From: Stenotrophomonas aracearum
Lineage (GTDB): Bacteria > Pseudomonadota > Gammaproteobacteria > Xanthomonadales > Xanthomonadaceae
Assembly: GCF_031834615.1 (NCBI RefSeq)
Contig: NZ_CP115543.1
Location: 3,669,001-3,733,000, forward strand
Direction: 5' to 3'
Length of the DNA: 64,000 bases
In this document: piece by piece, positions 1 to 64,000 of the stretch
How the letters are laid out: the number at the start of each line of letters is the position of its first letter
Position numbering within the stretch: position 1 is the first letter of the stretch
Notes under the pieces: generated by a model
The model's database searches: none
What the model was told of the DNA's origin: nothing
What the model saw: the letters and a program-made list of their open reading frames with translations, nothing else
Position numbers and translations under genes: made by a program

Positions 1-369
1 CACCCGCGCGCCGATCGGCAGCGCATCCAGCGACGCGTAGAGATTGGAAATGAAACCGTCGGCAGGATCGTGCCGGGCCAGCATCGCCGGCAACGCGAAC
101 GGCGCATCCAGCTCCATCGGCACGTCCTTGAGCGAATGCACCGCGCAGTCCGCTTCACCGCGCAGCATGGCCAGCTCCAGCTCCTTGAGGAACAGGCCCT
201 TGCCGCCAATGGCCGCCAGCGAGCGGTCCAGCACTTCATCGCCGCGCGTGCTCATCGGTACCAGCACCACCTCCAGCCCGGGATGCACCTGGCGCAGGCG
301 GTCGGCAACGTGTTCGCTCTGCCAGAGGGCAAGCGGGCTCTTTCGGGTGGCGATGCGCAGGGTATCCAT
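1..369 (-). CDS. hemC: Hydroxymethylbilane synthase (porphobilinogen deaminase), N-terminal part
   Basis: The enzyme polymerises four porphobilinogen units to hydroxymethylbilane in tetrapyrrole synthesis, in the cytoplasm. The visible 123 residues begin [19 protein letters not shown] and continue with [21 protein letters not shown] and the [11 protein letters not shown] region, the usual N-terminal landmarks of HemC. The gene is cut by the start of the window, so the dipyrromethane-binding cysteine region is not seen. It lies just downstream of an algR-type regulator on the same strand, an order known from Pseudomonas and Xanthomonas (algZ-algR-hemC), 14 bases after that gene's stop. Start is the ATG at 369. 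Confidence 0.95.
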
Positions 370-383
370 GCGGGCATTATCGC

Positions 384-1112
384 CTACAGATGCTTCAGAT
401 CCTGCTTCAGGCTGGCCACGCAGCGGCGGCTGACTTCCAGCGGTGCCTTGCCATGGCGCAGCACCGCCTGGACCTGGCCTGCGCCATTGCGTCGCAGCTC
501 CACCAGCTCGTGGCGGGCCACCAGGCAGTTGCGGTGGATGCGCACGAAGCGGCTGGCGAATTCCTCTTCCAGCGACTTCAGCGATTCTTCGATGAGGTCT
601 TCGCCACGTGCGTGGTGGACCACCACGTACTTTTCCTCGGCCTGCAGGTAATGGATGTCCTCGACCGGGATCAGCCGCAGGCTGCCACGCAGGCGCGCGC
701 ACAACAGGGTGCGCGCCTGCTGGCTGGCTGCGGCGGGCTGGCCGTTGCGGCCGGCCAGGAACATGCGGGCGCGCTCGAGTGCAGCCGCCAGGCGCTCGCT
801 GCGCACCGGTTTCATCAGGTAGTCGATCGCCGCCGCCTCGAACGCCGACAGCGCATGCGCGTCGTAGGCGGTGCAGAAGACCACCGCCGGGCGCGGCTCG
901 AACGTGGCCAGGTGGCGCGCCGCCTCCAGCCCGTCCAAACCGGGCATGGCGATGTCCAGCAGCACCAGGTCCGGCTGCAGCTCGGCGCACGCATGCAGGG
1001 CCTGCTCGCCGTTCTCGGCTTCGGCCACGACCTCGACGCCGGGCTGCTCCGCCAGCAGGCTGCGCAGGCGCTCGCGCGCAAGCGGTTCGTCGTCGGCGAT
1101 GACCACTCTCAC
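384..1112 (-). CDS. algR: LytTR-family response regulator, AlgR-like
   Basis: Two-component response regulator that binds DNA through a LytTR domain. The receiver domain (about residues 1-120) has the acidic pair D7-D8, phosphoacceptor D53 in LLDIAMPG, a threonine in FCTAYD and the lysine in MKPV. The C-terminal half (about 140-240) is LytTR, with [11 protein letters not shown] near its end. I chose the GTG at 1112 because AGTGAGGAAG precedes it; an upstream in-frame ATG at 1154 would overlap the kinase gene more deeply. The kinase gene ends at 1123, so the pair is cotranscribed. In Pseudomonas AlgR controls alginate and type IV pili; whether that applies here is inference. Confidence 0.9.
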
Positions 1113-1122
1113 GCAGGCTTCC

Positions 1123-2169
1123 TCACTGGACGGGCACGAAGATGTCGCAGGCATAGTAGCCGTCGGCCCATGCCCCCGTCATCCGCGCGGCCGGGCCGAA
1201 GCGCCAGGCCAGGCGGTGCGCGATGTTGCGCTGTGCATGGCCGGCGCCCTGCATCAGCGGCAGCGCACGCGCTTCGGGATCGGGCGCCGGATTGCGCACC
1301 TGGAGATGCAGCAGGTTGCCTTCGCAGGCCAATGAAATGACGATCCTGCCGCCGTCAGGCAGGCGCGAAATGCCATGCAGCACCGCGTTCTCCACCAACG
1401 GCTGCAGGACCAGGCGTGGCATCGGCAGGGTCAGCGGCAACGCGTCTCCACGCTGCCATTCCACCTGCAGCCGATCACCCAGGCGCAGCGATTCGATCGA
1501 CAGGTAGGCCTCGGCCAGCTCGCACTCGGCCTGCAGCGTGGAATCGCCCTCGCCCGCACCCAGCGCGGCACGGAACAGGTCGGAGAGATCGAGCACCGCG
1601 CGCTCGGCCACTTCCGGGTCGCGCCGGACCAGGCTGGCGATGAGGTTCATGCTGTTGAACAGGAAGTGCGGGCGGATCCGCGCCTGCAGTGCGTCGGCCT
1701 GCGCGCGCGCATTGGCGACGGTCTGCGCGCTCCAGCGGTCGCTGACGTAGAAGTAGCGCAGTGCCAGCGCCACGATCAACGCGGTGACCGTCGCGCAGCC
1801 CAGGGTGAACCGCCAGAAGCCCACGTCGCCGGCGAAGCCGGTCGCGCCGAGCGCCGCAAAGAGGGCGTGCACGATGCCGGTGCACACCGCTGCGATCAGC
1901 GCCGTCATCGCCACGGCCACTACCGCACCCAGCGCTTCCGGCAATCGCGACAACGGCGTGCGCGCGGCGCACAGGCTGACCGTGACCGCCAGCGCCAGCC
2001 ACAGCGACAGCGCACTGGCCGACAGGAAGTCAGGCACGCTCCACTGCCGGGTGCCGTCCGGCGCCAGCGCCACCACCACCACGACCAGCTCGGCCAGGCC
2101 GAGCATCGCGCCCAGCCGCGGCAGGCGGCACAGCTCCGGCAACCACGGCTGCTGGCGCGGGTCGTTCAT
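1123..2169 (-). CDS. algZ: LytS/AlgZ-type sensor histidine kinase
   Basis: Membrane sensor kinase of the His_kinase (PF06580) type, the likely partner of the LytTR regulator directly downstream. Four or so hydrophobic segments occupy residues 20-140. The phosphoacceptor motif RPHFLFNSMN has H168, and an ATPase-like N box (PLVENAVLHG) follows near residue 255. The end of the protein is less well conserved, as is common in AlgZ/FimS. The 348-residue length fits the family. The gene starts 3 bases after the esterase stop, so the esterase may belong to the same transcript. The sensed signal cannot be read from the sequence. Confidence 0.85.
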   Translation of the reverse strand: MNDPRQQPWLPELCRLPRLGAMLGLAELVVVVVALAPDGTRQWSVPDFLSASALSLWLALAVTVSLCAARTPLSRLPEALGAVVAVAMTALIAAVCTGIVHALFAALGATGFAGDVGFWRFTLGCATVTALIVALALRYFYVSDRWSAQTVANARAQADALQARIRPHFLFNSMNLIASLVRRDPEVAERAVLDLSDLFRAALGAGEGDSTLQAECELAEAYLSIESLRLGDRLQVEWQRGDALPLTLPMPRLVLQPLVENAVLHGISRLPDGGRIVISLACEGNLLHLQVRNPAPDPEARALPLMQGAGHAQRNIAHRLAWRFGPAARMTGAWADGYYACDIFVPVQ

Positions 2170-2172
2170 GGC

Positions 2173-2847
2173 TCAGGCCGCGCGGAAGCGTGCGTCCAGC
2201 CAGTCGCCCAGCGCGTGGATTTCCTCGGCGCAGACCTGGTGGGCCATCGGGTAGGAATGCCATTCCATCGGGAAGCCCAGGCTCTTCAACATGCCGGCGC
2301 TCTCCACCGCGATGCCCTGCGGGATGACCGGGTCATGCGCGCCGTGCGCCATGAACACCGGCGGACGGATGCCGTCCGCCACGCGTGCATCGGCGGCGGC
2401 CTTCGGATCCGGCAGATAGGTGGACAGCGCGATCAGCCCGGCGATGGGCCGTGTCCAGCGCAGTGCCGCGCTCAGGATCACCGCCCCGCCCTGCGAGAAA
2501 CCGGCCAGCAGGATGCGCTCGGCCGGGATGCCACGCGCGATCTCAGCGTCCACCAACGCATCCAGCGCCTGCACCGACGCGGTCACCCCGGCCGCATCGG
2601 CGCGCGAAGCGAAGTCCATGCTGACGATGTCGTACCACGCGCGCATCGGCACGCCGTTGTTGATGGTGATCGGCTGCACCGGCGCATGCGGAAACACGAA
2701 GCGGATCGCCGGCCAGTCCGGGCGCAGCAGCTCGGGCACGATCGGCGCGAAGTCGTGGCCATCGGCGCCCAGGCCATGCAGCCAGATCACGGCCCATTGC
2801 GGGTTGGCGGCGGTTTCGTTGACTACGGTTTCCAGCGTGTGCGACAT
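2173..2847 (-). CDS. Carboxylesterase / acyl-protein thioesterase-like alpha/beta hydrolase
   Basis: A 224-residue serine hydrolase of the phospholipase/carboxylesterase family (PF02230), which cleaves carboxyl or thioesters of small acyl substrates in the cytoplasm. The oxyanion region WLHGLGADG lies at 22-30, the nucleophile S118 in GFSQGG, the acid in HGAHDPVIP and the histidine near the C-terminus in YPMAHQV. No signal peptide is seen. The start is the ATG at 2847, preceded by CTGGAG 8-13 bases upstream; a longer frame to 2886 lacks such a site. Substrate unknown. Confidence 0.85.
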   Translation of the reverse strand: MSHTLETVVNETAANPQWAVIWLHGLGADGHDFAPIVPELLRPDWPAIRFVFPHAPVQPITINNGVPMRAWYDIVSMDFASRADAAGVTASVQALDALVDAEIARGIPAERILLAGFSQGGAVILSAALRWTRPIAGLIALSTYLPDPKAAADARVADGIRPPVFMAHGAHDPVIPQGIAVESAGMLKSLGFPMEWHSYPMAHQVCAEEIHALGDWLDARFRAA

Positions 2848-2899
2848 CAAGCGGCTCCAGAACGTTCTGGCCGCATTATGGGGCACGCGGAGCGCCGGA

Positions 2900-4804
2900 T
2901 CAGTGTCCGGCGCGTTCGGCCGCCGCGCGGCGCAGTTCCGCAGCGCGTACCAGGATGGTCGGCGGGCTGGTCTCTTCGGGGATTTCCATCAGCCGCAGGC
3001 GGTGCAGCAGCTGGCCGGCACGACGGTCGGAGGTCAGCGCAACCACCGGGATCGCCAGCACCATGCCCACCACCACCGGCGCCATCCAGGCGGCCAGCGA
3101 CGGCGACACCGCATAGGCCAGTACGCCCATGAACAGACCGAACACGCTCAAGCCGCCGTAGCCCTTGATCAGCGCTGGCCAGGAAATGCCGCCATCGTCG
3201 CGCTGCTGCGCGTCCCAGCCCGAATCCTTGCCGGCCAGCACTTCGGCCACGCCACGCGACTGCACGTACATCACCACCGGCGCCATCAGCGCGGCCAGCA
3301 CGGTTTCCAGCAGCATCGACACGAACGCGCGGATACCGCCGCCGCAGCCCCGGCGTTCGGCCGGGTCCAGCAGCATGGCGAAGTAGCCCAGCACCTTGGG
3401 CAGCAGCAGCACCGCCATGGTGATCGCGAACATGCGGATCACCTGGGTTTCGTCCTGCTGGCGCCAGTAGACGCCGGGGGAGAGATGCAGCACTTCGCTG
3501 AAGTCGATGCCGCCCTGGAACAGCGGAATGGCAATGCCGATCAGCATCAGCATCGCCCACATCGGCGCGGTGAAGTAATGCCCGATGCCGATCATCATGT
3601 GCATCCGACTGACCCAGTGCAGGCCGCGCGAACCCACCACCTTGGCGTGCTGCAGGTTGCCCTGGCACCAGCGGCGGTCGCGCACCAGCATGTCGGTCAG
3701 GGTCGGCGGACCTTCTTCATAGCTGCCCTTGAGGTAGGGCACCATGTGGGTGGCCCAGCCGCCGCGACGCATCAGCGCCGCCTCGACGAAATCATGGCTG
3801 AGCACGTGCCCACCGAATGGCTGCCGGCCCGGCAGCGGCGGCAGGCCCGCGTTTTCGGCGAAGGCCTCGGTGCGGATCACCGCGTTGTGGCCCCAGTAGT
3901 TGCTCTCCGCGCCGTGCCACCACGCCACGCCGCGGCCGATCACCGGGCCGTACACGCGCCCGCCGAACTGCTGCATGCGTGCGAACAGGGTGCGCCCGCC
4001 GATCACCGCCGGCAGGGTCTGGATCAGGCCCACGTCGGGGTTGTGCTCCATGCCCGCGACCAGGCGCACGATGGTGTCGCCGGTCATCAGGCTGTCCGCG
4101 TCCAGGATCAGCATCTGCGGATAGCCGGCGCCGAAGCGGCGCACCCAGTCGGCGATGTTGCCGGCCTTGCGCCCGCTGTTGCTGCCGCGACGGCGATAGA
4201 ACAGGCGTTCGTGCCCGCCCACGGCCGCGCACAGTTCGGCGAAGGCTTCTTCTTCGGCCGCGCCGATGTCCTCGCGACGGGTGTCGCTGAGCACGTAGAA
4301 GTCGAACTGCTCCAGCTGCCCGGTGCTGGCCACCGACTCGTAGATGGCCTGCAGCCCGGCCAGCAGACGGCGCGGGTCTTCGTTGTAGGTCGGCATCAGC
4401 AGCGCGGTGCGGGTATGCACCTGCGGCAGCGGCTCGTCGGGGTCGATGCCCAGCTTGTAGCCGCGGTCGAACACGGCGGTGAGGAAGCCGGCCAACGCAC
4501 CGGCGAACGACAGCGCGATCCAGGCGAACAACGCCACGAACAGCACCAGCAGGCAGCCTTCCAGCACGGTGATGCCATTGACCGCCAGCACCTTCCACAT
4601 CATCGCGGTGGCCGCGACGGTCATCGCGGCGGTGCCGCCGAAGATGTAGAAGCGACGCAGGGCGATCATGCGCGGCGCCGTGCGCTGGCGCGCTACCTGC
4701 AGGCGTCCGTCGACGAAGCTCTGTTCGGGCATGCCCAGCGGCGTTTCGGCAGGCAGCACGGACCGCCCCGCATCAAGGGCGGTATTGACGTCCTGCACAC
4801 TCAT
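2900..4804 (-). CDS. opgH: Glucans biosynthesis glucosyltransferase H
   Basis: Inner-membrane glycosyltransferase that makes the beta-glucan backbone of osmoregulated periplasmic glucans from UDP-glucose. The 634 residues show two N-terminal membrane segments (about 50-120), a GT2 catalytic domain with DTRRED, LILDADS and the RDRRWCQGN motif (Q/RxxRW class), and several C-terminal membrane helices. It is shorter than E. coli OpgH (about 850) because the long N- and C-terminal tails are reduced. No opgG lies next to it, so it stands alone here. Start ATG at 4804. Confidence 0.92.
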
Positions 4805-5159
4805 GCGTGGCTATCCTGCGCGCCCGCGCGGCCGTGGGCGGCGGCGGGCTGATGTCTGTGACTGGCGGAAACCACGTACTCTCCAACGGCGCTGAGGCGA
4901 AAAATGCGGCCCAGCATAGGGGGGCAAATGTAAGCCGCGCGCGAAGGGCCTTTCCGTTGATTCCCCCCATTCAGCAAAGTGGAGGGGGTGGAAACCGGGT
5001 AGATCGCGGCGACGCGCTGCAGCCCTTGCGGCACAAGGCTTTGCCTATTCAGGCAGATCGGGGGCGCGACGCCAGCCGGCTCAGGCAGCCTTGGCGGTGG
5101 CGGCGGGACCCGGTCGTCCCCGACCCCCGATTGCGCAGATCAGCCCCCCAGGGGCCTGG
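4805..5159. other. Intergenic stretch upstream of opgH
   Basis: This holds the region before opgH and has no convincing gene. Short reading frames on both strands lack ribosome sites and family motifs. GC-rich runs such as the pyrimidine stretch near 4970 and the purine-rich run near 4980 are visible, but I see no clear promoter or riboswitch. Confidence 0.4.
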
Positions 5160-5339
5160 TCAGGCCGTGGCAGCGTCGACGGCGACGTCGGGCGCCACCT
5201 GCGGCTGCGCCAGGGCGCGCAGGCCGACATGGGAAAACTGCAGGTGGGCCAACAGGTGCTGCGCCTGGGTGGCAACCGGGCACGGCAGGATGCGCGGGCC
5301 GGCCTCGGGGCGCTCAGGGGACATCATTACGCTCGACAT
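5160..5339 (-). CDS. Possible small protein of 59 residues, unknown function
   Basis: A short frame beginning MSSVMMSPERPEAGPRILP. The ATG at 5339 is preceded by GAGAAGAA at a workable distance, which is the only positive sign. It has no membrane segment, no cysteine pair and no motif I recognise. It lies between the SulP gene and opgH, all on the same strand. It may equally be a chance frame in GC-rich DNA. Conservation across Stenotrophomonas genomes would decide. Confidence 0.25.
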   Translation of the reverse strand: MSSVMMSPERPEAGPRILPCPVATQAQHLLAHLQFSHVGLRALAQPQVAPDVAVDAATA

Positions 5340-5453
5340 GATCTGATTCTTCTCGGTGCATTCCAGTTCGCCGCAGGGCTCCGTGCCGCGCGGAATGCGC
5401 ACCCTATATCAATTCATGGACGAATGTGTGACGCCGCCTGCACGGCGCCCGGA

Positions 5454-6929
5454 TCAGTGCCCGCCCGGCGCGGCACCCTCCGCCTGCGGCCGGCCCAGGC
5501 GCTCCACCAGGGTCTGGCTGGCCGCGTTGAGCCCCACCACGTCCACCTGCGCACCGTGCGCACGCAGCTTGGCCGTGACCCGGTCCAGCGCCCCGACCGC
5601 GCTCAGGTCCCAGAAGTGGGCGTGGGTCAGGTCGATCACCACCCGCGCCGGGACGTGCTGGTAATCGATGCTTTCGGCGAACTGGCCGGCCGAGGCAAAG
5701 AACACCTGGCCGCTGACCCGGTAGGTGCGCACGCCGTCGGCGTCCACCTCATCGGTCACCACCAGCAGGCGGCCCACCTTGCGCGCGAAGAACAGCGCCG
5801 AGAGCAGCACGCCGGTCAGCACGCCCTTGGCCAGGTCATGGGTGGCCACAGTGACCACCACCGTGGCCACCATCACCACCGAGGAGCTCTTCGGGTGCAG
5901 GCGGAATTCGGCGAACGAGCGCCAGTGGAAGGTGCCGATGCTGACCATGATCATCACCGCGACCAGCGCCGCCATTGGAATCTGCCGCACCCACTCCGCG
6001 CCGTACACCACCAGCAGCAGCAAGAGCACCCCGGCCCACAGGCACGACAGCCGGCCACGCCCGCCGGAGGATACGTTGATCACCGACTGGCCGATCATCG
6101 CGCAGCCGCCCATGCCGCCGAACAGCCCGGCAGTGATGTTGGCCAGGCCCTGCCCCGCGCACTCGCGGTTGCGCTGGCTGGGGGTGTCGGTCATGTCTTC
6201 GACGATCTGGGCGGTCATCATCGATTCGAGCAGGCCCACCACCGCCAGCGTGGCCGACACCGGCAGCAGCAGTTTCAGGGTGTCCCAGGTCAGCGGTACG
6301 TCCGGGAACAGGAACACCGGCAGGCTGTCGGGCAGCGCGCCCATGTCGCCCACCGTGCGCACGTCCCAGTGCAGTCCGATCGACAACGCAGTCAGCACCA
6401 CGATGGCCACCAGCGCCGAGGGCACCGCCCGGGTGATGCGGGGAAGCAGATAGATGATGGCCAGGCCGGCGGCGCACACCGCCCAGACCTGCCAGGAGCG
6501 GCCGATCAGCTCCGGCATCTGCGCCAGGAAGATCAGGATGGCCAGGGCGTTGACGAAGCCGGTGATGACCGAGCGCGAGACGAAGCGCATCAGCGCACCG
6601 AGCTTCAAGGCGCCGGCCACCACCTGCAGAAGACCGGCCAGGATCGTCGCAGCCAGCAGGTACTGCAGGCCATGGTCCTTGACCAGATCGACCATCACCA
6701 GTGCCATTGCGCCGGTGGCGGCCGAGATCATGCCGGGTCGGCCACCGGCGATGGCGGTGACCACCGCGATGCAGAACGAGGCGTAGAGGCCGACCTTGGG
6801 GTCGACCCCGGCGATGATGGAAAAGGCGATCGCCTCGGGGATCAGCGCAAGCGCGACCACGGTGCCGGACAGCAGGTCACCGCGGATGTTGCCGAGCCAT
6901 TGCTGGCGCAGCGGGTATGAAACGGACAT
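5454..6929 (-). CDS. SulP family anion transporter with STAS domain
   Basis: Inner-membrane transporter of the SLC26/SulP family, which moves sulfate, bicarbonate or other small anions. The N-terminal 380 residues are strongly hydrophobic with about a dozen membrane spans; [14 protein letters not shown] near residue 30 is the family signature. The last 100 residues form a cytoplasmic STAS domain, with [20 protein letters not shown]. At 491 residues it is close to the bacterial BicA/YchM-like length. The substrate cannot be assigned. The gene stands alone, 40 bases from the kinase gene transcribed towards it. Confidence 0.88.
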
Positions 6930-6968
6930 GGGGGTCAGGGCGATTCCAGAAGGGCGCCATCATACCGG

Positions 6969-8900
6969 TCAGAGCATGGCCCGTACGGTGCGCAGCAGGT
7001 CGTGCACGCTGAACGGCTTGGGCAGCAGTGACATGCGCTCGCCCAGGAACTCGTCGCGCACCGCCGCGCGCTCCGTATAGCCGGTGATGAACAGCACCGG
7101 CAGCGCCGGGCGCAGCGCGCGTGCGGCGTCGGCCAGCTCGCGGCCGTTCATGCCGGGCAACCCGACATCGGACAGCAGCAGCTGCACCTCGCGGTCGGAA
7201 TGCAGTTCCAGCAGCGCCTGCTGGGCGTTGGTGGCCTCGACCACCTGGTAACCGGACTCCACCAGCATCTCGCGCACCATCATCCGCACCGAATCGGTGT
7301 CGTCCACCAGCAGGATGCGTTCGGCGTGGCCACGTTGGACCTGGGCCGGCGTTGCCGCTGCTTCGGCGGCCGCCTCCCGACCTTCAGGCAGCAGCAGTTC
7401 GATCTCGGTACCTTCGCCCAGCTCGCTGGCGATCCGGGCGCTGCCCCCCGACTGGCGGGCAAAACCGTAGGTCATCGACAGGCCCAGGCCGGTACCCTCG
7501 CCCTGCGGCTTGGTGGTGAAGAAGGGCTCGAAGACCTTGCCCCGCAGCTCCAGCGGAATGCCACTGCCGTTGTCGATCACCTTGACGCTGATGTAATCGC
7601 CCGCGGAAAGCTCGTGGTCGCGTTCGATGTGCACGCGGCCGGCGCGCAGCCGGATCAGCCCCTGCCCGGCCAATGCGTCGCGCGCATTGATGACCAGGTT
7701 GAGCATGACATTCTCGAACTGGTTGGCGTCGGCCACCGCCACCAGCGGTTCGCCTCCGAGCTCCAGTTCTAGTTCGATGTTTTCGCCGATCGAACGGCGC
7801 AGCATGTCTTCCAGCGACCGGATCCGGGCGATCACGTCGAAGGGCTGCGGGTCCAGCGGCTGCTTGCGCGCAAACGCCAGCATGCGCTGGGTCAGCCCCG
7901 CGGCGCGGTGCGCCGAGGCAGTGGCAATGTCGACGTAACGGCTGGCCTTGTCCCATTTGCCACTGCTGGCGGCGATCTCGATCATGTCCAGGCCGGAGAT
8001 GATCGTGGTCAGCAGGTTGTTGAAGTCGTGCGCGATGCCGCCGGTGAGCTGGCCCAGCGAATCCATCTTCTGCGCCTGCATCAGCTCCATTTCGGTGCGC
8101 TCGCGCTTGGCGATCTGGAAGGCTAGTTCGCTGTTGGCGCTTTCCAGTTCCTGGCGCTGCTCCAGCTCGCGCACATGCCGCTCGGTGATGTCTTCGACCA
8201 GCACCAGGCCCAGGCCGGGCGTGCTGTAGGGCGTGACCCGCCACTCGGTCATGCGCCGGCTGCCCAGCAACGGCAGGGCAAACGTGCCCTGCCAGCGTTC
8301 GCCTTCCGCGAGGGCGACCTTCAACGCACTCATCGGGCCTACCTGGTGATCGAGCAGCGACTCGATGTCGCCGGCGCCAAAGTGGTCTCCCAGCAGCCGT
8401 TTGAACGCATCGTTGGATTCGTGCACGTGGAGCCGGGCATCAAGCACGCCGATCGGCGTGCTGACCTGGCGGAAAATCTCGGCGAAACGTGCTTCGGCCT
8501 CGCGCAGCGCGTCCTCGGCGCGACGCGCGCGAAGCAGGCTGCGCAGGGTGGCGAGCAGGATGTCCGGGTCCACCGGATGGATCAGGTAGGCGTCGGCGCC
8601 GGCATTGAGGCCGGTGATCAGGTCGCCGGTGGCGATGGACGCCGCCGACACGTGGACCACGGGCAGCAGCTGCAGGCGCGGGTCCGCGCGCAGCTCACGC
8701 ACCACGTCGAAACCGCTCATGTCCGGCAGGTTCACGTCCAGCACCAGCGCGCCGAATTCCTGCGCCTTCAACTGCGCCAGGCCCTCGCCACCGGTACCGG
8801 CTTCATCCACGCGGAACCCGTGGTGCTCCAGTACGCGGCGCACCGCATAGCGGGTCGCCACGTTGTCGTCGACGATCAGGATGCGGTCACGCGTCGGCAT
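6969..8900 (-). CDS. Hybrid histidine kinase REC-PAS-HisKA-HATPase-REC, stressosome locus
   Basis: A soluble hybrid kinase of 643 residues. Domains in order: N-terminal receiver (about 5-120, phosphoacceptor in [12 protein letters not shown]), PAS-like domain (about 135-250), HisKA with [13 protein letters not shown], HATPase with DNGSGIPLE and [12 protein letters not shown], and a C-terminal receiver with [13 protein letters not shown]. The ATG at 8900 has GGAGGG 5 bases upstream and overlaps the previous kinase gene by 14 bases, so the two are translationally coupled. It is the last gene of the rsbRST cluster and probably carries the stressosome output, perhaps receiving phosphate from the upstream kinase on its first receiver. 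No membrane segments are present. Confidence 0.88.
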
Positions 8901-9750
8901 CGGCGCCCTCCACCGCGGCAAGCTTGATCGGCAGGGTCACATGGAAGTTCGATCCCACGCCCACTTCGCTGCTCACGCCCACCGTGCCGCCCAGCAGTTC
9001 GGCGAAGCGCTTGCACAGCGACAGGCCCAGGCCGGTGCCGCGCAGGCGCTTCTGCAGCGGTGTATCCACCTGGACGAAATCTTCGAACAGCGTCGGTAGA
9101 AGGTCCTGCGGGATGCCGATGCCGGTATCACGCACGCTGAAACACACCGATTGCGTGTCCACCCGCTGCGCCGAGACGATCACCTGCCCGTTCGGCGTGA
9201 ACTTGAGCGCATTGGAAATGAAGTTGCGCAGGATCTGCGCCAGCTTCTTGTCGTCGGTGTAGAGCATCGGCAATGCGGGCGGATCTTCGAACACCAGATC
9301 GACCTGGTTGCCCTCGATCAGCGGACGGAACATGCCGCGCAGCGCAGAGAACAGGTCCATCAGTTCGAACCAGGCCGGCGAAATGGTGATGCGCCCGGCC
9401 TCGATCTTGGCCAGGTCCAGCAGGTCGTCGACCATCTCGCGCAGCTCGCCGGCCGAACCGCTGATGAAGCGCACCTGGCGGCGCTGCTCGTCCGTCAGCG
9501 GGCCGTCCATGCCGTCTTCCAGCAGGCGGGTCATGCTCAGGATCGAGCCCAGCGGGGTGCGGAACTCATGGCTCATGTAAGAAAGGAACCGGCTCTTCAG
9601 CTCGGACACCTCGCGCAGCTGCTCGGCCTGCTGGTCCAGCTCGGCGTACAGGGCCAGCACGCCCTGGTTGGTCTCCTCCAGCTCCGCGCGCAGGGCATCG
9701 GCCTGTTCGCGCAGCTGCTGGACTTCCTGTTCGGTCGTGGGGGCGTTCAA
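8887..9750 (-). CDS. Sensor histidine kinase with N-terminal coiled coil, stressosome output
   Basis: A 287-residue cytoplasmic kinase. Residues 5-55 form a heptad-rich coiled coil (QQLREQADALRAELEE), followed by HisKA with FLSYMSHEFRTPLGSIL and HATPase with DTGIGIPQD and RGTGLGLSLCKRF. There is no membrane or sensor domain, so input must come from partner proteins. The frame opens with a TTG at 9750 whose TTGA overlaps the stop of the preceding phosphatase gene; GGAG lies 7 bases upstream. Gene order rsbR-S-T-X-kinase matches stressosome loci linked to two-component systems in Gram-negative bacteria, where the complex is thought to control a kinase instead of sigma B. Confidence 0.85.
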   Translation of the reverse strand: MNAPTTEQEVQQLREQADALRAELEETNQGVLALYAELDQQAEQLREVSELKSRFLSYMSHEFRTPLGSILSMTRLLEDGMDGPLTDEQRRQVRFISGSAGELREMVDDLLDLAKIEAGRITISPAWFELMDLFSALRGMFRPLIEGNQVDLVFEDPPALPMLYTDDKKLAQILRNFISNALKFTPNGQVIVSAQRVDTQSVCFSVRDTGIGIPQDLLPTLFEDFVQVDTPLQKRLRGTGLGLSLCKRFAELLGGTVGVSSEVGVGSNFHVTLPIKLAAVEGADADA

Positions 9751-10763
9751 TGCAGGTCTCCAAGCCGCAGGGCAACGATGCCGGTGTCGTCCCGACCACG
9801 ATCAAAGTCGCGCTGCAGGACCGCCACGATCAGGGCCGGGTGGCGGTGCAGCAATCCAGGGTAGTCGCGCAGGTTCCAGCGGGCCTGCAGTCCGTCACTG
9901 TGCATGAGCAGCAGCGTGCCTGCGGGCGCGTGAAAATGGAATGGTTGTGCCTTGCGGAACTGGACCCCCACGATCCCGGGGTGGGAGGCCATGCCCCGGG
10001 TGCTGGTGGGTTCATGCAGGGCGGCGGCAATGTTGCCGATACCGGCGAACTGGACGGCGCCATTGGCCACGTCCACGCGGGCCACCGCCGCAGCCCCCCC
10101 GCGGGTGCCGGACATGCCGGCGTGCATGGCCGCAATCACATCGGGGGGCGAGGCGTCACCGCGCCTGGCTACGGCAGCAACACCGGCCTGGGCCGCATCG
10201 GAGGCGGACAGGCCATGGCCCAGTCCGTCGATCAGGGTCAACGCGACCGACTGTCCATCCGCGCGCAGGTGCCAGGCATCGCCGCAGGCCAGTTCGTGCC
10301 GCATCGCCAGCCGCAGCGCGCCATACGGCACGTCCACGTCACGCGCGGCGCGGCTGGCGTAGATGCGGGCCAGGATCACGCTGCCCTTGTCGTCCGACCA
10401 GGCATCCAGCACGGTGGCTTGGCGCTGGATCGCGCCCAGTCCCTGGCCTTGGGTACCGCCGGTGGAATAGCCATCCGGCAACGACTGGGCGAGGGAAAAG
10501 CCGGGGCCGGCATCGAGCGTATGCAGCTCCACACCGTCACCGCCGCGACCGCACACGACGGACAGGTACATCCGCCCGCCGCGTGCGTGCTTGATCAGGT
10601 TGGTGGCCAGCTCGGTGGCGGCCAGCGCGACGCGCCCGGCATCGACCTCGTCAAAGCCGATCGCATCGGCCAGCGACTGTGCCGCGCGGCGTGCCTGGCC
10701 CACCTGCGAGACTTCTTCCACCACCACGACCTCGGTGACCCGACCGGAGAAGTTCAGATCCAT
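9747..10763 (-). CDS. Fused anti-sigma-type ATPase and PP2C/SpoIIE phosphatase (RsbX-like)
   Basis: A 338-residue protein with two modules. Residues 1-130 are a GHKL ATPase of the RsbT/RsbW kind (LAATELATNLIKHARGG, DAGPGFSL, TQGQGLGAI). Residues 150-338 are a PP2C-like phosphatase with LIDGLGHGLSASDAA and the closing DDTGIVALRLGD. RsbX in Bacillus lacks the ATPase part, so this is a fusion. It probably dephosphorylates RsbR and RsbS to reset the stressosome. I chose the ATG at 10763, inside the 3' end of rsbT (10-base overlap); the frame open further upstream reads as a shadow of rsbT. Confidence 0.85.
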   Translation of the reverse strand: MDLNFSGRVTEVVVVEEVSQVGQARRAAQSLADAIGFDEVDAGRVALAATELATNLIKHARGGRMYLSVVCGRGGDGVELHTLDAGPGFSLAQSLPDGYSTGGTQGQGLGAIQRQATVLDAWSDDKGSVILARIYASRAARDVDVPYGALRLAMRHELACGDAWHLRADGQSVALTLIDGLGHGLSASDAAQAGVAAVARRGDASPPDVIAAMHAGMSGTRGGAAAVARVDVANGAVQFAGIGNIAAALHEPTSTRGMASHPGIVGVQFRKAQPFHFHAPAGTLLLMHSDGLQARWNLRDYPGLLHRHPALIVAVLQRDFDRGRDDTGIVALRLGDLH

Positions 10764-11155
10764 TTGATGATGGTAATGCGGGTGCCCTTCCCCGGAGCGC
10801 TGTCCAGGTCGAACTCGTCCACCAGCCTGCGCGAGCCGGACAGACCCAGACCCATGCCGCTGCCAGAGGACCAGCCGTCGGTGAGCGCCTGGGCCACGTC
10901 GGGGATGCCGGGACCGTTGTCGGAGAACACCAGCTTCAGCCCGCGACGAACGCCGCTCTCCACCACGAACCATTCCATGCTGCCGCCACCACCGTAGATG
11001 ACGGCATTGCGTGCCAGCTCGCTTGCGGCGGTGACCAGCTTGGTCTGGTTGATCAGGCTCATCCTGTTGGCCACGGCCAATTGGCGAACCGCCTGGCGGG
11101 CCAGTACCACGTCCTGTTCGACGCAGATCGGCAACGATCCACTCGGCGCGCTCAT
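10754..11155 (-). CDS. rsbT: Serine/threonine kinase RsbT
   Basis: Switch kinase that phosphorylates RsbR and RsbS in the stressosome and is then released to act on a downstream target. The 133 residues are a single GHKL ATPase: N box ASELARNAVIYGGGG, G1 box FSDNGPGIPD and G2 box GSGMGLGLSGSRRLVDEF. It overlaps rsbS by 4 bases and the fused phosphatase by 10 bases. In Bacillus RsbT activates RsbU; no rsbU or sigB lies here, so the target is likely the histidine kinases encoded downstream. Confidence 0.92.
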   Translation of the reverse strand: MSAPSGSLPICVEQDVVLARQAVRQLAVANRMSLINQTKLVTAASELARNAVIYGGGGSMEWFVVESGVRRGLKLVFSDNGPGIPDVAQALTDGWSSGSGMGLGLSGSRRLVDEFDLDSAPGKGTRITIIKWI

Positions 11156-11517
11156 GAGGCGTCTTCGTCGGTGCGCTGCAACAGCGCCATGCCACGCTCG
11201 ACATTGAGTGCGGTGCGCACGCCGGCAAGTGTCAGGCCGAGCTCCACCAGGGTGATCGCCACCGCCGGCTGCATGCCTACCACCACGGTGGTGGCATCCA
11301 TGATCCGGGCCAGCGAGGAGATGGTGGAAATCATGCGACCGATGAAGGAGTCGACGATATCCAAGGCAGAAATATCAATCAGCACGCCACGCGCGGAGGT
11401 CCGCTGGATGCGATCGCTCAGATCGTCCTGCAGGGTCAGCGCCAGCTGGTCATGCATGTCGACCTGGATGGTGACCAGCAACAGGTCGCCCATCTGCAGG
11501 ATAGGAATGCGGTCCAT
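11152..11517 (-). CDS. rsbS: Stressosome STAS protein RsbS
   Basis: A single STAS domain of 121 residues that forms the stressosome core with RsbR and holds RsbT. The conserved serine phosphosite is seen in ISALDIVDSFIGRMI, matching RsbS S59. It lies one base downstream of rsbR and overlaps rsbT by 4 bases. Family length and the order R-S-T leave little doubt. Confidence 0.92.
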   Translation of the reverse strand: MDRIPILQMGDLLLVTIQVDMHDQLALTLQDDLSDRIQRTSARGVLIDISALDIVDSFIGRMISTISSLARIMDATTVVVGMQPAVAITLVELGLTLAGVRTALNVERGMALLQRTDEDAS

Positions 11518-11518
11518 T

Positions 11519-12373
11519 TCAGTAGGCAGCCTTGGTCACCACCTGGCCGGTGCGCTTGAGCGCCAGCGCCAGCGCGTCGGCCAGGTTGGCCTTGGTCACG
11601 ATGCCCTGCAGGTCCAGGCCCAGGTGCACGATGGTCTGTGCGATCTGCGGACGTACGCCGCTGATGATCGCGTCGGCGCCCATCAGGCGGATGGCGGTAA
11701 CCGTCTTGAGCAGATGCTGGGCGACCAGGGTGTCCACGGTGGGCACGCCGGTGATGTCGATGATGGCGATCTCCGAGCCGGTCTCGACGATCCGCTGCAG
11801 CAGCGACTCCATGACCACCTGAGTGCGCTGGGAATCGAGCGTGCCGATCATCGGCAGCGCGAGGACACCTTCCCACAGCTTGACCACCGGGGTCGACAGT
11901 TCCAGCATTTCTTCCTGCTGCCGCTGGATCACTTCCTCACGGGTCTTCTGGAACGCCTTGACGCTGTGCAGGCCCAGGTCGTCGATCAGCTCCGAGATCA
12001 CCCACAGCTGCTCGCCCAGCGTCTTTGCGTCGTCGGTGAAGGTGTTCTGGATCAACTCGAACAGCGGGCGCTTGAGCGAGAACAGGAAGCTGGCCGTTTC
12101 CGAGGAACTGAACCCCTTCAATACGCGATCGCGCGAGAGCTGTTCGAGGAACTGGCGGATCTCCTGCCATTCGTTGCCGCCCACCCCGCCGGCACCGGCC
12201 GTGGACAACGCGGCCTGGAACAGGCGCCAGAATTCGCGGGTCTGGTTCTCCAGCTCGCGGGCGCCGATCCGGCCATCCTGGCCCTGGGCGGCCAGCTGCC
12301 CGGCCCACTGTGCCAGGACCGCGTCCTGGTGTCCGCGAAGAAGGTCGATGGTGCGCTGCTGCAATGCCGCCAT
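11519..12373 (-). CDS. rsbR: Stressosome sensor RsbR
   Basis: A 284-residue co-antagonist. The N-terminal 150 residues are helical and probably a non-heme globin-like sensor domain; the C-terminal 115 residues are STAS with the phosphosites in IIDITGVPTVDTLVAQ. It is the first gene of the rsbRST cluster, and the ATG at 12373 has AGGAA 8 bases upstream. The leader contains a GAGCCC...GGGCTC hairpin at 12402-12431. No histidine typical of heme ligation can be assigned with confidence. Confidence 0.9.
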   Translation of the reverse strand: MAALQQRTIDLLRGHQDAVLAQWAGQLAAQGQDGRIGARELENQTREFWRLFQAALSTAGAGGVGGNEWQEIRQFLEQLSRDRVLKGFSSSETASFLFSLKRPLFELIQNTFTDDAKTLGEQLWVISELIDDLGLHSVKAFQKTREEVIQRQQEEMLELSTPVVKLWEGVLALPMIGTLDSQRTQVVMESLLQRIVETGSEIAIIDITGVPTVDTLVAQHLLKTVTAIRLMGADAIISGVRPQIAQTIVHLGLDLQGIVTKANLADALALALKRTGQVVTKAAY

Positions 12374-12528
12374 GGGGGTAGTTCCTGCAGGGAAAGTGAG
12401 AGAGCCCCAACGCGAAGTCGCGTCAGGGCTCGAGTGGCCCCGAGCTTAAATGAATTCAGGTAGAGGCACCATCACGACACCCGATGCCGCGTGAAAGGCG
12501 CGTGCACAAGACTGACTGATTCACATAG

Positions 12529-12816
12529 TCAGGGCGGGTCCGAGCCGTTCGACTGTTCGCGACGCCTGCGCACCGCAAGTATCTGGCCAACGATGGCAGT
12601 GAGCAGGATCAGGCTGTTGGTCACTACGAATACGGTGGAGCCCAGCAAGGCGCTGTAGATGATGAAGAGGATGGAGGCCGTCATCTGCCCGACAAACAGC
12701 CAGGTCGACACGCCTTCTGCCGACGCCTCACGGTGTTGCTTGTAGATCTGCCTTGCCAGGGTGGCGATCAGCACCACGGTCGCGGCCCAGCCCAGCAGGT
12801 CGGCAGGCTGTTCCAT
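12529..12816 (-). CDS. SemiSWEET / PQ-loop-like small membrane protein
   Basis: A 95-residue protein with three hydrophobic helices (about 8-25, 42-60, 66-85), the topology of SemiSWEET sugar transporters, which work as dimers. The region LGWAATVVLIATLARQIYK resembles the PQ-loop start, with weak conservation of the PQ itself. The ATG at 12816 overlaps the stop of the glycosyltransferase gene by one base; a GTG one codon earlier is also possible. It is the last gene of a five-gene operon, so it might move a sugar or small metabolite of that pathway. Confidence 0.6.
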   Translation of the reverse strand: MEQPADLLGWAATVVLIATLARQIYKQHREASAEGVSTWLFVGQMTASILFIIYSALLGSTVFVVTNSLILLTAIVGQILAVRRRREQSNGSDPP

Positions 12817-13517
12817 CACTCGGGCACCATGCGCGACGGCAGCAGGCCCGCCCCCGCGCCGACCACCTCACGTTCCAGCGCGCGCAGGAAACTGCTGAAA
12901 CCGTGCTCGGCACGGGCGGTCCGCCGCGCACTGGTAGCCACTGCGGGTCGGGCGAGCCAGGCGATGCGGGCGCCGCTGCGGGCGATGGCATCCACCAGGG
13001 CCACGTCCTCGCCGGTATGCAGTTGCGCGAAACCACCCGCCGCCACATAGGCCGGCGCACTCACGCCGAGGTTGGCACCGTGGATATGCCGGTGCCCGTC
13101 CCGCGCCACTTCCCGTTCGGCGAATGCACGGCGCACCCGGTCCGGATAGTCCAGCCAGTCCCCGACCCCCACCACGCCGCAGAACGCGTCCGCACCGCAG
13201 CTGACCTGACGCGACAGCCAGTCCGGTGGCACCACGCTATCGGCGTCGGTGCTGGCGATCCAGCGCGCACCGCGGGCCAGCGCGAACGTGGCCGCCGCCG
13301 CACGCGCGCTGCCCACGCAGCGTGCATCGACCGCTACGGTGGCCGCGCCGTGTGCCGCACAGATCGCCCCCGTCCCGTCGCTGCAGGCATCCAGCGCCAC
13401 CACGACCAGGACCTCCTCGCCGTGCAGCTGGGGGTCGGCAGTCGCAGTGGCAATGGCTGCAAGGCAGCGGCCGATGGACTGCGCTTCATCGTGTGCCGGC
13501 ACGATCACGCCGATCAT
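12816..13517 (-). CDS. Glycosyltransferase family 2
   Basis: A 233-residue GT-A fold protein without membrane segments. It opens with IGVIVPAHDEAQSIGRCL, has the acidic DxD-like WIASTDADSVVPPDWL near 95-110 and the later GEDVALVDAI motif (ED of the catalytic base). It would transfer a sugar from a nucleotide donor to an unknown acceptor. It overlaps the methyltransferase gene by 4 bases and is the fourth of five coupled genes. Confidence 0.8.
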   Translation of the reverse strand: MIGVIVPAHDEAQSIGRCLAAIATATADPQLHGEEVLVVVALDACSDGTGAICAAHGAATVAVDARCVGSARAAAATFALARGARWIASTDADSVVPPDWLSRQVSCGADAFCGVVGVGDWLDYPDRVRRAFAEREVARDGHRHIHGANLGVSAPAYVAAGGFAQLHTGEDVALVDAIARSGARIAWLARPAVATSARRTARAEHGFSSFLRALEREVVGAGAGLLPSRMVPE

Positions 13518-14101
13518 CGCAGGCCTTCCTGTTGCGCCACGCTGGCGAGCCCGGTGCCCCAGCCCTGCAGCACCATGTCGGCATCCTGGTAGCAGAACAC
13601 TTCTTCCAGCCCGCGCGCGAAGGCGCGGTGCACCTGCAGCGCCGAACTCAGGGCCGCGTCGAAGGGATGCAGCCAGTGGCAGGCGAGCAGCAGCCCGTCA
13701 TCGGTCAGACTGGCCCGCAACTTCGCCGCCATCTCGACGACTTCCTGCGGCGGCAGGTAATAGCCCACCTCGCTCACCACGATCAGGTCGAAGCGGCCGT
13801 CCGGCCATTGATCGGGATGACGGGCCTGCGCCAGGCGCACGTTCGGCCGGTCATACGTGGTCGCCGCAGCGTCCGCCAAGGCAGCCGCGTTGAGGTCGGT
13901 GGCGAGCAGTGCGTCGCAGCGGCCTGCCAGCTCAGCCGTGAGCACTCCGTTGGAACAGCCGAGCTCCCAGCCGCTGTGGTAGCGCTGCCGGGTCAGGCAG
14001 GCCAGGGTCAGCGCCCGCTTGCGCGCCTCGTACCACCTGTTGCGGTACTGGAACGGGTCCGGCTCCCGGTAGATCTGCTCGAAGTATTCGGCGACGCTCA
14101 T
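13514..14101 (-). CDS. NodS-like SAM-dependent methyltransferase
   Basis: A 195-residue class I methyltransferase. Motif I is WELGCSNGVLTAELA near residue 45, the acidic residue after strand 2 is in LATDLNAAAL, and VVSEVGYYL corresponds to motif II. NodS-type enzymes N-methylate an amino sugar after deacetylation, and the neighbour is a PIG-L deacetylase, so a methyl transfer onto a deacetylated amino sugar is a reasonable inference. It overlaps both neighbours by 4 bases. Confidence 0.8.
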   Translation of the reverse strand: MSVAEYFEQIYREPDPFQYRNRWYEARKRALTLACLTRQRYHSGWELGCSNGVLTAELAGRCDALLATDLNAAALADAAATTYDRPNVRLAQARHPDQWPDGRFDLIVVSEVGYYLPPQEVVEMAAKLRASLTDDGLLLACHWLHPFDAALSSALQVHRAFARGLEEVFCYQDADMVLQGWGTGLASVAQQEGLR

Positions 14102-14856
14102 CCGATCAGTACCTCATAAGGGCGGTGGAACCGCGCCAGAACGTATTCGGGCAGGATCGGCTCGCACTCCAGGTCGCCCACGGCGCCGGTCTGCGTGGCA
14201 AAGGCCGATATCGCCCGTTGCTTGCGCGCCTGCGCGTCGGCGCACAGGGCAACGCGCTGCGCGCTCGGCCACGGCCCTGATTCCGCCGACGGGTCCAGCC
14301 AATGCCAGGCCCAGACCGGGTACTGCAGCACGCGTGCGCCGCAGCTGAGCGCCGCTGCTGCCGCCGCCCGCCCCACGGCCTCGTGATCCGGGTGCGCGTC
14401 CTGGACCCATGGCGCGACCACCACGTCGCCCGGCAGCAGGCGTCCGGCCAGGTGCGCGGCGAGGTCGGGTTCATGCCGTGCAACCGCGCCATCGGGAATG
14501 CCGAGCGCACTGACATGCGTCGCGTCCATGCCCAGTGCCTGCATCGCGCTGGCCAGCTCGCGCCTGCGGGCATCGCGAAGCCGGGAGTGCGACCAGCGTG
14601 GGTGATCGGGATAGCAGGCTTCGCCGTCGGTAACCGACACCACCTGCACGTTGCAGCCTTCGGCCAGCGCCGCCTGCATCAGGCCACCGCAGGCCAGCAC
14701 TTCGTCATCCGGATGCGGGGAGACCACGATCAGGCGACGCGCGCCGAGCAGTACGGTGTCGGCCCGCACCGATGGCAGCGCCTCCAGCCACGCGCAGGTC
14801 TGCCACGCGGACTCGGGCGTGCCCCGGCCCTCGATACGCACCGTTACAGCGTCCAC
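14098..14856 (-). CDS. PIG-L family deacetylase
   Basis: A 252-residue zinc-dependent deacetylase of the LmbE/PIG-L family, which removes acetyl groups from N-acetylglucosamine-type sugars. The metal motif VVSPHPDDEVLACGG and the second motif QDAHPDHEAVGRA are intact. I chose the GTG at 14856 because AGGAGG precedes it by 5 bases; upstream the frame is a shadow of the dehydrogenase gene. It overlaps that gene by 13 bases and the methyltransferase by 4. Confidence 0.85.
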   Translation of the reverse strand: MDAVTVRIEGRGTPESAWQTCAWLEALPSVRADTVLLGARRLIVVSPHPDDEVLACGGLMQAALAEGCNVQVVSVTDGEACYPDHPRWSHSRLRDARRRELASAMQALGMDATHVSALGIPDGAVARHEPDLAAHLAGRLLPGDVVVAPWVQDAHPDHEAVGRAAAAAALSCGARVLQYPVWAWHWLDPSAESGPWPSAQRVALCADAQARKQRAISAFATQTGAVGDLECEPILPEYVLARFHRPYEVLIG

Positions 14857-15806
14857 GGATCCTCCTGGCGCTGGACCGCCCTGCCCAGTTCCGCCCAGTC
14901 CCGATCCGCATGGCTCTGTCGGATGAACACCGTGAGGTCGGACCAGCGCTGGGCATGCTCCGGATCCAGGCACATCGGCGCCGGCCCCAGCGCGCGACCC
15001 ACCGCGTCCAGTACCCGCGTGCAGGTGCGCTCGACCACGCTGCGCACGCGGATCACGTCGGTCTGGTGGGACCGCGCAGGCATCGCATCGATCCACGCGG
15101 CAAGCTCACGCAGCAACGCGGCGGAGGACTGCAGGGCCATGTCGACCTCGCCGAGCAGCGCGGCTGCCTGGGCGTCGCCATCCACCCGCGGCGAGCGCTG
15201 GAGTGGCGACGCCAGTGCCACAGCAGCCCCGTACCAGCACGCGGCAATCCCGGCGCCGCCGTGCCAGAAGCCCGGCCGCGCCAGGTACGCGCCCGGCGCA
15301 CCGACCGGTTCGGCATGCACCTGGTCGAACTGCACGGTGCCGCTGGGAATCCCGCCCATGCCGGTGGCATGCCAGGTCTGCGGCTGCAGCAGCACACCCG
15401 GCGCATCGGTCCGGATGCACACCAGCCGCGAGCCCTCGCCATGGCGCGCCGTCACCAGTGCCACGTCCACCAGCCCCGCCCCCGAACACCAGGGCTTGCT
15501 GCCGCTGACCGTCCCGGTTTCATCGTCGAAACGAAGCGTGGCCTGCGGCCCCTCGGCAGCCCAGACCGCCGCCAGGGTGCCCTCACCCAGCAAGGTGGCA
15601 TGCAGGTCCGCCAGGATCGCCTGCGCGTCGAAGTGCGCTTCCAGCACTTTGGCGATGCACAGGTCGCGCGCGGCCAATGCGGCCAGCAGGCGCCAGCGCT
15701 CCAGTGTGTGGCCCCGACCGGGCAGTGGCAGCGAGGGCTGCCGGTTCAATACCTCCCGCGCGGCGGCTTCAAGTGCGGGGGCAGCGTGGTCGGAGAGCCT
15801 GTCCAT
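14844..15806 (-). CDS. Acyl-CoA dehydrogenase-like flavoprotein
   Basis: A 320-residue member of the acyl-CoA dehydrogenase fold, shorter than catabolic enzymes (about 380). Visible parts are the middle beta-domain with SGSKPWCSGAGLVDVALVTAR and a C-terminal helical bundle. The usual catalytic glutamate cannot be placed with confidence. It is the first gene of the operon with PIG-L, methyltransferase, glycosyltransferase and SemiSWEET. The operon type recurs in other proteobacteria, but its product is unknown to me. Confidence 0.75.
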   Translation of the reverse strand: MDRLSDHAAPALEAAAREVLNRQPSLPLPGRGHTLERWRLLAALAARDLCIAKVLEAHFDAQAILADLHATLLGEGTLAAVWAAEGPQATLRFDDETGTVSGSKPWCSGAGLVDVALVTARHGEGSRLVCIRTDAPGVLLQPQTWHATGMGGIPSGTVQFDQVHAEPVGAPGAYLARPGFWHGGAGIAACWYGAAVALASPLQRSPRVDGDAQAAALLGEVDMALQSSAALLRELAAWIDAMPARSHQTDVIRVRSVVERTCTRVLDAVGRALGPAPMCLDPEHAQRWSDLTVFIRQSHADRDWAELGRAVQRQEDPWTL

Positions 15807-15978
15807 GGCAAAGGGATACCCTGCCTCCCGTCTCGGATCAGTGACCGGGGTGTGTGGATACCGTGCAGTGCGCGCGGAAGCTGCGTTGAAACACCCGGCT
15901 CCTCACGGGGCTGACGGTGCCGATATGCGAAGCTATGGGGTGGCTTCCTGATCACGGTACCCGGTGGGGGTTGAACGA

Positions 15979-18216
15979 ATGTCGTCCTGGAATGTGAGTG
16001 ACCGCGCGCTGGATGTGTCCAGCTGCGCCCAAGAACCGATCCGCACGCCAGGCGCCATCCAACCGTACGGCCTGATCCTTGTCCTGGATCCGCAGACCCT
16101 GATCGTAAAGGAACGTGCCATCGCGCAGGCTGACCTGCTCGGCACGTTCGGCGATCCGCTGGGCCACCCCATCGACGACGTATTCGGAGGCGCCCTTGCC
16201 AGGTGCAGGCCGGCGCTGGAAACCATCAAGCCGGGCACCACGCAGTTCCTGGGCGCGCATGCCATCGGTCCCCATGACGGCCACCACACGCTGGCCCACC
16301 GGCTCGGCGATGACCTCATCGTCGAACTGGAAGCACCGGTGCCCGGCGAGCCCGGTTCGCTGGAAGACCTGTACCCGGCGATCCGCCGCTTCATGGAAGC
16401 GATCGAGCGGGTCGAGACCACGCGCGAACTGTGCGAGCTGGCGTCGGTGCAGATCCGCGAGCTGACCGGTTTCGACCGCACCCTGGTCTACCAGTTCGAC
16501 AAGGACTGGAACGGCGCAGTGGTGGCCGAGGACGGCAACGGCGTGCTGCCGAGCTACCTGGACCTGCGCTTCCCCGAATCCGACATTCCGGCCCAGGCGC
16601 GTGCACTGTACCGGCAGAACCGCGTGCGCCTTATTGCCGACAGCAACTACCAACCGGTGCCGCTGGTCCGCAGCGCCGGCCACGCCGGTCCGGGGCCGAC
16701 CGACCTGAGCCCGGCGATGCTGCGCAGTGTGTCCCCGGTGCACCTGCAGTACATGCGCAATATGGCCACCGGCGCCTCGATGTCGGTCTCGCTGCTGCGC
16801 GAAGGCGAGTTGTGGGGGTTGATCTCCTGCCACAACGCGCAGCCCAAGCGCGTGCCTTACCACGTGCGCACGGCCTGCGAGTTCATCGGGCAGATCCTGT
16901 CGCTGCAGATATCCCTGAAGGAACGTGCCGCCGTCGTCGAGGCACGCATCGCACGTCGCGCCATCCAGGTGCGGCTGCTGGGGCGCATGGCGGGCGACAC
17001 CGACTTCATGGCCGCGCTCGGCCGCGACCAGCACAACCTGCTGGCACTGACGCAGTCCGCCGGTGCCGCCATCGTGCACCGGGGCGAATGCCTGCTGCAT
17101 GGCGAATGCCCCAACCGCTCGCAGGTGCTGGAGCTGGTGCAGTGGCTGAGCGTGCAGCAGCACGAAGGCGACCTGTATTGCACCGACCGGCTGCCGCAGC
17201 TCTGGAAACCTGCCGAAGCCTTCGCCGACGTCGCCAGCGGCGTGCTGGCCATTTCAATTTCGCAGATCCACGACAGCTTCGTACTGTGGTTCCGCCCGGA
17301 AGTGGTCCGCACCGTACGCTGGGGCGGTGACCCGCGCAAGGAAGAGACCGGCCTGCCACTGTCGCCACGCACTTCGTTCGAAGGCTGGAAGGAAACCGTG
17401 CAGCGGCAGTCGCTGCCGTGGGACGACGTCGACCGCGATGCCGCGCTGGAACTGCGCACCGCCATCGTCGACATCGTGCTGCGCAAGGCCGAGGAAATGG
17501 CCGCGCTGAACGAACAGCTCCTGCGCAGCAACAAGGAGCTGGAAGCGTTCTCGTATTCGGTCAGCCACGACCTGCGTGCGCCCTTCCGCCACATCGTCGG
17601 CTACTCGGAACTGCTCTGGGCCTCGGCGGCGGAGAGGCTGAATGATTCAGAGAAGAGATTTCTGGATACCATCGTCGAGTCCGCACAATCGGCTGGAACG
17701 CTGGTGGACGACCTGCTCAGCTTCTCGCAGATGGGCAGGTCCACGATGGGTCAGATCTCAATGGACATGACCGCCCTGGTCGAAGATGTGCGGCACAAGC
17801 TGGATATGGAGTACGCCGGGCGCTCGATCCGCTGGCAGATACCGCATCTGCCCCGTGTTCAGGCAGACCCGGGCATGCTCCGCCTGGTCTGGCAGAACCT
17901 GCTGTCCAACGCGATCAAGTTCACCCGCGACAGCGCCCAGCCCACCATTGAAGTGGGCCATGAGCGTGGCGACACCGAAGACGTGTTCTACGTGAAGGAC
18001 AACGGCTGCGGTTTCGACATGCGCTATGTCGACAAGCTGTTCGGGGTGTTCCAGCGCCTGCACCATGCGGACGAGTACGAAGGTACCGGCATTGGCCTGG
18101 CCAACGTGCACCGCATCATCACCCGCCACGGCGGGCGCACCTGGGCCGATGGCCGGGTCGGCGAAGGTGCCACCTTCTTCTTCACCATTCCCTTTGTTAC
18201 TGGAGACAACCTATGA
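15979..18216 (+). CDS. bphP: Bacteriophytochrome histidine kinase
   Basis: Red/far-red light sensor that binds biliverdin. Domains in order: PAS (about 10-115), with the likely chromophore cysteine C16 in DVSSCAQEPIRTPG; GAF (about 135-300), with the LRFPESDIPAQAR motif and HLQYMRNM; PHY (about 315-485); HisKA with SVSHDLRAP; and HATPase with DNGCGFDMRY and GTGIGLANVHRI. The ATG at 15979 gives 745 residues, and a GGGGG stretch lies upstream. Its stop overlaps the response regulator start (ATGA). No heme oxygenase gene lies nearby, so biliverdin must come from elsewhere in the genome. Confidence 0.93.
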   Translation: MSSWNVSDRALDVSSCAQEPIRTPGAIQPYGLILVLDPQTLIVKERAIAQADLLGTFGDPLGHPIDDVFGGALARCRPALETIKPGTTQFLGAHAIGPHDGHHTLAHRLGDDLIVELEAPVPGEPGSLEDLYPAIRRFMEAIERVETTRELCELASVQIRELTGFDRTLVYQFDKDWNGAVVAEDGNGVLPSYLDLRFPESDIPAQARALYRQNRVRLIADSNYQPVPLVRSAGHAGPGPTDLSPAMLRSVSPVHLQYMRNMATGASMSVSLLREGELWGLISCHNAQPKRVPYHVRTACEFIGQILSLQISLKERAAVVEARIARRAIQVRLLGRMAGDTDFMAALGRDQHNLLALTQSAGAAIVHRGECLLHGECPNRSQVLELVQWLSVQQHEGDLYCTDRLPQLWKPAEAFADVASGVLAISISQIHDSFVLWFRPEVVRTVRWGGDPRKEETGLPLSPRTSFEGWKETVQRQSLPWDDVDRDAALELRTAIVDIVLRKAEEMAALNEQLLRSNKELEAFSYSVSHDLRAPFRHIVGYSELLWASAAERLNDSEKRFLDTIVESAQSAGTLVDDLLSFSQMGRSTMGQISMDMTALVEDVRHKLDMEYAGRSIRWQIPHLPRVQADPGMLRLVWQNLLSNAIKFTRDSAQPTIEVGHERGDTEDVFYVKDNGCGFDMRYVDKLFGVFQRLHHADEYEGTGIGLANVHRIITRHGGRTWADGRVGEGATFFFTIPFVTGDNL

Positions 18217-18686
18217 GAGATCTGCGGCCGATTCTGCTCGTGGAAGACAATCCGAAGGACGCTGAGCTGACGATGGCCGCCTTGGCCCGTTGCCAGCTCC
18301 TGAACGATGTCACCCACGTGCGGGACGGTGTCGAGGCGCTGGAATACCTGCGCGCCGAGGGACGCTACGCGGATGCGCAGCACGGCGGTCCGGTGGTGGT
18401 GTTGCTGGACCTGAAGCTTCCCAAGCTCAACGGACTGGAAGTGTTGAAAGAGATCCGCACCGATGCCTCGATCAGCAGCACCCCGGTGGTGATGCTCACC
18501 TCCTCGCGCGAGGAATCGGACCTGGTCAGCAGCTACGAGCTGGGCGTGAACGCCTTCGTGGTCAAGCCGGTGGACTTCAAGGAATTCCTGGAAGCCATCC
18601 AGGGCCTGGGCATGTTCTGGGGCATCACCAACCAGCCCCCGCCGCACGGCACGTTGTTCGGCGCCAAGAGCCGCACCGATGTCTGA
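18213..18686 (+). CDS. Single-domain response regulator (Rcp-like)
   Basis: A 157-residue receiver-only protein with acidic residues in LLVEDNPKDAEL, phosphoacceptor in VVLLDLKLPKLNG, threonine in VVMLTSSREE and lysine in VVKPVDF. Such regulators partner phytochromes in cyanobacteria (Rcp1) and proteobacteria. It overlaps bphP by 4 bases and the following hybrid kinase by 8, so it probably relays phosphate between them or acts as a sink. It has no output domain. Confidence 0.9.
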   Translation: MRDLRPILLVEDNPKDAELTMAALARCQLLNDVTHVRDGVEALEYLRAEGRYADAQHGGPVVVLLDLKLPKLNGLEVLKEIRTDASISSTPVVMLTSSREESDLVSSYELGVNAFVVKPVDFKEFLEAIQGLGMFWGITNQPPPHGTLFGAKSRTDV

Positions 18687-20784
18687 AAGGTTGAACGGCG
18701 CTTCGATCCGCATCCTCATGGTTGAGGACAGCGCGCTCGATGCAGAATTGATAACGCTGCAGCTGCGGCGCGCCGGTATCGCGTTCACCGCTGAACGCAC
18801 CTGGTCGGAAGCAGGCATGCGCGATGCGTTGGCCACCGATGCCTTCGACGTGATCCTGGCCGACCACGTGCTGCCCGGGTTCAGCGGCGACGCCGCCTTG
18901 GTGCTGGCCTGCGAGCTGGCACCTGAGGTTCCCTTCATCTTCGTTTCCGGCACCCTGACCGAAGAACTGGCGGTCGAGGCGTTGAAGCGTGGTGCGCGCG
19001 ACTACGTGGTCAAGGCGCGCCTGCAGCGGCTGCCGGACGCGGTGTTGCGCGCGATCAAGGAAGCGCAGGAGCGACGCCATCTGCAGCGGGTGGAAAGCGA
19101 CCTGCGCGACAGCCAGCAGCGACTGCATATGTACGCCATGGCCCGCGACATCGGCGAACTCAAGCAGGCGCAGGCCCAGTTGACCGCCAGCAATGAATCG
19201 CTGGAGCGCCAGGTCAGCGAACGCACCTCGGCCCTGCACCGCAGCGAAAGCCGGCTGCAGGCGCTGTTCGAGTCCAGCTTCCAGCACCAGATCCTGTTGA
19301 CCCTGGACGGCCGCATCATCGACACCAATTCCGCCGCGCTGGACGCGATCCTGGCCGGCAAGGAGGACGTGCGCGACGCGGTCTACTGCGAGTCGGCCTG
19401 GTTCGCCGATACCGACGGCGTGCCGGTGATCGTGTCAGGTGCGGTGCACGACGCCGCCGCCGGCACCGCCTCGCGGCACGAGCTGGACCTGCGCCTGCCC
19501 ACCGGCAAGCGCAGTTTCGAATTCTCGTTCCGGCCGCTGTACGACCATCAGGGCAGCGTGACCGCCGTGGTCGCCGAAGCGGTCGAAACCACCGCCCGCC
19601 GGCAGGCCGAAGAGGCGCTGCGCCAGAGCCAGAAGATCGAAGCGGTCGGCCAGCTTACCGGCGGCATCGCGCACGACTTCAACAACATCCTGACCGTCAT
19701 CGCCGGCAACGTGGAGTACGCCAAGCTGCTCACCGACCGCCTGGGCGATGCCGCCGGTGGCTCGGCACGCGCCCTGGACAACGCGCTCAAGGGCGTGATG
19801 CGCGCGGCCAACGTGACCCAGCGCCTGCTTGCGTTCTCGCGCCGGCAGCCGCTGCGCAACATGCCGGTGGACCTCAACGCGCAGGTGCGCGACATGGAAG
19901 ACATGCTGCACCGCTCGCTGGGCGAGCTGGTGCAGCTGGAAATGGTGCACCACCCGGACATCTGGTGCGTGGAGGTCGACCCCAGCCAGCTTGAAGCCTC
20001 GGTGCTCAACCTGGCGGTCAACGCACGCGACGCGATGCCCGACGGCGGCCGCCTGGTCATCGAGGTGGACAACGCCCACCTGGATGACGACTTCACCGCA
20101 CAGAACCCCGACGTACCGCCCGGCCGTTACACCATGCTGCGGGTCCGCGACACCGGCCACGGCATGTCCGCCGAAACCCTCACACGGGTGTTCGAGCCGT
20201 TCTTCACCACCAAGGAGGTCGGGCGTGGCACCGGTCTTGGCCTGTCGATGGTGTACGGCTTCGTCAAGCAATCCGGCGGCCACGTGCTGGTCGACTCTGC
20301 GCCGGGCAGCGGCACCGCGATCACGCTGCTGTTCCCACGCTCCGACGCCGAGCTGCCACAGACTGGACAGACCGAGCAACGCGGGCTGGGCGGCTATGAG
20401 ATGCAGGACGAAGCCACCGTACTGGTCGCCGAAGACAACGACGACGTACGCGCCTATACCGTGGACACCCTGCGCCAGCTCGGCTACCGCGTGCTCGAAG
20501 CGCACGACGGCCCTTCGGCGATGCGACTGCTGGAACGTACCGACGTCAGCGTGGACCTGCTGTTCTCGGACATCGTGATGCCGGGCATGTCCGGCTGGGA
20601 GCTGGCCAAGCGCGCGTTGTCGCACAAGCCGGCGCTGCGCGTGCTGTTCACCTCCGGCTATCCACGCGACATCGACGCCAGTGGCACGGTGGGGCGCAGC
20701 ATTCCGATCCTGGCCAAACCGTTCACCCGCACCGACCTGGCCGGCGCGATCAGGGGCTCGCTGAAGGACGAAGCCGCCGCCTAG
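18679..20784 (+). CDS. Hybrid histidine kinase REC-PAS-HisKA-HATPase-REC in phytochrome operon
   Basis: A 701-residue soluble kinase. The first receiver has DVILADHVLPGFSGD; a coiled linker and PAS domain (about 190-300) follow, then HisKA with [13 protein letters not shown], HATPase with DTGHGMSAE and [12 protein letters not shown], and a final receiver with LLFSDIVMPGMSGWEL. It is the third gene of the light-sensing operon, coupled by an 8-base overlap. Its layout matches the hybrid kinase at 6969-8900, suggesting ancient duplication. A perfect 10-base hairpin spans its stop codon. Confidence 0.88.
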   Translation: MSERLNGASIRILMVEDSALDAELITLQLRRAGIAFTAERTWSEAGMRDALATDAFDVILADHVLPGFSGDAALVLACELAPEVPFIFVSGTLTEELAVEALKRGARDYVVKARLQRLPDAVLRAIKEAQERRHLQRVESDLRDSQQRLHMYAMARDIGELKQAQAQLTASNESLERQVSERTSALHRSESRLQALFESSFQHQILLTLDGRIIDTNSAALDAILAGKEDVRDAVYCESAWFADTDGVPVIVSGAVHDAAAGTASRHELDLRLPTGKRSFEFSFRPLYDHQGSVTAVVAEAVETTARRQAEEALRQSQKIEAVGQLTGGIAHDFNNILTVIAGNVEYAKLLTDRLGDAAGGSARALDNALKGVMRAANVTQRLLAFSRRQPLRNMPVDLNAQVRDMEDMLHRSLGELVQLEMVHHPDIWCVEVDPSQLEASVLNLAVNARDAMPDGGRLVIEVDNAHLDDDFTAQNPDVPPGRYTMLRVRDTGHGMSAETLTRVFEPFFTTKEVGRGTGLGLSMVYGFVKQSGGHVLVDSAPGSGTAITLLFPRSDAELPQTGQTEQRGLGGYEMQDEATVLVAEDNDDVRAYTVDTLRQLGYRVLEAHDGPSAMRLLERTDVSVDLLFSDIVMPGMSGWELAKRALSHKPALRVLFTSGYPRDIDASGTVGRSIPILAKPFTRTDLAGAIRGSLKDEAAA

Positions 20785-20794
20785 GGCGGCTTCG
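20769..20794 (+). terminator. Hairpin across the stop codon of the hybrid kinase
   Basis: CGAAGCCGCC and GGCGGCTTCG pair perfectly around the six bases GCCTAG that contain the stop. There is no T-tract, so it may be a weak bidirectional terminator between this gene and the convergent phosphatase. Confidence 0.45.
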
Positions 20795-20812
20795 CCTGCA
20801 TCCTGGCGGGTA

Positions 20813-21721
20813 TCAGCCCGCCTGGCCCAGCCGGACCTGCAGGGCGTGGATTTCTTCCTCGCTCAGGCCCACCGCCTTGAGGTAACCCGCCGCGCCGCCG
20901 TACTGCGCGTGCAGCGCGTCCAGGAACATCTCCATGTTCTCCGGTGCGGTGCCGCCCATGCCGGCCATCTTCCGCGCGATCTCCGGGTGCTGCTTGATCA
21001 GCGCCATCATCTGCACGTTCATCGCGCTGTCCTTGGGCTGGCCTTCCAGGTAGTGGGCGGAGATCGCATAGTTGTGCACGATGTCCGCGCGCGGCACGCC
21101 GGCCAGGTCGAGCAGGATGCCGGAGATGATCCCGGTGCGGTCCTTGCCGGCGGTGCAGTGGTACAGCACGGCACCGTCCTGCTGCGCGGCGATGCGCTGG
21201 AACACGTCGCGGAACTGCGGCTGGTTGCTGCCCAGCCACTGCACGTAGGCCGCGCCCAGCGAATCCGGGAAGCTGGTCATCATCTTCTGCAGGTCCATCT
21301 TCTCGGTGCCCATCAGCGAGATGCGCTGGTAGTCGAAGCGGGCATCGTTGGCCAGCACGTCCGGGGACTGCTGCAGTTCGTCGCCGGTGCGCAGGTCGAT
21401 GTCCAGTTTGACTCCAGCGGCGGCCAGCCTGTCGCGGTCGGCAGCGGTCAGGCGGCTGAGGTCGGCGGTACGCACGAAGGCCGTTGCCGGAATCGGGCCG
21501 TTGCGGCCCTGCAGGCCAGCGAAGGTTCGTACATTCCAGGCACCTTCCAGCGCCAGCACGCGCTGCGCGTCATCGGCGACCGGCGTGACGTTCGACGCTG
21601 CCGGGGTGGCCACCTGCGGTGCAACGGCCCTGGCGGCCGCCTGCGGGCTGGCCGTGACGATCCACGGGGTCAGGGTCAAGGCGATGGCCATGCTCAGGGA
21701 CAGTGGGTTCAATACATTCAT
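20813..21721 (-). CDS. Secreted tyrosine/dual-specificity phosphatase
   Basis: A 302-residue protein with an N-terminal signal peptide (hydrophobic core AIALTLTPWIVTASP before residue 27). The catalytic loop HCTAGKDRTG has the C-x5-R motif of protein tyrosine phosphatases of the Y_phosphatase3 type (PF13350), with the acid region before it. It would act in the periplasm or outside the cell, on phosphoprotein or phospholipid. It lies 15 bases after a TonB receptor gene on the same strand and may be cotranscribed with it. Confidence 0.85.
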   Translation of the reverse strand: MNVLNPLSLSMAIALTLTPWIVTASPQAAARAVAPQVATPAASNVTPVADDAQRVLALEGAWNVRTFAGLQGRNGPIPATAFVRTADLSRLTAADRDRLAAAGVKLDIDLRTGDELQQSPDVLANDARFDYQRISLMGTEKMDLQKMMTSFPDSLGAAYVQWLGSNQPQFRDVFQRIAAQQDGAVLYHCTAGKDRTGIISGILLDLAGVPRADIVHNYAISAHYLEGQPKDSAMNVQMMALIKQHPEIARKMAGMGGTAPENMEMFLDALHAQYGGAAGYLKAVGLSEEEIHALQVRLGQAG

Positions 21722-21736
21722 CGGTAGGCTCCGGGA

Positions 21737-24043
21737 TCAGAAGTGCACGGCCAGTTCCAGGCCGTAGGTACGCGGGTCATTGAAGATGCCGGACTGGCCC
21801 AGCGCGGCATTGTTGAGCTTGTAGAACAGGTGCTCTTCATCGAGCAGGTTGCGCGCCCACAGCGAAACATCCAGCGTTGCGCCAGTGGCATTCAGCGGCA
21901 TGTCGACCAGTGCGACGCGTCCGTTCACCACGAACGAGCTGTCGGTGAGCTCCTGGTCGTACTCGCTGGTGTAGTAGCCGTCCGACCAGTTGCCGTCCAG
22001 GTGGAACTTGAGCGCTGCGTTGTTGGCGAACGGCACCCAGTAATCCATCGCCAGGCTGCTGGCATGCTTCGGCGCCAGCAGCGGCTGCACCGTAACCTCG
22101 ACGCCGGCGCCAAATGGATCCTGGGTGGTCAGCGAATCGATGTCCGTGTACGCGTGGGTGAAGGCCAGGGTGAGGTTGTCCACCGGCATGATGCTGAATT
22201 CCAGCTCCGCGCCGCGCGACTTGGTGCTGCCGTTGGCGTTGGTGGTCACCATGGTGGTGCGGGTTTCACCGCTGTTCGGGTCGAACGGCAGGGTGAAGTC
22301 CATCTGCTTGTGCTCGATCTTCGAATCGAACAGCGCCAGGTTGAAGCGCGCACGGTTGTCCCAGAACTGCGATTTGAAGCCCAGCTCGAAGGCAGTCACT
22401 TCTTCGGGATCGAACGCCGTGTAGGTGGTCGAGCGCGAGTTCGCGCCACCCGCCTTGAACCCGGTGCTGTACTTGGCGTAGACCATCGCGTTGTCGCCTA
22501 CGTCGTAGGCCACGTTGACCATCGGGTCGAAGCGACCCCAGGCATCGTCGAAGGTCAGGTCCGTGGCCAGGCCGTTGACGGTGTACAGGCTGCCGTTCTT
22601 CTCATCGCGGGTGTAGCGGCCACCGGCGGTGAGGTGCAGGTTTTCCAGCGCGGCCGGGGTCCAGGTGGCCTGGCCGAAGATGCCAAGGCTGTCGGTCCAT
22701 GCTTTGCTGGCGCGGTCGATGCGCACGTTGGCCAGGTTGAGCGGGTTGGTGGCCGGATTGAGCGTGTAGCTGTTGCCACCCGGGCCCCACAGCAGCATGT
22801 TCGGGGTCTGCGCGTTGTCGCCTGCGGTCTCGTGGTAGTAGAACGCGCCCACCAGGTACTGGACCTGTGAGGTCTCGCCGATCAGCTGGAATTCCTGGCT
22901 GTACTGGTGCTGGTATACCTGCGCCAGGCTGTAGCGGCCGAACGGCGTGTTGGCACCGCCATAGGCGGAGATCGCATCGACCAGGCCCATGTCGAACTGG
23001 CCCTGCTCCAGCTCGCGGTAGGAGCTGATCGACTTCAGTTCCAGATTCTCGCTGAGCGTCCAGCCCATGTTGAGCAGATGACCGCTGGTGCGCCCGATGT
23101 TGTCTTCCTGCGGGCCGCCCAGGATCGCGCTGTCGCGGCGGTCCTCGCTGGCGCCGGCCTTCTGCAGCGGGCTCAGGTACGGGCCGGCCACCAGCACCTG
23201 GGTGTGGTACGGCGTGGTGGCGTCGTAGGAACGGTCGAAGGCGTACAGCGCGGAGAAGGTGTCGCTCGGCTCCCACAGCGCGCTGACCCGCGCACCGCGC
23301 TTGTCGTAGCTGTTGAAATCCTGCTCGCTGCGCATCGGGTTGTCGGTGGTGCCGCCGCGCTTGGCCTGCACGGCATCGATCTTGACGCTGACATCGCCCA
23401 CCTTGGGCAGGTCCAGGTGCAGCGCGCTGTTGTAACCGCTGTAGTTGGCGACGCCTGCAGTGACGGTGCCGCCGAACTCACCCGTAGGCGCCTTGGTCAC
23501 GATGCTCACCGCACCGCCCTCGGTGTTGCGTCCGAACAGCGTGCCCTGCGGCCCTTTCAGCACTTCAATGCGCTCTACGTCGTAGAGCATGGTGCCCAGG
23601 CCCTGCGAGCGGCCAAGGAAAACACCGTCCACGTAAATACCCACACCCGCGTCGCGCGCCGGCTGGTTGGCGTCGCCGGAAGCGCCGATGCCGCGGATGC
23701 CGATGTTCAGCGCCGAACTGCGCGTGGCGAACGGGGTGACCCGCAGCGAGGGGATCGCACCGTCGGCGAAACTGCCGAGCGAGATCGCGCTGCGGTCCTT
23801 GAGCATGCCGGCGTCGACCACGCTGACCGAGATCGGCGTCTGCTGCAGGTTGGTGGCGCGCTTCTGCGCGGTGACCACCACCTGGTCCAGCGCGACCACG
23901 TCAGCGGTTGCGTTGGCGGCCGCATCGGCGGCCGTGTCAGCGGGAAGGATCGAGTCGGCAAAGGCCAGCGAGGGCAGCAGCGCGGCGATCGCGAGGGCAA
24001 GCACCTGCGGGCGCAGGGCAACACGGGAAAGGGAAGGACGCAT
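21737..24043 (-). CDS. TonB-dependent outer-membrane receptor
   Basis: Outer-membrane transporter of 768 residues. It has a signal peptide (LALAIAALLPSLAFA), then the plug domain with VVVTAQKRATNLQQTPISV (TonB box) and GPQGTLFGRNTEGGAV, and a 22-strand barrel ending in LELAVHF with a terminal aromatic. The start is the ATG at 24043; the frame upstream to 24103 lacks a signal sequence. The ligand is unknown. It is divergent from a TetR gene whose likely operator lies between them, so repression by that protein is likely. Confidence 0.9.
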   Translation of the reverse strand: MRPSLSRVALRPQVLALAIAALLPSLAFADSILPADTAADAAANATADVVALDQVVVTAQKRATNLQQTPISVSVVDAGMLKDRSAISLGSFADGAIPSLRVTPFATRSSALNIGIRGIGASGDANQPARDAGVGIYVDGVFLGRSQGLGTMLYDVERIEVLKGPQGTLFGRNTEGGAVSIVTKAPTGEFGGTVTAGVANYSGYNSALHLDLPKVGDVSVKIDAVQAKRGGTTDNPMRSEQDFNSYDKRGARVSALWEPSDTFSALYAFDRSYDATTPYHTQVLVAGPYLSPLQKAGASEDRRDSAILGGPQEDNIGRTSGHLLNMGWTLSENLELKSISSYRELEQGQFDMGLVDAISAYGGANTPFGRYSLAQVYQHQYSQEFQLIGETSQVQYLVGAFYYHETAGDNAQTPNMLLWGPGGNSYTLNPATNPLNLANVRIDRASKAWTDSLGIFGQATWTPAALENLHLTAGGRYTRDEKNGSLYTVNGLATDLTFDDAWGRFDPMVNVAYDVGDNAMVYAKYSTGFKAGGANSRSTTYTAFDPEEVTAFELGFKSQFWDNRARFNLALFDSKIEHKQMDFTLPFDPNSGETRTTMVTTNANGSTKSRGAELEFSIMPVDNLTLAFTHAYTDIDSLTTQDPFGAGVEVTVQPLLAPKHASSLAMDYWVPFANNAALKFHLDGNWSDGYYTSEYDQELTDSSFVVNGRVALVDMPLNATGATLDVSLWARNLLDEEHLFYKLNNAALGQSGIFNDPRTYGLELAVHF

Positions 24044-24105
24044 GGGGTTCCGGTCGCGTGAAGGGTGGGCAAGCCGGCGCAGTCTGCGCAGCCTCCATGA
24101 CAAAT

Positions 24106-24121
24106 GAATGACCGTTCATTC
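24106..24121. promoter_or_regulatory. Palindromic operator between TonB receptor and TetR genes
   Basis: GAATGA-CCGT-TCATTC is a perfect 6-base inverted repeat in the 128-base divergent intergenic region. Partly matching AAATGA flanks extend it. Its size and place suit a TetR dimer controlling both genes. Confidence 0.65.
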
Positions 24122-24171
24122 TCATTTCCAATGCACTACCCTATCGGCATGGACGACCACGCAGACCGACA

Positions 24172-24834
24172 ATGACGCCTCCCGACACTTCCCCCGCCCC
24201 GACCGCGAACGCGGCGGCCGCGCGCGCAGACGCGCAGCGCCAGCGCATCCTCGATGCTGCCCAGCGCTGCTTCGTCGCCCACGGCTTCCATGCCGCATCG
24301 GTGAGCGGCATCGCCGCCGAAGCCGGCATCAGCCAGGGCTTGATGTACCGCTACTTCGAGAACAAGCGCGCGATGATCCTGGCGTTGATCGAACGCCAGC
24401 TCGGTGCCGACCAGCGCTCGATCGGGCAGATGGCGCCTTCCAGCGAGCTGGTCGAGGGGCTGCTCGCCTGTTACCAGACCTGGGCACGCGGCGAGTCGAT
24501 CAGCCGGTACGACACCGCCATCGCCAGCGTTGCCCTGTACGCCGAAATAACCGCCGAAGCGCAACGCGATCCAATGGTCGCCGAGGTACTGCGTCGGCAT
24601 GACAAGCACACCAACCAGGGCATCTGCGCCTGGCTGCGCGCGCATGACCAGGCCCGCGGCAAGGCGGTGGACGAGGCGGCGCTGCGCGCACGCACGCTGC
24701 TGTTCCGCATTACCGTGGAAGGCCTTGCCATGCGCGCCGTGCGTGACCCGGACCTCTCTGCGGACGAGGTGCGTGGACTGCTGCGCCCGGTAATTTCCAA
24801 GGTTGTGGATTCGAAAACCGCGAGGGATGAATGA
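24172..24834 (+). CDS. TetR/AcrR family transcriptional regulator
   Basis: A 220-residue repressor. The N-terminal HTH (about 22-68) contains RILDAAQRCFVAHGF and GISQGLMYRYFENK, typical of TetR. The C-terminal ligand domain is helical and not assignable. It probably represses the divergent TonB receptor and itself through the palindrome at 24106. Its stop overlaps the next small gene. Confidence 0.88.
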   Translation: MTPPDTSPAPTANAAAARADAQRQRILDAAQRCFVAHGFHAASVSGIAAEAGISQGLMYRYFENKRAMILALIERQLGADQRSIGQMAPSSELVEGLLACYQTWARGESISRYDTAIASVALYAEITAEAQRDPMVAEVLRRHDKHTNQGICAWLRAHDQARGKAVDEAALRARTLLFRITVEGLAMRAVRDPDLSADEVRGLLRPVISKVVDSKTARDE

Positions 24835-25028
24835 TGACGCCGCTCGACAAACCCCTGCGCCGCGAAGTGCAGATCGGCGATGAGACCTACACCCTGACGC
24901 TGGATCCGGAAGGACTGAAGCTGGTGCTGAAAGGACATCGCAAGGGCGTGGACCTGCGCTGGGCGGACCTGGTCAACGGTGATGCCGCGTTGGCAAAGGC
25001 GTTGCAGGCGTCGCTCGCTGCGCCCTAG
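24831..25028 (+). CDS. Small hypothetical protein, 65 residues
   Basis: A short acidic protein with the alternating strand-like segment REVQIGDETYTLTLDPEGL and ending in alanine-rich helix. It overlaps the TetR stop (ATGATG; the start could be 24831 or 24834), so it is probably translated with the regulator. No domain is recognised. An 8-base inverted repeat CACTTCAC/GTGAAGTG at 25029-25049 follows its stop and overlaps the end of the convergent fic gene. Confidence 0.6.
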   Translation: MMTPLDKPLRREVQIGDETYTLTLDPEGLKLVLKGHRKGVDLRWADLVNGDAALAKALQASLAAP

Positions 25029-25049
25029 CACTTCACATCTCGTGAAGTG
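25029..25049. terminator. Hairpin between convergent genes
   Basis: CACTTCAC-ATCTC-GTGAAGTG is a perfect 8-base stem after the small gene and over the stop of the convergent fic gene. A T-tract is lacking on either side, so terminator function is only likely. Confidence 0.4.
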
Positions 25050-26181
25050 TTGTCCTTGACTGCACCGCGTTGATCTCGTAACGCGTGCTGCGTCCCCCTC
25101 CGGGAAGTCGGCGCAGACAGCCCTTCGCCACCAGATCAGCCAGATGGCGCGACGCGGTGGCACGCGAAACCCCTGCCACTGCGCGGTACTGGCTGGCACT
25201 GATGCCCGATGCGAACCCGCGCTCGCCCCCATCCAGCAGCCGGTTCAGCACTTTCAGCTGCTCGGCGGCCAGGGAGAACTGCGGGTGCTGGCGCCAGAAG
25301 CGTGCCTTGGCCAGCACCGCATCGATGCGCGCGGTGGCCTGCAACAGACTGTGCAGCAACGTTTCCAGGAACCACCGCAGCCATTCGGTGATATCCATTT
25401 CGCCTTTCTGGCTGGCTTCCAGCACGCGGTAGTAGCCCGCGCGGTCATGCAGGATGCTGGCCGACACCGCATGGAAACGGATCACCTGCGGCTCCGCCTG
25501 CGCCAACGCCAGGTCGGTCACCGCGCGCGTCAATCGCCCGTTGCCGTCATCGAACGGATGCAGGGTGATCAACCAGAAGTGTGCGACACCGGCTCGCAGC
25601 AAGGGGTCGACGTGCGGGTCATGGCGGGTGGCGGAAAACCAGTCGAAGAACGCGTCCAGCTGAGCTTCAAGCCCATTACGGGGTGGCGCCTCGAAATGCA
25701 CCGTGGGCCGGTCGACACGCCCGGAGACCACCTGCATCGGTTCGTCGCCGCGCAGGGCACCCACCCGGATCCGGGAGGGAAGAAAGCTGTCATCGGCGGG
25801 GAACAGCCACCTGTGCCACTGGAGCATGCGCTGCAGGTCCAGCGGGCGCTCAATCTGCGTGACGGCGTCCAGGGTCAGGTCGGCCAGCCCCTCGCCGCGG
25901 GCGCTGATGGCGACCTGCGCGTCCATGCCCAGCCGCCGTGCAAGGGAGGAGCGCACCGATGCCACGTTCAAGCGCTCGCCTTCGATCGCTGACGAGGTGA
26001 TCACGTTGGCCAGCAGGGCATCCAGCGCGTCTTCGGCGCGCTCGGCGTCGTTCTCGGCGCCCACCATCCCGGTCAATTGTCCTTGGGCCTGGGCACACGC
26101 CCGCAGCAGAGGCGCCAGCTCAGCCTGCTGCCACTGGAACGAAGGCCAGTCGGTGTTCTGCCATATCCAACGGGAAGCCAT
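25033..26181 (-). CDS. Fic-domain AMPylating protein with DUF4172 and C-terminal winged helix
   Basis: A 382-residue class II Fic protein that transfers AMP to target proteins. The N-terminal DUF4172-like part starts ASRWIWQNTDWPSF. The inhibitory helix motif TSSAIEGE is present (S/TxxxE-G), as is the active-site HPFDDGNGRLTR. The C-terminal 70 residues look like a winged helix (GVSRATASRHLADLVAKGCL). The ATG at 26181 has GGAGA upstream. Two tandem palindromes lie just before the gene, so the winged helix may autoregulate. No separate antitoxin gene is adjacent; the inhibition is internal. Confidence 0.88.
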   Translation of the reverse strand: MASRWIWQNTDWPSFQWQQAELAPLLRACAQAQGQLTGMVGAENDAERAEDALDALLANVITSSAIEGERLNVASVRSSLARRLGMDAQVAISARGEGLADLTLDAVTQIERPLDLQRMLQWHRWLFPADDSFLPSRIRVGALRGDEPMQVVSGRVDRPTVHFEAPPRNGLEAQLDAFFDWFSATRHDPHVDPLLRAGVAHFWLITLHPFDDGNGRLTRAVTDLALAQAEPQVIRFHAVSASILHDRAGYYRVLEASQKGEMDITEWLRWFLETLLHSLLQATARIDAVLAKARFWRQHPQFSLAAEQLKVLNRLLDGGERGFASGISASQYRAVAGVSRATASRHLADLVAKGCLRRLPGGGRSTRYEINAVQSRTTLHEM

Positions 26182-26201
26182 GACGTCTCCTCTGAGGACT
26201 G

Positions 26202-26264
26202 TGAGCCGAATAACACCTCTATGCGCCTCACAACATGAGGCGAATACTACCGTTATTCGCCTCA
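26202..26264. promoter_or_regulatory. Two tandem 29-base palindromes upstream of fic
   Basis: The 11-mer TGAGGCGAATA and its complement occur four times: 26202-26212 (one mismatch), 26220-26230 (one mismatch, opposite strand), 26236-26246 (exact) and 26254-26264 (exact, opposite strand). They form two inverted pairs, each with a 7-base spacer, whose centres are 34 bases apart. The place, 21-83 bases before the fic start, suits an operator for the Fic C-terminal winged helix. Confidence 0.7.
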
Positions 26265-26437
26265 CGATGTGCTCTGCGTCCCGTAAGTGAGACAAAAACG
26301 AAAGATACGTTGCAGTACTGTTTACGCTCTGTTAATTCTTTGTGCAGCGCACCAGCCCCTCTGGCACGCAAGGAGAACCAACCGGATGAGTACCTACGCG
26401 AACGACTAAACCCACAATCTGACTGCAAGGTGCATGC

Positions 26438-29044
26438 ATGGACTACCGCATTGGCAAGTGTGTTCACGCTCCGAAAGCAATTTCGCCATTGGCATCTGCA
26501 GTAAAGGCGGCACTGGCCGCCGCGCTGCTGGTCAACAGCTCCGTCGCGGTGGCACAGGACAGCAGCCCTCCGGGCACTCCTGAAACATCCACCCTGGACA
26601 CGGTCTCGGTCCTCGGCAGTCGTACCAAGCCGCGAACCGTTTCATCCTCGGCAGTCCCGATCGACATCATCAGCGGCGAAGAATTCCGCAACCAGGGCGC
26701 CACCGACGCGCTCGACCAGCTCCGCGTACTGGTTCCCTCGTTCAACGTCAGCACCATTCCCATCGACGACGCCGCCAGCCTGATCCGACCGGCCAACCTG
26801 CGTGGCCTGCCGCCAGACAACACCCTGCTGCTGGTCAACGGCAAGCGCTTCCATCGCGCTGCGGTCATCACGTTCCTGGGTCACGGACTTTCCGATGGAG
26901 CGCAGGGGCCGGACCTCTCGGTGTTCCCCTCCCTCGCGCTGGAGCAGGTAGACGTGCTGCGCGACGGCGCTGCGGCGCAGTACGGCTCGGATGCGATTGC
27001 AGGGGTGATCAACTTCGGCCTGAAGAAGATCCGCGAAGGCGGCACTGCCGAAGTATTCGCCGGTCAGTTCTACAAGGGCGACGGGCTTACCACCCAGTAC
27101 TCGGCGCAGATCGGCCTGCCCCTTACCGAACGCGGCTTTGCCACCCTCACCGCCGAGTGGCGCAAGGCCGACGACACCTCGCGCAGCGTGCAGCGCGACG
27201 ACGCCGCCGCCGCCATCGCCGCCGGCTACCCGGGCGTAGGCGATCCGGCCCAGGTATGGGGCTCCCCGAAGATCGACGACGACCTGAAGCTGGTCGCCAA
27301 CCTGGGCCTCAGCACCGACGCGGTGGATTTCTACCTGTTCGGCAACTACGCCAAGCGCGACGTGGACGGCGGCTTCTACTTCCGCGACCCCACCGCGCGT
27401 TCGGGCGTGTACTCCAACGACGGCGGCGAGACACTGCTGATCGGCAACCTCACCGGCGCCGGCGCCTGCCCCACCATCGCGCTGCGCGATGGCGGCGGCA
27501 ACCTGCTGCCGTACAGCACCGTCAGCGGAGCGGTCGCCGCGCTGCCGGCCAACTGCTACACCTTCCTGTCCAGCCTGCCGGGCGGCTTCACCCCGCGCTT
27601 TGGCGGCAAGCTGGAAGACAGCTCGATCTTCGCCGGCGCCAAGGGCAACTGGGGCGACTGGTACTGGGACGTGAGCGGTTCCTGGGGTCGCAACGATATC
27701 GAGTTCATCATCTACAACACCGTCAACGCGTCACTGGGCCCGGACCAGCCCGAAGGCCTGTACTTCCGGCCCGGCGGCAACACCCAGACCGAAAAAAGCG
27801 TCAACGTGGATGTGACCCGCGACTTTGAAACCCGCTTCACCTTCCAGCCGCTGCGCCTGGCCGCCGGCGCGGAATGGCGCGAAGAGAGCTTCAAGATCAG
27901 CCCCGGCGATGGCCCCTCCACCGCCATTGGTCCACTGACCGAACAGGGCTTCGCGCTGGGCTCGAACGGTTTCAACGGCTTCAGTACCCGAACCGCCGGC
28001 ACCTTCGACCGCCGCAACTGGGCGGCCTATGCGGACCTGGAAGCGCAGGTCACCGAACGCTTCCTGCTGGCCGGTGCACTGCGCTTTGAAGACTACGACT
28101 CGTTCGGCAGCACCACCACCGGCAAGGTCACCGGGCGATTCGACTTCAACGAACACTTCGCCCTGCGCGGTGCGTACAACACCGGCTTCCGTGCGCCCAC
28201 GCCCGGCCAGGCCAACATCAGCCAGATCAGTACCGTGTTCGGCGGCACCGCGCTGGAGGACATCGCCACCCTGCCGCCGACCAATCCCATCGCGCAGCTC
28301 AAGGGCGCGCGGCCGCTGACCCCGGAGGAGTCGAAGAACGTGTCGCTGGGTGCGGTCTGGACCGAGGGCGACTGGCTGTTCACCCTGGACGGCTACCAGA
28401 TCAAGGTCGAGGACCGCATCGCACTGAGTACCAGCTTCGCGGTGACGCCGGAGGAGCGTGCGGCGCTGGTGGCGGGCGGCAGTCCCGAAGCTGCTTCGAT
28501 CTCGCAGGTGACCTACTTCGGCAATGCCTTCGACACCACCACCACCGGCGTGGACCTGGTCACCAGCTACCGCAGCGGCCACTTCGGCGGTACCACCACC
28601 TATTCGCTGGCGGCGAACTGGAACAAGACCGAGGTCGATCGCTTCGACACCGATTTCATCGACGAAGCCCGCGTGTACAAGCTGGAGAAATCGCTACCCA
28701 AGACCAAGGGCTACTTCAGCATCCATCACCAACGGCAGATCTTCAACGCCAGCCTGCGCTTCAACTATTACGGTTCCTTCTACGAAGACCACCTGGACAG
28801 CGGCGTGATTTCAGCGGCCGACGGCGGCCTGCCGATCTACGGCGGCAGCGCGTTGATCGTGGACGCCGAAGTGGGCTGGAAGTTCGACTCCGGCCTGTAC
28901 TTCAGCCTCGGCGCGCAGAACCTGTTCGACCGCGCACCGGGCAAAAACCCCTGGTCCGGCGTAGCCGGCGCGGAGTACCCGGTGCACACCCCATACGGCT
29001 TCAACGGCGGGTTCTATTACGCGCGGGTGGGTTGGAAGTTCTGA
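26438..29044 (+). CDS. TonB-dependent receptor
   Basis: An 868-residue outer-membrane receptor. The signal segment AALAAALLVNSSVAVAQ ends near residue 40, followed by a TonB-box-like TLDTVSVLGSR, the plug (LRGLPPDNTLLLVNGKR, RDGAAAQYGSDAIAGVINF) and the barrel ending in ARVGWKF. The plug motifs resemble the Caulobacter/Xanthomonas receptor group with large extracellular loops. The substrate is unknown. It is monocistronic, followed by the tmRNA gene on the other strand; the strong hairpin at 29059-29086 could stop both transcripts. Confidence 0.88.
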   Translation: MDYRIGKCVHAPKAISPLASAVKAALAAALLVNSSVAVAQDSSPPGTPETSTLDTVSVLGSRTKPRTVSSSAVPIDIISGEEFRNQGATDALDQLRVLVPSFNVSTIPIDDAASLIRPANLRGLPPDNTLLLVNGKRFHRAAVITFLGHGLSDGAQGPDLSVFPSLALEQVDVLRDGAAAQYGSDAIAGVINFGLKKIREGGTAEVFAGQFYKGDGLTTQYSAQIGLPLTERGFATLTAEWRKADDTSRSVQRDDAAAAIAAGYPGVGDPAQVWGSPKIDDDLKLVANLGLSTDAVDFYLFGNYAKRDVDGGFYFRDPTARSGVYSNDGGETLLIGNLTGAGACPTIALRDGGGNLLPYSTVSGAVAALPANCYTFLSSLPGGFTPRFGGKLEDSSIFAGAKGNWGDWYWDVSGSWGRNDIEFIIYNTVNASLGPDQPEGLYFRPGGNTQTEKSVNVDVTRDFETRFTFQPLRLAAGAEWREESFKISPGDGPSTAIGPLTEQGFALGSNGFNGFSTRTAGTFDRRNWAAYADLEAQVTERFLLAGALRFEDYDSFGSTTTGKVTGRFDFNEHFALRGAYNTGFRAPTPGQANISQISTVFGGTALEDIATLPPTNPIAQLKGARPLTPEESKNVSLGAVWTEGDWLFTLDGYQIKVEDRIALSTSFAVTPEERAALVAGGSPEAASISQVTYFGNAFDTTTTGVDLVTSYRSGHFGGTTTYSLAANWNKTEVDRFDTDFIDEARVYKLEKSLPKTKGYFSIHHQRQIFNASLRFNYYGSFYEDHLDSGVISAADGGLPIYGGSALIVDAEVGWKFDSGLYFSLGAQNLFDRAPGKNPWSGVAGAEYPVHTPYGFNGGFYYARVGWKF

Positions 29045-29052
29045 GTCTGGGC

Positions 29053-29086
29053 AAAAAGACCACCCCGCCGTTGTGGGCGGGGTGGT
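29053..29086 (-). terminator. Rho-independent terminator of the tmRNA gene
   Basis: On the minus strand an 11-base perfect stem (ACCACCCCGCC with GGCGGGGTGGT) with a six-base loop is followed by CTTTTT. It lies 35 bases after the tag stop codon and ends the tmRNA transcript. Confidence 0.85.
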
Positions 29087-29400
29087 TGCGCGTTTGGTGA
29101 TCACGTGCGCTTGCGTGAAATCAGGCGGCGAGCAGTTCTTTCTGCTCGTTCTGATCGTAGTAATCAGCATTGGCGATTACAGTTTTTGCGCCGATTACGT
29201 CGGTCGCCTCTCGGGCTGTCCACATTGACTGCTCGCCACGTCGAAACCCGTGCAGCCCCTTCAGCTGGGCACCGCGCGGGTGCACAGGTGGTGGAGCTGG
29301 CGGGAATCGAACCCGCGTCCGCAACGCATCCTCTCTGCTTCATACAGCCATAACCCGTTGCCAACGACTGCATTCGGGGGTTCTCGCCACACACGGCGAT
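29087..29400 (-). ncRNA. ssrA: Circularly permuted (two-piece) tmRNA
   Basis: tmRNA rescues stalled ribosomes and tags the product for proteolysis. Read on the minus strand, the T-arm and acceptor end come first: GCGGGTTCGATTCCCGC, then CAGCTCC-A-CCA ending at 29289. A 29-base spacer (29260-29288, with GCACC/GGTGC hairpin) follows. The second piece starts at 29259 with GGGGCTG, which pairs all 7 bases with CAGCTCC (one G-U), then CACGGGTTTCGACG. The tag frame runs from 29174 to 29121 and encodes ANADYYDQNEQKELLAA then TGA. This order, acceptor before coding part, is that of two-piece tmRNAs known from alphaproteobacteria and some other lineages. The 5' end near 29400 is approximate. Confidence 0.88.
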
Positions 29401-29434
29401 GACGTATTGAAGCGCGGTGCATTGCCTCCCGCTT

Positions 29435-30562
29435 TCAGGAATCGCTCACCGCCGGCTGACGGCGTCGACGCCCGAGCCTTTTCGCCGCCTCGCGTGCCGG
29501 CACCAGCAGCGCGATGCCCAGCACAATGCCGCCCAATCGCGCCCAGCCCGGGGCGCTGGCGAGCTGATGGATGTCATCGGGGACGACCACCACCAGCAGG
29601 ACGACCGCGAACTGGGTGCCGATGTACGCGAAGGACTTTCCGCTGTTTTCGATATGGCGGCCCGCCCAGACCCCCAGGCACAGCAGTGCCACCGCCAACG
29701 GCAGGTGGTGGTGCGAGACCACAAGTGCGCCTGCGGCGGCCAGCGCTCCCAGAGCACAACCGGCAAACCGGTGCGCGATGCGGGTGCCCACCGCGTTGCC
29801 CTCCCCGTCGAGCGATAACAACGGCACCGTCATGACCGCCATGATCGTGATCGCCGCCTGTACCAGCGTGCTTGCGCCCAGCAGCGGCGACAACAACGGC
29901 AGCACGCCCAACACGCCCCCAGCCAACAGCGCATGCGCTGCCGCCGCTTTCTGCCATCCCGGTGGTGCGTTCTCCACGGTGTCCGCGAACAGGTGCTGGG
30001 CGCCCTGGATGCGCGGCCGCACCGTCCACGCTGAGGCCAAGTTGACCAGGATACCTGCCGAGGTTCCTGCAGCCACCTCCAGCACCCGGGTCAACGCAAA
30101 CGCATGCACCGCCATCTGCGGCTGCTTGAGGCTGTCAAGCGCGACCATTGCGAAGGTGAGGCCGGTAAACAGCCACGCATGGCTGTGCCGGCGGGTGATC
30201 GCCGCGTACAGCGTAACCGTCCCCATGAACAGCAGCGCCAGCGCCACCACCACCGGCGTGTCTGCCATGCGCGTTATCAGGGCCCAACCCATCGCAGCGC
30301 CCACCGCCGTACCCAACAGCCGAAGCACGCCGCGTGACAGGGTCTCGGCCAGCTGCGTGCGCATCACCATGAAGCCGGTGAACGCGGCCCAGCCTATGTT
30401 GGTCGCACCGATGGCATGTGCAATCACGATGGCGAGCAACACCGAAAGCAGTGCTTCCATCTCGTCCAGTCCACGCTGGCGCCAGCGCGCGCGCGAGCCC
30501 AGCTCGCGCGCCATGGCACCCAGCAATGACGCGGCGCTATGCGCGACCCTGGCGGTGCGCAT
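29435..30562 (-). CDS. FUSC family inner-membrane protein
   Basis: A 375-residue integral membrane protein of the fusaric acid resistance / aromatic acid exporter-like group. Two blocks of about five to six hydrophobic helices (50-160 and 215-345) carry GWAAFTGFMVM and the repeat-like LVQAAITIMAVM. It lacks the long cytoplasmic domain of full-length YccS/AaeB proteins. Substrate unknown. Its stop lies 35 bases before the tmRNA gene on the same strand, so the tmRNA promoter may sit inside its 3' end. Confidence 0.75.
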   Translation of the reverse strand: MRTARVAHSAASLLGAMARELGSRARWRQRGLDEMEALLSVLLAIVIAHAIGATNIGWAAFTGFMVMRTQLAETLSRGVLRLLGTAVGAAMGWALITRMADTPVVVALALLFMGTVTLYAAITRRHSHAWLFTGLTFAMVALDSLKQPQMAVHAFALTRVLEVAAGTSAGILVNLASAWTVRPRIQGAQHLFADTVENAPPGWQKAAAAHALLAGGVLGVLPLLSPLLGASTLVQAAITIMAVMTVPLLSLDGEGNAVGTRIAHRFAGCALGALAAAGALVVSHHHLPLAVALLCLGVWAGRHIENSGKSFAYIGTQFAVVLLVVVVPDDIHQLASAPGWARLGGIVLGIALLVPAREAAKRLGRRRRQPAVSDS

Positions 30563-30885
30563 GGCGGTGAGCGATCACAACAAGGTGGACGCGGAACCAG
30601 TGCATACCGATCAGCCTGCCTGAAGGGTCGTGTGCCGTGATCCCAGTATCGCGCAACGCAGCCCGCCCCGGTGGCCCGGCGCCATTGCTGCCTGATCGGC
30701 AACACCGTGTGCCCCCGCGCGGATCTACTGCCCGCTGCCCGGCTTTCCTACGCTGATCCTGCACGGCCATTCCACCGCGCCTGCACGGCGACTCCCCCCT
30801 GCCCGGCAACGCCTCTCCAGTTCCGCCCCGCGCAGCGCCAGCCACGCATTCCTGCCAGCCCGCCCCTTTCCCAGGAGATTCCCTC
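30563..30885. other. Divergent intergenic region
   Basis: This 323-base stretch lies between the divergent FUSC and metallo-hydrolase genes and must hold both promoters. AGGAGA stands at its right end as the ribosome site of the hydrolase. I see no gene or clear operator in it. Confidence 0.5.
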
Positions 30886-31806
30886 ATGTTCAGTCTTGAT
30901 GAAACCGTAGCTCCACCGGCCCCCGCGCTCGACGAACTGGTTCCCTCGCGTTACGCACTCAAGGTCGGCGATATCGACGTACTGGTGGTCAGCGACGGCG
31001 TGCTGCCGCTGCCCACCCAGATGCTGGGCCACAACGTTTCGGCCGCCGAGCGCGCGCCGTGGTTCAAGGACATGTACCTGCCGCCGGACGCGCTGGACTG
31101 GGCCCTGAACGTGATGGTGGTGCGCAGTGGCGACCGCAACATCCTGATCGACGCCGGTCTCGGCATGGACCCCGATCTGAACCTGCCACGTGCCGGCCAG
31201 CTGATCCGCCGCCCGGGCGCATCCGGCATCGACCTGCGCGAGATCACCGACGTGGTGATCACCCACCTGCACATGGACCACATCGGTGGCCTGCTGGTGG
31301 ACGGCGTAAGGGAGCAGCTGCGCCCCGACCTGCGCATCCACGTCGCTGCTTCCGAAGTTGAATTCTGGAAGTCGCCGGACTTCACCCGCACCAACATGCC
31401 CCCGGGCTTCCCGGATGCGCTGCGCGCCACCGCCACCCAGTTCCTGGCCGAGTACGGCAGCCAGGTGCACACATTCGAAGATGCGCAGGAGATTGCACCG
31501 GGCGTCACCGCGCGTCGCACCGGCGGCCACACTCCCGGCCACAGCGTGGTGCGGCTGAGCTCGAGGGGCGAAGCGCTCACCTTTGCCGGCGATGCCATCT
31601 TCGCGGTCGGCTTCGAACAGCCCAACTGGCACAACGGCTTCGAACATGACCCCGAAGGCGCCGCCCAGGTGCGCATCGCCCTGCTCAACGAACTGGCCGG
31701 CACCGGCGAAATGCTGGTCGCCACCCATCTGCCGTTCCCCTCGGTGGGCCGCGTCTCCGCCGACGGCGACGCGTTCCGCTGGGTGCCGGTGTTCTGGGAC
31801 TTCTGA
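30886..31806 (+). CDS. MBL-fold metallo-hydrolase
   Basis: A 306-residue metallo-beta-lactamase-fold hydrolase. The zinc motif THLHMDHIGG is complete, with a later histidine in TGGHTPGHSV, the aspartate in FAGDAIF and a final ATHLPF. It resembles quorum-quenching lactonases and other MBL esterases, but the substrate is not assigned. No signal peptide. AGGAGA precedes the ATG. The downstream chloroperoxidase-like gene follows by 45 bases and is likely cotranscribed. Confidence 0.85.
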   Translation: MFSLDETVAPPAPALDELVPSRYALKVGDIDVLVVSDGVLPLPTQMLGHNVSAAERAPWFKDMYLPPDALDWALNVMVVRSGDRNILIDAGLGMDPDLNLPRAGQLIRRPGASGIDLREITDVVITHLHMDHIGGLLVDGVREQLRPDLRIHVAASEVEFWKSPDFTRTNMPPGFPDALRATATQFLAEYGSQVHTFEDAQEIAPGVTARRTGGHTPGHSVVRLSSRGEALTFAGDAIFAVGFEQPNWHNGFEHDPEGAAQVRIALLNELAGTGEMLVATHLPFPSVGRVSADGDAFRWVPVFWDF

Positions 31807-31851
31807 GCCCTACCCCACGTCGTTCCCCTTTCCTTCGCAGGAGATAGAACA

Positions 31852-32802
31852 ATGAACACGATCACCCGCACCCTCGCCGCCACCGCCCTTGCCGTGGCCG
31901 TCCAGGGCGGCAGCGCTGCGGACGCCGCCAACCCGACGCGCCCGGCGCCGGTTGCCACCGCACACACCCCCAGCACCATCACCACCGCCGATGGCGTGCA
32001 GCTGTATTACAAGGACTGGGGCCCGAAAGACGGTCCGGTGGTGACCTTCAGCCACGGCTGGCCGCTGGACTCGGACAGCTGGGACCCGCAGATGATGTTC
32101 CTGGCCAGCAAGGGCTTCCGCGTCGTCGCGCACGACCGCCGCGGCCACGGTCGCTCCAGCCAGCCGTGGGACGGCAACGACATGGACCACTACGCCGACG
32201 ACCTGGCCACGGTGATCAACACCCTCGGCCTGAAGGACGTCACCCTGGTGGGCTTCTCCACTGGCGGCGGTGAAGTGGCGCGCTACATCGGCCGCTACGG
32301 CACCGACCGCGTAAAGAAGGCCGTGCTGATCAGCGCGGTGCCGCCCTTCATGCTCAAAACCGCCGACAACCCGGGCGGCGTACCGATCGAGGTCTTCGAC
32401 GGCATGCGCACTGGCCAGCTGGAGAACCGCTCGCAGCTGTTCAAGGATGTTCCCAGCGGCCCGTTCTACGGCTACAACCGCCCGGGCGCAAAACCGAACC
32501 AGGCGTTGATCGATGCCTGGTGGGCGCAGGGCATGGCCGGCGGTTTGAAGAACACCTACGACTCGGTTGCCGCGTTCTCCGCCACCGACTTCCGCGAGGA
32601 CCTGAAGCGCTTCAACGTGCCCACACTGATCATCCATGGCGACGATGACCAGGTGGTGCCGATCGACGTGGGTGGCCGGCAGTCGGCCAAGCTGATCAAG
32701 GGTGCGAGGCTGATCGAGTATCCCGGTGCGCCGCATGGCCTGACCGAGACGCACAAGGACAAGGTCAATCAGGATCTGCTGGCGTTCCTGCAGGAGAAGT
32801 GA
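31852..32802 (+). CDS. Secreted alpha/beta hydrolase, non-heme chloroperoxidase-like
   Basis: A 316-residue hydrolase with an N-terminal signal peptide ([19 protein letters not shown]). The nucleophile elbow GFSTGGGE, the acid in HGDDDQVVP and the histidine in [10 protein letters not shown] form the triad, and [10 protein letters not shown] near the N-terminus gives the oxyanion hole. These are the marks of cofactor-free haloperoxidases and arylesterases. It would act in the periplasm. AGGAGA stands before the ATG. It is the last gene before the accessory region. Confidence 0.88.
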
Positions 32803-32953
32803 CGGCCGCACTGCCCTACGTTCCAACGGCTGATCGAGGCGTCGGACCGCCATTCCGGCGCCTCATTTGCTTACCTTGCAGCGGGCGGAACGCCTATGGC
32901 TGCCTCGACACGCGCATCCCAGAGTGACCCGACAACTTTACGCCGGGGGTACG

Positions 32954-33901
32954 ATGGAAGGCATGACTCAGTTCCGCATCACCTACGACGGTCCAGCGCT
33001 GGCCACACATCAGATGGATGCACGGGAACTGGCACCCGCATTGATGGCCATGGCGGACCTGCTCGACTGCAGCGTTCGCGCACTCCATGCTGATCGCGCC
33101 AAAGCGCAGATCAATGTGAAGGGATCCTTCAAGACCGGCAGCTTCAGTGTCGACTTCACTACCTCGGTCAGCTTCATGCAGGCGGCGAAGGACATTTTTG
33201 TTGGTGATGGCGTCACCGCCATTGCGAACGCAACAGCCGTACTCACAGCACTGGGGTTTGCCGCCAAGGCTGGCTACTCCGGCGTAGCCCAGGTGCTTCA
33301 ATGGCTGCGTGGCCGCCGGATCACCGACGTACAGATGACCGAAGAGGGACGGGTCCGGCTTCATGCTGACAAAGACACAGTAGTAGTCGATTACCCCGTC
33401 CTGGTCCTGCTCCGGGACATTCCGGTCCGCCAAGCCTTCGACCGAACTCTCGCGCCCCTGGACCGAGACGGAATCGACACCTTTGCCGCGGGCGACGACA
33501 GTTCGTTCGCGGTCATCGTTCGCGAGCACGAACGCCGCTTCTTCTGTGCTCCCACCGCCGATGACGAGCTACTGCTGGAGGACACCTGCAGAATGGCGTT
33601 TTCCATCGTGTCGCTGGCCTTCAAGGAAGACAACAAGTGGCGGCTTTCAGATGGCAACCACACCATCAGCGCCAGGATCTCCGACGAGCGGTTCCACTCT
33701 TCCGTCGACGCCAATGAATCATCCTTCTCGAAGGGCGACGTGTTGATCTGCGAGGTAAAGGTCACCCAATGGCACACACCGAACGGTGCCAAGACCGACT
33801 ATGAGGTGACCCGGGTCATCGAGCATCGCCGCGCCGCGTGCCAGATTTCACTTCCGGGCATGCAGCGGATCTCCAATCGGGTGGAGGCGAACTCGCTGTG
33901 A
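32954..33901 (+). CDS. Uncharacterised protein, family member 1 of 2 in this window
   Basis: A protein of about 315 residues; the start is the ATG at 32954 or 32963, the latter after GGAAGG. I do not recognise a domain. The N-terminal part (TYDGPALATHQMDARELAPA, then a GSFKTGSFSVDF motif) is followed by a weakly hydrophobic stretch near residue 95-120. The last 100 residues align by eye with the protein at 49015-49908: KW then G-x-x-ISA, D-x-x-F, a GD-x-L step, and Y-x-V-x-x-V near the end. It is the first gene of the accessory region and has no evident partner gene. Confidence 0.7.
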   Translation: MEGMTQFRITYDGPALATHQMDARELAPALMAMADLLDCSVRALHADRAKAQINVKGSFKTGSFSVDFTTSVSFMQAAKDIFVGDGVTAIANATAVLTALGFAAKAGYSGVAQVLQWLRGRRITDVQMTEEGRVRLHADKDTVVVDYPVLVLLRDIPVRQAFDRTLAPLDRDGIDTFAAGDDSSFAVIVREHERRFFCAPTADDELLLEDTCRMAFSIVSLAFKEDNKWRLSDGNHTISARISDERFHSSVDANESSFSKGDVLICEVKVTQWHTPNGAKTDYEVTRVIEHRRAACQISLPGMQRISNRVEANSL

Positions 33902-33934
33902 CTGGGCCGAGCTTTCTCTAGAGCCGCCTCTTCC

Positions 33935-34465
33935 TCATCCTCCGGACCACGATGCGGCATCACGAGGCAACTGCTGATGCGGATCATAGGCGCTCAGCGA
34001 ATCTGCGGAGAGAGTGCTCGAGTTAAAGAGGACAAGGTTCGTTCCCCCGGCATGAAGCATCGATGGAAAAAGTATGCCGGCTGCACCGGCATCAAGAGCC
34101 AGGTCTCCCAGAACCCAGCTGGGCGGCTCTACTCGTGCATCAAAGGCCAATTGCCGCCAGTTGCATCCGTACTCCGCCCAGATGGGATCCCAACTATGGG
34201 CTGCATACCCTGACGAAAAGTCGACTACCCGAAGTCTGCGGACCAAGAACGTAGTAATCGTGCCAGGGGGCAACAGGCGGGCGTGCTGGCGGTACTCTTC
34301 CAACGCGGTTTCGACCGTCTGGGAGAGATAGAGCGCCTCCAACCCGGGACGGTTGAATCGTCCGCCTTTCAGCGCGGCTCCCGCACCCGAAGTCGGTGCG
34401 TGCGACCAGCGTGGCGTGATGACGCGGTAGAGCGCCTCTTCGTCACTCAGGTCGCGCAGAATCAT
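33935..34465 (-). CDS. RES-domain toxin (NAD-consuming)
   Basis: A 176-residue RES domain protein. RES toxins degrade NAD+ and are neutralised by an Xre/MbcA-ParS antitoxin. The signature positions are visible: LYRVITPRW near the N-terminus, the GGRFNRPGLEALYLS block, an E in TALEEYRQH, and AGILFPSMLHAGGTNLVLF with the serine. Its ATG overlaps the antitoxin stop by 4 bases, the usual antitoxin-first order. The length is normal for the family and no lesion is seen. Confidence 0.88.
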   Translation of the reverse strand: MILRDLSDEEALYRVITPRWSHAPTSGAGAALKGGRFNRPGLEALYLSQTVETALEEYRQHARLLPPGTITTFLVRRLRVVDFSSGYAAHSWDPIWAEYGCNWRQLAFDARVEPPSWVLGDLALDAGAAGILFPSMLHAGGTNLVLFNSSTLSADSLSAYDPHQQLPRDAASWSGG

Positions 34466-34842
34466 CCGGTGGCACCGCCGGCCATGGACTCAATGTAGTC
34501 GACTACGACTTGGGACTTGCCTGCTCGCACGAGCGCATCTGGCGTCAGGTAGTCAAATTCCTGGAGCGGCTCATTCATGAACCAGAAAATCGCGCGAGTG
34601 CGGTCACCAGCAGCTGCGTCTTCGGCGGCCGCCAACACCCGCAGAACCTCTCTAAGGTATTGCTGCAGGCTTTCGTTCTGGGGACGAGCAGCAGGAGTGT
34701 TGCGGCTGACGCGCGCGCGCTCCGCCAGACTCTGGATCTGCAAGCCCAATGCAGCACCTACCCGTCTCGGCGAAAGGTAGGCATGGTCGGGCTCGCGAAA
34801 CGCCTCAGCAAGGCTAGCCAAGGGTGCCACTACGACGCTCAT
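34462..34842 (-). CDS. Xre/MbcA/ParS antitoxin of the RES toxin
   Basis: A 126-residue antitoxin. The N-terminal half has an HTH-like helix set (VGAALGLQIQSLAERARVSRN), and the C-terminal toxin-binding half contains RAIFWFMNEPL and the DYLTPDALVRAG turn, typical of the DUF2384 family. I chose the ATG at 34842 with GGAG 8 bases upstream; a GTG at 34851 is possible. A palindrome at 34864-34882 lies just before it and is a likely autoregulatory site. Confidence 0.87.
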   Translation of the reverse strand: MSVVVAPLASLAEAFREPDHAYLSPRRVGAALGLQIQSLAERARVSRNTPAARPQNESLQQYLREVLRVLAAAEDAAAGDRTRAIFWFMNEPLQEFDYLTPDALVRAGKSQVVVDYIESMAGGATG

Positions 34843-34863
34843 CTTGCGCACTCCACTTCCGAT

Positions 34864-34882
34864 CGTGCACTAATGATGCACG
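34864..34882. promoter_or_regulatory. Operator palindrome of the RES/Xre operon
   Basis: CGTGCA-CTAATGA-TGCACG is a perfect 6-base inverted repeat 22 bases before the antitoxin start. A further TTGCAC half-site lies at about 34888. The place suits autorepression by the antitoxin. Confidence 0.55.
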
Positions 34883-34998
34883 TTTTTTGCACCTTGCGCA
34901 ACTCCGTCAGGTGGGCGGCTCGGCCCAATCCCGCACCGGGCTGTCGCCACTTGCCCCCGGCGAAACCCGCAATCTGCGGGCTTCGCCGTGCTCCGAGG

Positions 34999-35481
34999 CT
35001 AGTGCACGCAGTCCGATGCGGCCTTGATCGCTTCGGCCACCGGGTCCGGTGTCTGAGGAATGGCGGCAATATCAACGATCGATATCAGCCCTAGCAGATT
35101 CCTCACGCTCAGATCCTCCACCGAGCCGGGGCAGCGGTCCAGGATGTCGACGAGCGCCAGCAACTCAACCACGCTCAGGTCGAAGACTCGCAGTAGTCGC
35201 CGGATGACGCTGAAGAGCTCCTTCCTCGAAACGTCGTCGGGCCCCAGCAGGCGGTTCACGAAGGTGCCGGGCAACTCCGGGTGAACATCGCGGGTGGCGG
35301 AAATCGCACGCAGCACCGCGCCCATCGTGAGTGACTCGAAGGGCTCCTGGATGGCGTTGAGGTGCTTCTCAAGCGTGCACCACTGAGGGTTTCCCCAATC
35401 CAGCGTACCGGCGATGTAGCTGAAGTAGGAGACGAAATTGACGGTGGTGCGCTCGGGCGCGCCTAGGGATTCAGATGACAT
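34999..35481 (-). CDS. Uncharacterised small protein behind structured leader A
   Basis: A 160-residue protein of unknown function. The ATG at 35481 has GAGGAG 7 bases upstream. The N-terminal 45 residues (VSYFSYIAGTLDWGNPQW, then FESLTMGAVLRAI) align by eye with the 70-residue protein at 51227-51439, keeping the spacing of the D/E-W and W residues. The rest is helical, with a leucine-rich segment near residue 110-150. It follows directly a leader of about 260 bases that is shared with the other gene. Cytoplasmic, no signal or membrane segment. Confidence 0.65.
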   Translation of the reverse strand: MSSESLGAPERTTVNFVSYFSYIAGTLDWGNPQWCTLEKHLNAIQEPFESLTMGAVLRAISATRDVHPELPGTFVNRLLGPDDVSRKELFSVIRRLLRVFDLSVVELLALVDILDRCPGSVEDLSVRNLLGLISIVDIAAIPQTPDPVAEAIKAASDCVH

Positions 35482-35745
35482 GGCGGAACTCCTCAATTGA
35501 TCATCAAGGTCCGCCGCCCCGCTGCAAAACGAGGTGGCGGACGGTGCACGGTTTGCAGACCGGATTGAGGCCACCGGCAGGCCTTTCAGCCTCCGCACAC
35601 CGCCCGCCATATAACTGGCAAGCGACCGCCCATCGTCGATGCAGCGGGCCAAAAAGGAAAGGGCCATGCATCGAACGATGGGCGCTGGTGCGCCTCAAAA
35701 CAGAACGGGCTGCAAATCCCGGTCGCCGATTGTGCGGCGACAGTG
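35482..35745 (-). ncRNA. Structured leader element A
   Basis: Read on the minus strand this stretch forms three hairpins. Hairpin 1 at 35741-35722 pairs GTCGCCG with CGGCGAC. Hairpin 2 at 35684-35627 pairs CGCCCATCG with CGATGGGCG and continues with TCGATGCA/TGCATCGA, enclosing a pyrimidine loop CCCTTTCCTTTTTGG. Hairpin 3 at 35609-35535 pairs TGGCGGGCGGTG with CACCGTCCGCCA. The same order, spacing and loop occur in element B at 50970-51226 with changed but still paired stems. It ends at the ribosome site of the gene at 35481. Short protein-like frames across it are by-products of this conservation. Confidence 0.7.
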
Positions 35746-36435
35746 GGATGGTCGACCGTTAGAACATGGTCGTCAAAGAGGTCTCGGCCATTTTGCAGAC
35801 TCGGTACCGAAAAGGCGTTAAAACTGTGCGCTGACGCGCAATACCGCAGGCCAGAGCCGTCAGTTGGCGCACTCTCTGGAAAAGTACTGAGCGCTGTCTC
35901 CAAGCCGCAGCTAGCGCCCCGATTCGTGCGGGTTGGACAGCCAATGCAGTCAGCCCAAGGCTCTCGACCCGCTCTTCAGCTCAATTTCGGGGTGAGTCCA
36001 AGGGCAGCCGCCAGACGGATCGCGGAGGTCAGTCACCAAGCGGGAGAAGAGCCATGATTGGGGGGACGAGCATGTTGCGCGCTCCACTTTGCCGTCATAG
36101 CGAGGCGGCCTGTTCTCGCGTCTATCTCGCCCCGAAGATGGCTGCTCTTCTCATAGGGCAGGTTTGGAGGGGCGTCGTTGCGTGGGAGGAGCCTCTGGCA
36201 GACGGCAGGCGCCGCTGAGAGGAGAGGCGTCGGTCAGTGCGAGGCGACTTGCCAGCCTCCGCGGAAAGGCAAGGTACTGACTGGCCCCAATCAGTGCCGC
36301 CCCCCGCCTGACGCGCCTTCTCACCTCCCGCGCTTCTGTCGCGTTGTGCCTGAAACGCCCCCGCAGCCCGGCTGCCCTTGCGGCATACTTCTCTACGCGC
36401 TAAATATGCACCTCACAATCACGCAAGGAGGCACC
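35746..36435. other. Gene-poor stretch between divergent accessory genes
   Basis: About 690 bases before leader A on one side and the zinc-ribbon gene on the other. It should contain both promoters. Open frames of about 100 codons on both strands have no ribosome site or motif, and I do not support them as genes. Confidence 0.4.
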
Positions 36436-36924
36436 GTGGCAGTCAATCCACCGTGGAAATGCGATCAGTGCGGACATCCAATCCAGACTGTCGAAGATGG
36501 CTGGGTAGAATGGCTCAACGGGATGACAGACGAGCGATCGGAAGGGACCCTGCACGAACTTCGGCTGGTTCATCACCGGAACGCCTCCCCCCACCGTGAA
36601 CGTGCGACAGCGTGCTACCACGATGAGGACGAATGGTTTAGAACCAACCGCTATACGGTTGCCGACCTCCCGCTATCGTGCTTCGTTGGCCCCGACGGGC
36701 TGGTGACGCTCTTGGCTTGGTTGGCCGATAAGCGCTTCGCGGATCCGAATCAAGTCTTGGAGATGATCAAACGCCTGCATGTTCCGAACTATGAAGCAGC
36801 GCGGCTGTCCTTTGATGCCGCGATAGCAGGCGGCGCTTTTGAACCGCGGTCGACACCAACCTATTATGATCAGGAAGAATTGGCTGCCGTTCTGGAGTGG
36901 ATGAGAGAGCAGGACGCTTCTTAG
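36436..36924 (+). CDS. Hypothetical protein with N-terminal CxxC zinc-ribbon-like motif
   Basis: A 162-residue protein of unknown function. A GTG start at 36436 follows AAGGAGG by 4 bases, a very good site; an ATG at 36406 is less likely. The N-terminus has KCDQCGHP, one half of a possible zinc ribbon, and later cysteines and histidines (HHRNASPH, CYHDEDEW) could complete it. The C-terminal half is helical and acidic. It has less biased codon use than core genes, fitting transferred DNA. No partner gene is apparent. Confidence 0.65.
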   Translation: MAVNPPWKCDQCGHPIQTVEDGWVEWLNGMTDERSEGTLHELRLVHHRNASPHRERATACYHDEDEWFRTNRYTVADLPLSCFVGPDGLVTLLAWLADKRFADPNQVLEMIKRLHVPNYEAARLSFDAAIAGGAFEPRSTPTYYDQEELAAVLEWMREQDAS

Positions 36925-36952
36925 GCCACATCAAGACAATGCATTCAAATGC

Positions 36953-37339
36953 TTGACTGAGGCTGCGAGCAAGCTTCCCCTCGTACTTTCTCGAAGGCTC
37001 GATCGGCCGCGTCAGCGATGCGTGACCGGTGGCCTGCGGTCGACTACCCGGCGGCCGCAACCAGGAACATCAACCCAAACCGACAAGCTGCGCCATGACG
37101 CACTCCTCCCACTTCAGCTGGAGCACTTCCATGCCAGCCTGCTGGCTCTGGATCTGGGTCTGCAGCAGCACGGCGAAGACCTTGCCCGCCTCAGCGAGAG
37201 ACCACTGCCCATCACAATCTTCCTGCACCCCGTGTCCGGCCGGGAGGTGATTGAACTTCTGCTGGGAGAGACACATCCGGCAACCCAAGCCGGTACGGGG
37301 TGGACGTACCTCTACGCAAGCGTAAATGACTCTACGTGA
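36953..37339 (+). pseudogene. Possible gene remnant without a good start
   Basis: The frame reads like real protein from about 37080 (ALLPLQLEHFHASLLALDLG, then LPITIFLHPVSGREVIELL) with high GC at third codon positions. No ATG with a ribosome site precedes it; the only starts are TTG at 36953 and an internal GTG. It may be the 3' part of a gene whose beginning was lost. No family is assigned. The surrounding stretch 36925-37553 holds nothing else I can support. Confidence 0.35.
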
Positions 37340-37553
37340 GTAGCCCTCCAACAGGCATCCTGCAAGCTTCTGGCTAGGCTACAGCGAACGAGCTCTTCAG
37401 TAATTTGCCGAGTAAAATTTACGGTCTGTCTCTTCGACTTCTGAGCACCTGTCAGACAAGTTTCTGCTCGCTTCATTCGCCTCACATCATTCTTGCCCGA
37501 CGTTGATTTCCCAACTCTGGAGTCAGCTCATTGAAAAAAGGAAACAGTTGGAC

Positions 37554-38318
37554 ATGCAGACCCATCGCCGTGATGCGCTTGTATCAGGATTAATTGGGTT
37601 GATCTGCGGCGCCGTGGTGGGATCGGGATTCATGGGATTTCTGCATCCGCTCACTTCGGAATTGACCTCACCGGCACATGCGGCGGATTGGTTCTCTGGC
37701 GCTGGCACTTGGGTTGTAGGTTTCGCTGCCACAGCGCTCACCATTCAGCAGCACCGGGCAGTCGCGGCGCGAGACAAGCTCACTAAGCAGCAGCTAGATA
37801 ACGAAACCAAGGCAGCAGAGCAGCGCTTGCGGGCTGAGCGACAGGAGCGTGAAAATCGACGGCATCGAGAGGCGCTGGGTGATTGGAATCATTACCGCAC
37901 CCATCTAACACGCCTTATTTCCACTTATCCCATGATCGCCGGCAGTTTGGAGATGGGCGACCAGATACCCGCCGACGAGGCCACCGGCCTTGCTCGAGGA
38001 GTTCAGGCTGCCATACCTAGAGAAGAACTTTCACACTCCAAGTTCTTTGTGGACGAAACTCAGATGAGTTGTATCGCTGGACTCGAAGTTGGCGTTGCCC
38101 TCCTCAGAACCTGTTGCGAGAGTTTTCTCGGATTACCCGATACCTCGGGTCGCAGAATATTCAACCTTCTGAGCGGGGATGAAGTCCGGGCGTATCGAGA
38201 GCTGAGCGATGCAGCACAAGTCGTCAGCACTGATGCAGCACAAGTCGTCAGCACTCAAGCAGTGAAAGTTTTCGAGATGGTAGAGCGCATGCGCCCCGAC
38301 CAACCGACAACGGATTAG
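37554..38318 (+). CDS. Two-helix membrane protein, tandem paralogue 1
   Basis: A 254-residue protein of unknown function. Two hydrophobic helices (about 12-35 and 55-75, with GTWVVGFAAT) are followed by a charged coiled coil (about 80-120) and a cytoplasmic domain containing ALLRTCCESFLGL. The following gene shares the GTW-x-VG step and the LLR-xx-CE-x-F motif, so they are tandem paralogues. I chose the ATG at 37554 with AAGGAAAC upstream; a TTG at 37503 would add 17 residues. Near the C-terminus an 8-residue unit DAAQVVST is duplicated exactly. Confidence 0.65.
   Translation: MQTHRRDALVSGLIGLICGAVVGSGFMGFLHPLTSELTSPAHAADWFSGAGTWVVGFAATALTIQQHRAVAARDKLTKQQLDNETKAAEQRLRAERQERENRRHREALGDWNHYRTHLTRLISTYPMIAGSLEMGDQIPADEATGLARGVQAAIPREELSHSKFFVDETQMSCIAGLEVGVALLRTCCESFLGLPDTSGRRIFNLLSGDEVRAYRELSDAAQVVSTDAAQVVSTQAVKVFEMVERMRPDQPTTD
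38208..38255 (+). repeat. Perfect 24-base in-frame tandem duplication
   Basis: The unit starting GATGCAGCACAAGTCG occurs twice without change at 38208-38231 and 38232-38255. It adds one DAAQVVST unit to the membrane protein and looks recent, as no base differs. Confidence 0.9.
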
Positions 38319-38506
38319 CCTTAACGTAGTCCAGGATAGCTAGGCGTGGCGCCGAACGGCCTCCGGGCGACAACGCAGCGTACGGTGACAGCGTTCGCGG
38401 AATCCGGGCAGTGACAGGTGACTGTCCATATCTAGGGCTACGCGCTGCCTTTCTCGACACCTTAACTGTAACATTCAGGACGTCAGTCTGCGCTAGGCAG
38501 TGCAAT

Positions 38507-39148
38507 ATGAAAGAGCGGCTATTCGGCGGAATTCTTCTTGCGGCCGCCATTATTTTTGGCATGGCTGTTGCCCTGTTGTTTGTCGCCCCATGGTCGACGG
38601 GGATACAACCAGACCAAATCCTATCTGTGGCATCGGCGGTCATAGCTTCGCTTGGAACTTGGGCCGTGGGCCTGGGAGCAATGCATTACGCAGAGGCTTC
38701 TCACGCTCTGCGCTTGATGGAGAAGAACGAGCTCGCAGCCATGCACATGTCACGCTTACGCGCCGACCTAATTAGTTCACAGCTTGCAGAAGCCGTCTGG
38801 GACAAGATGGTCGAGCGTAGCGGCGGAAACACCCCCGATCTCGAGTCAAGACATACCGTCATGAGGTCCATTATTTCATTGTTGCCAATTGGACCCACCA
38901 GTTCCACGCCTGTACCGCTGACCCGTGAGATGATTTTGATGGTTCATTCCTTCGACCTGTCTGTGGCGATGCTGAGAGTCTCCTGTGAACAATTCATCAC
39001 GCTGCGCCCCCTTGGCACTTCGCATACCGACGCGACGATGGTCAAGAACTTCGATCATGTAATCGCGCAGATGCGAGGAATGTCAAGCAAAGCCAAGCTG
39101 CTTTCCGACGAGCTGGACAAACGACTCGCGACGAAAGCAAAGTCATAG
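38507..39148 (+). CDS. Two-helix membrane protein, tandem paralogue 2
   Basis: A 213-residue protein with two N-terminal membrane helices (LFGGILLAAAIIFGMAVAL and SVASAVIASLGTWAVGLGAM) and a cytoplasmic domain containing VAMLRVSCEQFITLRPLG. It matches the preceding gene product in topology and in the GTW-x-VG and LR-xx-CE-x-F motifs. The ATG at 38507 follows a short AT-rich stretch. Function unknown; no domain name is offered. It is convergent with a Panacea-domain gene. Confidence 0.65.
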   Translation: MKERLFGGILLAAAIIFGMAVALLFVAPWSTGIQPDQILSVASAVIASLGTWAVGLGAMHYAEASHALRLMEKNELAAMHMSRLRADLISSQLAEAVWDKMVERSGGNTPDLESRHTVMRSIISLLPIGPTSSTPVPLTREMILMVHSFDLSVAMLRVSCEQFITLRPLGTSHTDATMVKNFDHVIAQMRGMSSKAKLLSDELDKRLATKAKS

Positions 39149-39215
39149 GTCGCGCCAATCGCGCACGGCACGGTTCAGCTACTTGGCGGCGGGACGAGTC
39201 TATCTGAAATGCAAT

Positions 39216-39695
39216 TCACTCCACCCGACTCGATAGGCCATTGAAGTACTCTTGAATAAGCGTCTTCTCGATCACCGCGCGGTAATTCGCATTATTCGCG
39301 CGACGCGTCCTCGCCCACGGCCCTTTAGTCACATGAGACAGCTCAGACAGTCTCAGCGCGTCGAGCTCGCCATACTTGTTCCATACAACACGCAGGAATG
39401 GCTTTACAGCCGTGGCCTGAGCCGGATCGAACCGTTCTGCATCCGCTTCATCCACGATCTCTGACCTCACCGCACTCGCACCGTACTTCTTCAGATGCCG
39501 GTAAACGTTGGGGTACACCGGACCATAATCCCAAGCCTGGCAGTTGTCGCTGATCAGTTCTGCATCAAGCAGCGACATGGCGTGACCTTGCGCGAAGTAC
39601 AAGAGCTTCTGGATCTTCATGTGGCTTACGCCGCGTCCATCCTCCCTGGCAAACCGAAGGAACACGTTCGCAATGGTTTCGGCTTCGTATGACAT
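39216..39695 (-). CDS. Panacea-domain (SocA/DUF4065-like) protein
   Basis: A 159-residue protein of the Panacea (PF13274) family, found in many antitoxins and phage-associated proteins. The signature is intact: IANVFLRFAREDGRGVSHMKIQKLLYFAQGHAM and AWDYGPVYPNVYRHLKKYG. The ATG at 39695 follows GAGGAG. Antitoxins of this family sit beside variable toxin genes; candidates are the convergent two-helix membrane proteins at 37554-39148 or the 39907 gene. That pairing is inference. Confidence 0.82.
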   Translation of the reverse strand: MSYEAETIANVFLRFAREDGRGVSHMKIQKLLYFAQGHAMSLLDAELISDNCQAWDYGPVYPNVYRHLKKYGASAVRSEIVDEADAERFDPAQATAVKPFLRVVWNKYGELDALRLSELSHVTKGPWARTRRANNANYRAVIEKTLIQEYFNGLSSRVE

Positions 39696-39868
39696 CTCTT
39701 GGCTCCTCAGTGGGAGCCTCTCCTGGGAAGGCGACGAATCTGCTATGGCACCACGGCTTGCTCTCGCAGCCCAGAGTCCAAAGCGACACTTCGTGACCAC
39801 TGGAGGCTCAGTTGACTGCCTGGCCGATGCGGTTCGCGGCAGGGTCGTCATCGACCTGGTCGTCGATG

Positions 39869-39922
39869 TGGTGGGCCCACCAGGATCCGAACCTGAAGCC
39901 AAGGCACTATGAGTGCTCTGCT
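39869..39922 (-). repeat. Degenerate tRNA-Ile2 3' fragment (outer attachment-site copy)
   Basis: The stretch matches the 3' half of the tRNA at 54132-54207, including GGTGGGCCCA, a GGATCCGAACCTG T-arm, CTATGAG over the anticodon and CTCTGCT, with several substitutions. It is in the same orientation as the intact tRNA, as left by integration. The stop of the 39907 gene lies inside it. Confidence 0.75.
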
Positions 39923-40593
39923 ATCTCCTCATACCATTCATTGAAGCGTTCGACTTGGCGCAGCTCGGAAATGACTTCGCGCAGAGCGACGTTAGATTTC
40001 TGCAGGTAGAGCAATGGTGCCAGCGCGTACTGAATTGCCTCATCTCGGATCTCGGGCAAGTTCACGATCAATTCTCCAACGATCGCGGGCCGCTCAACTC
40101 CGTCAGCTGCAAGTCTGCAGAGAACCTCGATGGCGTTGCCTTGCGTCCAGTCGTATTGACCGAAAGCGACGCGTCGCAGAATGGGAATCGCAGGCGCACC
40201 GATGTGGTAGTAGATTTCGAAGATCGCGAACTGTCGGGCGGCCATCCAAGCGCCCAGTCGAGAAAACCTCGACATCAGCTCAGCTGGGGGCGTGTGTTCG
40301 GCATTGAATTCGCCCGCCAGCTCTTCGATCCGCGCTGCGCCCAGATGCCGTGCAGAGGACGCGGCACGCGAGCGAAACGCAGTTTCATCGAAGCCCACAA
40401 CCTCTGCCACCCACCGCACGCGGTCACTACAGGATGGCTCGGCTACAGTTACCAACAGATCAGCTGAGTGCGGGTTCATCTGTGTGGCCACGCCTGGCTG
40501 CTCCGAGGAGTGGAGCGGGCATGGTGCCACTGCAGGAGTCGTGCCTTGTTCTTCCGAGGGGCGTCGACGGAACAGCCGATTCAACAGCTTCAT
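39907..40593 (-). CDS. Hypothetical HEAT-like helical protein between tRNA fragments
   Basis: A 228-residue protein of unknown function. The N-terminal 50 residues are basic and disordered (RRRPSEEQG); the rest is helical with repeated units (ARQFAIFEIYYHIG, AIPILRRVAFG, AIVGELIVNLPE) that look like HEAT/ARM repeats. It is framed by two tRNA-Ile2 fragments at 39869 and 40661, so it forms the whole cargo of a very small insertion. Its last codons use the tRNA-derived sequence. The start is the ATG at 40593 or a TTG at 40599 with a better-spaced GGAG. Confidence 0.6.
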   Translation of the reverse strand: MKLLNRLFRRRPSEEQGTTPAVAPCPLHSSEQPGVATQMNPHSADLLVTVAEPSCSDRVRWVAEVVGFDETAFRSRAASSARHLGAARIEELAGEFNAEHTPPAELMSRFSRLGAWMAARQFAIFEIYYHIGAPAIPILRRVAFGQYDWTQGNAIEVLCRLAADGVERPAIVGELIVNLPEIRDEAIQYALAPLLYLQKSNVALREVISELRQVERFNEWYEEIAEHS

Positions 40594-40660
40594 GGACAAT
40601 CCAAGTCTCCGGCTGGTAGCAATTCACGCCGGCATGAGCCAGGACACGTCAGCCTGTGCC

Positions 40661-40707
40661 TTGGTGGGCCCACCAGGATTCGAACCTGGAACCAAAGGAT
40701 TATGAGG
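40661..40707 (-). repeat. tRNA-Ile2 3' fragment, left attachment site of the 13.4-kb island
   Basis: TTGGTGGGCCCA, an intact T-arm (CCAGGATTCGAACCTGG) and AACCAAAGGATTATGAG repeat the 3' part of the tRNA at 54132. The last 17 bases match exactly; the T-arm differs but still pairs, as expected when an island replaces the tRNA 3' end. Confidence 0.85.
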
Positions 40708-41300
40708 CCCGCGCCAAAACGTTGTCAATCAATGACATACGTGCTCGCATTTTTCCGGCGTGGCACCGTGGAACCATTGACCCGCCAATGCAAGCCGGCT
40801 CATTTTTCCGGAAGAAATTGTAAGGCCACGTCGAGAACAAGACCTGCCAACCTGGCCGCCTGGATCGCGAGCCTCTTGGGCTTGGTCGTCGCGACACGAC
40901 CCTCATTGGGCCCGCGACCGCTTTCGGCCAAGAGCGGGTACTTTGGAATAGAGCAGCCCTCCACAGTCGCCCTTGGCGATCCACGTCTCCGCCGCCACCG
41001 CATCGCCCTTGAAGATTGGGTCTTGCCCTTCGGCTGACATGGCTGTGTCAACTAGAGCACGGCCGCCAAGTTCAGACTGTGGTAGCCATCGCATAGGGCT
41101 CAGGCTCCGGTGGCTTAACGATGCCCCGCTGACCGCCGGTGCAGCGAGCCGATGGCCAAGGCTGAGTTGCTCGAATGAACTACGTAAAAATACTGACGCC
41201 ATTCCCGAATATGCACTGAGGACAGGAGAAGGTCATCCGGCGAACATCCCGGTGAAGGGTATGCGTTGCTCGCAGCTCATAACGTCCACTCGGAGTGCGT
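40708..41300. other. Left end of the tRNA-Ile2 island
   Basis: About 590 bases without a supported gene. Two copies of CATTTTTCCGG lie at 40748 and 40801; the second, CATTTTTCCGGAAG, recurs exactly at 54074-54087 next to the integrase. They may be integrase arm sites. Downstream is the promoter region of the sulfatase. Confidence 0.5.
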
Positions 41301-42896
41301 ATGGCTACCAAGACAAAGAAAGACACAAGCTCTGTTGCGCCAGATGATCAGAAACCGAACATCCTTGTGATATGGGGTGACGATATTGGTTACTGGAACG
41401 TAGGTGCGTACACTCACGGCATGATGGGTCACACTCCGAATATTGACAGTATCGCCAAGGAGGGCATGCTGTTTACCGATCACTACGGTCAACCCAGCTG
41501 CACCGCAGGGCGCGCCGCTTTCATCATGGGGCAGATGCCTATTCGGACGGGCATGACCACCATTGGCATCCCGGGCTCCACTCGAGGCATCCAGAAGAGT
41601 GATCCCACGCTGGCTGAGGTTTTGAAATCCGTTGGGTACGCCACGGCGCAGTTCGGCAAGAACCATCTGGGCGACCGCAATGAGTTTCTGCCAACTGTGC
41701 ACGGGTTCGACGAATGGTTCGGCAACCTCTATCACCTCAACGCCGAAGAAGAGCCGGAAGAGCTGGACTACCCTGGCCAGAAGAATCCTGAGTACAAGAA
41801 GACCTTTGGACCGCGAGGTGTACTGCACGCTCGCGCAAGCGACAAGGATGATGCCAGCACGGACCCGAAGTTTGGGCGCGTAGGTAAACAGAAGATCGAA
41901 GACACCGGTCCGCTGACGCGCAAGCGCATGGAAACCTTTGATCAGGAAGTAACCGATAAGACTCTGGAGTGGTTGGACCGGGTGGGCAAGAGCGACAAGC
42001 CTTTCTTCTGCTGGTTCAATACCACCGCCATCCACATTCATTCGCACAGCCCGAAGAAATGGATCCAGAAGGCAGTGGATGAGGGACGGGCCGAGGAAGA
42101 TGTGGTTCGCGCAAAGATGCTGGAGCACGACCAGCAGGTAGGGCAACTCCTGGACAAGTTGAAAGAGCTGGGGATCGAAGACAACACGATCGTGGTCTAC
42201 AGCACCGACAACGGTAACGAGATGATGCTATGGCCTGATGGTGGCTACGCACCTTTCCGAGGTGAGAAAGGAACTACCTGGGAAGGCGGAGTGAGGGTTC
42301 CGCATTTGGTGAGGTGGCCCGCTCGCATCAAAGCTGGCTCCGTTTCCAACGGTGTGCAGAATCATGAAGACGTCTTCGCCACGCTGGCGGCGGCGGCCGG
42401 CCTGCCGGACCTGAAGGAAAAGCTGATGAAGGGCCACACTCTCGGCGACACCAAGTTCAAGGTGCATTTGGATGGCTACAACAACCTTGATCACTGGACC
42501 GGTGATTCACCCACCTCTGCGCGCCGAGAGATCTACTACTACGACGAAACCGACCTCATGGCGGTCCGCGTGGATAACTGGAAGATGCACATCGGCGTGA
42601 AGCGAGGCGGGAGCTGGTGGGACCAGAAGTATTACCCATCGGTGCCGTATATCTTCAATCTAAAGATGGATCCCATGGAGAAGATGGACCCGCAATCCGA
42701 GGAGTGGGGTTACATCGGCCGTAAGTTCTTCGCCTCGAAGCTGTGGGCCCCAACGGCTGCCGGCCCGTTCATCGCCGCACACCTGAAGACGCTGATGGAT
42801 TTTCCGCCTTCCCAAGGCGCCGATACCCTCAGTATGAAGAAGGCGCTGGAGGAGGCACAGCGCAAGATGGAGAACCCAGCTGGCAGCAGCAACTGA
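41301..42896 (+). CDS. Arylsulfatase (type I sulfatase)
   Basis: A 531-residue sulfatase that hydrolyses sulfate esters. The active-site signature PSCTAGRAAF is of the cysteine type (C-x-A-x-R), so formylglycine formation by a maturase is needed. Other marks are NILVIWGDDIG with metal aspartates at the start, KNHLGD, and VYSTDNGNEMMLWPDGG. No signal peptide is seen, so it is probably cytoplasmic. The ATG at 41301 follows GGAG. No maturase gene is in the window. It is the metabolic cargo of the island; a perfect 9-base hairpin follows at 42907-42929. Confidence 0.9.
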   Translation: MATKTKKDTSSVAPDDQKPNILVIWGDDIGYWNVGAYTHGMMGHTPNIDSIAKEGMLFTDHYGQPSCTAGRAAFIMGQMPIRTGMTTIGIPGSTRGIQKSDPTLAEVLKSVGYATAQFGKNHLGDRNEFLPTVHGFDEWFGNLYHLNAEEEPEELDYPGQKNPEYKKTFGPRGVLHARASDKDDASTDPKFGRVGKQKIEDTGPLTRKRMETFDQEVTDKTLEWLDRVGKSDKPFFCWFNTTAIHIHSHSPKKWIQKAVDEGRAEEDVVRAKMLEHDQQVGQLLDKLKELGIEDNTIVVYSTDNGNEMMLWPDGGYAPFRGEKGTTWEGGVRVPHLVRWPARIKAGSVSNGVQNHEDVFATLAAAAGLPDLKEKLMKGHTLGDTKFKVHLDGYNNLDHWTGDSPTSARREIYYYDETDLMAVRVDNWKMHIGVKRGGSWWDQKYYPSVPYIFNLKMDPMEKMDPQSEEWGYIGRKFFASKLWAPTAAGPFIAAHLKTLMDFPPSQGADTLSMKKALEEAQRKMENPAGSSN

Positions 42897-42906
42897 ACGT
42901 AAGGGA

Positions 42907-42929
42907 GCCCGGCGCGAATAGCGCCGGGC
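42907..42929 (+). terminator. Hairpin after the sulfatase gene
   Basis: GCCCGGCGC-GAATA-GCGCCGGGC is a perfect 9-base stem 10 bases after the stop. The following GATCATCATT is not a T-tract, so termination is likely but not certain. Confidence 0.5.
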
Positions 42930-43275
42930 CGATCATCATTGATCCGATGCGACAGCTTCAAAACCTGGGCACCGTCGCGCATGGCGGCGGCGTCCTTCTC
43001 GTCGGGACCAGAGGGAACGAAACGCCAATAAAAGTCCCGGGGGCGCATGCCGCGCAATCCTGCGGATTGGGGTGTCAGGCGACGCGACGTGGACGTTTGA
43101 ACGGCGCCGGCGGATCCGCTGGCCACACCTAGGCCAATCTATTACGGCAAAAGTGTGCCTGCGAATCCGCCAGACGTCCTTCATATCCACATAGCAACCG
43201 TACTTGGATGTCTCTTCCGACGTTGCGGCGAAATGTCTTTCCGATCATGTGAAAGCGACACGTCAGATAATGAGC
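42930..43275. other. Stretch between sulfatase and BLUF genes
   Basis: About 350 bases without a supported gene. On the minus strand near 42940-43060 a short frame reads RPRDFYWRFVPSGPDEKD, which could be a fragment of a lost gene, but it has no start or family that I can name. Confidence 0.35.
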
Positions 43276-43743
43276 TCACGGCAGTGGGCCACTCCTCGGT
43301 CCAGTGTCGAGTGGCACCACCCCGACATAGGGATTCACCAGTCTGGCGACGCGCTCAACCCCGGTTGTAACCTGGTCAATAGTCACTTCGTCGCTGCTGC
43401 GCAGGCCCCGCCAGTCGCTCAACTCTGCGATACGGAGATCTTCGGTTTCGACCGGCAACCAGCGCATGGACCAGTAGGGGAAACGCCTCTGGCCACCTTC
43501 GGTGCGGCCTAGCTCTACGATGCCCAGATGGCTGGTCGCGTTGATGATCCGGGAATAGGCCAGGGAGACCCCTTCCTCTGGTCCCTCAATGTACTGAAGA
43601 AACCTCTTCCCGTCCGTGAGCAATACCCCTGTAACGCCCGCGATTGCGTTATGAGCAGCTGCATCTTTGGCAAGGTCATCAATCTGGTCCAAGGTCAGCC
43701 CGGGTAAAGCCTGGCTGCAGTACGCAAGTGCGCGTAGAGGCAT
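43276..43743 (-). CDS. BLUF-domain blue-light sensor
   Basis: A 155-residue protein whose first 95 residues form a BLUF domain that binds FAD and senses blue light. The conserved tyrosine is Y8 in LRALAYCSQA, the asparagine in HNAIAGVTGVLL and the glutamine in RFLQYIEGPEE. The remaining 55 residues have no effector domain, so signalling would be by protein contact. ATG at 43743 with AGGAGG-like AGGAAGG upstream. It is island cargo, beside a broken HMCES gene. Confidence 0.9.
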   Translation of the reverse strand: MPLRALAYCSQALPGLTLDQIDDLAKDAAAHNAIAGVTGVLLTDGKRFLQYIEGPEEGVSLAYSRIINATSHLGIVELGRTEGGQRRFPYWSMRWLPVETEDLRIAELSDWRGLRSSDEVTIDQVTTGVERVARLVNPYVGVVPLDTGPRSGPLP

Positions 43744-43857
43744 CGTGCCTTCCTCCTAGGTTATTGCCCCCCCGATAGGCGCGACCCTACACCCATCCTG
43801 TGGCTGCGTGTAGACCGCGCGACGTGTTTCGGATAAACGGTACCGTATGTTCCGGCC

Positions 43858-44542
43858 ATGTGCGGCCGATTTGTCCAAACGCAGATCCGCCACGCGGCCA
43901 GTCTGGACTTCCCCAAACTGGTGGGTAACCAGTCTTCGATGCCGGCGAGCTACGCCCTCGCACTCACCCAGCGCGCCTCGGCAGTGCTAGATCGCGGCGA
44001 CGGCCTGCAGGTGCAGCGCCTGGCCTGGGACCTCTTGCCCTTCTGGGCCAAGACGAAGAGCCTGCATGGCTCGACCATAAACGCCCGCATTGAAACCGTG
44101 GCCAGGAAGCCGGCGTTCCGCAGCGCCTTCAAAGCGCGCCGTTGCCTGATATCCACGGCGGCTACTACGGTTGGTCGGTCAGTCCGGTCGACCAGAAGAA
44201 GGACCCATGGTTTACCCATGCCGACCAGACGCTGTGGGCGGCGGGGCTCTGGGAAGACGCGAGCGCTCTGCTCGGGCGTAACAACCTGGGCACCTTCACC
44301 GTCATCACAGGCGACAGCAGCGGGGTGCCGGCAGACATCCACGCGCGGATGCCTGTGTGGCTTCAACCTGGCCAGGCCTACTCATGGATGCGGGCTGACA
44401 CCAGCGACGCCATGGCGATGCTGCTGGCCAGCGAGCCGCCGGCAATGAAGGCCTATCGGGTCAGCCGTTCGGGCAACACCCACGTAACAATGCCGAGCAG
44501 CTGCTGCAGCCGGTCGATTGGGGCGCCGGCGAGTGGAGGTAA
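43858..44542 (+). pseudogene. HMCES/YedK SOS response-associated peptidase, two frameshifts
   Basis: Intact enzymes crosslink abasic sites in single-stranded DNA through Cys2. The frame starts MCGRFVQTQ with that cysteine and continues to NARIETVARKPAFRSAFKARRCLI, then breaks near 44140-44160. Frame 2 carries GGYYGWSV and the catalytic IHARMPVWL. A second break near 44485 (GTAACAATG where an extra A would restore frame) leads to frame 3, with NAEQLLQPVDWG and stop at 44540. Both lesions are single-base type, so the gene is dead or the assembly has indel errors here. Confidence 0.8.
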
Positions 44543-45220
44543 GAAGGGACGCTATGGCGGGGTGCCAGTTTGCCGCTCAATAGGTAATTTTTTGGATGGC
44601 CACCGGAAACAGGTAACTTAGGTAACCAGCCCCGCCTAACCTTCAAATTGTTCAATAGGATCATATAGTTACGTCAATCTATTGAAGGTAATTTTAGGGT
44701 AACGCATAGGTAATCAGATTACCTTTCAGCGAGGTAATCTGGTTCCTAAAAAATTTCCTTATAAATCAATGACATTACTTCGCGCCCTGTGCCGCGTTAC
44801 CTCAAATTACCGGCAGAGGTAACCTCCTATCTCCCTTGCAGCACTAGGCTTTCCGTCGCTTTTCAGCGCCCGGATTACCCCGTTACCTGTTTCCGGTGGG
44901 ACTCCAAAAAATTTCCGGCATGCGACCGGGCTTAGGAAGCGCCCTAGCGCCCTTTGCCGACCCGTACGCCGTGCAGGGTTCTGCAGGGTGGCAACCTCCG
45001 GCCGGAGAGCCGGCGGCCGCAGCAGGGGTGGGCCCGGAGGCGGTACCGCAGTGGTGCAGAAAAAGGGGGGGCCGAAGACCGCAGGCGTGGCGGGGAGACG
45101 AGTGCGCGCGCCGAGGTGAGAGACGCGTGCTCTGCGTCAGACTTGTCCTACAAGGTGGGGAGGACTTCCCCTATTGGCCCCTGGTCCGCGTGCGTGTATA
45201 GGTGCGGCAAGGGGGATCAC
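44543..45220. other. Leader and repeat region before the ATPase gene
   Basis: The first part (44583-44916) is an AT-rich block listed separately. The remainder (44917-45220) is GC-rich with a purine-rich stretch near 45060 and leads to the ATPase gene. An open frame runs through it into the ATPase but has no start with a ribosome site. Confidence 0.45.
44583..44916. repeat. AT-rich block with 35-base inverted ends and GGTAA(T/C) iterons
   Basis: The ends are inverted repeats: AATTTTTTGGA (44586-44596) then CCACCGGAAACAGGTAAC (44600-44617), against GTTACCTGTTTCCGGTGG (44882-44899) then TCCAAAAAATT (44903-44913). Inside and in the ends, GGTAAT or GGTAAC occurs 13 times on either strand. One pair makes the palindrome AGGTAATC-A-GATTACCT at 44708-44724, and TTCAATAG/CTATTGAA another. 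The block is much less GC-rich than its surroundings. It could be a small non-autonomous transposon or an iteron-type origin. Confidence 0.75.
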
Positions 45221-47530
45221 ATGCTGACCAAGATTGATCGCATTGAGGGCACCGGTCTGTTCGCGGCCGCAGGCCCAAGTACAGACTTCGAACGGGTGAC
45301 GCTCGTGTTCGGGGAGAACGGCAGAGGGAAGTCCACCTTGGCCGCCGTTCTTCGATCATGTGCGGAGAACAACGGCGAGCTCCTTCGGGCTCGGATCACG
45401 CTAGGGCAGGAAACCGCACAGCGAGCGGTGCTCTCCTTTAAGACAGGTGCCGCTGATGTGTCCCAGGCGACGCTGGACGCCGGCGCGTGGGATCGACCCA
45501 TACCGGGTTTAGTCGTCTTCGACGCGGAGTTTGTGGCTAGGAATGTGTACGCCGGCCAGGAGATATCCTCCGATCAACGCGCGAGCCTCCTCGACTTCTC
45601 ACTTGGCGAGGATGCGGTAGCAACCAGGGTGCAACATGACAGCTACACCGAGCCCCTGCGCCTGGCGAATGGTGAACTACGAACCGCGACAGCGGTTATT
45701 GACACGGCGCGGGGCTCGATCCCCCTGAACGCATATCGCGAGCTACCAAACGTCCCCGACGTCGATGCTCGGCTGCAGGAAGCGCAACGCACTCTTCAGG
45801 CCGCCTTAGCGATTGGTGCCGTTCGCGCACGACCGGTCGGCGCGGATCTTCTCGCACCCACCTTCAACATCGAGAACCTGTTTCTGATTCTCCGCAAGAA
45901 CCTGCCCATCGTTGAGGCGGAAGCAGAAGCAAGGGTCAAAGAACATATCGCGGGAAACGCACGCCATGGATTTGAGGCTTGGATCAGTTCTGGCCTGGAC
46001 TTCGTAAATGGAGACGCTTGTCCGTTCTGCGAGAGCAACATAGCCGGCTCAAAGCTGATCGCCGCGTATCGCGCCCATTTCAATGAAGAGTATCGGACAC
46101 TGAAGTCCCAGGCAGCGGATCTTGTGCGCGGCGTTCAAACTCGAACGGATGCGAATCAGATCGACCGCCTAGAGCGCGAATTTCAGGTAAGCCAAGCGCA
46201 ACAGGAACAGTGGCGTGAGCACCTTGACATACGTCCTACTACGCTTGATTCAAACATGCTTAGGGAGAAGTACAAGTCACTTCACGACCTCCTTGTTCCT
46301 CTAGCCACAGCGAAGTCACATGCCCCGCTAGAGGCCTTCGGATCGCTGGAGCACGAGGCTAACGCTCGCGCTCTCTGGGCAGAGCTTCTCGCGATAGTCG
46401 ATGCCACGAACGCTCAAATCAAGTGCAATAGGGAGGCCATTGCGGCCTACAAGGCAGGCCTAGAGAACTCGAACGTCGATCAGATTCGCTCTTCAATCAC
46501 AACACTGTCCGCAACTAAGGTCAGGCACAGTCCGGCTGGCATAGCACAACTGGTTGCACTCGAAAAGGCCGTGGCAGAGAAGGCGCGTTTGACGGCAGAA
46601 AAAGATGCTGCTCGCGTAAAACTAGATACGTTGATGACCCAAACGCTTGATCAGTATGGGGAGCGAATCAATCAACTTCTGCACGACTTCGGCGCTCAAA
46701 TTCGAGTTCGGAACCTTGGAATCAGCTTTCGCGGAGCGCAGAATCGACCGCGAACCGACTATGGTCTGGAAGTTCGCGGCGCTCCGATTCTCCTGACCAA
46801 CGATCAAGGGCCCAACTTCGGCAACTCACTTAGCGAAGGGGACAAGCGAGCTCTAGCATTCGCATTCTTCATGGCGAGAGTGCTTAGCAACGCTGGCCTT
46901 GCGGAACGCACGGTAGTGATAGACGATCCAATGTGCAGCCTCGACCGTCATCGCCGGGCCACCACACTCAGAGTACTGAAGCGGCTTGCGCTGGCGTGCC
47001 GGCAGTTGATCCTAATAGCTCATGACATCTGGTTCTTGCGGGATTTCGACGATGGTCTGGAAAAGATGCCTAAAGCGCATAGACCTCGCCGCGCCTACGC
47101 CAAGATATCCAGAATCGCAGGTAACCTGTCATCTTTCGAAGCTCTTGATATCGCTGACGAATGCAGGAGTCCGTATCAAAGAAACCTGACCGACGTCCTT
47201 AACTTTGCCCTAGGAGCGGACAACGGCGCCGGCAAAGAACTGGTGGCAAAGTCGTTGAGGCCTTTGATCGAAGGCTACATCCACCGACGTTTCCCTTTGA
47301 ACGTTCCGAGAAACAGGAACCTTGGGGACGTCCTAAAGTTGATCCGGGACGCCGGAACGGGAGATCCACTGCACGCTTTGGGGGACAAACTCGAAGAGCT
47401 ACAGGCTCTGAACGATTACACTATTCCCTTCATGCACGTGGAGGGAGAGCCGGCCCCGGATCTTTCCCAAATCGAAGAGGGTGAACTCGCTGCGTACTCA
47501 GAGCGAGCCGTCAGGGTTGTCTACGGATAA
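45221..47530 (+). CDS. RloC/PrrC-like AAA_13 ATPase with zinc hook
   Basis: A 769-residue SMC-like ATPase. Walker A GENGRGKST lies at 31-39; a long helical middle follows with a zinc-hook CPFC at 267-270 and coiled coils (about 285-480); then the ABC signature NSLSEGDKRAL, Walker B VVIDDPMCSLD and a histidine switch in IAHDIW. The C-terminal 150 residues carry RPLIE (R-x3-E) and a later H in IPFMH, an arrangement like the anticodon nuclease triad of PrrC/RloC. RloC cleaves tRNA upon DNA damage or phage attack, so a defence role is inferred. The ATG at 45221 follows AAGGGGG. It stands alone, followed by a strong hairpin. Confidence 0.7.
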   Translation: MLTKIDRIEGTGLFAAAGPSTDFERVTLVFGENGRGKSTLAAVLRSCAENNGELLRARITLGQETAQRAVLSFKTGAADVSQATLDAGAWDRPIPGLVVFDAEFVARNVYAGQEISSDQRASLLDFSLGEDAVATRVQHDSYTEPLRLANGELRTATAVIDTARGSIPLNAYRELPNVPDVDARLQEAQRTLQAALAIGAVRARPVGADLLAPTFNIENLFLILRKNLPIVEAEAEARVKEHIAGNARHGFEAWISSGLDFVNGDACPFCESNIAGSKLIAAYRAHFNEEYRTLKSQAADLVRGVQTRTDANQIDRLEREFQVSQAQQEQWREHLDIRPTTLDSNMLREKYKSLHDLLVPLATAKSHAPLEAFGSLEHEANARALWAELLAIVDATNAQIKCNREAIAAYKAGLENSNVDQIRSSITTLSATKVRHSPAGIAQLVALEKAVAEKARLTAEKDAARVKLDTLMTQTLDQYGERINQLLHDFGAQIRVRNLGISFRGAQNRPRTDYGLEVRGAPILLTNDQGPNFGNSLSEGDKRALAFAFFMARVLSNAGLAERTVVIDDPMCSLDRHRRATTLRVLKRLALACRQLILIAHDIWFLRDFDDGLEKMPKAHRPRRAYAKISRIAGNLSSFEALDIADECRSPYQRNLTDVLNFALGADNGAGKELVAKSLRPLIEGYIHRRFPLNVPRNRNLGDVLKLIRDAGTGDPLHALGDKLEELQALNDYTIPFMHVEGEPAPDLSQIEEGELAAYSERAVRVVYG

Positions 47531-47538
47531 ACGGAAAG

Positions 47539-47558
47539 GCCGCCCCGCTCGGGGCGGC
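47539..47558 (+). terminator. Terminator hairpin of the ATPase gene
   Basis: GCCGCCCC-GCTC-GGGGCGGC is a perfect 8-base stem 9 bases after the stop, followed by TTCCTC. It also faces the broken methyltransferase gene from the other side. Confidence 0.6.
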
Positions 47559-47576
47559 TTCCTCGGCCCAACGTGA

Positions 47577-47929
47577 TCAGCGCTCCAGTCGTGACATAGC
47601 TACCGTATGGTAATGGGTCGTCATCTCGATCCCCGTCCGACCATAGCCTTCAGCATCCGCGGCTACGAGCGTCGTACCGGAGCCAGCGAACGGATCGAGA
47701 ATGCGGCCGCCTTGCTCGCAAATCCGCACCAGCTGGCGCATGAGATCCGTGGGCTTTCCAGTCATGTGATGTTTGTCCGCTTTGCGTACCGCCTCCCGGA
47801 TGACCCCAGGCAGTATGCATGCGTGCCGCCACAGGCGTAAGGCGGGTCAGTGATGAGGGCGTCGAAGCTGCCGGCCGGCAGGGTTGGCAGGACGGTCAGG
47901 GCATCGCCGTGGATCAATTTGTTCTTCAT
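47577..47929 (-). pseudogene. Phage DNA methyltransferase with internal deletion
   Basis: An N4/N6-type methyltransferase remnant. The start (ATG at 47929) reads KNKLIHGDALTVLP with catalytic DPPY, then breaks near 47800. The end, in another frame, has ILDPFAGSGTT and RTGIEMTTHYH. The middle, probably more than 100 codons with the target-recognition part, is missing. In P2-like phages a com gene precedes such a methyltransferase, as here. Not functional. Confidence 0.8.
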
Positions 47930-48089
47930 GGGTAGAGCCTTCTTGGGTTCGCTCGCGGCGATCCGAGGGAAGGCTCTCGGCCTTCATGTGGTTCAGCACC
48001 CCACAGCGGGGTCACTTGATCTGGATTTCATAGACACCGCCGGCCTTGGCCAGCAGCTTGGCGCAGTCGCCACAACGCAGGTTCTTCAT
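47930..48089 (-). pseudogene. Com-like zinc-finger regulator with premature stop
   Basis: The frame from the ATG at 48089 reads KNLRCGDCAKLLAKAG, the first zinc-knuckle half of phage Com proteins, and stops at a TGA (48014-48012). Reading on, PRCGVLNHMKAES supplies the second half; the TGA stands where a cysteine codon TGC/TGT is expected. Its start overlaps the portal stop (ATGA). In phage Mu Com allows translation of the modification gene; here both genes are broken. Confidence 0.72.
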
Positions 48090-48671
48090 GCCACCGCCGG
48101 TGCAAGTTCAAAGGGAGCGAAGCTGATCACCTCTTGGCCTAGCCAGTCGTTGATCGCCCTGATGCGCGTCTGCAACGGTCCCAGTTCCATTGCAGCCCAG
48201 ATCGTTGCCGCGTCGCGGATCGAGCCGAAGCCGCCGTTATTCTGCGGCACGATGCCGAGCAGCTGTGGCGGCACGCGCAGCGCGGCCAGCGTGTCATCGC
48301 GCGTCACGCCCTTGATGTTCGCGAACTCATCCCTGGCCGCGACTTCGCTCACGGGGATGATCTGCAGGCCGTCCTTCTTACCGTTGGGCGAGTGCACGAA
48401 CAGGTTCCGGAAGTTGCCCGGGCCACGCGCCGCCCTGAGCGCCTCGCGCAGGCCGGTTACGTAGGACGATTCGGCCTGGGAGTCGGTCAGGCACAGTACG
48501 AAGCCGGCATGGGAGCCGTTGTTGTATTACTTGCGGCGGAACAGCGTGGCCGACTCGTTGAGCAGCGCGGACTGAACGGCCGGCATCCACTCAGGCAGGT
48601 CGTACACCGCTTGGTCGGCATCCGATTCCCGCACTTGGTACACATGGCCGGCCGGGAACTCGTCCTCCATG
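48086..48671 (-). pseudogene. P2-like portal protein (gpQ), C-terminal fragment with stop codon
   Basis: The fragment reads EDEFPAGHVYQVRE, LPEWMPAVQSALLNESATLFRRK, then a TAA where a tyrosine codon is expected, then NGSHAGFVLCLTDSQAE and the conserved VTRDDTLAALRVPPQLLGIVP to the end at 48086. This is the C-terminal two thirds of P2-type portal proteins, which form the DNA entry ring of the capsid. The N-terminal part is lost. It shows that P2-like phage DNA once formed part of the island. Confidence 0.8.
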
Positions 48672-49014
48672 CTAGATCCAGCCAGCGGAGGGGCGATATG
48701 AACGGATGGCTGTGAGACGAAACTCGGCCAGTTCGCTGGAGCTGCCCAAGGCCGGAACTGGCTTCAGCCGCGCACTCTATTAACTTGGCACCACTAAGCT
48801 GGGTCTCGCCGCGCCAGCCCTAGCCCAAGCAGGGCGACCACACCGGAGTCTCCTCCTGCGCCGGCAAGGACTGCTACGCGCCGTTGTTGCCAACAGGGAA
48901 CCCGTACTAATATCCACCCACAGATGCTGCTTGTGCGAAGGCTACGGGAGTGGATGCCCAGCCTCATCGATACGGCCGTCATCGATACCAGCCAACATCA
49001 GGGGATATCTTGTC
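48672..49014. other. Stretch after the portal remnant
   Basis: About 340 bases without a supported gene. It contains the breakpoint where the portal homology ends and the leader of the next gene. I see no operator or hairpin worth naming. Confidence 0.4.
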
Positions 49015-49908
49015 ATGGACGTCATTCAGATTCCGCATGATACGAATCGCTTAGTACTGCACTTTGATACCGCGCTTCTTCAGATCAATGCATACGCGTT
49101 AGCGTCGTCGCTCGTCGGGCTGGCAAATGCAATTAAGGAGGCTAACTCCATCGTCAACCCCGGCTATGCAGTAGAGGTGGTGGTTGAGCGACTTGAAGAT
49201 GGAAGCTTTCGCGCCACGCTCAAAGCTGTCGTCAAGAAGGCGGGGAACATATTCTCCCATGAATTATCGAAGGCAATCATCTACGGCATCATCGCAACAT
49301 GGATCTATGACCAGACTCTGGGCGCGGACAAAGAGCCAATCATCATCATCAACGATGAATCCGTTGAGATTCGTTCGGGCGAAAGGATCATAATTGTTCC
49401 GCGCGAAGTCTATGACGCAAAGAAGGAAGTTGAAAGATCGGAGCGATTCCAGTCATCTATGAGCCAGGTGTTCAACGGTGCGCTCAAAGATCCTGCGGTT
49501 ACTGGCCTTAAAATTACGCCTCCCGGCGAGTGGCCTGGACTGCCCTCAGTCCCGCGCGAGCAGTTCGTCCTGATTGCATCCCGGTATGAGGCTGACGACG
49601 CAAACGCGATTTATGAAGATGCAGTGCTTGAGATCTCCCGCGCCATCATGTCGCGAGGCCGCAGGAAATGGGAGTTCTACTGGCGAGGCGTAAAGATCTC
49701 AGCTCCTGTCTTGGATCACGCGTTCTACGAAGCCTTCTCCGCCCACGACATCACCATAGCGCCCGGCGATATGTTGAGAGTGGTCCTAAAGATCTATCGA
49801 AAAACCGATCCCGAAAGCGGGATCCATGTGAATACAAAGTATGAGGTTGTCGAGGTGCAGAATCACATCCCCCGAGAGGTACAAGGGTCGTTCGAGACAT
49901 CCGCGTAG
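49015..49908 (+). CDS. Uncharacterised protein, family member 2 of 2 in this window
   Basis: A 297-residue protein of unknown function. The N-terminal domain (LVLHFDTALLQINAYALAS, later DGSFRATLKAV) is followed by one hydrophobic helix (about 85-105, KAIIYGIIATWIYD), a charged linker, and a C-terminal domain of about 100 residues. That domain aligns by eye with the protein at 32954-33901 (KWEF, GVKISAPVLD, PGDMLRVVLKI, YEVVEV). The ATG at 49015 follows AGGGGA. A 39-codon membrane-peptide frame follows within 25 bases. Codon use is less biased than in the core. Confidence 0.7.
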   Translation: MDVIQIPHDTNRLVLHFDTALLQINAYALASSLVGLANAIKEANSIVNPGYAVEVVVERLEDGSFRATLKAVVKKAGNIFSHELSKAIIYGIIATWIYDQTLGADKEPIIIINDESVEIRSGERIIIVPREVYDAKKEVERSERFQSSMSQVFNGALKDPAVTGLKITPPGEWPGLPSVPREQFVLIASRYEADDANAIYEDAVLEISRAIMSRGRRKWEFYWRGVKISAPVLDHAFYEAFSAHDITIAPGDMLRVVLKIYRKTDPESGIHVNTKYEVVEVQNHIPREVQGSFETSA

Positions 49909-49931
49909 TCATTAGCAAAGGAATCCACTAC

Positions 49932-50051
49932 TTGACATACCTGTTTGCAGTCACAGTCCTCGCGGTGGTCCTCGGCGCGCTTTGCTGCCTTCTGATTTGG
50001 TGCATGAGCACGACGCTATCCTTCTTGGCCAGGCTCTTTACGAACACCTAG
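49932..50051 (+). CDS. Possible 39-residue single-pass membrane peptide
   Basis: From a TTG at 49932 the frame reads TYLFAVTVLAVVLGALCCL then IWCMSTTLSFLARLFTNT and stops. One long hydrophobic helix covers most of it. AAAGGAAT lies 7-14 bases upstream. It follows the 49015 gene closely and could be a partner small membrane protein. The non-ATG start and small size keep this uncertain. Confidence 0.4.
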   Translation: MTYLFAVTVLAVVLGALCCLLIWCMSTTLSFLARLFTNT

Positions 50052-50646
50052 TCCCATTCGAAGTGGAGCTGCCTTCGTTGCGCCAACGAGGCTCTCCACT
50101 CCGAGCGCTCCAGACCATCTCCAGCCTGATCGTTTCGAGATTCGACTTTCCGAACATCTCAGGCACCGACTGCCATGCCTGAGACACAGAAATGGCACGC
50201 AAGATTGGGTTGGCCACTTGCCACTCTGCTCAGCACGGCCAGTCTGACATCCTCGCAAGCCCTCGGTCTCACCTCGTGGGTGAGCTGGCCGGTCATCCAA
50301 ACCACGGTGAAACTGACGCAGTCGGCGGTGACGCCATGCAGCGGCAAGGTGACTCGACGTGCACACGAACAAAGCGTATCCCGTCCCCTAGGCATTCTTG
50401 GTCCGCAAGTAGCGACCGCCGAGATTGTGCTCCTTATCGAGCCGAGCAGACTGAGCGGCACCATAAACAAACCCCCGCCCTGCGCCAAAAGCGGTGGAGA
50501 GCGCGGACGGTGTACATTCCACTTGCACAACCGATGCCAAACGTAAATCGCCCGCGGAGATAATAGCCTCTAAGTCGAAGGCCAACATGTTCGTTGAGTG
50601 GCCGGACGATCAATTCCACTTTTCCAAATCAAATTCAGGTTCGAAC
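50052..50646. other. Gene-poor stretch before the Ogr/Delta gene
   Basis: About 600 bases. Open frames of some 120 codons exist on both strands at 50159-50563, but none has a ribosome site, motif or plausible composition. A frame start at 50587 would extend the zinc-finger gene by 20 residues that do not look like the family. Confidence 0.4.
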
Positions 50647-50931
50647 ATGTCAGCTAGCCGGGCGTTTATGCGCTGTCCCCATTGCCTGTCACCATCCATC
50701 GTTCGTACCAGCGTGATGCATAGCAAGCTACTAAGAGAGTCTGTCTTGCAGTGTCGTAATGCGATTTGCGGCCACACCTTCTCCGCCTACACGGAAATCG
50801 TCCGCACCATCTCGCCCAGCGCTTGCCCAAGCGCTGACGTTTGCTTGCCCCTAAGCGGCACGGCAGAGCGCGCCGCGTATAAGCTGCAGGCGGCGGCGAA
50901 TCGCGCCGCCTATCCGCCACCAATGTCGTGA
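50647..50931 (+). CDS. Ogr/Delta-type zinc-finger transcriptional activator
   Basis: A 94-residue protein of the Ogr/Delta family, which activates late promoters of P2-like phages and their P4-like satellites. The finger reads MRCPHCLSPSIVRTS and CRNAICGHTFSAY, giving the C-x2-C and C-x4-C pairs, followed by VRTISPSACP. The start is the ATG at 50647 or 50668. It lies upstream of structured leader B and a Psu-like gene; in P4 delta precedes psu. The reading frame is intact. Confidence 0.8.
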   Translation: MSASRAFMRCPHCLSPSIVRTSVMHSKLLRESVLQCRNAICGHTFSAYTEIVRTISPSACPSADVCLPLSGTAERAAYKLQAAANRAAYPPPMS

Positions 50932-50969
50932 CTGTGGACTTGACACGTCGCCCGACTGTGGAGCAGCAT

Positions 50970-51226
50970 TGCCTCGTCGCCGCAAATTCGGCGTCCGGGA
51001 TTGGTCTCTCGTTGAAGGAGCGCACAAGCGCCCATGCTGCAACACACGGCGCTTTCTTTTTGCCCGTTGTATTGCGATGGGCGCGTGTCAGCCAGTCATA
51101 TGGCGGACGGTGCGCGGGGGGCTTCGGCCCCGCCGGTTTAGATTCCTTCCCGGTAGACCAACCCGCACCGGCCGCCACCTCGCTTGGTCTTGCGGGGGCG
51201 AATTCCTACGTAGAAGGGATCTTGTC
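50970..51226 (+). ncRNA. Structured leader element B
   Basis: Second copy of the leader at 35482-35745. Hairpin 1: GTCGCCG (50976) with CGGCGTC (50989). Hairpin 2: CGCCCAT (51029) with ATGGGCG (51077), enclosing GGCGCTTTCTTTTTGCCCG. Hairpin 3: TGGCGGACGGTGCG (51101) with CGCACCGGCCGCCA (51164), containing an inner GGGGC-TTCG-GCCCC at 51118-51131. Compared with copy A many bases differ while pairing is kept, for instance the inner stem AGGC/GCCT becomes GGGGC/GCCCC. It ends at the start of a small gene related to that behind element A. Confidence 0.72.
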
Positions 51227-51439
51227 ATGACCGCTGAATCTTCAGCTTCTAGCCTTGCTTTCACCTCCCGCCTCGCGCATTACTTTGGCGCCATCGCTGA
51301 CTCCTTGGAATGGGATCACTCCAGCTGGGTTGGGCTATGCAGTCAGCTGCAGCTTGTCCGTCGCAATCCTGGCGAACTTACCCTCAGCGAGATCCAGCTC
51401 ATGCTTACTGAGCGCTCCCGGCTTGGTGCAGTGCAATGA
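51227..51439 (+). CDS. Uncharacterised small protein behind structured leader B
   Basis: A 70-residue protein beginning MTAESSASSLAFTSRL. The stretch RLAHYFGAIADSLEWDHSSW, then LCSQLQLVRR and GELTLSEIQLML, aligns by eye with residues 10-60 of the protein at 34999-35481. AAGGGA lies upstream of the ATG at 51227. The next gene overlaps by 4 bases (ATGA). Function unknown; it may be a phage or satellite regulator. Confidence 0.65.
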   Translation: MTAESSASSLAFTSRLAHYFGAIADSLEWDHSSWVGLCSQLQLVRRNPGELTLSEIQLMLTERSRLGAVQ

Positions 51440-51651
51440 GCGGCTACTGGTTGACCGAGGAGGCGTTCAACCGACTTGAACGAGCCCGCGATGCTGCATC
51501 CCTCATCGCCAGCGTAGGCGAAGGAACGGGGGACCGCACGGGGATATCGTTTGATGCGATTGCGGCCATCGGCGCCTACGTGCATGAAGATATTTCACGT
51601 GCGATTGCAGACGCGGCCCCACGCCACGACTCTCGACGCCACAAAGGCTAA
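51436..51651 (+). CDS. Small hypothetical protein, 71 residues
   Basis: A short helical protein starting MSGYWLTEEAFNRLERARD and ending in a basic tail. Its ATG overlaps the stop of the preceding small gene, so the two are coupled. No domain is recognised. It belongs to the small-gene cluster between the Ogr/Delta and Psu-like genes of the island. Confidence 0.6.
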   Translation: MSGYWLTEEAFNRLERARDAASLIASVGEGTGDRTGISFDAIAAIGAYVHEDISRAIADAAPRHDSRRHKG

Positions 51652-51811
51652 CCCACTCATCTAGCGTTGGGCCTATCGCAACTTAGGCGTCCCGGCCCAC
51701 ACCTCAGCTGGCAGTTGCGGCGCCTTGAGGCGCCACTTCCACCTCCACTCCACCCAGGTGCGCAGTCTTCTGTGCACTGGCCATTCGCTTAACTTACGGG
51801 AGTACCACAAA

Positions 51812-52534
51812 ATGATTTCCCAGAATCTCGTCATTTCCCGCAGTCGGGATCCGGAGTACACAGAGCGCCCTGCGTTTGAGCGCTCGCGCCTAGAATACGA
51901 GGCTGCAGCGGACGCAGCTCGCGGCGCAATTTTTGCTATGACTTCCATGCGCCAAAGAATGCTCGACTTGAACCAGCGGAAGGCCGCTGCTTGCGCTGAT
52001 GCCGAGACAGCGCGGATTCGGTGGAGCCGCTTGCTGCGCGAGTCTGGCGGCGTCCTGACGACTGACCTTGAGGATCTTCGAGCTTCGGAGCGATCTTCGC
52101 TTTCGCTTGCTGACGAGTATCAGGCTATGTGCGAGGAACTTGAAACATCGCTGATCAGCTCTGAGGTTTCTGCTGCTGACCTCGCTGCCACGGCCCTCAG
52201 CAAGCGCCGTGTCGCATTGTCAGCGGCAGCGGAGGATGCGTTTGTAGATCTGCAAATGGCTATCGGGCCAAGCTTTGAGCACGCCTACCGGCTGTTCCAG
52301 AGAGAACAAGCAGAGTCGATGCCGCCAGGTGAGCGCCATAGTGACAAAGAAGCGTTGATGGCGTTCGTTTCCAGATTCTCTGCGCTCATTCTCCAGAATT
52401 CCTCACCGACGGCTCAGCAGACTTACGAGTCTATTGGCATCTCCGAACTCAAGGTCGAGGACATCCCACACGAGCTGCTTCACAGCCCTGTTCGTCGTTC
52501 GATGCTACGCGAACTGTCAAAAAATCCGGCCTGA
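51812..52534 (+). CDS. Psu-like (phage polarity suppression) coiled-coil protein
   Basis: A 240-residue helical protein. Residues 25-150 are coiled coil (RSRLEYEAAADAARGAIFAM, later ARIRWSRLLRESGGVLTTDL and LADEYQAMCEELE). The W-x-x-LLRESGG step and the layout resemble polarity suppression proteins of P4-like elements; in P4 Psu inhibits Rho and decorates the capsid. I recall rather than compute this likeness. The ATG at 51812 follows GGGAG. A GGTGACG/CGTCACC hairpin lies after the stop at 52579-52598. Its place beside an integrase at a tRNA fits a P4-type satellite. Confidence 0.5.
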   Translation: MISQNLVISRSRDPEYTERPAFERSRLEYEAAADAARGAIFAMTSMRQRMLDLNQRKAAACADAETARIRWSRLLRESGGVLTTDLEDLRASERSSLSLADEYQAMCEELETSLISSEVSAADLAATALSKRRVALSAAAEDAFVDLQMAIGPSFEHAYRLFQREQAESMPPGERHSDKEALMAFVSRFSALILQNSSPTAQQTYESIGISELKVEDIPHELLHSPVRRSMLRELSKNPA

Positions 52535-52881
52535 GGGATCATTTCGCCCAAGCATCAGCGCAGGAAGCTTGGCCCGGCGGTGACGCGCCAACGTCACCCG
52601 AGGCTTGCACTGGCGGAGACTCAGGAGAGAGCAATGCCCCGGCGAACTTGGCTTGCCGATTGCACCCCCGCAGCGGTAAAGCACCGGGCCGGTGGCGAGA
52701 CTAGCACGAAGGATGTCCGACCGTTAGCCTGCGCCATCGCTTACGCTTCGGCCGGGCAGCGCCCTCGCCGCCTGGGTGCGCCGTTTCGCACGTGACAAAC
52801 TATCTACGTCGCTTTTGCCAGCCGCGAGGTGACCCAATGCGATGTGCACTAGAACTATGAGAATCATAGGTGTTGATTAGC
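52535..52881. other. Stretch between Psu-like and integrase genes
   Basis: About 350 bases with a perfect 7-base hairpin at 52579-52598 and otherwise no supported gene. In P4-like elements this interval often carries defence cargo; here it is empty. It should contain the integrase promoter. Confidence 0.4.
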
Positions 52882-54063
52882 ATGGGCAGGAAGCGCAAGT
52901 TCAAACCCGATATTCCGACACACATCGACCAGCTCGCATTACCGCGCGGGATTTACTGGGACGACGGTCGTTGGTTCATCTACACCCCGCACGCTGAAGG
53001 TGGCCGTGCGGTCAAGAAGACCGTCGCCTACAAGAGTGCTCGGCTGTCGGATCTGCATGCCGTTGTGGAGGCGCAGCTGTTGGGAGATCGACGCGGCACC
53101 TTGCGCTTTCTGTTCGACAGGTTCCATGAATCCATGGAGTTTCGCGAGCTCTCAACCGACACCCAAGACGACTACCGTCGTTATGCAGTCGCTCTGGCCT
53201 CCTACGCCTGCAAAGACGGCAGCGCGTTGGGCGACGTGCTTGTAGAGCGCATCACCACGCCAGTGGTGCAACGGCTGGTGGAAACGTTTGCCATCGGCCG
53301 CGACGCGAATCGCTATCAGCCTGCGCTGCCCGCCACACCGAGTAAGGCAAATCATCTGTATCGCTACCTTCGACGCACTCTAGCGTGGGGCGTTCGCAGT
53401 GGGCTGTGCGCGCGCAACCCTGCTGTGGGGGTGCGGCAGGCCAAGGAGGTGAAGCGGCACCGAATGCCGACGCCTGGCGCATTCGAAAAGGTGCTCGCGT
53501 TTGCACGTGAGCGCGGCGCTCTTCCTTCGCACACCAAGGGCAGTTGCCCCAGCTATCTTGCGCCCGTCATGGTGCTGGCTTACAGCGCACGTTTGCGCGG
53601 GATCGAGGTTTGCACGCTGACTGATGCACATCGCCGGCATGAGGGTATCCACGGCCAGCGGAGGAAGGGCTCGCGTGATTCAGTCACCGAATGGGACGAA
53701 GAGATGGTCAGAGCCTGGGACGATCTGGTCGCGCGCCGCAGCGCCATCTGGAACCGCGACGGCCGGAACTTCCCGGTGCCGCTGCGCGCCGAGAACCGTG
53801 TGCTGCTAGTCGAGCAGAGCGGCAATCCGATGGCCAAGTCATCGTTGGATAGTTCCTGGCAGCGATTCATCACCCTGGCACTCCGCGAGGGCGTGATCGA
53901 CAAGGAAGACCGCTTCTCTTTGCATGGGTTGAAGCACCGGGGCGTGACCGATACGGTGGGCAACCGTGGTGATAAACAAGATGCTGCCGGTCATCAGTCA
54001 CCTGTCACAACTGGTCGCTATGACCATGACCTGCCGGTCGTGAAACCTCCGCGCCGTCGATAG
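52882..54063 (+). CDS. Tyrosine-type site-specific integrase
   Basis: A 393-residue phage-type recombinase that inserts the island at tRNA-Ile2. The N-terminal part is a core-binding domain; the catalytic half has the arginine in AYSARLRGIEV, HGLKH in place of the common HxLRH, and GHQSPVTTGRYDHD with the nucleophilic tyrosine. The ATG at 52882 has weak upstream AGG. The gene ends 68 bases from the 3' end of the tRNA, the usual arrangement. It appears intact, so excision may still be possible. Confidence 0.9.
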   Translation: MGRKRKFKPDIPTHIDQLALPRGIYWDDGRWFIYTPHAEGGRAVKKTVAYKSARLSDLHAVVEAQLLGDRRGTLRFLFDRFHESMEFRELSTDTQDDYRRYAVALASYACKDGSALGDVLVERITTPVVQRLVETFAIGRDANRYQPALPATPSKANHLYRYLRRTLAWGVRSGLCARNPAVGVRQAKEVKRHRMPTPGAFEKVLAFARERGALPSHTKGSCPSYLAPVMVLAYSARLRGIEVCTLTDAHRRHEGIHGQRRKGSRDSVTEWDEEMVRAWDDLVARRSAIWNRDGRNFPVPLRAENRVLLVEQSGNPMAKSSLDSSWQRFITLALREGVIDKEDRFSLHGLKHRGVTDTVGNRGDKQDAAGHQSPVTTGRYDHDLPVVKPPRRR

Positions 54064-54087
54064 TTTTTCCGGCCATTTTTCCGGAAG
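54063..54087. promoter_or_regulatory. Candidate integrase arm sites near the right end
   Basis: GTTTTTCCGGC (54063) and CATTTTTCCGGAAG (54074) stand 45-70 bases inside the tRNA end of the island. The same pair in the same orientation occurs near the left end (40748 and 40801). Repeats of this kind at both ends are typical arm-type sites. Confidence 0.45.
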
Positions 54088-54131
54088 CTCTAAGCAGTCG
54101 CTTGCAGAATGACCTAAGTGCTTGTTTTCTT

Positions 54132-54207
54132 TGGTGGGCCCAGAAGGATTCGAACCTTCAACCAAAGGATTATGAGTCCTCTGCTCTAACCGTTGAGCTA
54201 TAGGCCC
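54132..54207 (-). tRNA. tRNA-Ile2 (anticodon CAU), island attachment site
   Basis: A complete 76-base cloverleaf on the minus strand: acceptor GGGCCTA with TGGGCCC, discriminator A and encoded CCA, D-stem GCTC/GAGC, anticodon stem GAGGA/TCCTT with loop CTCATAA, and T-arm GAAGG-TTCGAAT-CCTTC. The 8-base D-loop and the CATAATC context match the lysidine-modified isoleucine tRNA rather than methionine. The tRNA 3' part is repeated at 40661 and 39869, so it serves as an integration site. Confidence 0.9.
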
Positions 54208-54251
54208 TGCGCGGATGCACAGTGTAGTGGACGCCAGCGGGGCCTCGCCAC

Positions 54252-55475
54252 TCATGCCGTCGCCTGCACGATCGCAGCCGCCCGCCAGGCATTCCGCTTG
54301 GCCATGGCGCGCAGGGCCTTCGAGCGCAGCAGGCCTGAGGCTGCCACCCGGTTCCAGTAGTCCATTGCCAGCGGGGCGGCCCAGCGGAGGGGGTCGCAGC
54401 TGCCTCGAAATGCAGGCAAGACTGGCGCGATCGGCGCGAGCGCGGGCAGCGCGCCGCTGCGACACGGGGCCAACGAGCTGGGTAGCATGTCATACACCGG
54501 CACCAGTGGGAGCGGGCCGCAGTCAAGCAGCTGGAAGCCGAGATTGCCCTGGTGCATGTGGCTGTTGCCGACCAGCCGCCCGAAGGCGTGGAGCTGCTCC
54601 ATGCGAAGGGCTGTGTCGGCGGTGATCCAGCCGAGCTCGTGCAGGTGTTCGCCAGCGGCGCCCCAGTCGTGGGTTGTCTCGCGGGCAAAGGCTGCCGATA
54701 GCGACATCAATGAGACGAAGCCGCTGCGACCGAGGACCATGGGGGTCCGGTCGAAGCGGTCCACCTCCAGGAACGTATAGCCGCGGCTCTGGATGAGCTG
54801 GGAGCTGCAGGCCGCCACGCCGGCGTCGCGCAGGCATTGCAGGGCGAGGTGCTCGCATACCAGCAGGTCCGCCCAGCGTTCGGCGGCCGGGCCGTCGCCG
54901 GCCTTGGCGAACTTCACCAGCACGGCCCTGCGCTGGTCGTCACCTGCGACGGTGGCGGTGAACTTGGGTTGCTCGCCGCCTGGCCCTGAAGAGATTCCCT
55001 TGCCGATTGCCAGGTTCTGGGCGCGCTCCGGGTAGGCGCGGTTGCGGTCCGCCTCGTGCACGTGGTCGGGCGGGCATTCGAGCGCGGTCAGCGCGGTGTG
55101 GAGTGCGGGCTCTCCCGGCAGGATGTCGCCGATGCCGGTTCCTCCGGTGAGCGCGAGGTGGTTTAGCAGGGTCGTGGGTAGGGCGTGGTCGCCCGGCTGG
55201 CCAACGCCCGGCTGGTGAGCGTGGCGCTGGGCGTGCAGTCTGCCCAGGAAGCCTTGGGGCCGGAGGTCGTTGAGGTACCAGGGCAAACCCGGAAAGATGT
55301 CGCCGTCCGGGCATCTGGCGAGGTTGGGGCGCATGGAGGTGAGATGCGCCTTGAAGGCTTCGCCGGGCAAGGATTCGAGATGGCCCAGGCGCTCGACGGT
55401 GGCGTCTTCTTTCAGGCGAAAGAGTGGGAAGTGTCTGTTGGGAGGAGTAGCGGCCATGTGGGCAGCGTGGGACAT
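54252..55475 (-). CDS. HipA-family kinase, YjjJ-like, lacking the N-terminal HTH region
   Basis: A 407-residue HipA-like serine/threonine kinase. Marks are LPWYLNDLRPQGFLGR, GPGGEQPKFTATV (nucleotide loop), FLEVDRFDR and the catalytic loop RLVGNSHMHQGNLGF, in which the usual aspartate of GNxDxH is replaced by SHMH. E. coli YjjJ has an N-terminal DNA-binding part that is absent here, because the frame opens directly with HFPLFRLKEDATVERLG. The start at 55475 lacks a good ribosome site. It may be a shortened or decaying gene next to the island insertion site. Confidence 0.72.
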   Translation of the reverse strand: MSHAAHMAATPPNRHFPLFRLKEDATVERLGHLESLPGEAFKAHLTSMRPNLARCPDGDIFPGLPWYLNDLRPQGFLGRLHAQRHAHQPGVGQPGDHALPTTLLNHLALTGGTGIGDILPGEPALHTALTALECPPDHVHEADRNRAYPERAQNLAIGKGISSGPGGEQPKFTATVAGDDQRRAVLVKFAKAGDGPAAERWADLLVCEHLALQCLRDAGVAACSSQLIQSRGYTFLEVDRFDRTPMVLGRSGFVSLMSLSAAFARETTHDWGAAGEHLHELGWITADTALRMEQLHAFGRLVGNSHMHQGNLGFQLLDCGPLPLVPVYDMLPSSLAPCRSGALPALAPIAPVLPAFRGSCDPLRWAAPLAMDYWNRVAASGLLRSKALRAMAKRNAWRAAAIVQATA

Positions 55476-55674
55476 GCGCGGCGGGGCTGGAACGCAATTT
55501 GTTGCATTCGGGGAAGGGCCCTCTCCGTTTGGAGGTCATGCGTTACCGGGCCGATCAGCCGGGTCGGCGGTCGTTTGGGAACCGACCCTACCGATGATCG
55601 TCCGCGTCAGCCCTCAGCGCTCACCGCGCAGTCGGCAACCCGTAGCAGCGCACTTGTCTGCGACGCACGGCCAC

Positions 55675-55701
55675 AAAAAACCCCGCCGAAGCGGGGTTTT
55701 T
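55675..55701 (-). terminator. Terminator of rpoD
   Basis: AACCCCGC-TTCG-GCGGGGTT on the minus strand followed by TTTT, 24 bases after the rpoD stop. A-rich bases on the other side let it work in both directions. Confidence 0.88.
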
Positions 55702-55724
55702 CGATCAACGCACCAACCTTGGAA

Positions 55725-57575
<1,851 letters not shown>

Positions 57576-57665
57576 GTAGTGCTCGCGCCACCGGCAGGGA
57601 TGAGGAATAGAACCTAGCATTATACCAGCCCAGCGCCCCCTCGGGCCCGGGCGGTGGTCCCGGGG

Positions 57666-58106
57666 TCAGGGTCTGAGCAGGAAAGTCACTGGACCATCGT
57701 TGACCAGGCTGACAACCATATGGGCGCCGAACTGCCCGGTTTCCACCCCCGAAACATGCTTTTGACGACAGATCTCCACCAATCTGTTGAATCCACGTTC
57801 AGCCTCGGCGGGGGGCGCGGCGGTACTGAAACCCGGTCGCATCCCGCTGGAGGTGTCCGCCGCCAGGGTGAACTGGCTGACCAGCAGCAGGCCGCCCCCT
57901 GTCTCCCCCAGGGATCGGTTCATTTTTCCGCTGTCATCTGCAAACACACGGTAACCAAGCAGCCGATCGGCCATGCGGGCAATCTGGGCGTCGGTGTCGC
58001 CCGGTTCCATGCCGACCAGGGCCAGCAGGCCGGGGCCGATCTGGCCGACCACGGCCCCGTCGACGCTGACGCTGGCCTGGGTAACGCGCTGGATGAGGAC
58101 AAGCAT
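57666..58106 (-). CDS. dtd: D-aminoacyl-tRNA deacylase
   Basis: A 146-residue enzyme that removes D-amino acids mischarged on tRNA. The two active-site motifs are present: LLVSQFTLAAD and the Gly-cisPro VNDGPVTFLL near the C-terminus. The ATG at 58106 gives the standard start MLVLIQRVTQASVSVDG. It is divergent from the acyltransferase gene with a 73-base gap. Confidence 0.95.
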   Translation of the reverse strand: MLVLIQRVTQASVSVDGAVVGQIGPGLLALVGMEPGDTDAQIARMADRLLGYRVFADDSGKMNRSLGETGGGLLLVSQFTLAADTSSGMRPGFSTAAPPAEAERGFNRLVEICRQKHVSGVETGQFGAHMVVSLVNDGPVTFLLRP

Positions 58107-58179
58107 GGCAGGGGCGATTCCGCTGGAGGGGCGGCCTACCTTAGTAGTTGGGCGCGCGCACCGGCTAGACTTTGACGCG

Positions 58180-59097
58180 ATGAAACCGCAAACCACCGCC
58201 CGCCTGGCCTACCGCGCCGCTGCCCTGTTCACCCGCCTGCCCTGGTCCTGGCTGCGTGGTTTCGCGCATGCGCTGGCCGGGCTGTGGATCGCCCTGAATG
58301 CCCGCGAGAGCCGGGTGACCCGGCGCAACCTGGAGCTGGCCTACCCGGAGCTGCCGGCCGACCAGCGCGCGGCCCTGCACAAGGCGGTGCTGCGCTCGAC
58401 CGCCCTGCAGGCGGTAGAAACCCTGCGCCTGTGGACCCGCCCGCGCGAACGGAACCTGGCCCTGCTCACCGAGCGCCACGGCGAGGCGCTGTACGACGCG
58501 GCGCTGGCCAGCGGCAAGGGCGTGATCGTGGCCGCCCCGCACTACGGCAACTGGGAGCTGCTCAACCAGTGGCTGGCTTCGCGCGGGCCGATCGCCATTG
58601 TCTACAAGGCGCCCGATGAAGCCGTGGGCGACGAATTCCTGCAGCTGGTGCGCGGCGGCAGCAACGTGCAGCAGGTGCGCGCCGAAGGCCCGGCGGTGCG
58701 TCAGCTGTTCAAGGTGCTCAAGGACGGCGGCGCCACCGGGATCCTGCCGGACCAGCAGCCCAAGGCCGGCGACGGCGTGTTCGCGCCGTTCTTCGGGGTG
58801 GAAGCGCTGACCATGACCCTGGTCAACCGGCTGGCCGAACGCACCGGCGCCACCGTGCTGTACGGGTGGTGCGAGCGCACCGGCCCGGGCATGCAGTTCG
58901 CACTGCACATCACTCCGGCCGCGCCGGCGGTGGCCGACCCGGACCCGCGTACCGCGGCCAGTGCGCTGAACGCCGGGATCGAGGCGATCGCGCGCCGCGA
59001 CCCCGCCCAGTACCAGTGGACCTACAAGCGCTATACGCTGCGCCCGCCGCACAGCGACGAGGTGGACCCGTATGCCACCGAGGAGCACCCGCACTAG
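58180..59097 (+). CDS. LpxL/HtrB-like lysophospholipid or lipid A acyltransferase
   Basis: A 305-residue inner-membrane acyltransferase of the LpxL family. One N-terminal membrane segment (FAHALAGLWIALNA), then the H-x4-E motif APHYGNWE near 125, and a later LPDQQPKAGDGVFAPFFG block typical of late lipid A acyltransferases. It would add an acyl chain to lipid A or a related lipid; which one is not clear. The ATG at 58180 gives MKPQTTARLAYRAAA. ribA follows by 77 bases on the same strand. Confidence 0.87.
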   Translation: MKPQTTARLAYRAAALFTRLPWSWLRGFAHALAGLWIALNARESRVTRRNLELAYPELPADQRAALHKAVLRSTALQAVETLRLWTRPRERNLALLTERHGEALYDAALASGKGVIVAAPHYGNWELLNQWLASRGPIAIVYKAPDEAVGDEFLQLVRGGSNVQQVRAEGPAVRQLFKVLKDGGATGILPDQQPKAGDGVFAPFFGVEALTMTLVNRLAERTGATVLYGWCERTGPGMQFALHITPAAPAVADPDPRTAASALNAGIEAIARRDPAQYQWTYKRYTLRPPHSDEVDPYATEEHPH

Positions 59098-59174
59098 CCG
59101 CCCCACCGACTGCGACGCTGTGTCGCGCGGCGCGCAATTGAATCGGCGCCTTCCGACCCCACTGTGAAACCACG

Positions 59175-60311
59175 ATGTCCCCCACGGCCCCCGCCATGTC
59201 CCCAGCTGCTTCTTCCCCGTTCGGCGATCCGGCCGCGATCCGCTGCGAGCGCGCGGTGGCCGAACTGCGCGCCGGTCGCCCGGTGGTGATCGACGACAGC
59301 CAGGGCCAGCGCCTGGCCTTCATCGCCCTGGACAGCAGTACCCGCAGCAGCTACACCGCCTTTGCCGAGGTCGCCGCCGGCCAGCATTACCTGTTCCTCA
59401 CCGCGACCCGTGCGCGGGTGCTGGGCGTGGCCGCCGAGCACGGCGCCCGGGTGCCGCTGGCTGGGATCGACTTCGATGCCCTGCCCTCGCTGAGCTACCT
59501 GCGCGAACCCGAGCCGATGCCGGCCGGGTGGACGGCCGGGCAGGCGCTGGACGATGGCGCGGTGGAGATCGCCCGGCTCGGGCTGCTGCTGCCGGCCATG
59601 GTCGGGGTGCTGCTGACGCCCGGCGATGACCGCTTCGACAGCTGCGCGCAGGTGTCGCTGTGCGACCTGGCCCAAGGCGCCGAACAGGCCGCCCACGCCT
59701 ACGAACTGGTGGCGCGCTCGCCGGTGCCGCTGCGCGAGGTGGGCATGACCGAATTTGCGGTGTTCCGCGGCGGGGTCGCCCAGCGCGACCAGGTCGCGAT
59801 CATCGTGGGCAACCCGGACTTCGCCGGGGTGGTACCGGTGCGCGTGCATTCCTCGTGCCTGACCGGCGACCTGTTCGGCTCGCTCAAATGCGACTGCGGC
59901 GACCAGCTGCGGCGTGGCCTGCGCAAGCTCAAGGAGCTGGGCGGCGGCGTGCTGCTGTACCTGGACCAGGAAGGTCGCGGCACCGGCATCGCCGCGAAGA
60001 TGCGTGCCTATGGCTACCAGCACGATGGGCTGGACACGATAGACGCCGACGCGCAGCTGGGCTTCGGTGCCGACGAGCGCCGCTACGGCAGCGCAGTGGC
60101 AATGCTGCAGGGCCTGGGCGTGCAGCGCATCCAGCTGCTCAGCAACAATCCGACCAAGGCCCAGCGCCTGCGCCATGCCGGGATCGAGGTGGTGGACTGC
60201 GTGCCGGTAACTGGCGACATCACCGCCGAGAACGAACATTACCTGCGCACCAAGGCCGAACGCGCCGGCCATATGCTCGACGTGGACACGCTGATCCAGG
60301 CCGCGCAATAG
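59175..60311 (+). CDS. ribA: GTP cyclohydrolase II with degenerate RibB-like N-terminal domain
   Basis: First enzyme of riboflavin synthesis, 378 residues. The C-terminal half is intact GTP cyclohydrolase II: zinc ligands in HSSCLTGDLFGSLKCDCGDQL, LDQEGRGTGI, and LLSNNPTKAQRL. The N-terminal 170 residues have the fold of DHBP synthase, but the acidic DDEDRENEGD-type loop is replaced by DDSQGQRLAF, so that activity is probably absent. A separate ribB must exist elsewhere. Start ATG at 59175, with another possible at 59193. Confidence 0.88.
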   Translation: MSPTAPAMSPAASSPFGDPAAIRCERAVAELRAGRPVVIDDSQGQRLAFIALDSSTRSSYTAFAEVAAGQHYLFLTATRARVLGVAAEHGARVPLAGIDFDALPSLSYLREPEPMPAGWTAGQALDDGAVEIARLGLLLPAMVGVLLTPGDDRFDSCAQVSLCDLAQGAEQAAHAYELVARSPVPLREVGMTEFAVFRGGVAQRDQVAIIVGNPDFAGVVPVRVHSSCLTGDLFGSLKCDCGDQLRRGLRKLKELGGGVLLYLDQEGRGTGIAAKMRAYGYQHDGLDTIDADAQLGFGADERRYGSAVAMLQGLGVQRIQLLSNNPTKAQRLRHAGIEVVDCVPVTGDITAENEHYLRTKAERAGHMLDVDTLIQAAQ

Positions 60312-60398
60312 CGCGCGTCAACCTGCTACCGTCGTCGCGACGGGCGCAGCCGACCTGATGCGGACGCCCGGCATGTTTCCTCCTGCCGAGCACCCGCC

Positions 60399-60920
60399 TT
60401 GTCCGACCTTGCCCCGCCTCCGTTGCCGTCGCCCCATCCCCTGCCCGACCAGGGCCACTGGCAGCCGTTGCCCAAGCGCGCGGCCACGCTGGCCGGCATT
60501 GCCGGCGCCATCACCGGCGCGATCATCATCGGCGGCGCGCTGGGCACGCTGTGGGTGGTGCTGGACATGCCGATGCGCTGGGTCGGCGCGGCGGCGATGC
60601 TGCTGCCCGGCGCGCTGATCGGTTTTGCGTTCGGCTACCGGCGGCAGCGCCGCACCTGGTGGCGGCTCGATGCGCAGGGGCTGGGCGTGCGCCGCGACCT
60701 GATGTGGCAGCTCGAAACCCGCGTGCCGTTGTCGCGCGTGCAGCACCTGGACCTGCGCCGGGGCCCGATCGAGCGCACCGCGCAGCTGGCCACGCTGGTG
60801 GTGCACACCGCCGGCAGCCGCTTCAGCGCGGTGTCGCTGGGCGGGCTGGACCAGGCCGATGCCGAGCGCCTGCGCGACACGCTGGGCCGGCAGCTGGACC
60901 AGGATGACGACGCCCTGTGA
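60399..60920 (+). CDS. bPH2-domain membrane protein (YdbS-like)
   Basis: A 173-residue protein with two membrane helices (about 27-50 and 58-80) followed by a bacterial PH-like domain (DUF304), containing WWRLDAQGLGVRRDLMWQLETRVPLSRVQHLDLRRG. Such proteins pair with a larger homologue, the next gene, as in ydbS-ydbT. The start is a TTG at 60399; no better ATG is in frame. It overlaps the next gene by 4 bases. Confidence 0.8.
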   Translation: MSDLAPPPLPSPHPLPDQGHWQPLPKRAATLAGIAGAITGAIIIGGALGTLWVVLDMPMRWVGAAAMLLPGALIGFAFGYRRQRRTWWRLDAQGLGVRRDLMWQLETRVPLSRVQHLDLRRGPIERTAQLATLVVHTAGSRFSAVSLGGLDQADAERLRDTLGRQLDQDDDAL

Positions 60921-62440
60921 GTACGCAGACGCCTGACGACGACGCGCCCGACCAGCGCCTGCACCCGTGGTCGTGGCTGTTCGTGCTGCTGATGCAGCTG
61001 CGCCAGTTCCTGCTGCCGCTGGTGGCGCTGGTGGTGTTCGGCAACCGCGGCGACCGCGACGAGATGTGGTCGAACCTGGCCGCGCTGGTGGTGATCGTGG
61101 TGCTGGTGGCGATCTCGATCCTGCAGTACCTGACCTACCACTACCGGATCGGGCGCGATGCGATCAGCGTGCGCAGCGGGGTGGTTTCGCGCAACCGCCG
61201 CGAGATTCCGTTCGCGCGCATCCACAACGTGGTGGTGCACCAGAACCCGCTGCACCGCATGTTCAACGTGGCCGAGCTGCGCCTGGAATCGGCCGGCGGC
61301 AATCGCCCCGAAGCGGAAATGCGCGTGCTGCGGCTGGACCAGGCCCTGGCGCTCGAGCAGCTGGTGCGCCAGCGCGGACAGCAGCCGGTGGCCGCCGCCG
61401 ATCCCGGCGACGAAGCGACACCGGCACTGCCCGCCGATGACGTGCTGCTGCAGCTGGACACCGCCGACGTGGTCCGGATCGGGTTGTTGTCCGACCGCGG
61501 CTGGGTGGTGGTGCTGGCGCTGTTCGGTGCGTCCTACCAGCTGTTCCCGCGCGACACGGTCAACGACGCGATCGAGTACGGCGGCCGCCAGGCCTTCGGC
61601 TATGCCAACCACCTGCATCCGGCCACCTGGGTCTGGGTGGTCGCCGCGCTGGTGCTGGTGGTGGGCTTCTGGGTGACGCTGCGGGTGCTGTCGGTGGCGA
61701 TGGCGTTGCTCCGCTACCACGGCTTCCGGTTGACCGAACACGAGCGCCGCCTGACCGTGGCCAGCGGCCTGCTCACCCGCATGCGCACCAGCGTGGCGCG
61801 GCGCCGGATCCAGGCCTGGACCCTGCGCGAAAGCGCGCTGCAGCGCTGGTTCAAGCGCCGCCACCTGCGCATCGATATCGCCGCCGGGGTGTCGACCAAC
61901 GGCGAACGCCGCGACCTGCGCGAACTCGCGCCGCTGGCCACGCCGCAGGCCTGCGATGCGCTGGTGCAGCACCTGCTGCCGCAGCTGCAGTGGCCGCCGC
62001 CGCAGTGGAATCCGGTGCCGCAGCGGGGCTGGTGGCGACTGTGCCTGCCGGCCCTTGTGATCGTGCCCCTGTTGGCAGCCGGTGCGGTGTGGGAAGTGGG
62101 CCCATGGGGCGCGTTGCTACTGGCCTGGCTGCCGTGGTCGGCATTGCGCGCGCACCGCACGATGGCGCGCATGGGGTACCACCTGGACGCCCGCTACGTG
62201 GCGGTGCGTGGCGGCTGGTGGCAGCGCTGGTGGCGCTTTGCCGAGCTGGACAAGCTGCAGGCGCTGCGGCTGCAGCGCTCACCGCTGGACCGTTGGCTGG
62301 GCACCAGCAGCGTGTGGCTGGATACGGCCGGGGCGCACGGTAGCGTGGGGTTGTGCCTGCGGTATCTGCCGGAGGATGAGGCGCGGGCGGTGTTTGAGCG
62401 ATTGAATGCAGCGTTCGTGACGCGGCGCGTGGGGCGCTGA
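60917..62440 (+). CDS. bPH2-domain membrane protein (YdbT-like)
   Basis: A 507-residue inner-membrane protein with three PH-like (DUF304) domains separated by pairs of membrane helices (near 30-75, 190-260, 370-410). Repeated features are YRIGRDAISVRSGVVSRNRREIPFARI, YHGFRLTEHERRL and YHLDARYVAVRGGWW. The GTG start at 60917 overlaps the YdbS-like stop. In Bacillus the related YdbS/YdbT pair affects antimicrobial resistance; function here is unknown. Confidence 0.83.
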   Translation: MSTQTPDDDAPDQRLHPWSWLFVLLMQLRQFLLPLVALVVFGNRGDRDEMWSNLAALVVIVVLVAISILQYLTYHYRIGRDAISVRSGVVSRNRREIPFARIHNVVVHQNPLHRMFNVAELRLESAGGNRPEAEMRVLRLDQALALEQLVRQRGQQPVAAADPGDEATPALPADDVLLQLDTADVVRIGLLSDRGWVVVLALFGASYQLFPRDTVNDAIEYGGRQAFGYANHLHPATWVWVVAALVLVVGFWVTLRVLSVAMALLRYHGFRLTEHERRLTVASGLLTRMRTSVARRRIQAWTLRESALQRWFKRRHLRIDIAAGVSTNGERRDLRELAPLATPQACDALVQHLLPQLQWPPPQWNPVPQRGWWRLCLPALVIVPLLAAGAVWEVGPWGALLLAWLPWSALRAHRTMARMGYHLDARYVAVRGGWWQRWWRFAELDKLQALRLQRSPLDRWLGTSSVWLDTAGAHGSVGLCLRYLPEDEARAVFERLNAAFVTRRVGR

Positions 62441-62449
62441 TCGTATGCA

Positions 62450-62504
62450 GCCACGCAGGGCGTGGCTCTACCGTCGATCAGGGTAGTGCCACGCCCTGCG
62501 TGGC
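62450..62504. repeat. Inverted pair of GTAG-type REP hairpins (SMAG-like)
   Basis: GCCACGC-AGG-GCGTGGC (62450-62466) with CTAC after it, and GTAG-T-GCCACGC-CCT-GCGTGGC (62483-62504), are two REP units in opposite orientation with the GTAG heads facing each other. Such elements are frequent in Stenotrophomonas and depend on RAYT transposases. Confidence 0.8.
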
Positions 62505-62515
62505 GACCCTGTAAA

Positions 62516-63571
62516 TCAGCGCCGCGACGGCCCCCAATATCCCAGGTCCTTCCGGATCTGCAGCCCGCGCGTCCATGCCCCGAACGGCTTGCGCTTCAAG
62601 ACCCCCATCTCGCCCGCCAGGAAATCCTCGGTCGCGGCAATCACCCGCTCGCTGGAACGCCCATCGCGCCACGGATGGATGTCATCGGCGTAACGCCTGA
62701 TCTCGGCCATCAACGCCGGCTCCGGATGCAGCGCGCGCGCCAGCATGGCGGGCAGCTGCGAAGGGTCGTCGAAATCGATCATGTGCGGCTGCGGTACCCG
62801 GTTGCGGAAGGTCACCACCGGTTTGTGCTGGACCACGAACTCGGACACGATCGAGGAGGTGTCCGACACCAGCACGTCGGCGGCGCGCTGCGCGGCCATG
62901 ACCTGCTCGGGCTCGATGAACGCCGCGTTCGGACCGGCCAGCGCGCGATACCGGGCGAACAGCTCCGGCGGGCACTTGGGGTGCAGGGTCAGCAGCCAGT
63001 AGTGCGCGCCCCCCCCAATGTCGGCGGCAATCTGCTCGAACAGGTGCGGGGCGGCGCTGAGGCGCTCGGTGAAGGTCGAGCCGAACAGGATCACCGGCCG
63101 GCCCTGCGCCGGTGCGCGCAGCGCGGCGCTGGCGCCCGCATCGTCCAGGAACAGCGGGTCCAGCTTCGGCCAGCCGGTTTCGGCCACCGCGAAATGACCT
63201 TCGCGCTCGGCCAGCTCCCGGAACGGCGCGGTGGTCGCCGGCCCCTGCGTGCAGTACAGGTCGAACAACCCGCGCACCCGGAAGTGGCCGCGCGCGCTGT
63301 CGCGCTTCTGCACGTTGAAGCCGTGGAAGACCTGCACCTTGGCCCCGGCGATGAACGGCGGCACCCAGTTGGCCGCACTGAACAACGCCCGCGGGCGCAG
63401 CGCCAGCGCCTGCTGCAGGCCGACATCGGGCACGCCCGGCAGGCTGGCCCCGGCCGCGCCGTCGGTGAACCATGCCGACACCGATTGGCCGGAGGCGTGC
63501 AACGCCTGGGCCAACGGGGCGAGAATAGGCAGCGCATAGCGCTCCGTCGCAAACAGCAGGTACTCGGCCAT
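62516..63571 (-). CDS. CDP-glycerol glycerophosphotransferase-like protein
   Basis: A 351-residue protein of the Glyphos_transf / GT-B type used in surface polysaccharide assembly. Landmarks are HGFNVQKRDSARGHF, ILFGSTFTERLS, LLTLHPKCPPEL and VLVSDTSSIVSEFV, the last with the conserved DTSS-E pattern of this family. No signal peptide. The ATG at 63571 has GGAGG 5 bases upstream. It is divergent from a GT2 gene whose ATG overlaps this start, and both are probably involved in cell-envelope glycans. Confidence 0.8.
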   Translation of the reverse strand: MAEYLLFATERYALPILAPLAQALHASGQSVSAWFTDGAAGASLPGVPDVGLQQALALRPRALFSAANWVPPFIAGAKVQVFHGFNVQKRDSARGHFRVRGLFDLYCTQGPATTAPFRELAEREGHFAVAETGWPKLDPLFLDDAGASAALRAPAQGRPVILFGSTFTERLSAAPHLFEQIAADIGGGAHYWLLTLHPKCPPELFARYRALAGPNAAFIEPEQVMAAQRAADVLVSDTSSIVSEFVVQHKPVVTFRNRVPQPHMIDFDDPSQLPAMLARALHPEPALMAEIRRYADDIHPWRDGRSSERVIAATEDFLAGEMGVLKRKPFGAWTRGLQIRKDLGYWGPSRR

Positions 63572-63572
63572 C

Positions 63573-64000
63573 ATGTCCTCCACGACCGCTCCCGTTGAAC
63601 GGCCTCGCATTTCGGCCTGCATTATCGCGTTCAATGAAGCAGACCGCATCGGCGACTGCCTGGCCTCGCTCGCCTTCTGCGACGAGGTGATCGTCGTGGA
63701 CTCGTATTCCACCGATGCCACCGTGGCCATCGCCACGGCCGCCGGGGCGCGGGTGCTGCAGCGTCCGTTCGACGGCTTCCGCAGCCAGAAGGCGTTCTGC
63801 GTCGAACAGGCCACGCACGACTGGGTGCTGTGCCTGGACGCCGACGAGCGGGTCAGCGACACCCTGCGCGAAGCCATCCAGGCCGCCCAGGCCAGCGACT
63901 TCACCGGCCACCACGGCTACCGTTTCGCACGCCTGTCCGAGTACTTCGGCAAGTTCCTGCGCCACGGCAATGCCTACCCGGACCGGGTGCTGCGCCTGTT
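63573..64000 (+). CDS. Glycosyltransferase family 2 (WaaE/KdtX-like), cut by window end
   Basis: The visible 142 residues read ISACIIAFNEADRIGDCLASL, then EVIVVDSYSTDATV, FDGFRSQKAFCVEQATHDWVL and CLDADERVS, the pattern of lipopolysaccharide core beta-1,4-glucosyltransferases such as WaaE. The acidic DADE motif is present. The frame stays open to the end of the window. The likely ATG at 63573 overlaps the start codon of the divergent gene by two bases, so a later start cannot be excluded. Confidence 0.8.
   Translation, partial: MSSTTAPVERPRISACIIAFNEADRIGDCLASLAFCDEVIVVDSYSTDATVAIATAAGARVLQRPFDGFRSQKAFCVEQATHDWVLCLDADERVSDTLREAIQAAQASDFTGHHGYRFARLSEYFGKFLRHGNAYPDRVLRL

Follow-up and report, generated by a model that had tools for sequence, protein, structure and literature searches.

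Two C4-type leader RNAs in Stenotrophomonas aracearum, a probable P4-like immunity module with a loop-target code, and their dispersed relatives in sister genomes

What kind of RNA is encoded twice, ahead of two different genes, in a 64,000-nucleotide stretch of the Stenotrophomonas aracearum genome (the window), and what does it do there? A preliminary description, made from the sequence alone, had reported a duplicated three-hairpin leader with covarying stems. We confirm the repeat pair, with the same order and spacing at 35745-35482 on the minus strand (copy A) and 50970-51226 on the plus strand (copy B). As described, each leader runs to the ribosome site of a gene, with ATG at 35481 (A) and 51227 (B). 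The description knew of no Rfam family for this RNA. For hairpin 3 that is wrong: in the Rfam search it had suggested, hairpin 3 of both copies is a C4 antisense RNA (RF01695), with covariance scores of 68.8 bits (A) and 60.6 bits (B) against a curated cut-off of 45 and E-values across the whole window of 2.8e-11 and 3.1e-9. A C4 antisense RNA is expected to be processed by RNase P to ~77 nt and to act in trans. These are the two C4 copies of the window's own genome. The parts of the two leaders are as follows.

35748..35776, minus strand: copy A, promoter-like TTGACG-17-GACCAT (by eye; putative function)
35722..35741, minus strand: copy A, hairpin 1 (isrK / c4-a1b1 5' hairpin)
35706..35721, minus strand: copy A, a1 hairpin, with a1 box TTTGCAG at 35716-35710
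35692..35698, minus strand: copy A, b1 box TTGAGGC
35651..35685, minus strand: copy A, terminator-like stem and T-tract with one stem mismatch, sharing its 5' arm with hairpin 2 of the preliminary description
35530..35614, minus strand: copy A, C4 antisense RNA, with b' at 35571-35564 and a' at 35558-35552
35522..35529, minus strand: copy A, a2 target TTTTGCAG
35489..35497, minus strand: copy A, b2 target ATTGAGG inside ATTGAGGAG, at the Shine-Dalgarno site
50940..50969, plus strand: copy B, promoter-like TTGACA-18-CAGCAT (by eye; putative function)
50976..50995, plus strand: copy B, hairpin 1 (isrK / c4-a1b1), with a T-T mismatch
50996..51011, plus strand: copy B, a1 hairpin, with a1 box TTGGTCT at 51001-51007
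51014..51020, plus strand: copy B, b1 box GAAGGAG
51028..51061, plus strand: copy B, intrinsic-terminator-like GCGCC..GGCGC-TTTCTTTTT
51096..51182, plus strand: copy B, C4 antisense RNA, with b' at 51140-51149 and a' at 51155-51161
51184..51190, plus strand: copy B, a2 target TTGGTCT
51213..51222, plus strand: copy B, b2 target GAAGGGATCT over the Shine-Dalgarno site

Hairpins 1 and 2 match known families below their cut-offs. A sensitive search of each leader alone gave full-length matches to c4-a1b1 (RF03163) of 38.7 bits (A) and 23.7 bits (B), under the cut-off of 46.7, and matches to isrK (RF01394) of 42.2 bits (B) and 35.7 bits (A), under the cut-off of 50. The isrK matches of the window (E 1.6e-7 and 7.4e-6) are the best of four searched genomes; whole-genome searches at E up to 0.1 gave below-cut-off isrK matches in 8 of 14 control genomes too. 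The leaders would work like c4-a1b1 but, with scores under the cut-off, do not count as members of RF03163. Both C4 and c4-a1b1 are listed in Weinberg 2010 (PMC2864571), and isrK is listed beside C4 in Xylella (PMC12189769). Judged by sequence, both copies are phage immunity RNA of the C4 / P4 CI type with an a1b1 (isrK-like) leader.

The loops of C4 match sites on both of its sides. In copy A, a' (CTGCAAA) fits TTTGCAG both upstream (a1) and downstream (a2), and b' (GCCTCAAT) fits TTGAGGC (b1) and the ATTGAGG at the ribosome site (b2) over 7 bases each, so that its boxes match in all four pairings. In copy B, a' (AGACCAA) fits TTGGTCT twice (a1, a2), and b' fits GAAGGAG (b1) and, with wobble, GAAGGGATCT (b2).

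Relatives were gathered from viral contigs by one a1-hairpin pattern (72 contigs) and from genomes. Our own C4 covariance model, trained on 14 sequences, detects C4 in all but one of these 72 contigs (71), which had been picked solely by the a1-hairpin pattern; in the remaining contig (L229) the pattern sits at the contig end. Of 14 genome loci taken for C4 or a1b1, 12 have C4. The two others, L137 and L138, had been taken for their c4-a1b1 match and yielded no C4; they are possibly solitary remnants.

An alignment of 36 of 43 leaders (A5; near-duplicate L234 and six leaders of the distant genome G071 were left out) shows how closely loops and targets follow each other. Between a1 and a', 252 of 252 cells are paired with 62 double changes, and the covariation score is 0.663 compared with 0.175 in shuffled alignments (0 of 500 as high); between a' and a2 the figures are again 252 of 252 and 62, with 0.663 compared with 0.177 (0 of 500), and neither these shuffles nor the permutations below model descent; the double changes are counts of cells, not of independent events on a tree. 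Up to three pair types occur per position of the a box. Column counts for box b were dropped, as gaps there are out of register, and an energy test was used instead. From 87 matches we obtained 62 distinct leaders, of which 3 could not be parsed and 59 were used. Own partners paired better than random partners for b upstream (-10.84 vs -7.68 kcal/mol, 0 of 10000 permutations), b downstream (-12.27 vs -7.82, 0 of 10000) and a upstream (-10.98 vs -8.68, 0 of 10000). The downstream a site is the least clear of the four (-10.80 vs -10.03, 1 of 10000), and its own partner is the best in the row for 1 of 59 leaders. The b2 match lies mostly 27-33 nt behind C4 (extremes 11 and 50). In 56 of the 59 leaders an ATG follows it within 3-15 nt; the background rate, over 13-nt windows of the same stretches, is 23%. 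Among the leaders whose b2 match is weak or displaced are L283, L287, L139, L140, L132 and L134. The strongest covariation joins the C4 loops to two target sites, one upstream and one beside the ribosome site.

The codes of A and B are not fully separate. Two loops of A pair with the downstream region of B about as strongly as with their own, b' equally well (-9.3 both) and a' nearly so (-7.6 vs -8.0 for its own). With the upstream region of A, b' of B pairs at -7.6 (vs -7.7 for its own). The remaining five of the eight cross pairs are clearly weaker.

The stems themselves bear out the preliminary description in part. It had given the inner stem of hairpin 3 as covarying, and this stem, which is P2 of C4, changes on both sides at 4 of 5 pairs with all cells paired (36 leaders, A5). 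It had also read GGCGAC vs GGCGTC in hairpin 1 as compensatory. This reading fails: the 5' arm is GTCGCCG in both A and B, leaving a T-T mismatch in B, the sole unpaired row of 36 at that pair; elsewhere in the 36 leaders hairpin 1 does show a few double changes, at 3 of 7 pairs. The outer stem of hairpin 2 has identical bases in A and B, so the covariation claimed for it does not exist between the two copies. On A5, 79.8% of its cells are paired; double changes at 2 pairs are matched by 345 of 500 shuffles, 5 double-change cells by 11 of 500, and the covariation score is exceeded by 0 of 500. A weak covariation signal thus remains for this stem.

The 5' arm of hairpin 2 has a better partner in an intrinsic terminator stem, GCGCC...GGCGC (99.4% of cells on A5). 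The conserved stretch CTTTCyTTTTtG is present as described, but it is not a pyrimidine loop; it is the T-tract behind the terminator stem. In 46 of 59 distinct leaders such a stem is present with 5 or more T among the 8 bases behind it, and copy A falls outside these 46 because its stem has a mismatch. The arm GCGCC has three possible partners, namely the GGCGC just upstream, the GGCGC before the T-tract and the arm of the hairpin 2 outer stem. The first of these gives an early small hairpin, GGCGC-GCGCC, directly preceded by b1. It is paired in 98.9% of cells without covariation; as it hardly varies, the comparison neither supports nor refutes it.

The immunity leader of phage P4 (seqA - CI RNA - seqC) shares with our copies the isrK/c4-a1b1 part, the T-tract and the C4 RNA in the same order, as well as two matched targets, of which the second is at a ribosome site. 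Against the P4 record (NC_001609), both A and B show the order a1b1, terminator, C4/CI, a2b2, small gene; the gene behind the P4 leader is presumably the one named kil. In P4, C4 scores 74.9 bits at 8420-8507, isrK 60.8 and c4-a1b1 44.1, which is under the cut-off there too, and a C4 model built without P4 still finds its C4 (48.4 bits). The P4 boxes match as GTGAGAA twice and as TTCACAGG/TTCACAGGA. P4 differs in its codes and in that its isrK lies above the cut-off, whereas those of A and B lie below it. The C4 RNA of phages P1 and P7 (RF01695) shares the P1/P2/P3 fold and the a' and b' loops; copies A and B differ in preceding a phrog_26166 gene and not icd-ant, which we take to be the genes behind the P1/P7 C4. 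Both copies are ordinary, well-formed members of the known P4-type C4 immunity modules. The earlier proposal, that the RNA is structured, probably acts on the following gene and probably gives rise to a small RNA as well, gains support from this C4/P4 CI-type identity.

The gene context of copy B supports this identification. It lies in a 13.5 kb island between direct repeats of a tRNA 3' end (40661-40709 and 54131-54179), which carries genes for Ogr/Delta, a Sid/Psu-like protein and, adjoining the tRNA, an integrase, besides C4 and two small genes.

50494..50931, plus strand: Ogr/Delta zinc-finger gene just upstream of leader B (PF04606, E 2.8e-15)
51227..51439, plus strand: copy B gene behind the leader, 70 aa (phrog_26166, E 4.1e-11)
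51725..52534, plus strand: Sid/Psu-like protein (phrog_6165, E 2.6e-7)
52870..54063, plus strand: tyrosine recombinase (phrog_1, E 8e-30; Pfam Phage_integrase under its cut-off)
54131..54179, no strand assigned: island border, tRNA 3' end (tRNA gene 54135-54207), a 49-nt direct repeat, 90% to the reference 40661-40709

Copy B thus combines an integrase at a tRNA with an Ogr/Delta gene, the pairing by which we recognise a P4-like satellite. The Sid/Psu-like name comes from a single match to PHROG; the alignment with P4 Sid is weak (E 0.007), P4 Psu does not match, and the gene has no protein match in 50,697 phage records, in which leader B likewise has no similar DNA. No primase/helicase alpha of the island was found among the window proteins scanned (part of the frames). 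Matches to plasmid records cover at most 3% of the island among the matches listed (20 of 30). From its gene content, island B is probably a remnant of a P4-like satellite. A third, more divergent tRNA-end repeat lies at 39868-39916 (82% to the reference 40661-40709), and the three copies suggest repeated insertion at one tRNA.

Several genes nearby deserve mention. Inside the island, 44954-47530 encodes an AAA_13 ATPase that matches the PADLOC candidate PDC-S06 (E 7.5e-60), a possible defence cargo. Genes of the LAPAL family (NF053583; also PADLOC candidate PDC-S42) lie near each C4 module, at 32867-33901 and 48931-49908. At 48164-48597 the DNA resembles part of a portal gene over 434 bases, and no portal-length open frame is listed there. 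In another genome of the genus, locus L127 combines an integrase with an arm-binding domain, Ogr/Delta, C4, a DUF927 primase (also a PHROG primase) and a portal gene; L128 has C4 and DUF927, and its other genes look by eye like those of L127. Portal genes in such satellite-like elements lie at 11696-12736 of L127 (family tested) and, by eye, at 12042-13082 of L128 and 3770-4810 of L129.

Element A lies to the left of the third tRNA repeat and has other neighbours.

34999..35481, minus strand: copy A gene behind the leader, 160 aa, whose N-terminus matches phrog_26166 (E 1.7e-6), as does the small gene of B
33935..34851, minus strand: RES-domain gene and Xre/MbcA/ParS-like gene behind the copy A gene (Xre-like E 3.2e-4, under the Pfam cut-off)

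Copy A is a module of this type too; we recognise no satellite genes belonging to it, and none of the proteins scanned was identified as its integrase. It could be a remnant or a module since taken over. A takeover would mean that copy A no longer serves satellite immunity and has become the switch of a host-useful RES/Xre-like pair. The 160-aa, Xre/ParS-like and RES genes on one strand behind the leader and the lack of an identified integrase are consistent with this idea. However, all four pairings of copy A are intact, its gene still matches the satellite family phrog_26166, and an operon with the RES/Xre-like pair is only putative. We consider a takeover possible but rather unlikely.

It is also possible, though we think it a little less probable still, that the leaders have a dual use like that of the IsrK RNA of Gifsy-1 (RF01394), in which the short terminated leader would be a trans-acting small RNA and the read-through transcript a messenger. 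Our copies share with IsrK the 5' hairpins and the T-tract. The source on IsrK describes two isoforms, calls the P4 SeqA RNA its structural homolog, and reports downstream a stable RNA that is probably processed from read-through (PMC4825925). The isrK matches given above point the same way, but they stay below the cut-off, and the covariation of the code centres on C4. Such a dual use would be compatible with C4 immunity.

Far less probable is a cis-acting leader, such as a riboswitch or a protein-binding element, that controls the small gene without any antisense RNA. Conserved hairpins do stand before the gene, and hairpin 1 and the a1 hairpin are strongly conserved across leaders. Yet C4 scores above its Rfam cut-off, and at each of two distant targets 62 double changes keep step with the loop codes, where a ligand pocket would be expected to stay constant. 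Least probable of all is a translated gene: open frames cross both leaders and the P4 record annotates a 137-aa 'cI' repressor protein (NC_001609, 8168-8584) over its C4 RNA, but loop lengths differ by single bases between leaders and the double changes sit in paired positions.

We think it very likely, then, that both copies are immunity regions of the P4-satellite type, in which a C4 antisense RNA pairs with sites of its own leader and silences its own operon. In our model, one promoter would give a leader made of a1 and b1, the terminator, C4 with loops a' and b', and a2 and b2, followed by the small gene. C4 would be cut out of this leader by RNase P, as it is in phages P1 and P7 (PMC5320573). 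It would then pair with a1/b1 and a2/b2 of new transcripts from any element with the same code. Pairing at a2/b2 would cover the Shine-Dalgarno site of the small gene, much as the b' loop of the P1/P7 C4 is described as partly occluding a ribosome site (PMC5320573). Pairing at a1/b1 should open the small hairpin GGCGC-GCGCC, leaving the arm that the two structures have in common to the terminator; we infer this step from the overlap. The net effect would be antisense repression by early termination and a blocked start, each element having its own code. An integrated element would keep its operon off and be immune to an incoming element of the same code, whereas an element of another code would escape. 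An RNA that was supposedly unknown would thus become a readable immunity code, and leaders alone could predict which satellites exclude each other. We found no report of a C4 antisense RNA for Stenotrophomonas in open-licence papers, a weak absence; in the same kind of papers nothing was found on S. maltophilia sRNA families, and none of the listed matches on S. maltophilia small RNAs and repeats fits by title.

C4 is found well beyond the window. Among 101 related genomes, 41 carry it at the cut-off, from 3 of 27 genera; across the class the figure is 24 of 369 genomes, from 22 of 271 genera. Both surveys used stricter filters that lose weak C4 matches. Three sister genomes (G011, G038 and G009) hold 26, 18 and 20 C4 matches, two of the 18 under the cut-off. 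Behind 56 of these 64 (23, 15 and 18 per genome) lies a paralogous gene of ~120-140 aa; conversely, 56 of 65 matches to this protein family have a C4 at most 330 nt upstream, so that 9 family matches and 8 C4 matches are unpaired. The C4 pattern search had returned 67 rows, of which 2 were false and were removed. Among loci found by protein alone, C4 was present in 80 of 80 kept (the best 80 of 118). The dispersed loci are among L031-L056 and L087-L120, from these genomes, together with L141-L220. The window's genome has one marginal match to the protein family (E 9.2e-4). Members of this family (four tested, then three) have no Pfam or NCBIfam match; the predicted fold (pLDDT 78, pTM 0.58) found no match in the PDB better than E 1.4, and DUF3077, a source's name for one relative, matched 0 of 143 genomes, but no control either.

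The dispersed units pair with their own upstream sites. From 138 units, 8 were skipped (not parsed or with too little upstream sequence), and 80 distinct loops were obtained. Against their own upstream region, b' loops reached -14.35 vs -9.30 kcal/mol (0 of 10000 permutations; own site best in 41 of 80) and a' loops -14.37 vs -11.05 (0 of 10000). An earlier test on 54 loops agrees with these larger ones. Own upstream pairing is -10 or better in 71 of the 80; the weak nine include one clipped loop (L054) and real exceptions such as L052, L031 and L091. Clipping by the search pattern is certain for L054 (full loop -17.6) and probable for L050 and L113, and thus weakens the dispersed pairing signal. 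At the gene-start region, b' showed no own preference (-8.14 vs -8.19, 6021 of 10000 permutations as good; 80 loops), nor did a' downstream (80 distinct loops). TCCT, CTCC or CCTT occurs in the loop in 6 of 80 dispersed units vs 43 of 59 satellite leaders. As no target is visible at the gene's ribosome site, each dispersed copy would control mainly itself.

Each unit also appears to have its own code. Parsed loops are all distinct within each of the three genomes (12 of 12, 13 of 13 and 13 of 13, from 26, 18 and 20 C4 matches). Among 55 units compared, none of the 22 same-genome pairs whose coding sequences are at least 70% alike shares the b' loop, while 12 of 19 between-genome pairs at least 90% alike do; same-genome pairs at 90% or more number only 3. 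The codes shared between genomes probably mark orthologous loci. Units L037 and L042 are 96% alike in coding sequence and C4 scaffold, yet b1 and b' differ together (the own pairing of L042 is modest, -9.3), and L049 and L054 differ at both a1 and a' as well. In same-genome comparisons a unit extends from about -150 to +500 around C4, about 650 bp, and no transposase was noticed. Since no two same-genome units compared share a code despite near-identity elsewhere, the codes seem to change quickly, and on both sides.

Two further ideas about these loops did not hold. Dispersed b' loops (b' only) fit the ribosome-site regions of satellites no better than shuffled ones (-10.27 vs -10.15), and same-genome copies do not avoid each other's upstream sites more than those of copies in other genomes (-7.75 vs -7.90).

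We propose, with the chances evenly balanced, that in Stenotrophomonas a satellite immunity RNA became a dispersed, host-borne family of self-coded switches, each recoded and mainly self-controlling. Each unit would consist of its own C4, its better-paired own upstream site and a paralogous gene, with control by early termination. The open-licence literature yielded no published description of such units. The closest counterpart is the Group 1 small RNAs of A. baumannii, 21 similar C4-related RNAs with a variable loop in one genome, all but three of which fold like C4; they differ in that, as far as we could see, that source describes neither an upstream site matching each RNA's own loop nor paralogous genes following the copies (PMC5320573). 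If the dispersed relatives work as proposed, one genome would hold many natural antisense pairs, and it could be tested how codes stay apart after duplication and whether the host has adopted phage immunity RNAs. We find this system interesting for its loop-target code, seen in many leaders, and most of all for the self-coded units of the sister species. The C4 loop of one of these, L052 (G038), matches its own upstream site poorly and has perhaps been caught in mid-change.

Duplicated leaders can also stand side by side. In a 1.5-Mb genome of another family (G360), four C4 immunity leaders lie head to tail (L317, 548-1940). Each has its own a-code, with own energies of -9.2 to -12.8 and foreign ones of -8.7 or weaker, and the b-code is common to three leaders and different in the fourth. 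Together with the dispersed units, this tandem array suggests that duplication followed by recoding is a general way to build insulated antisense circuits. The array lies upstream of an apparent DUF927-type primase, recognised by eye.
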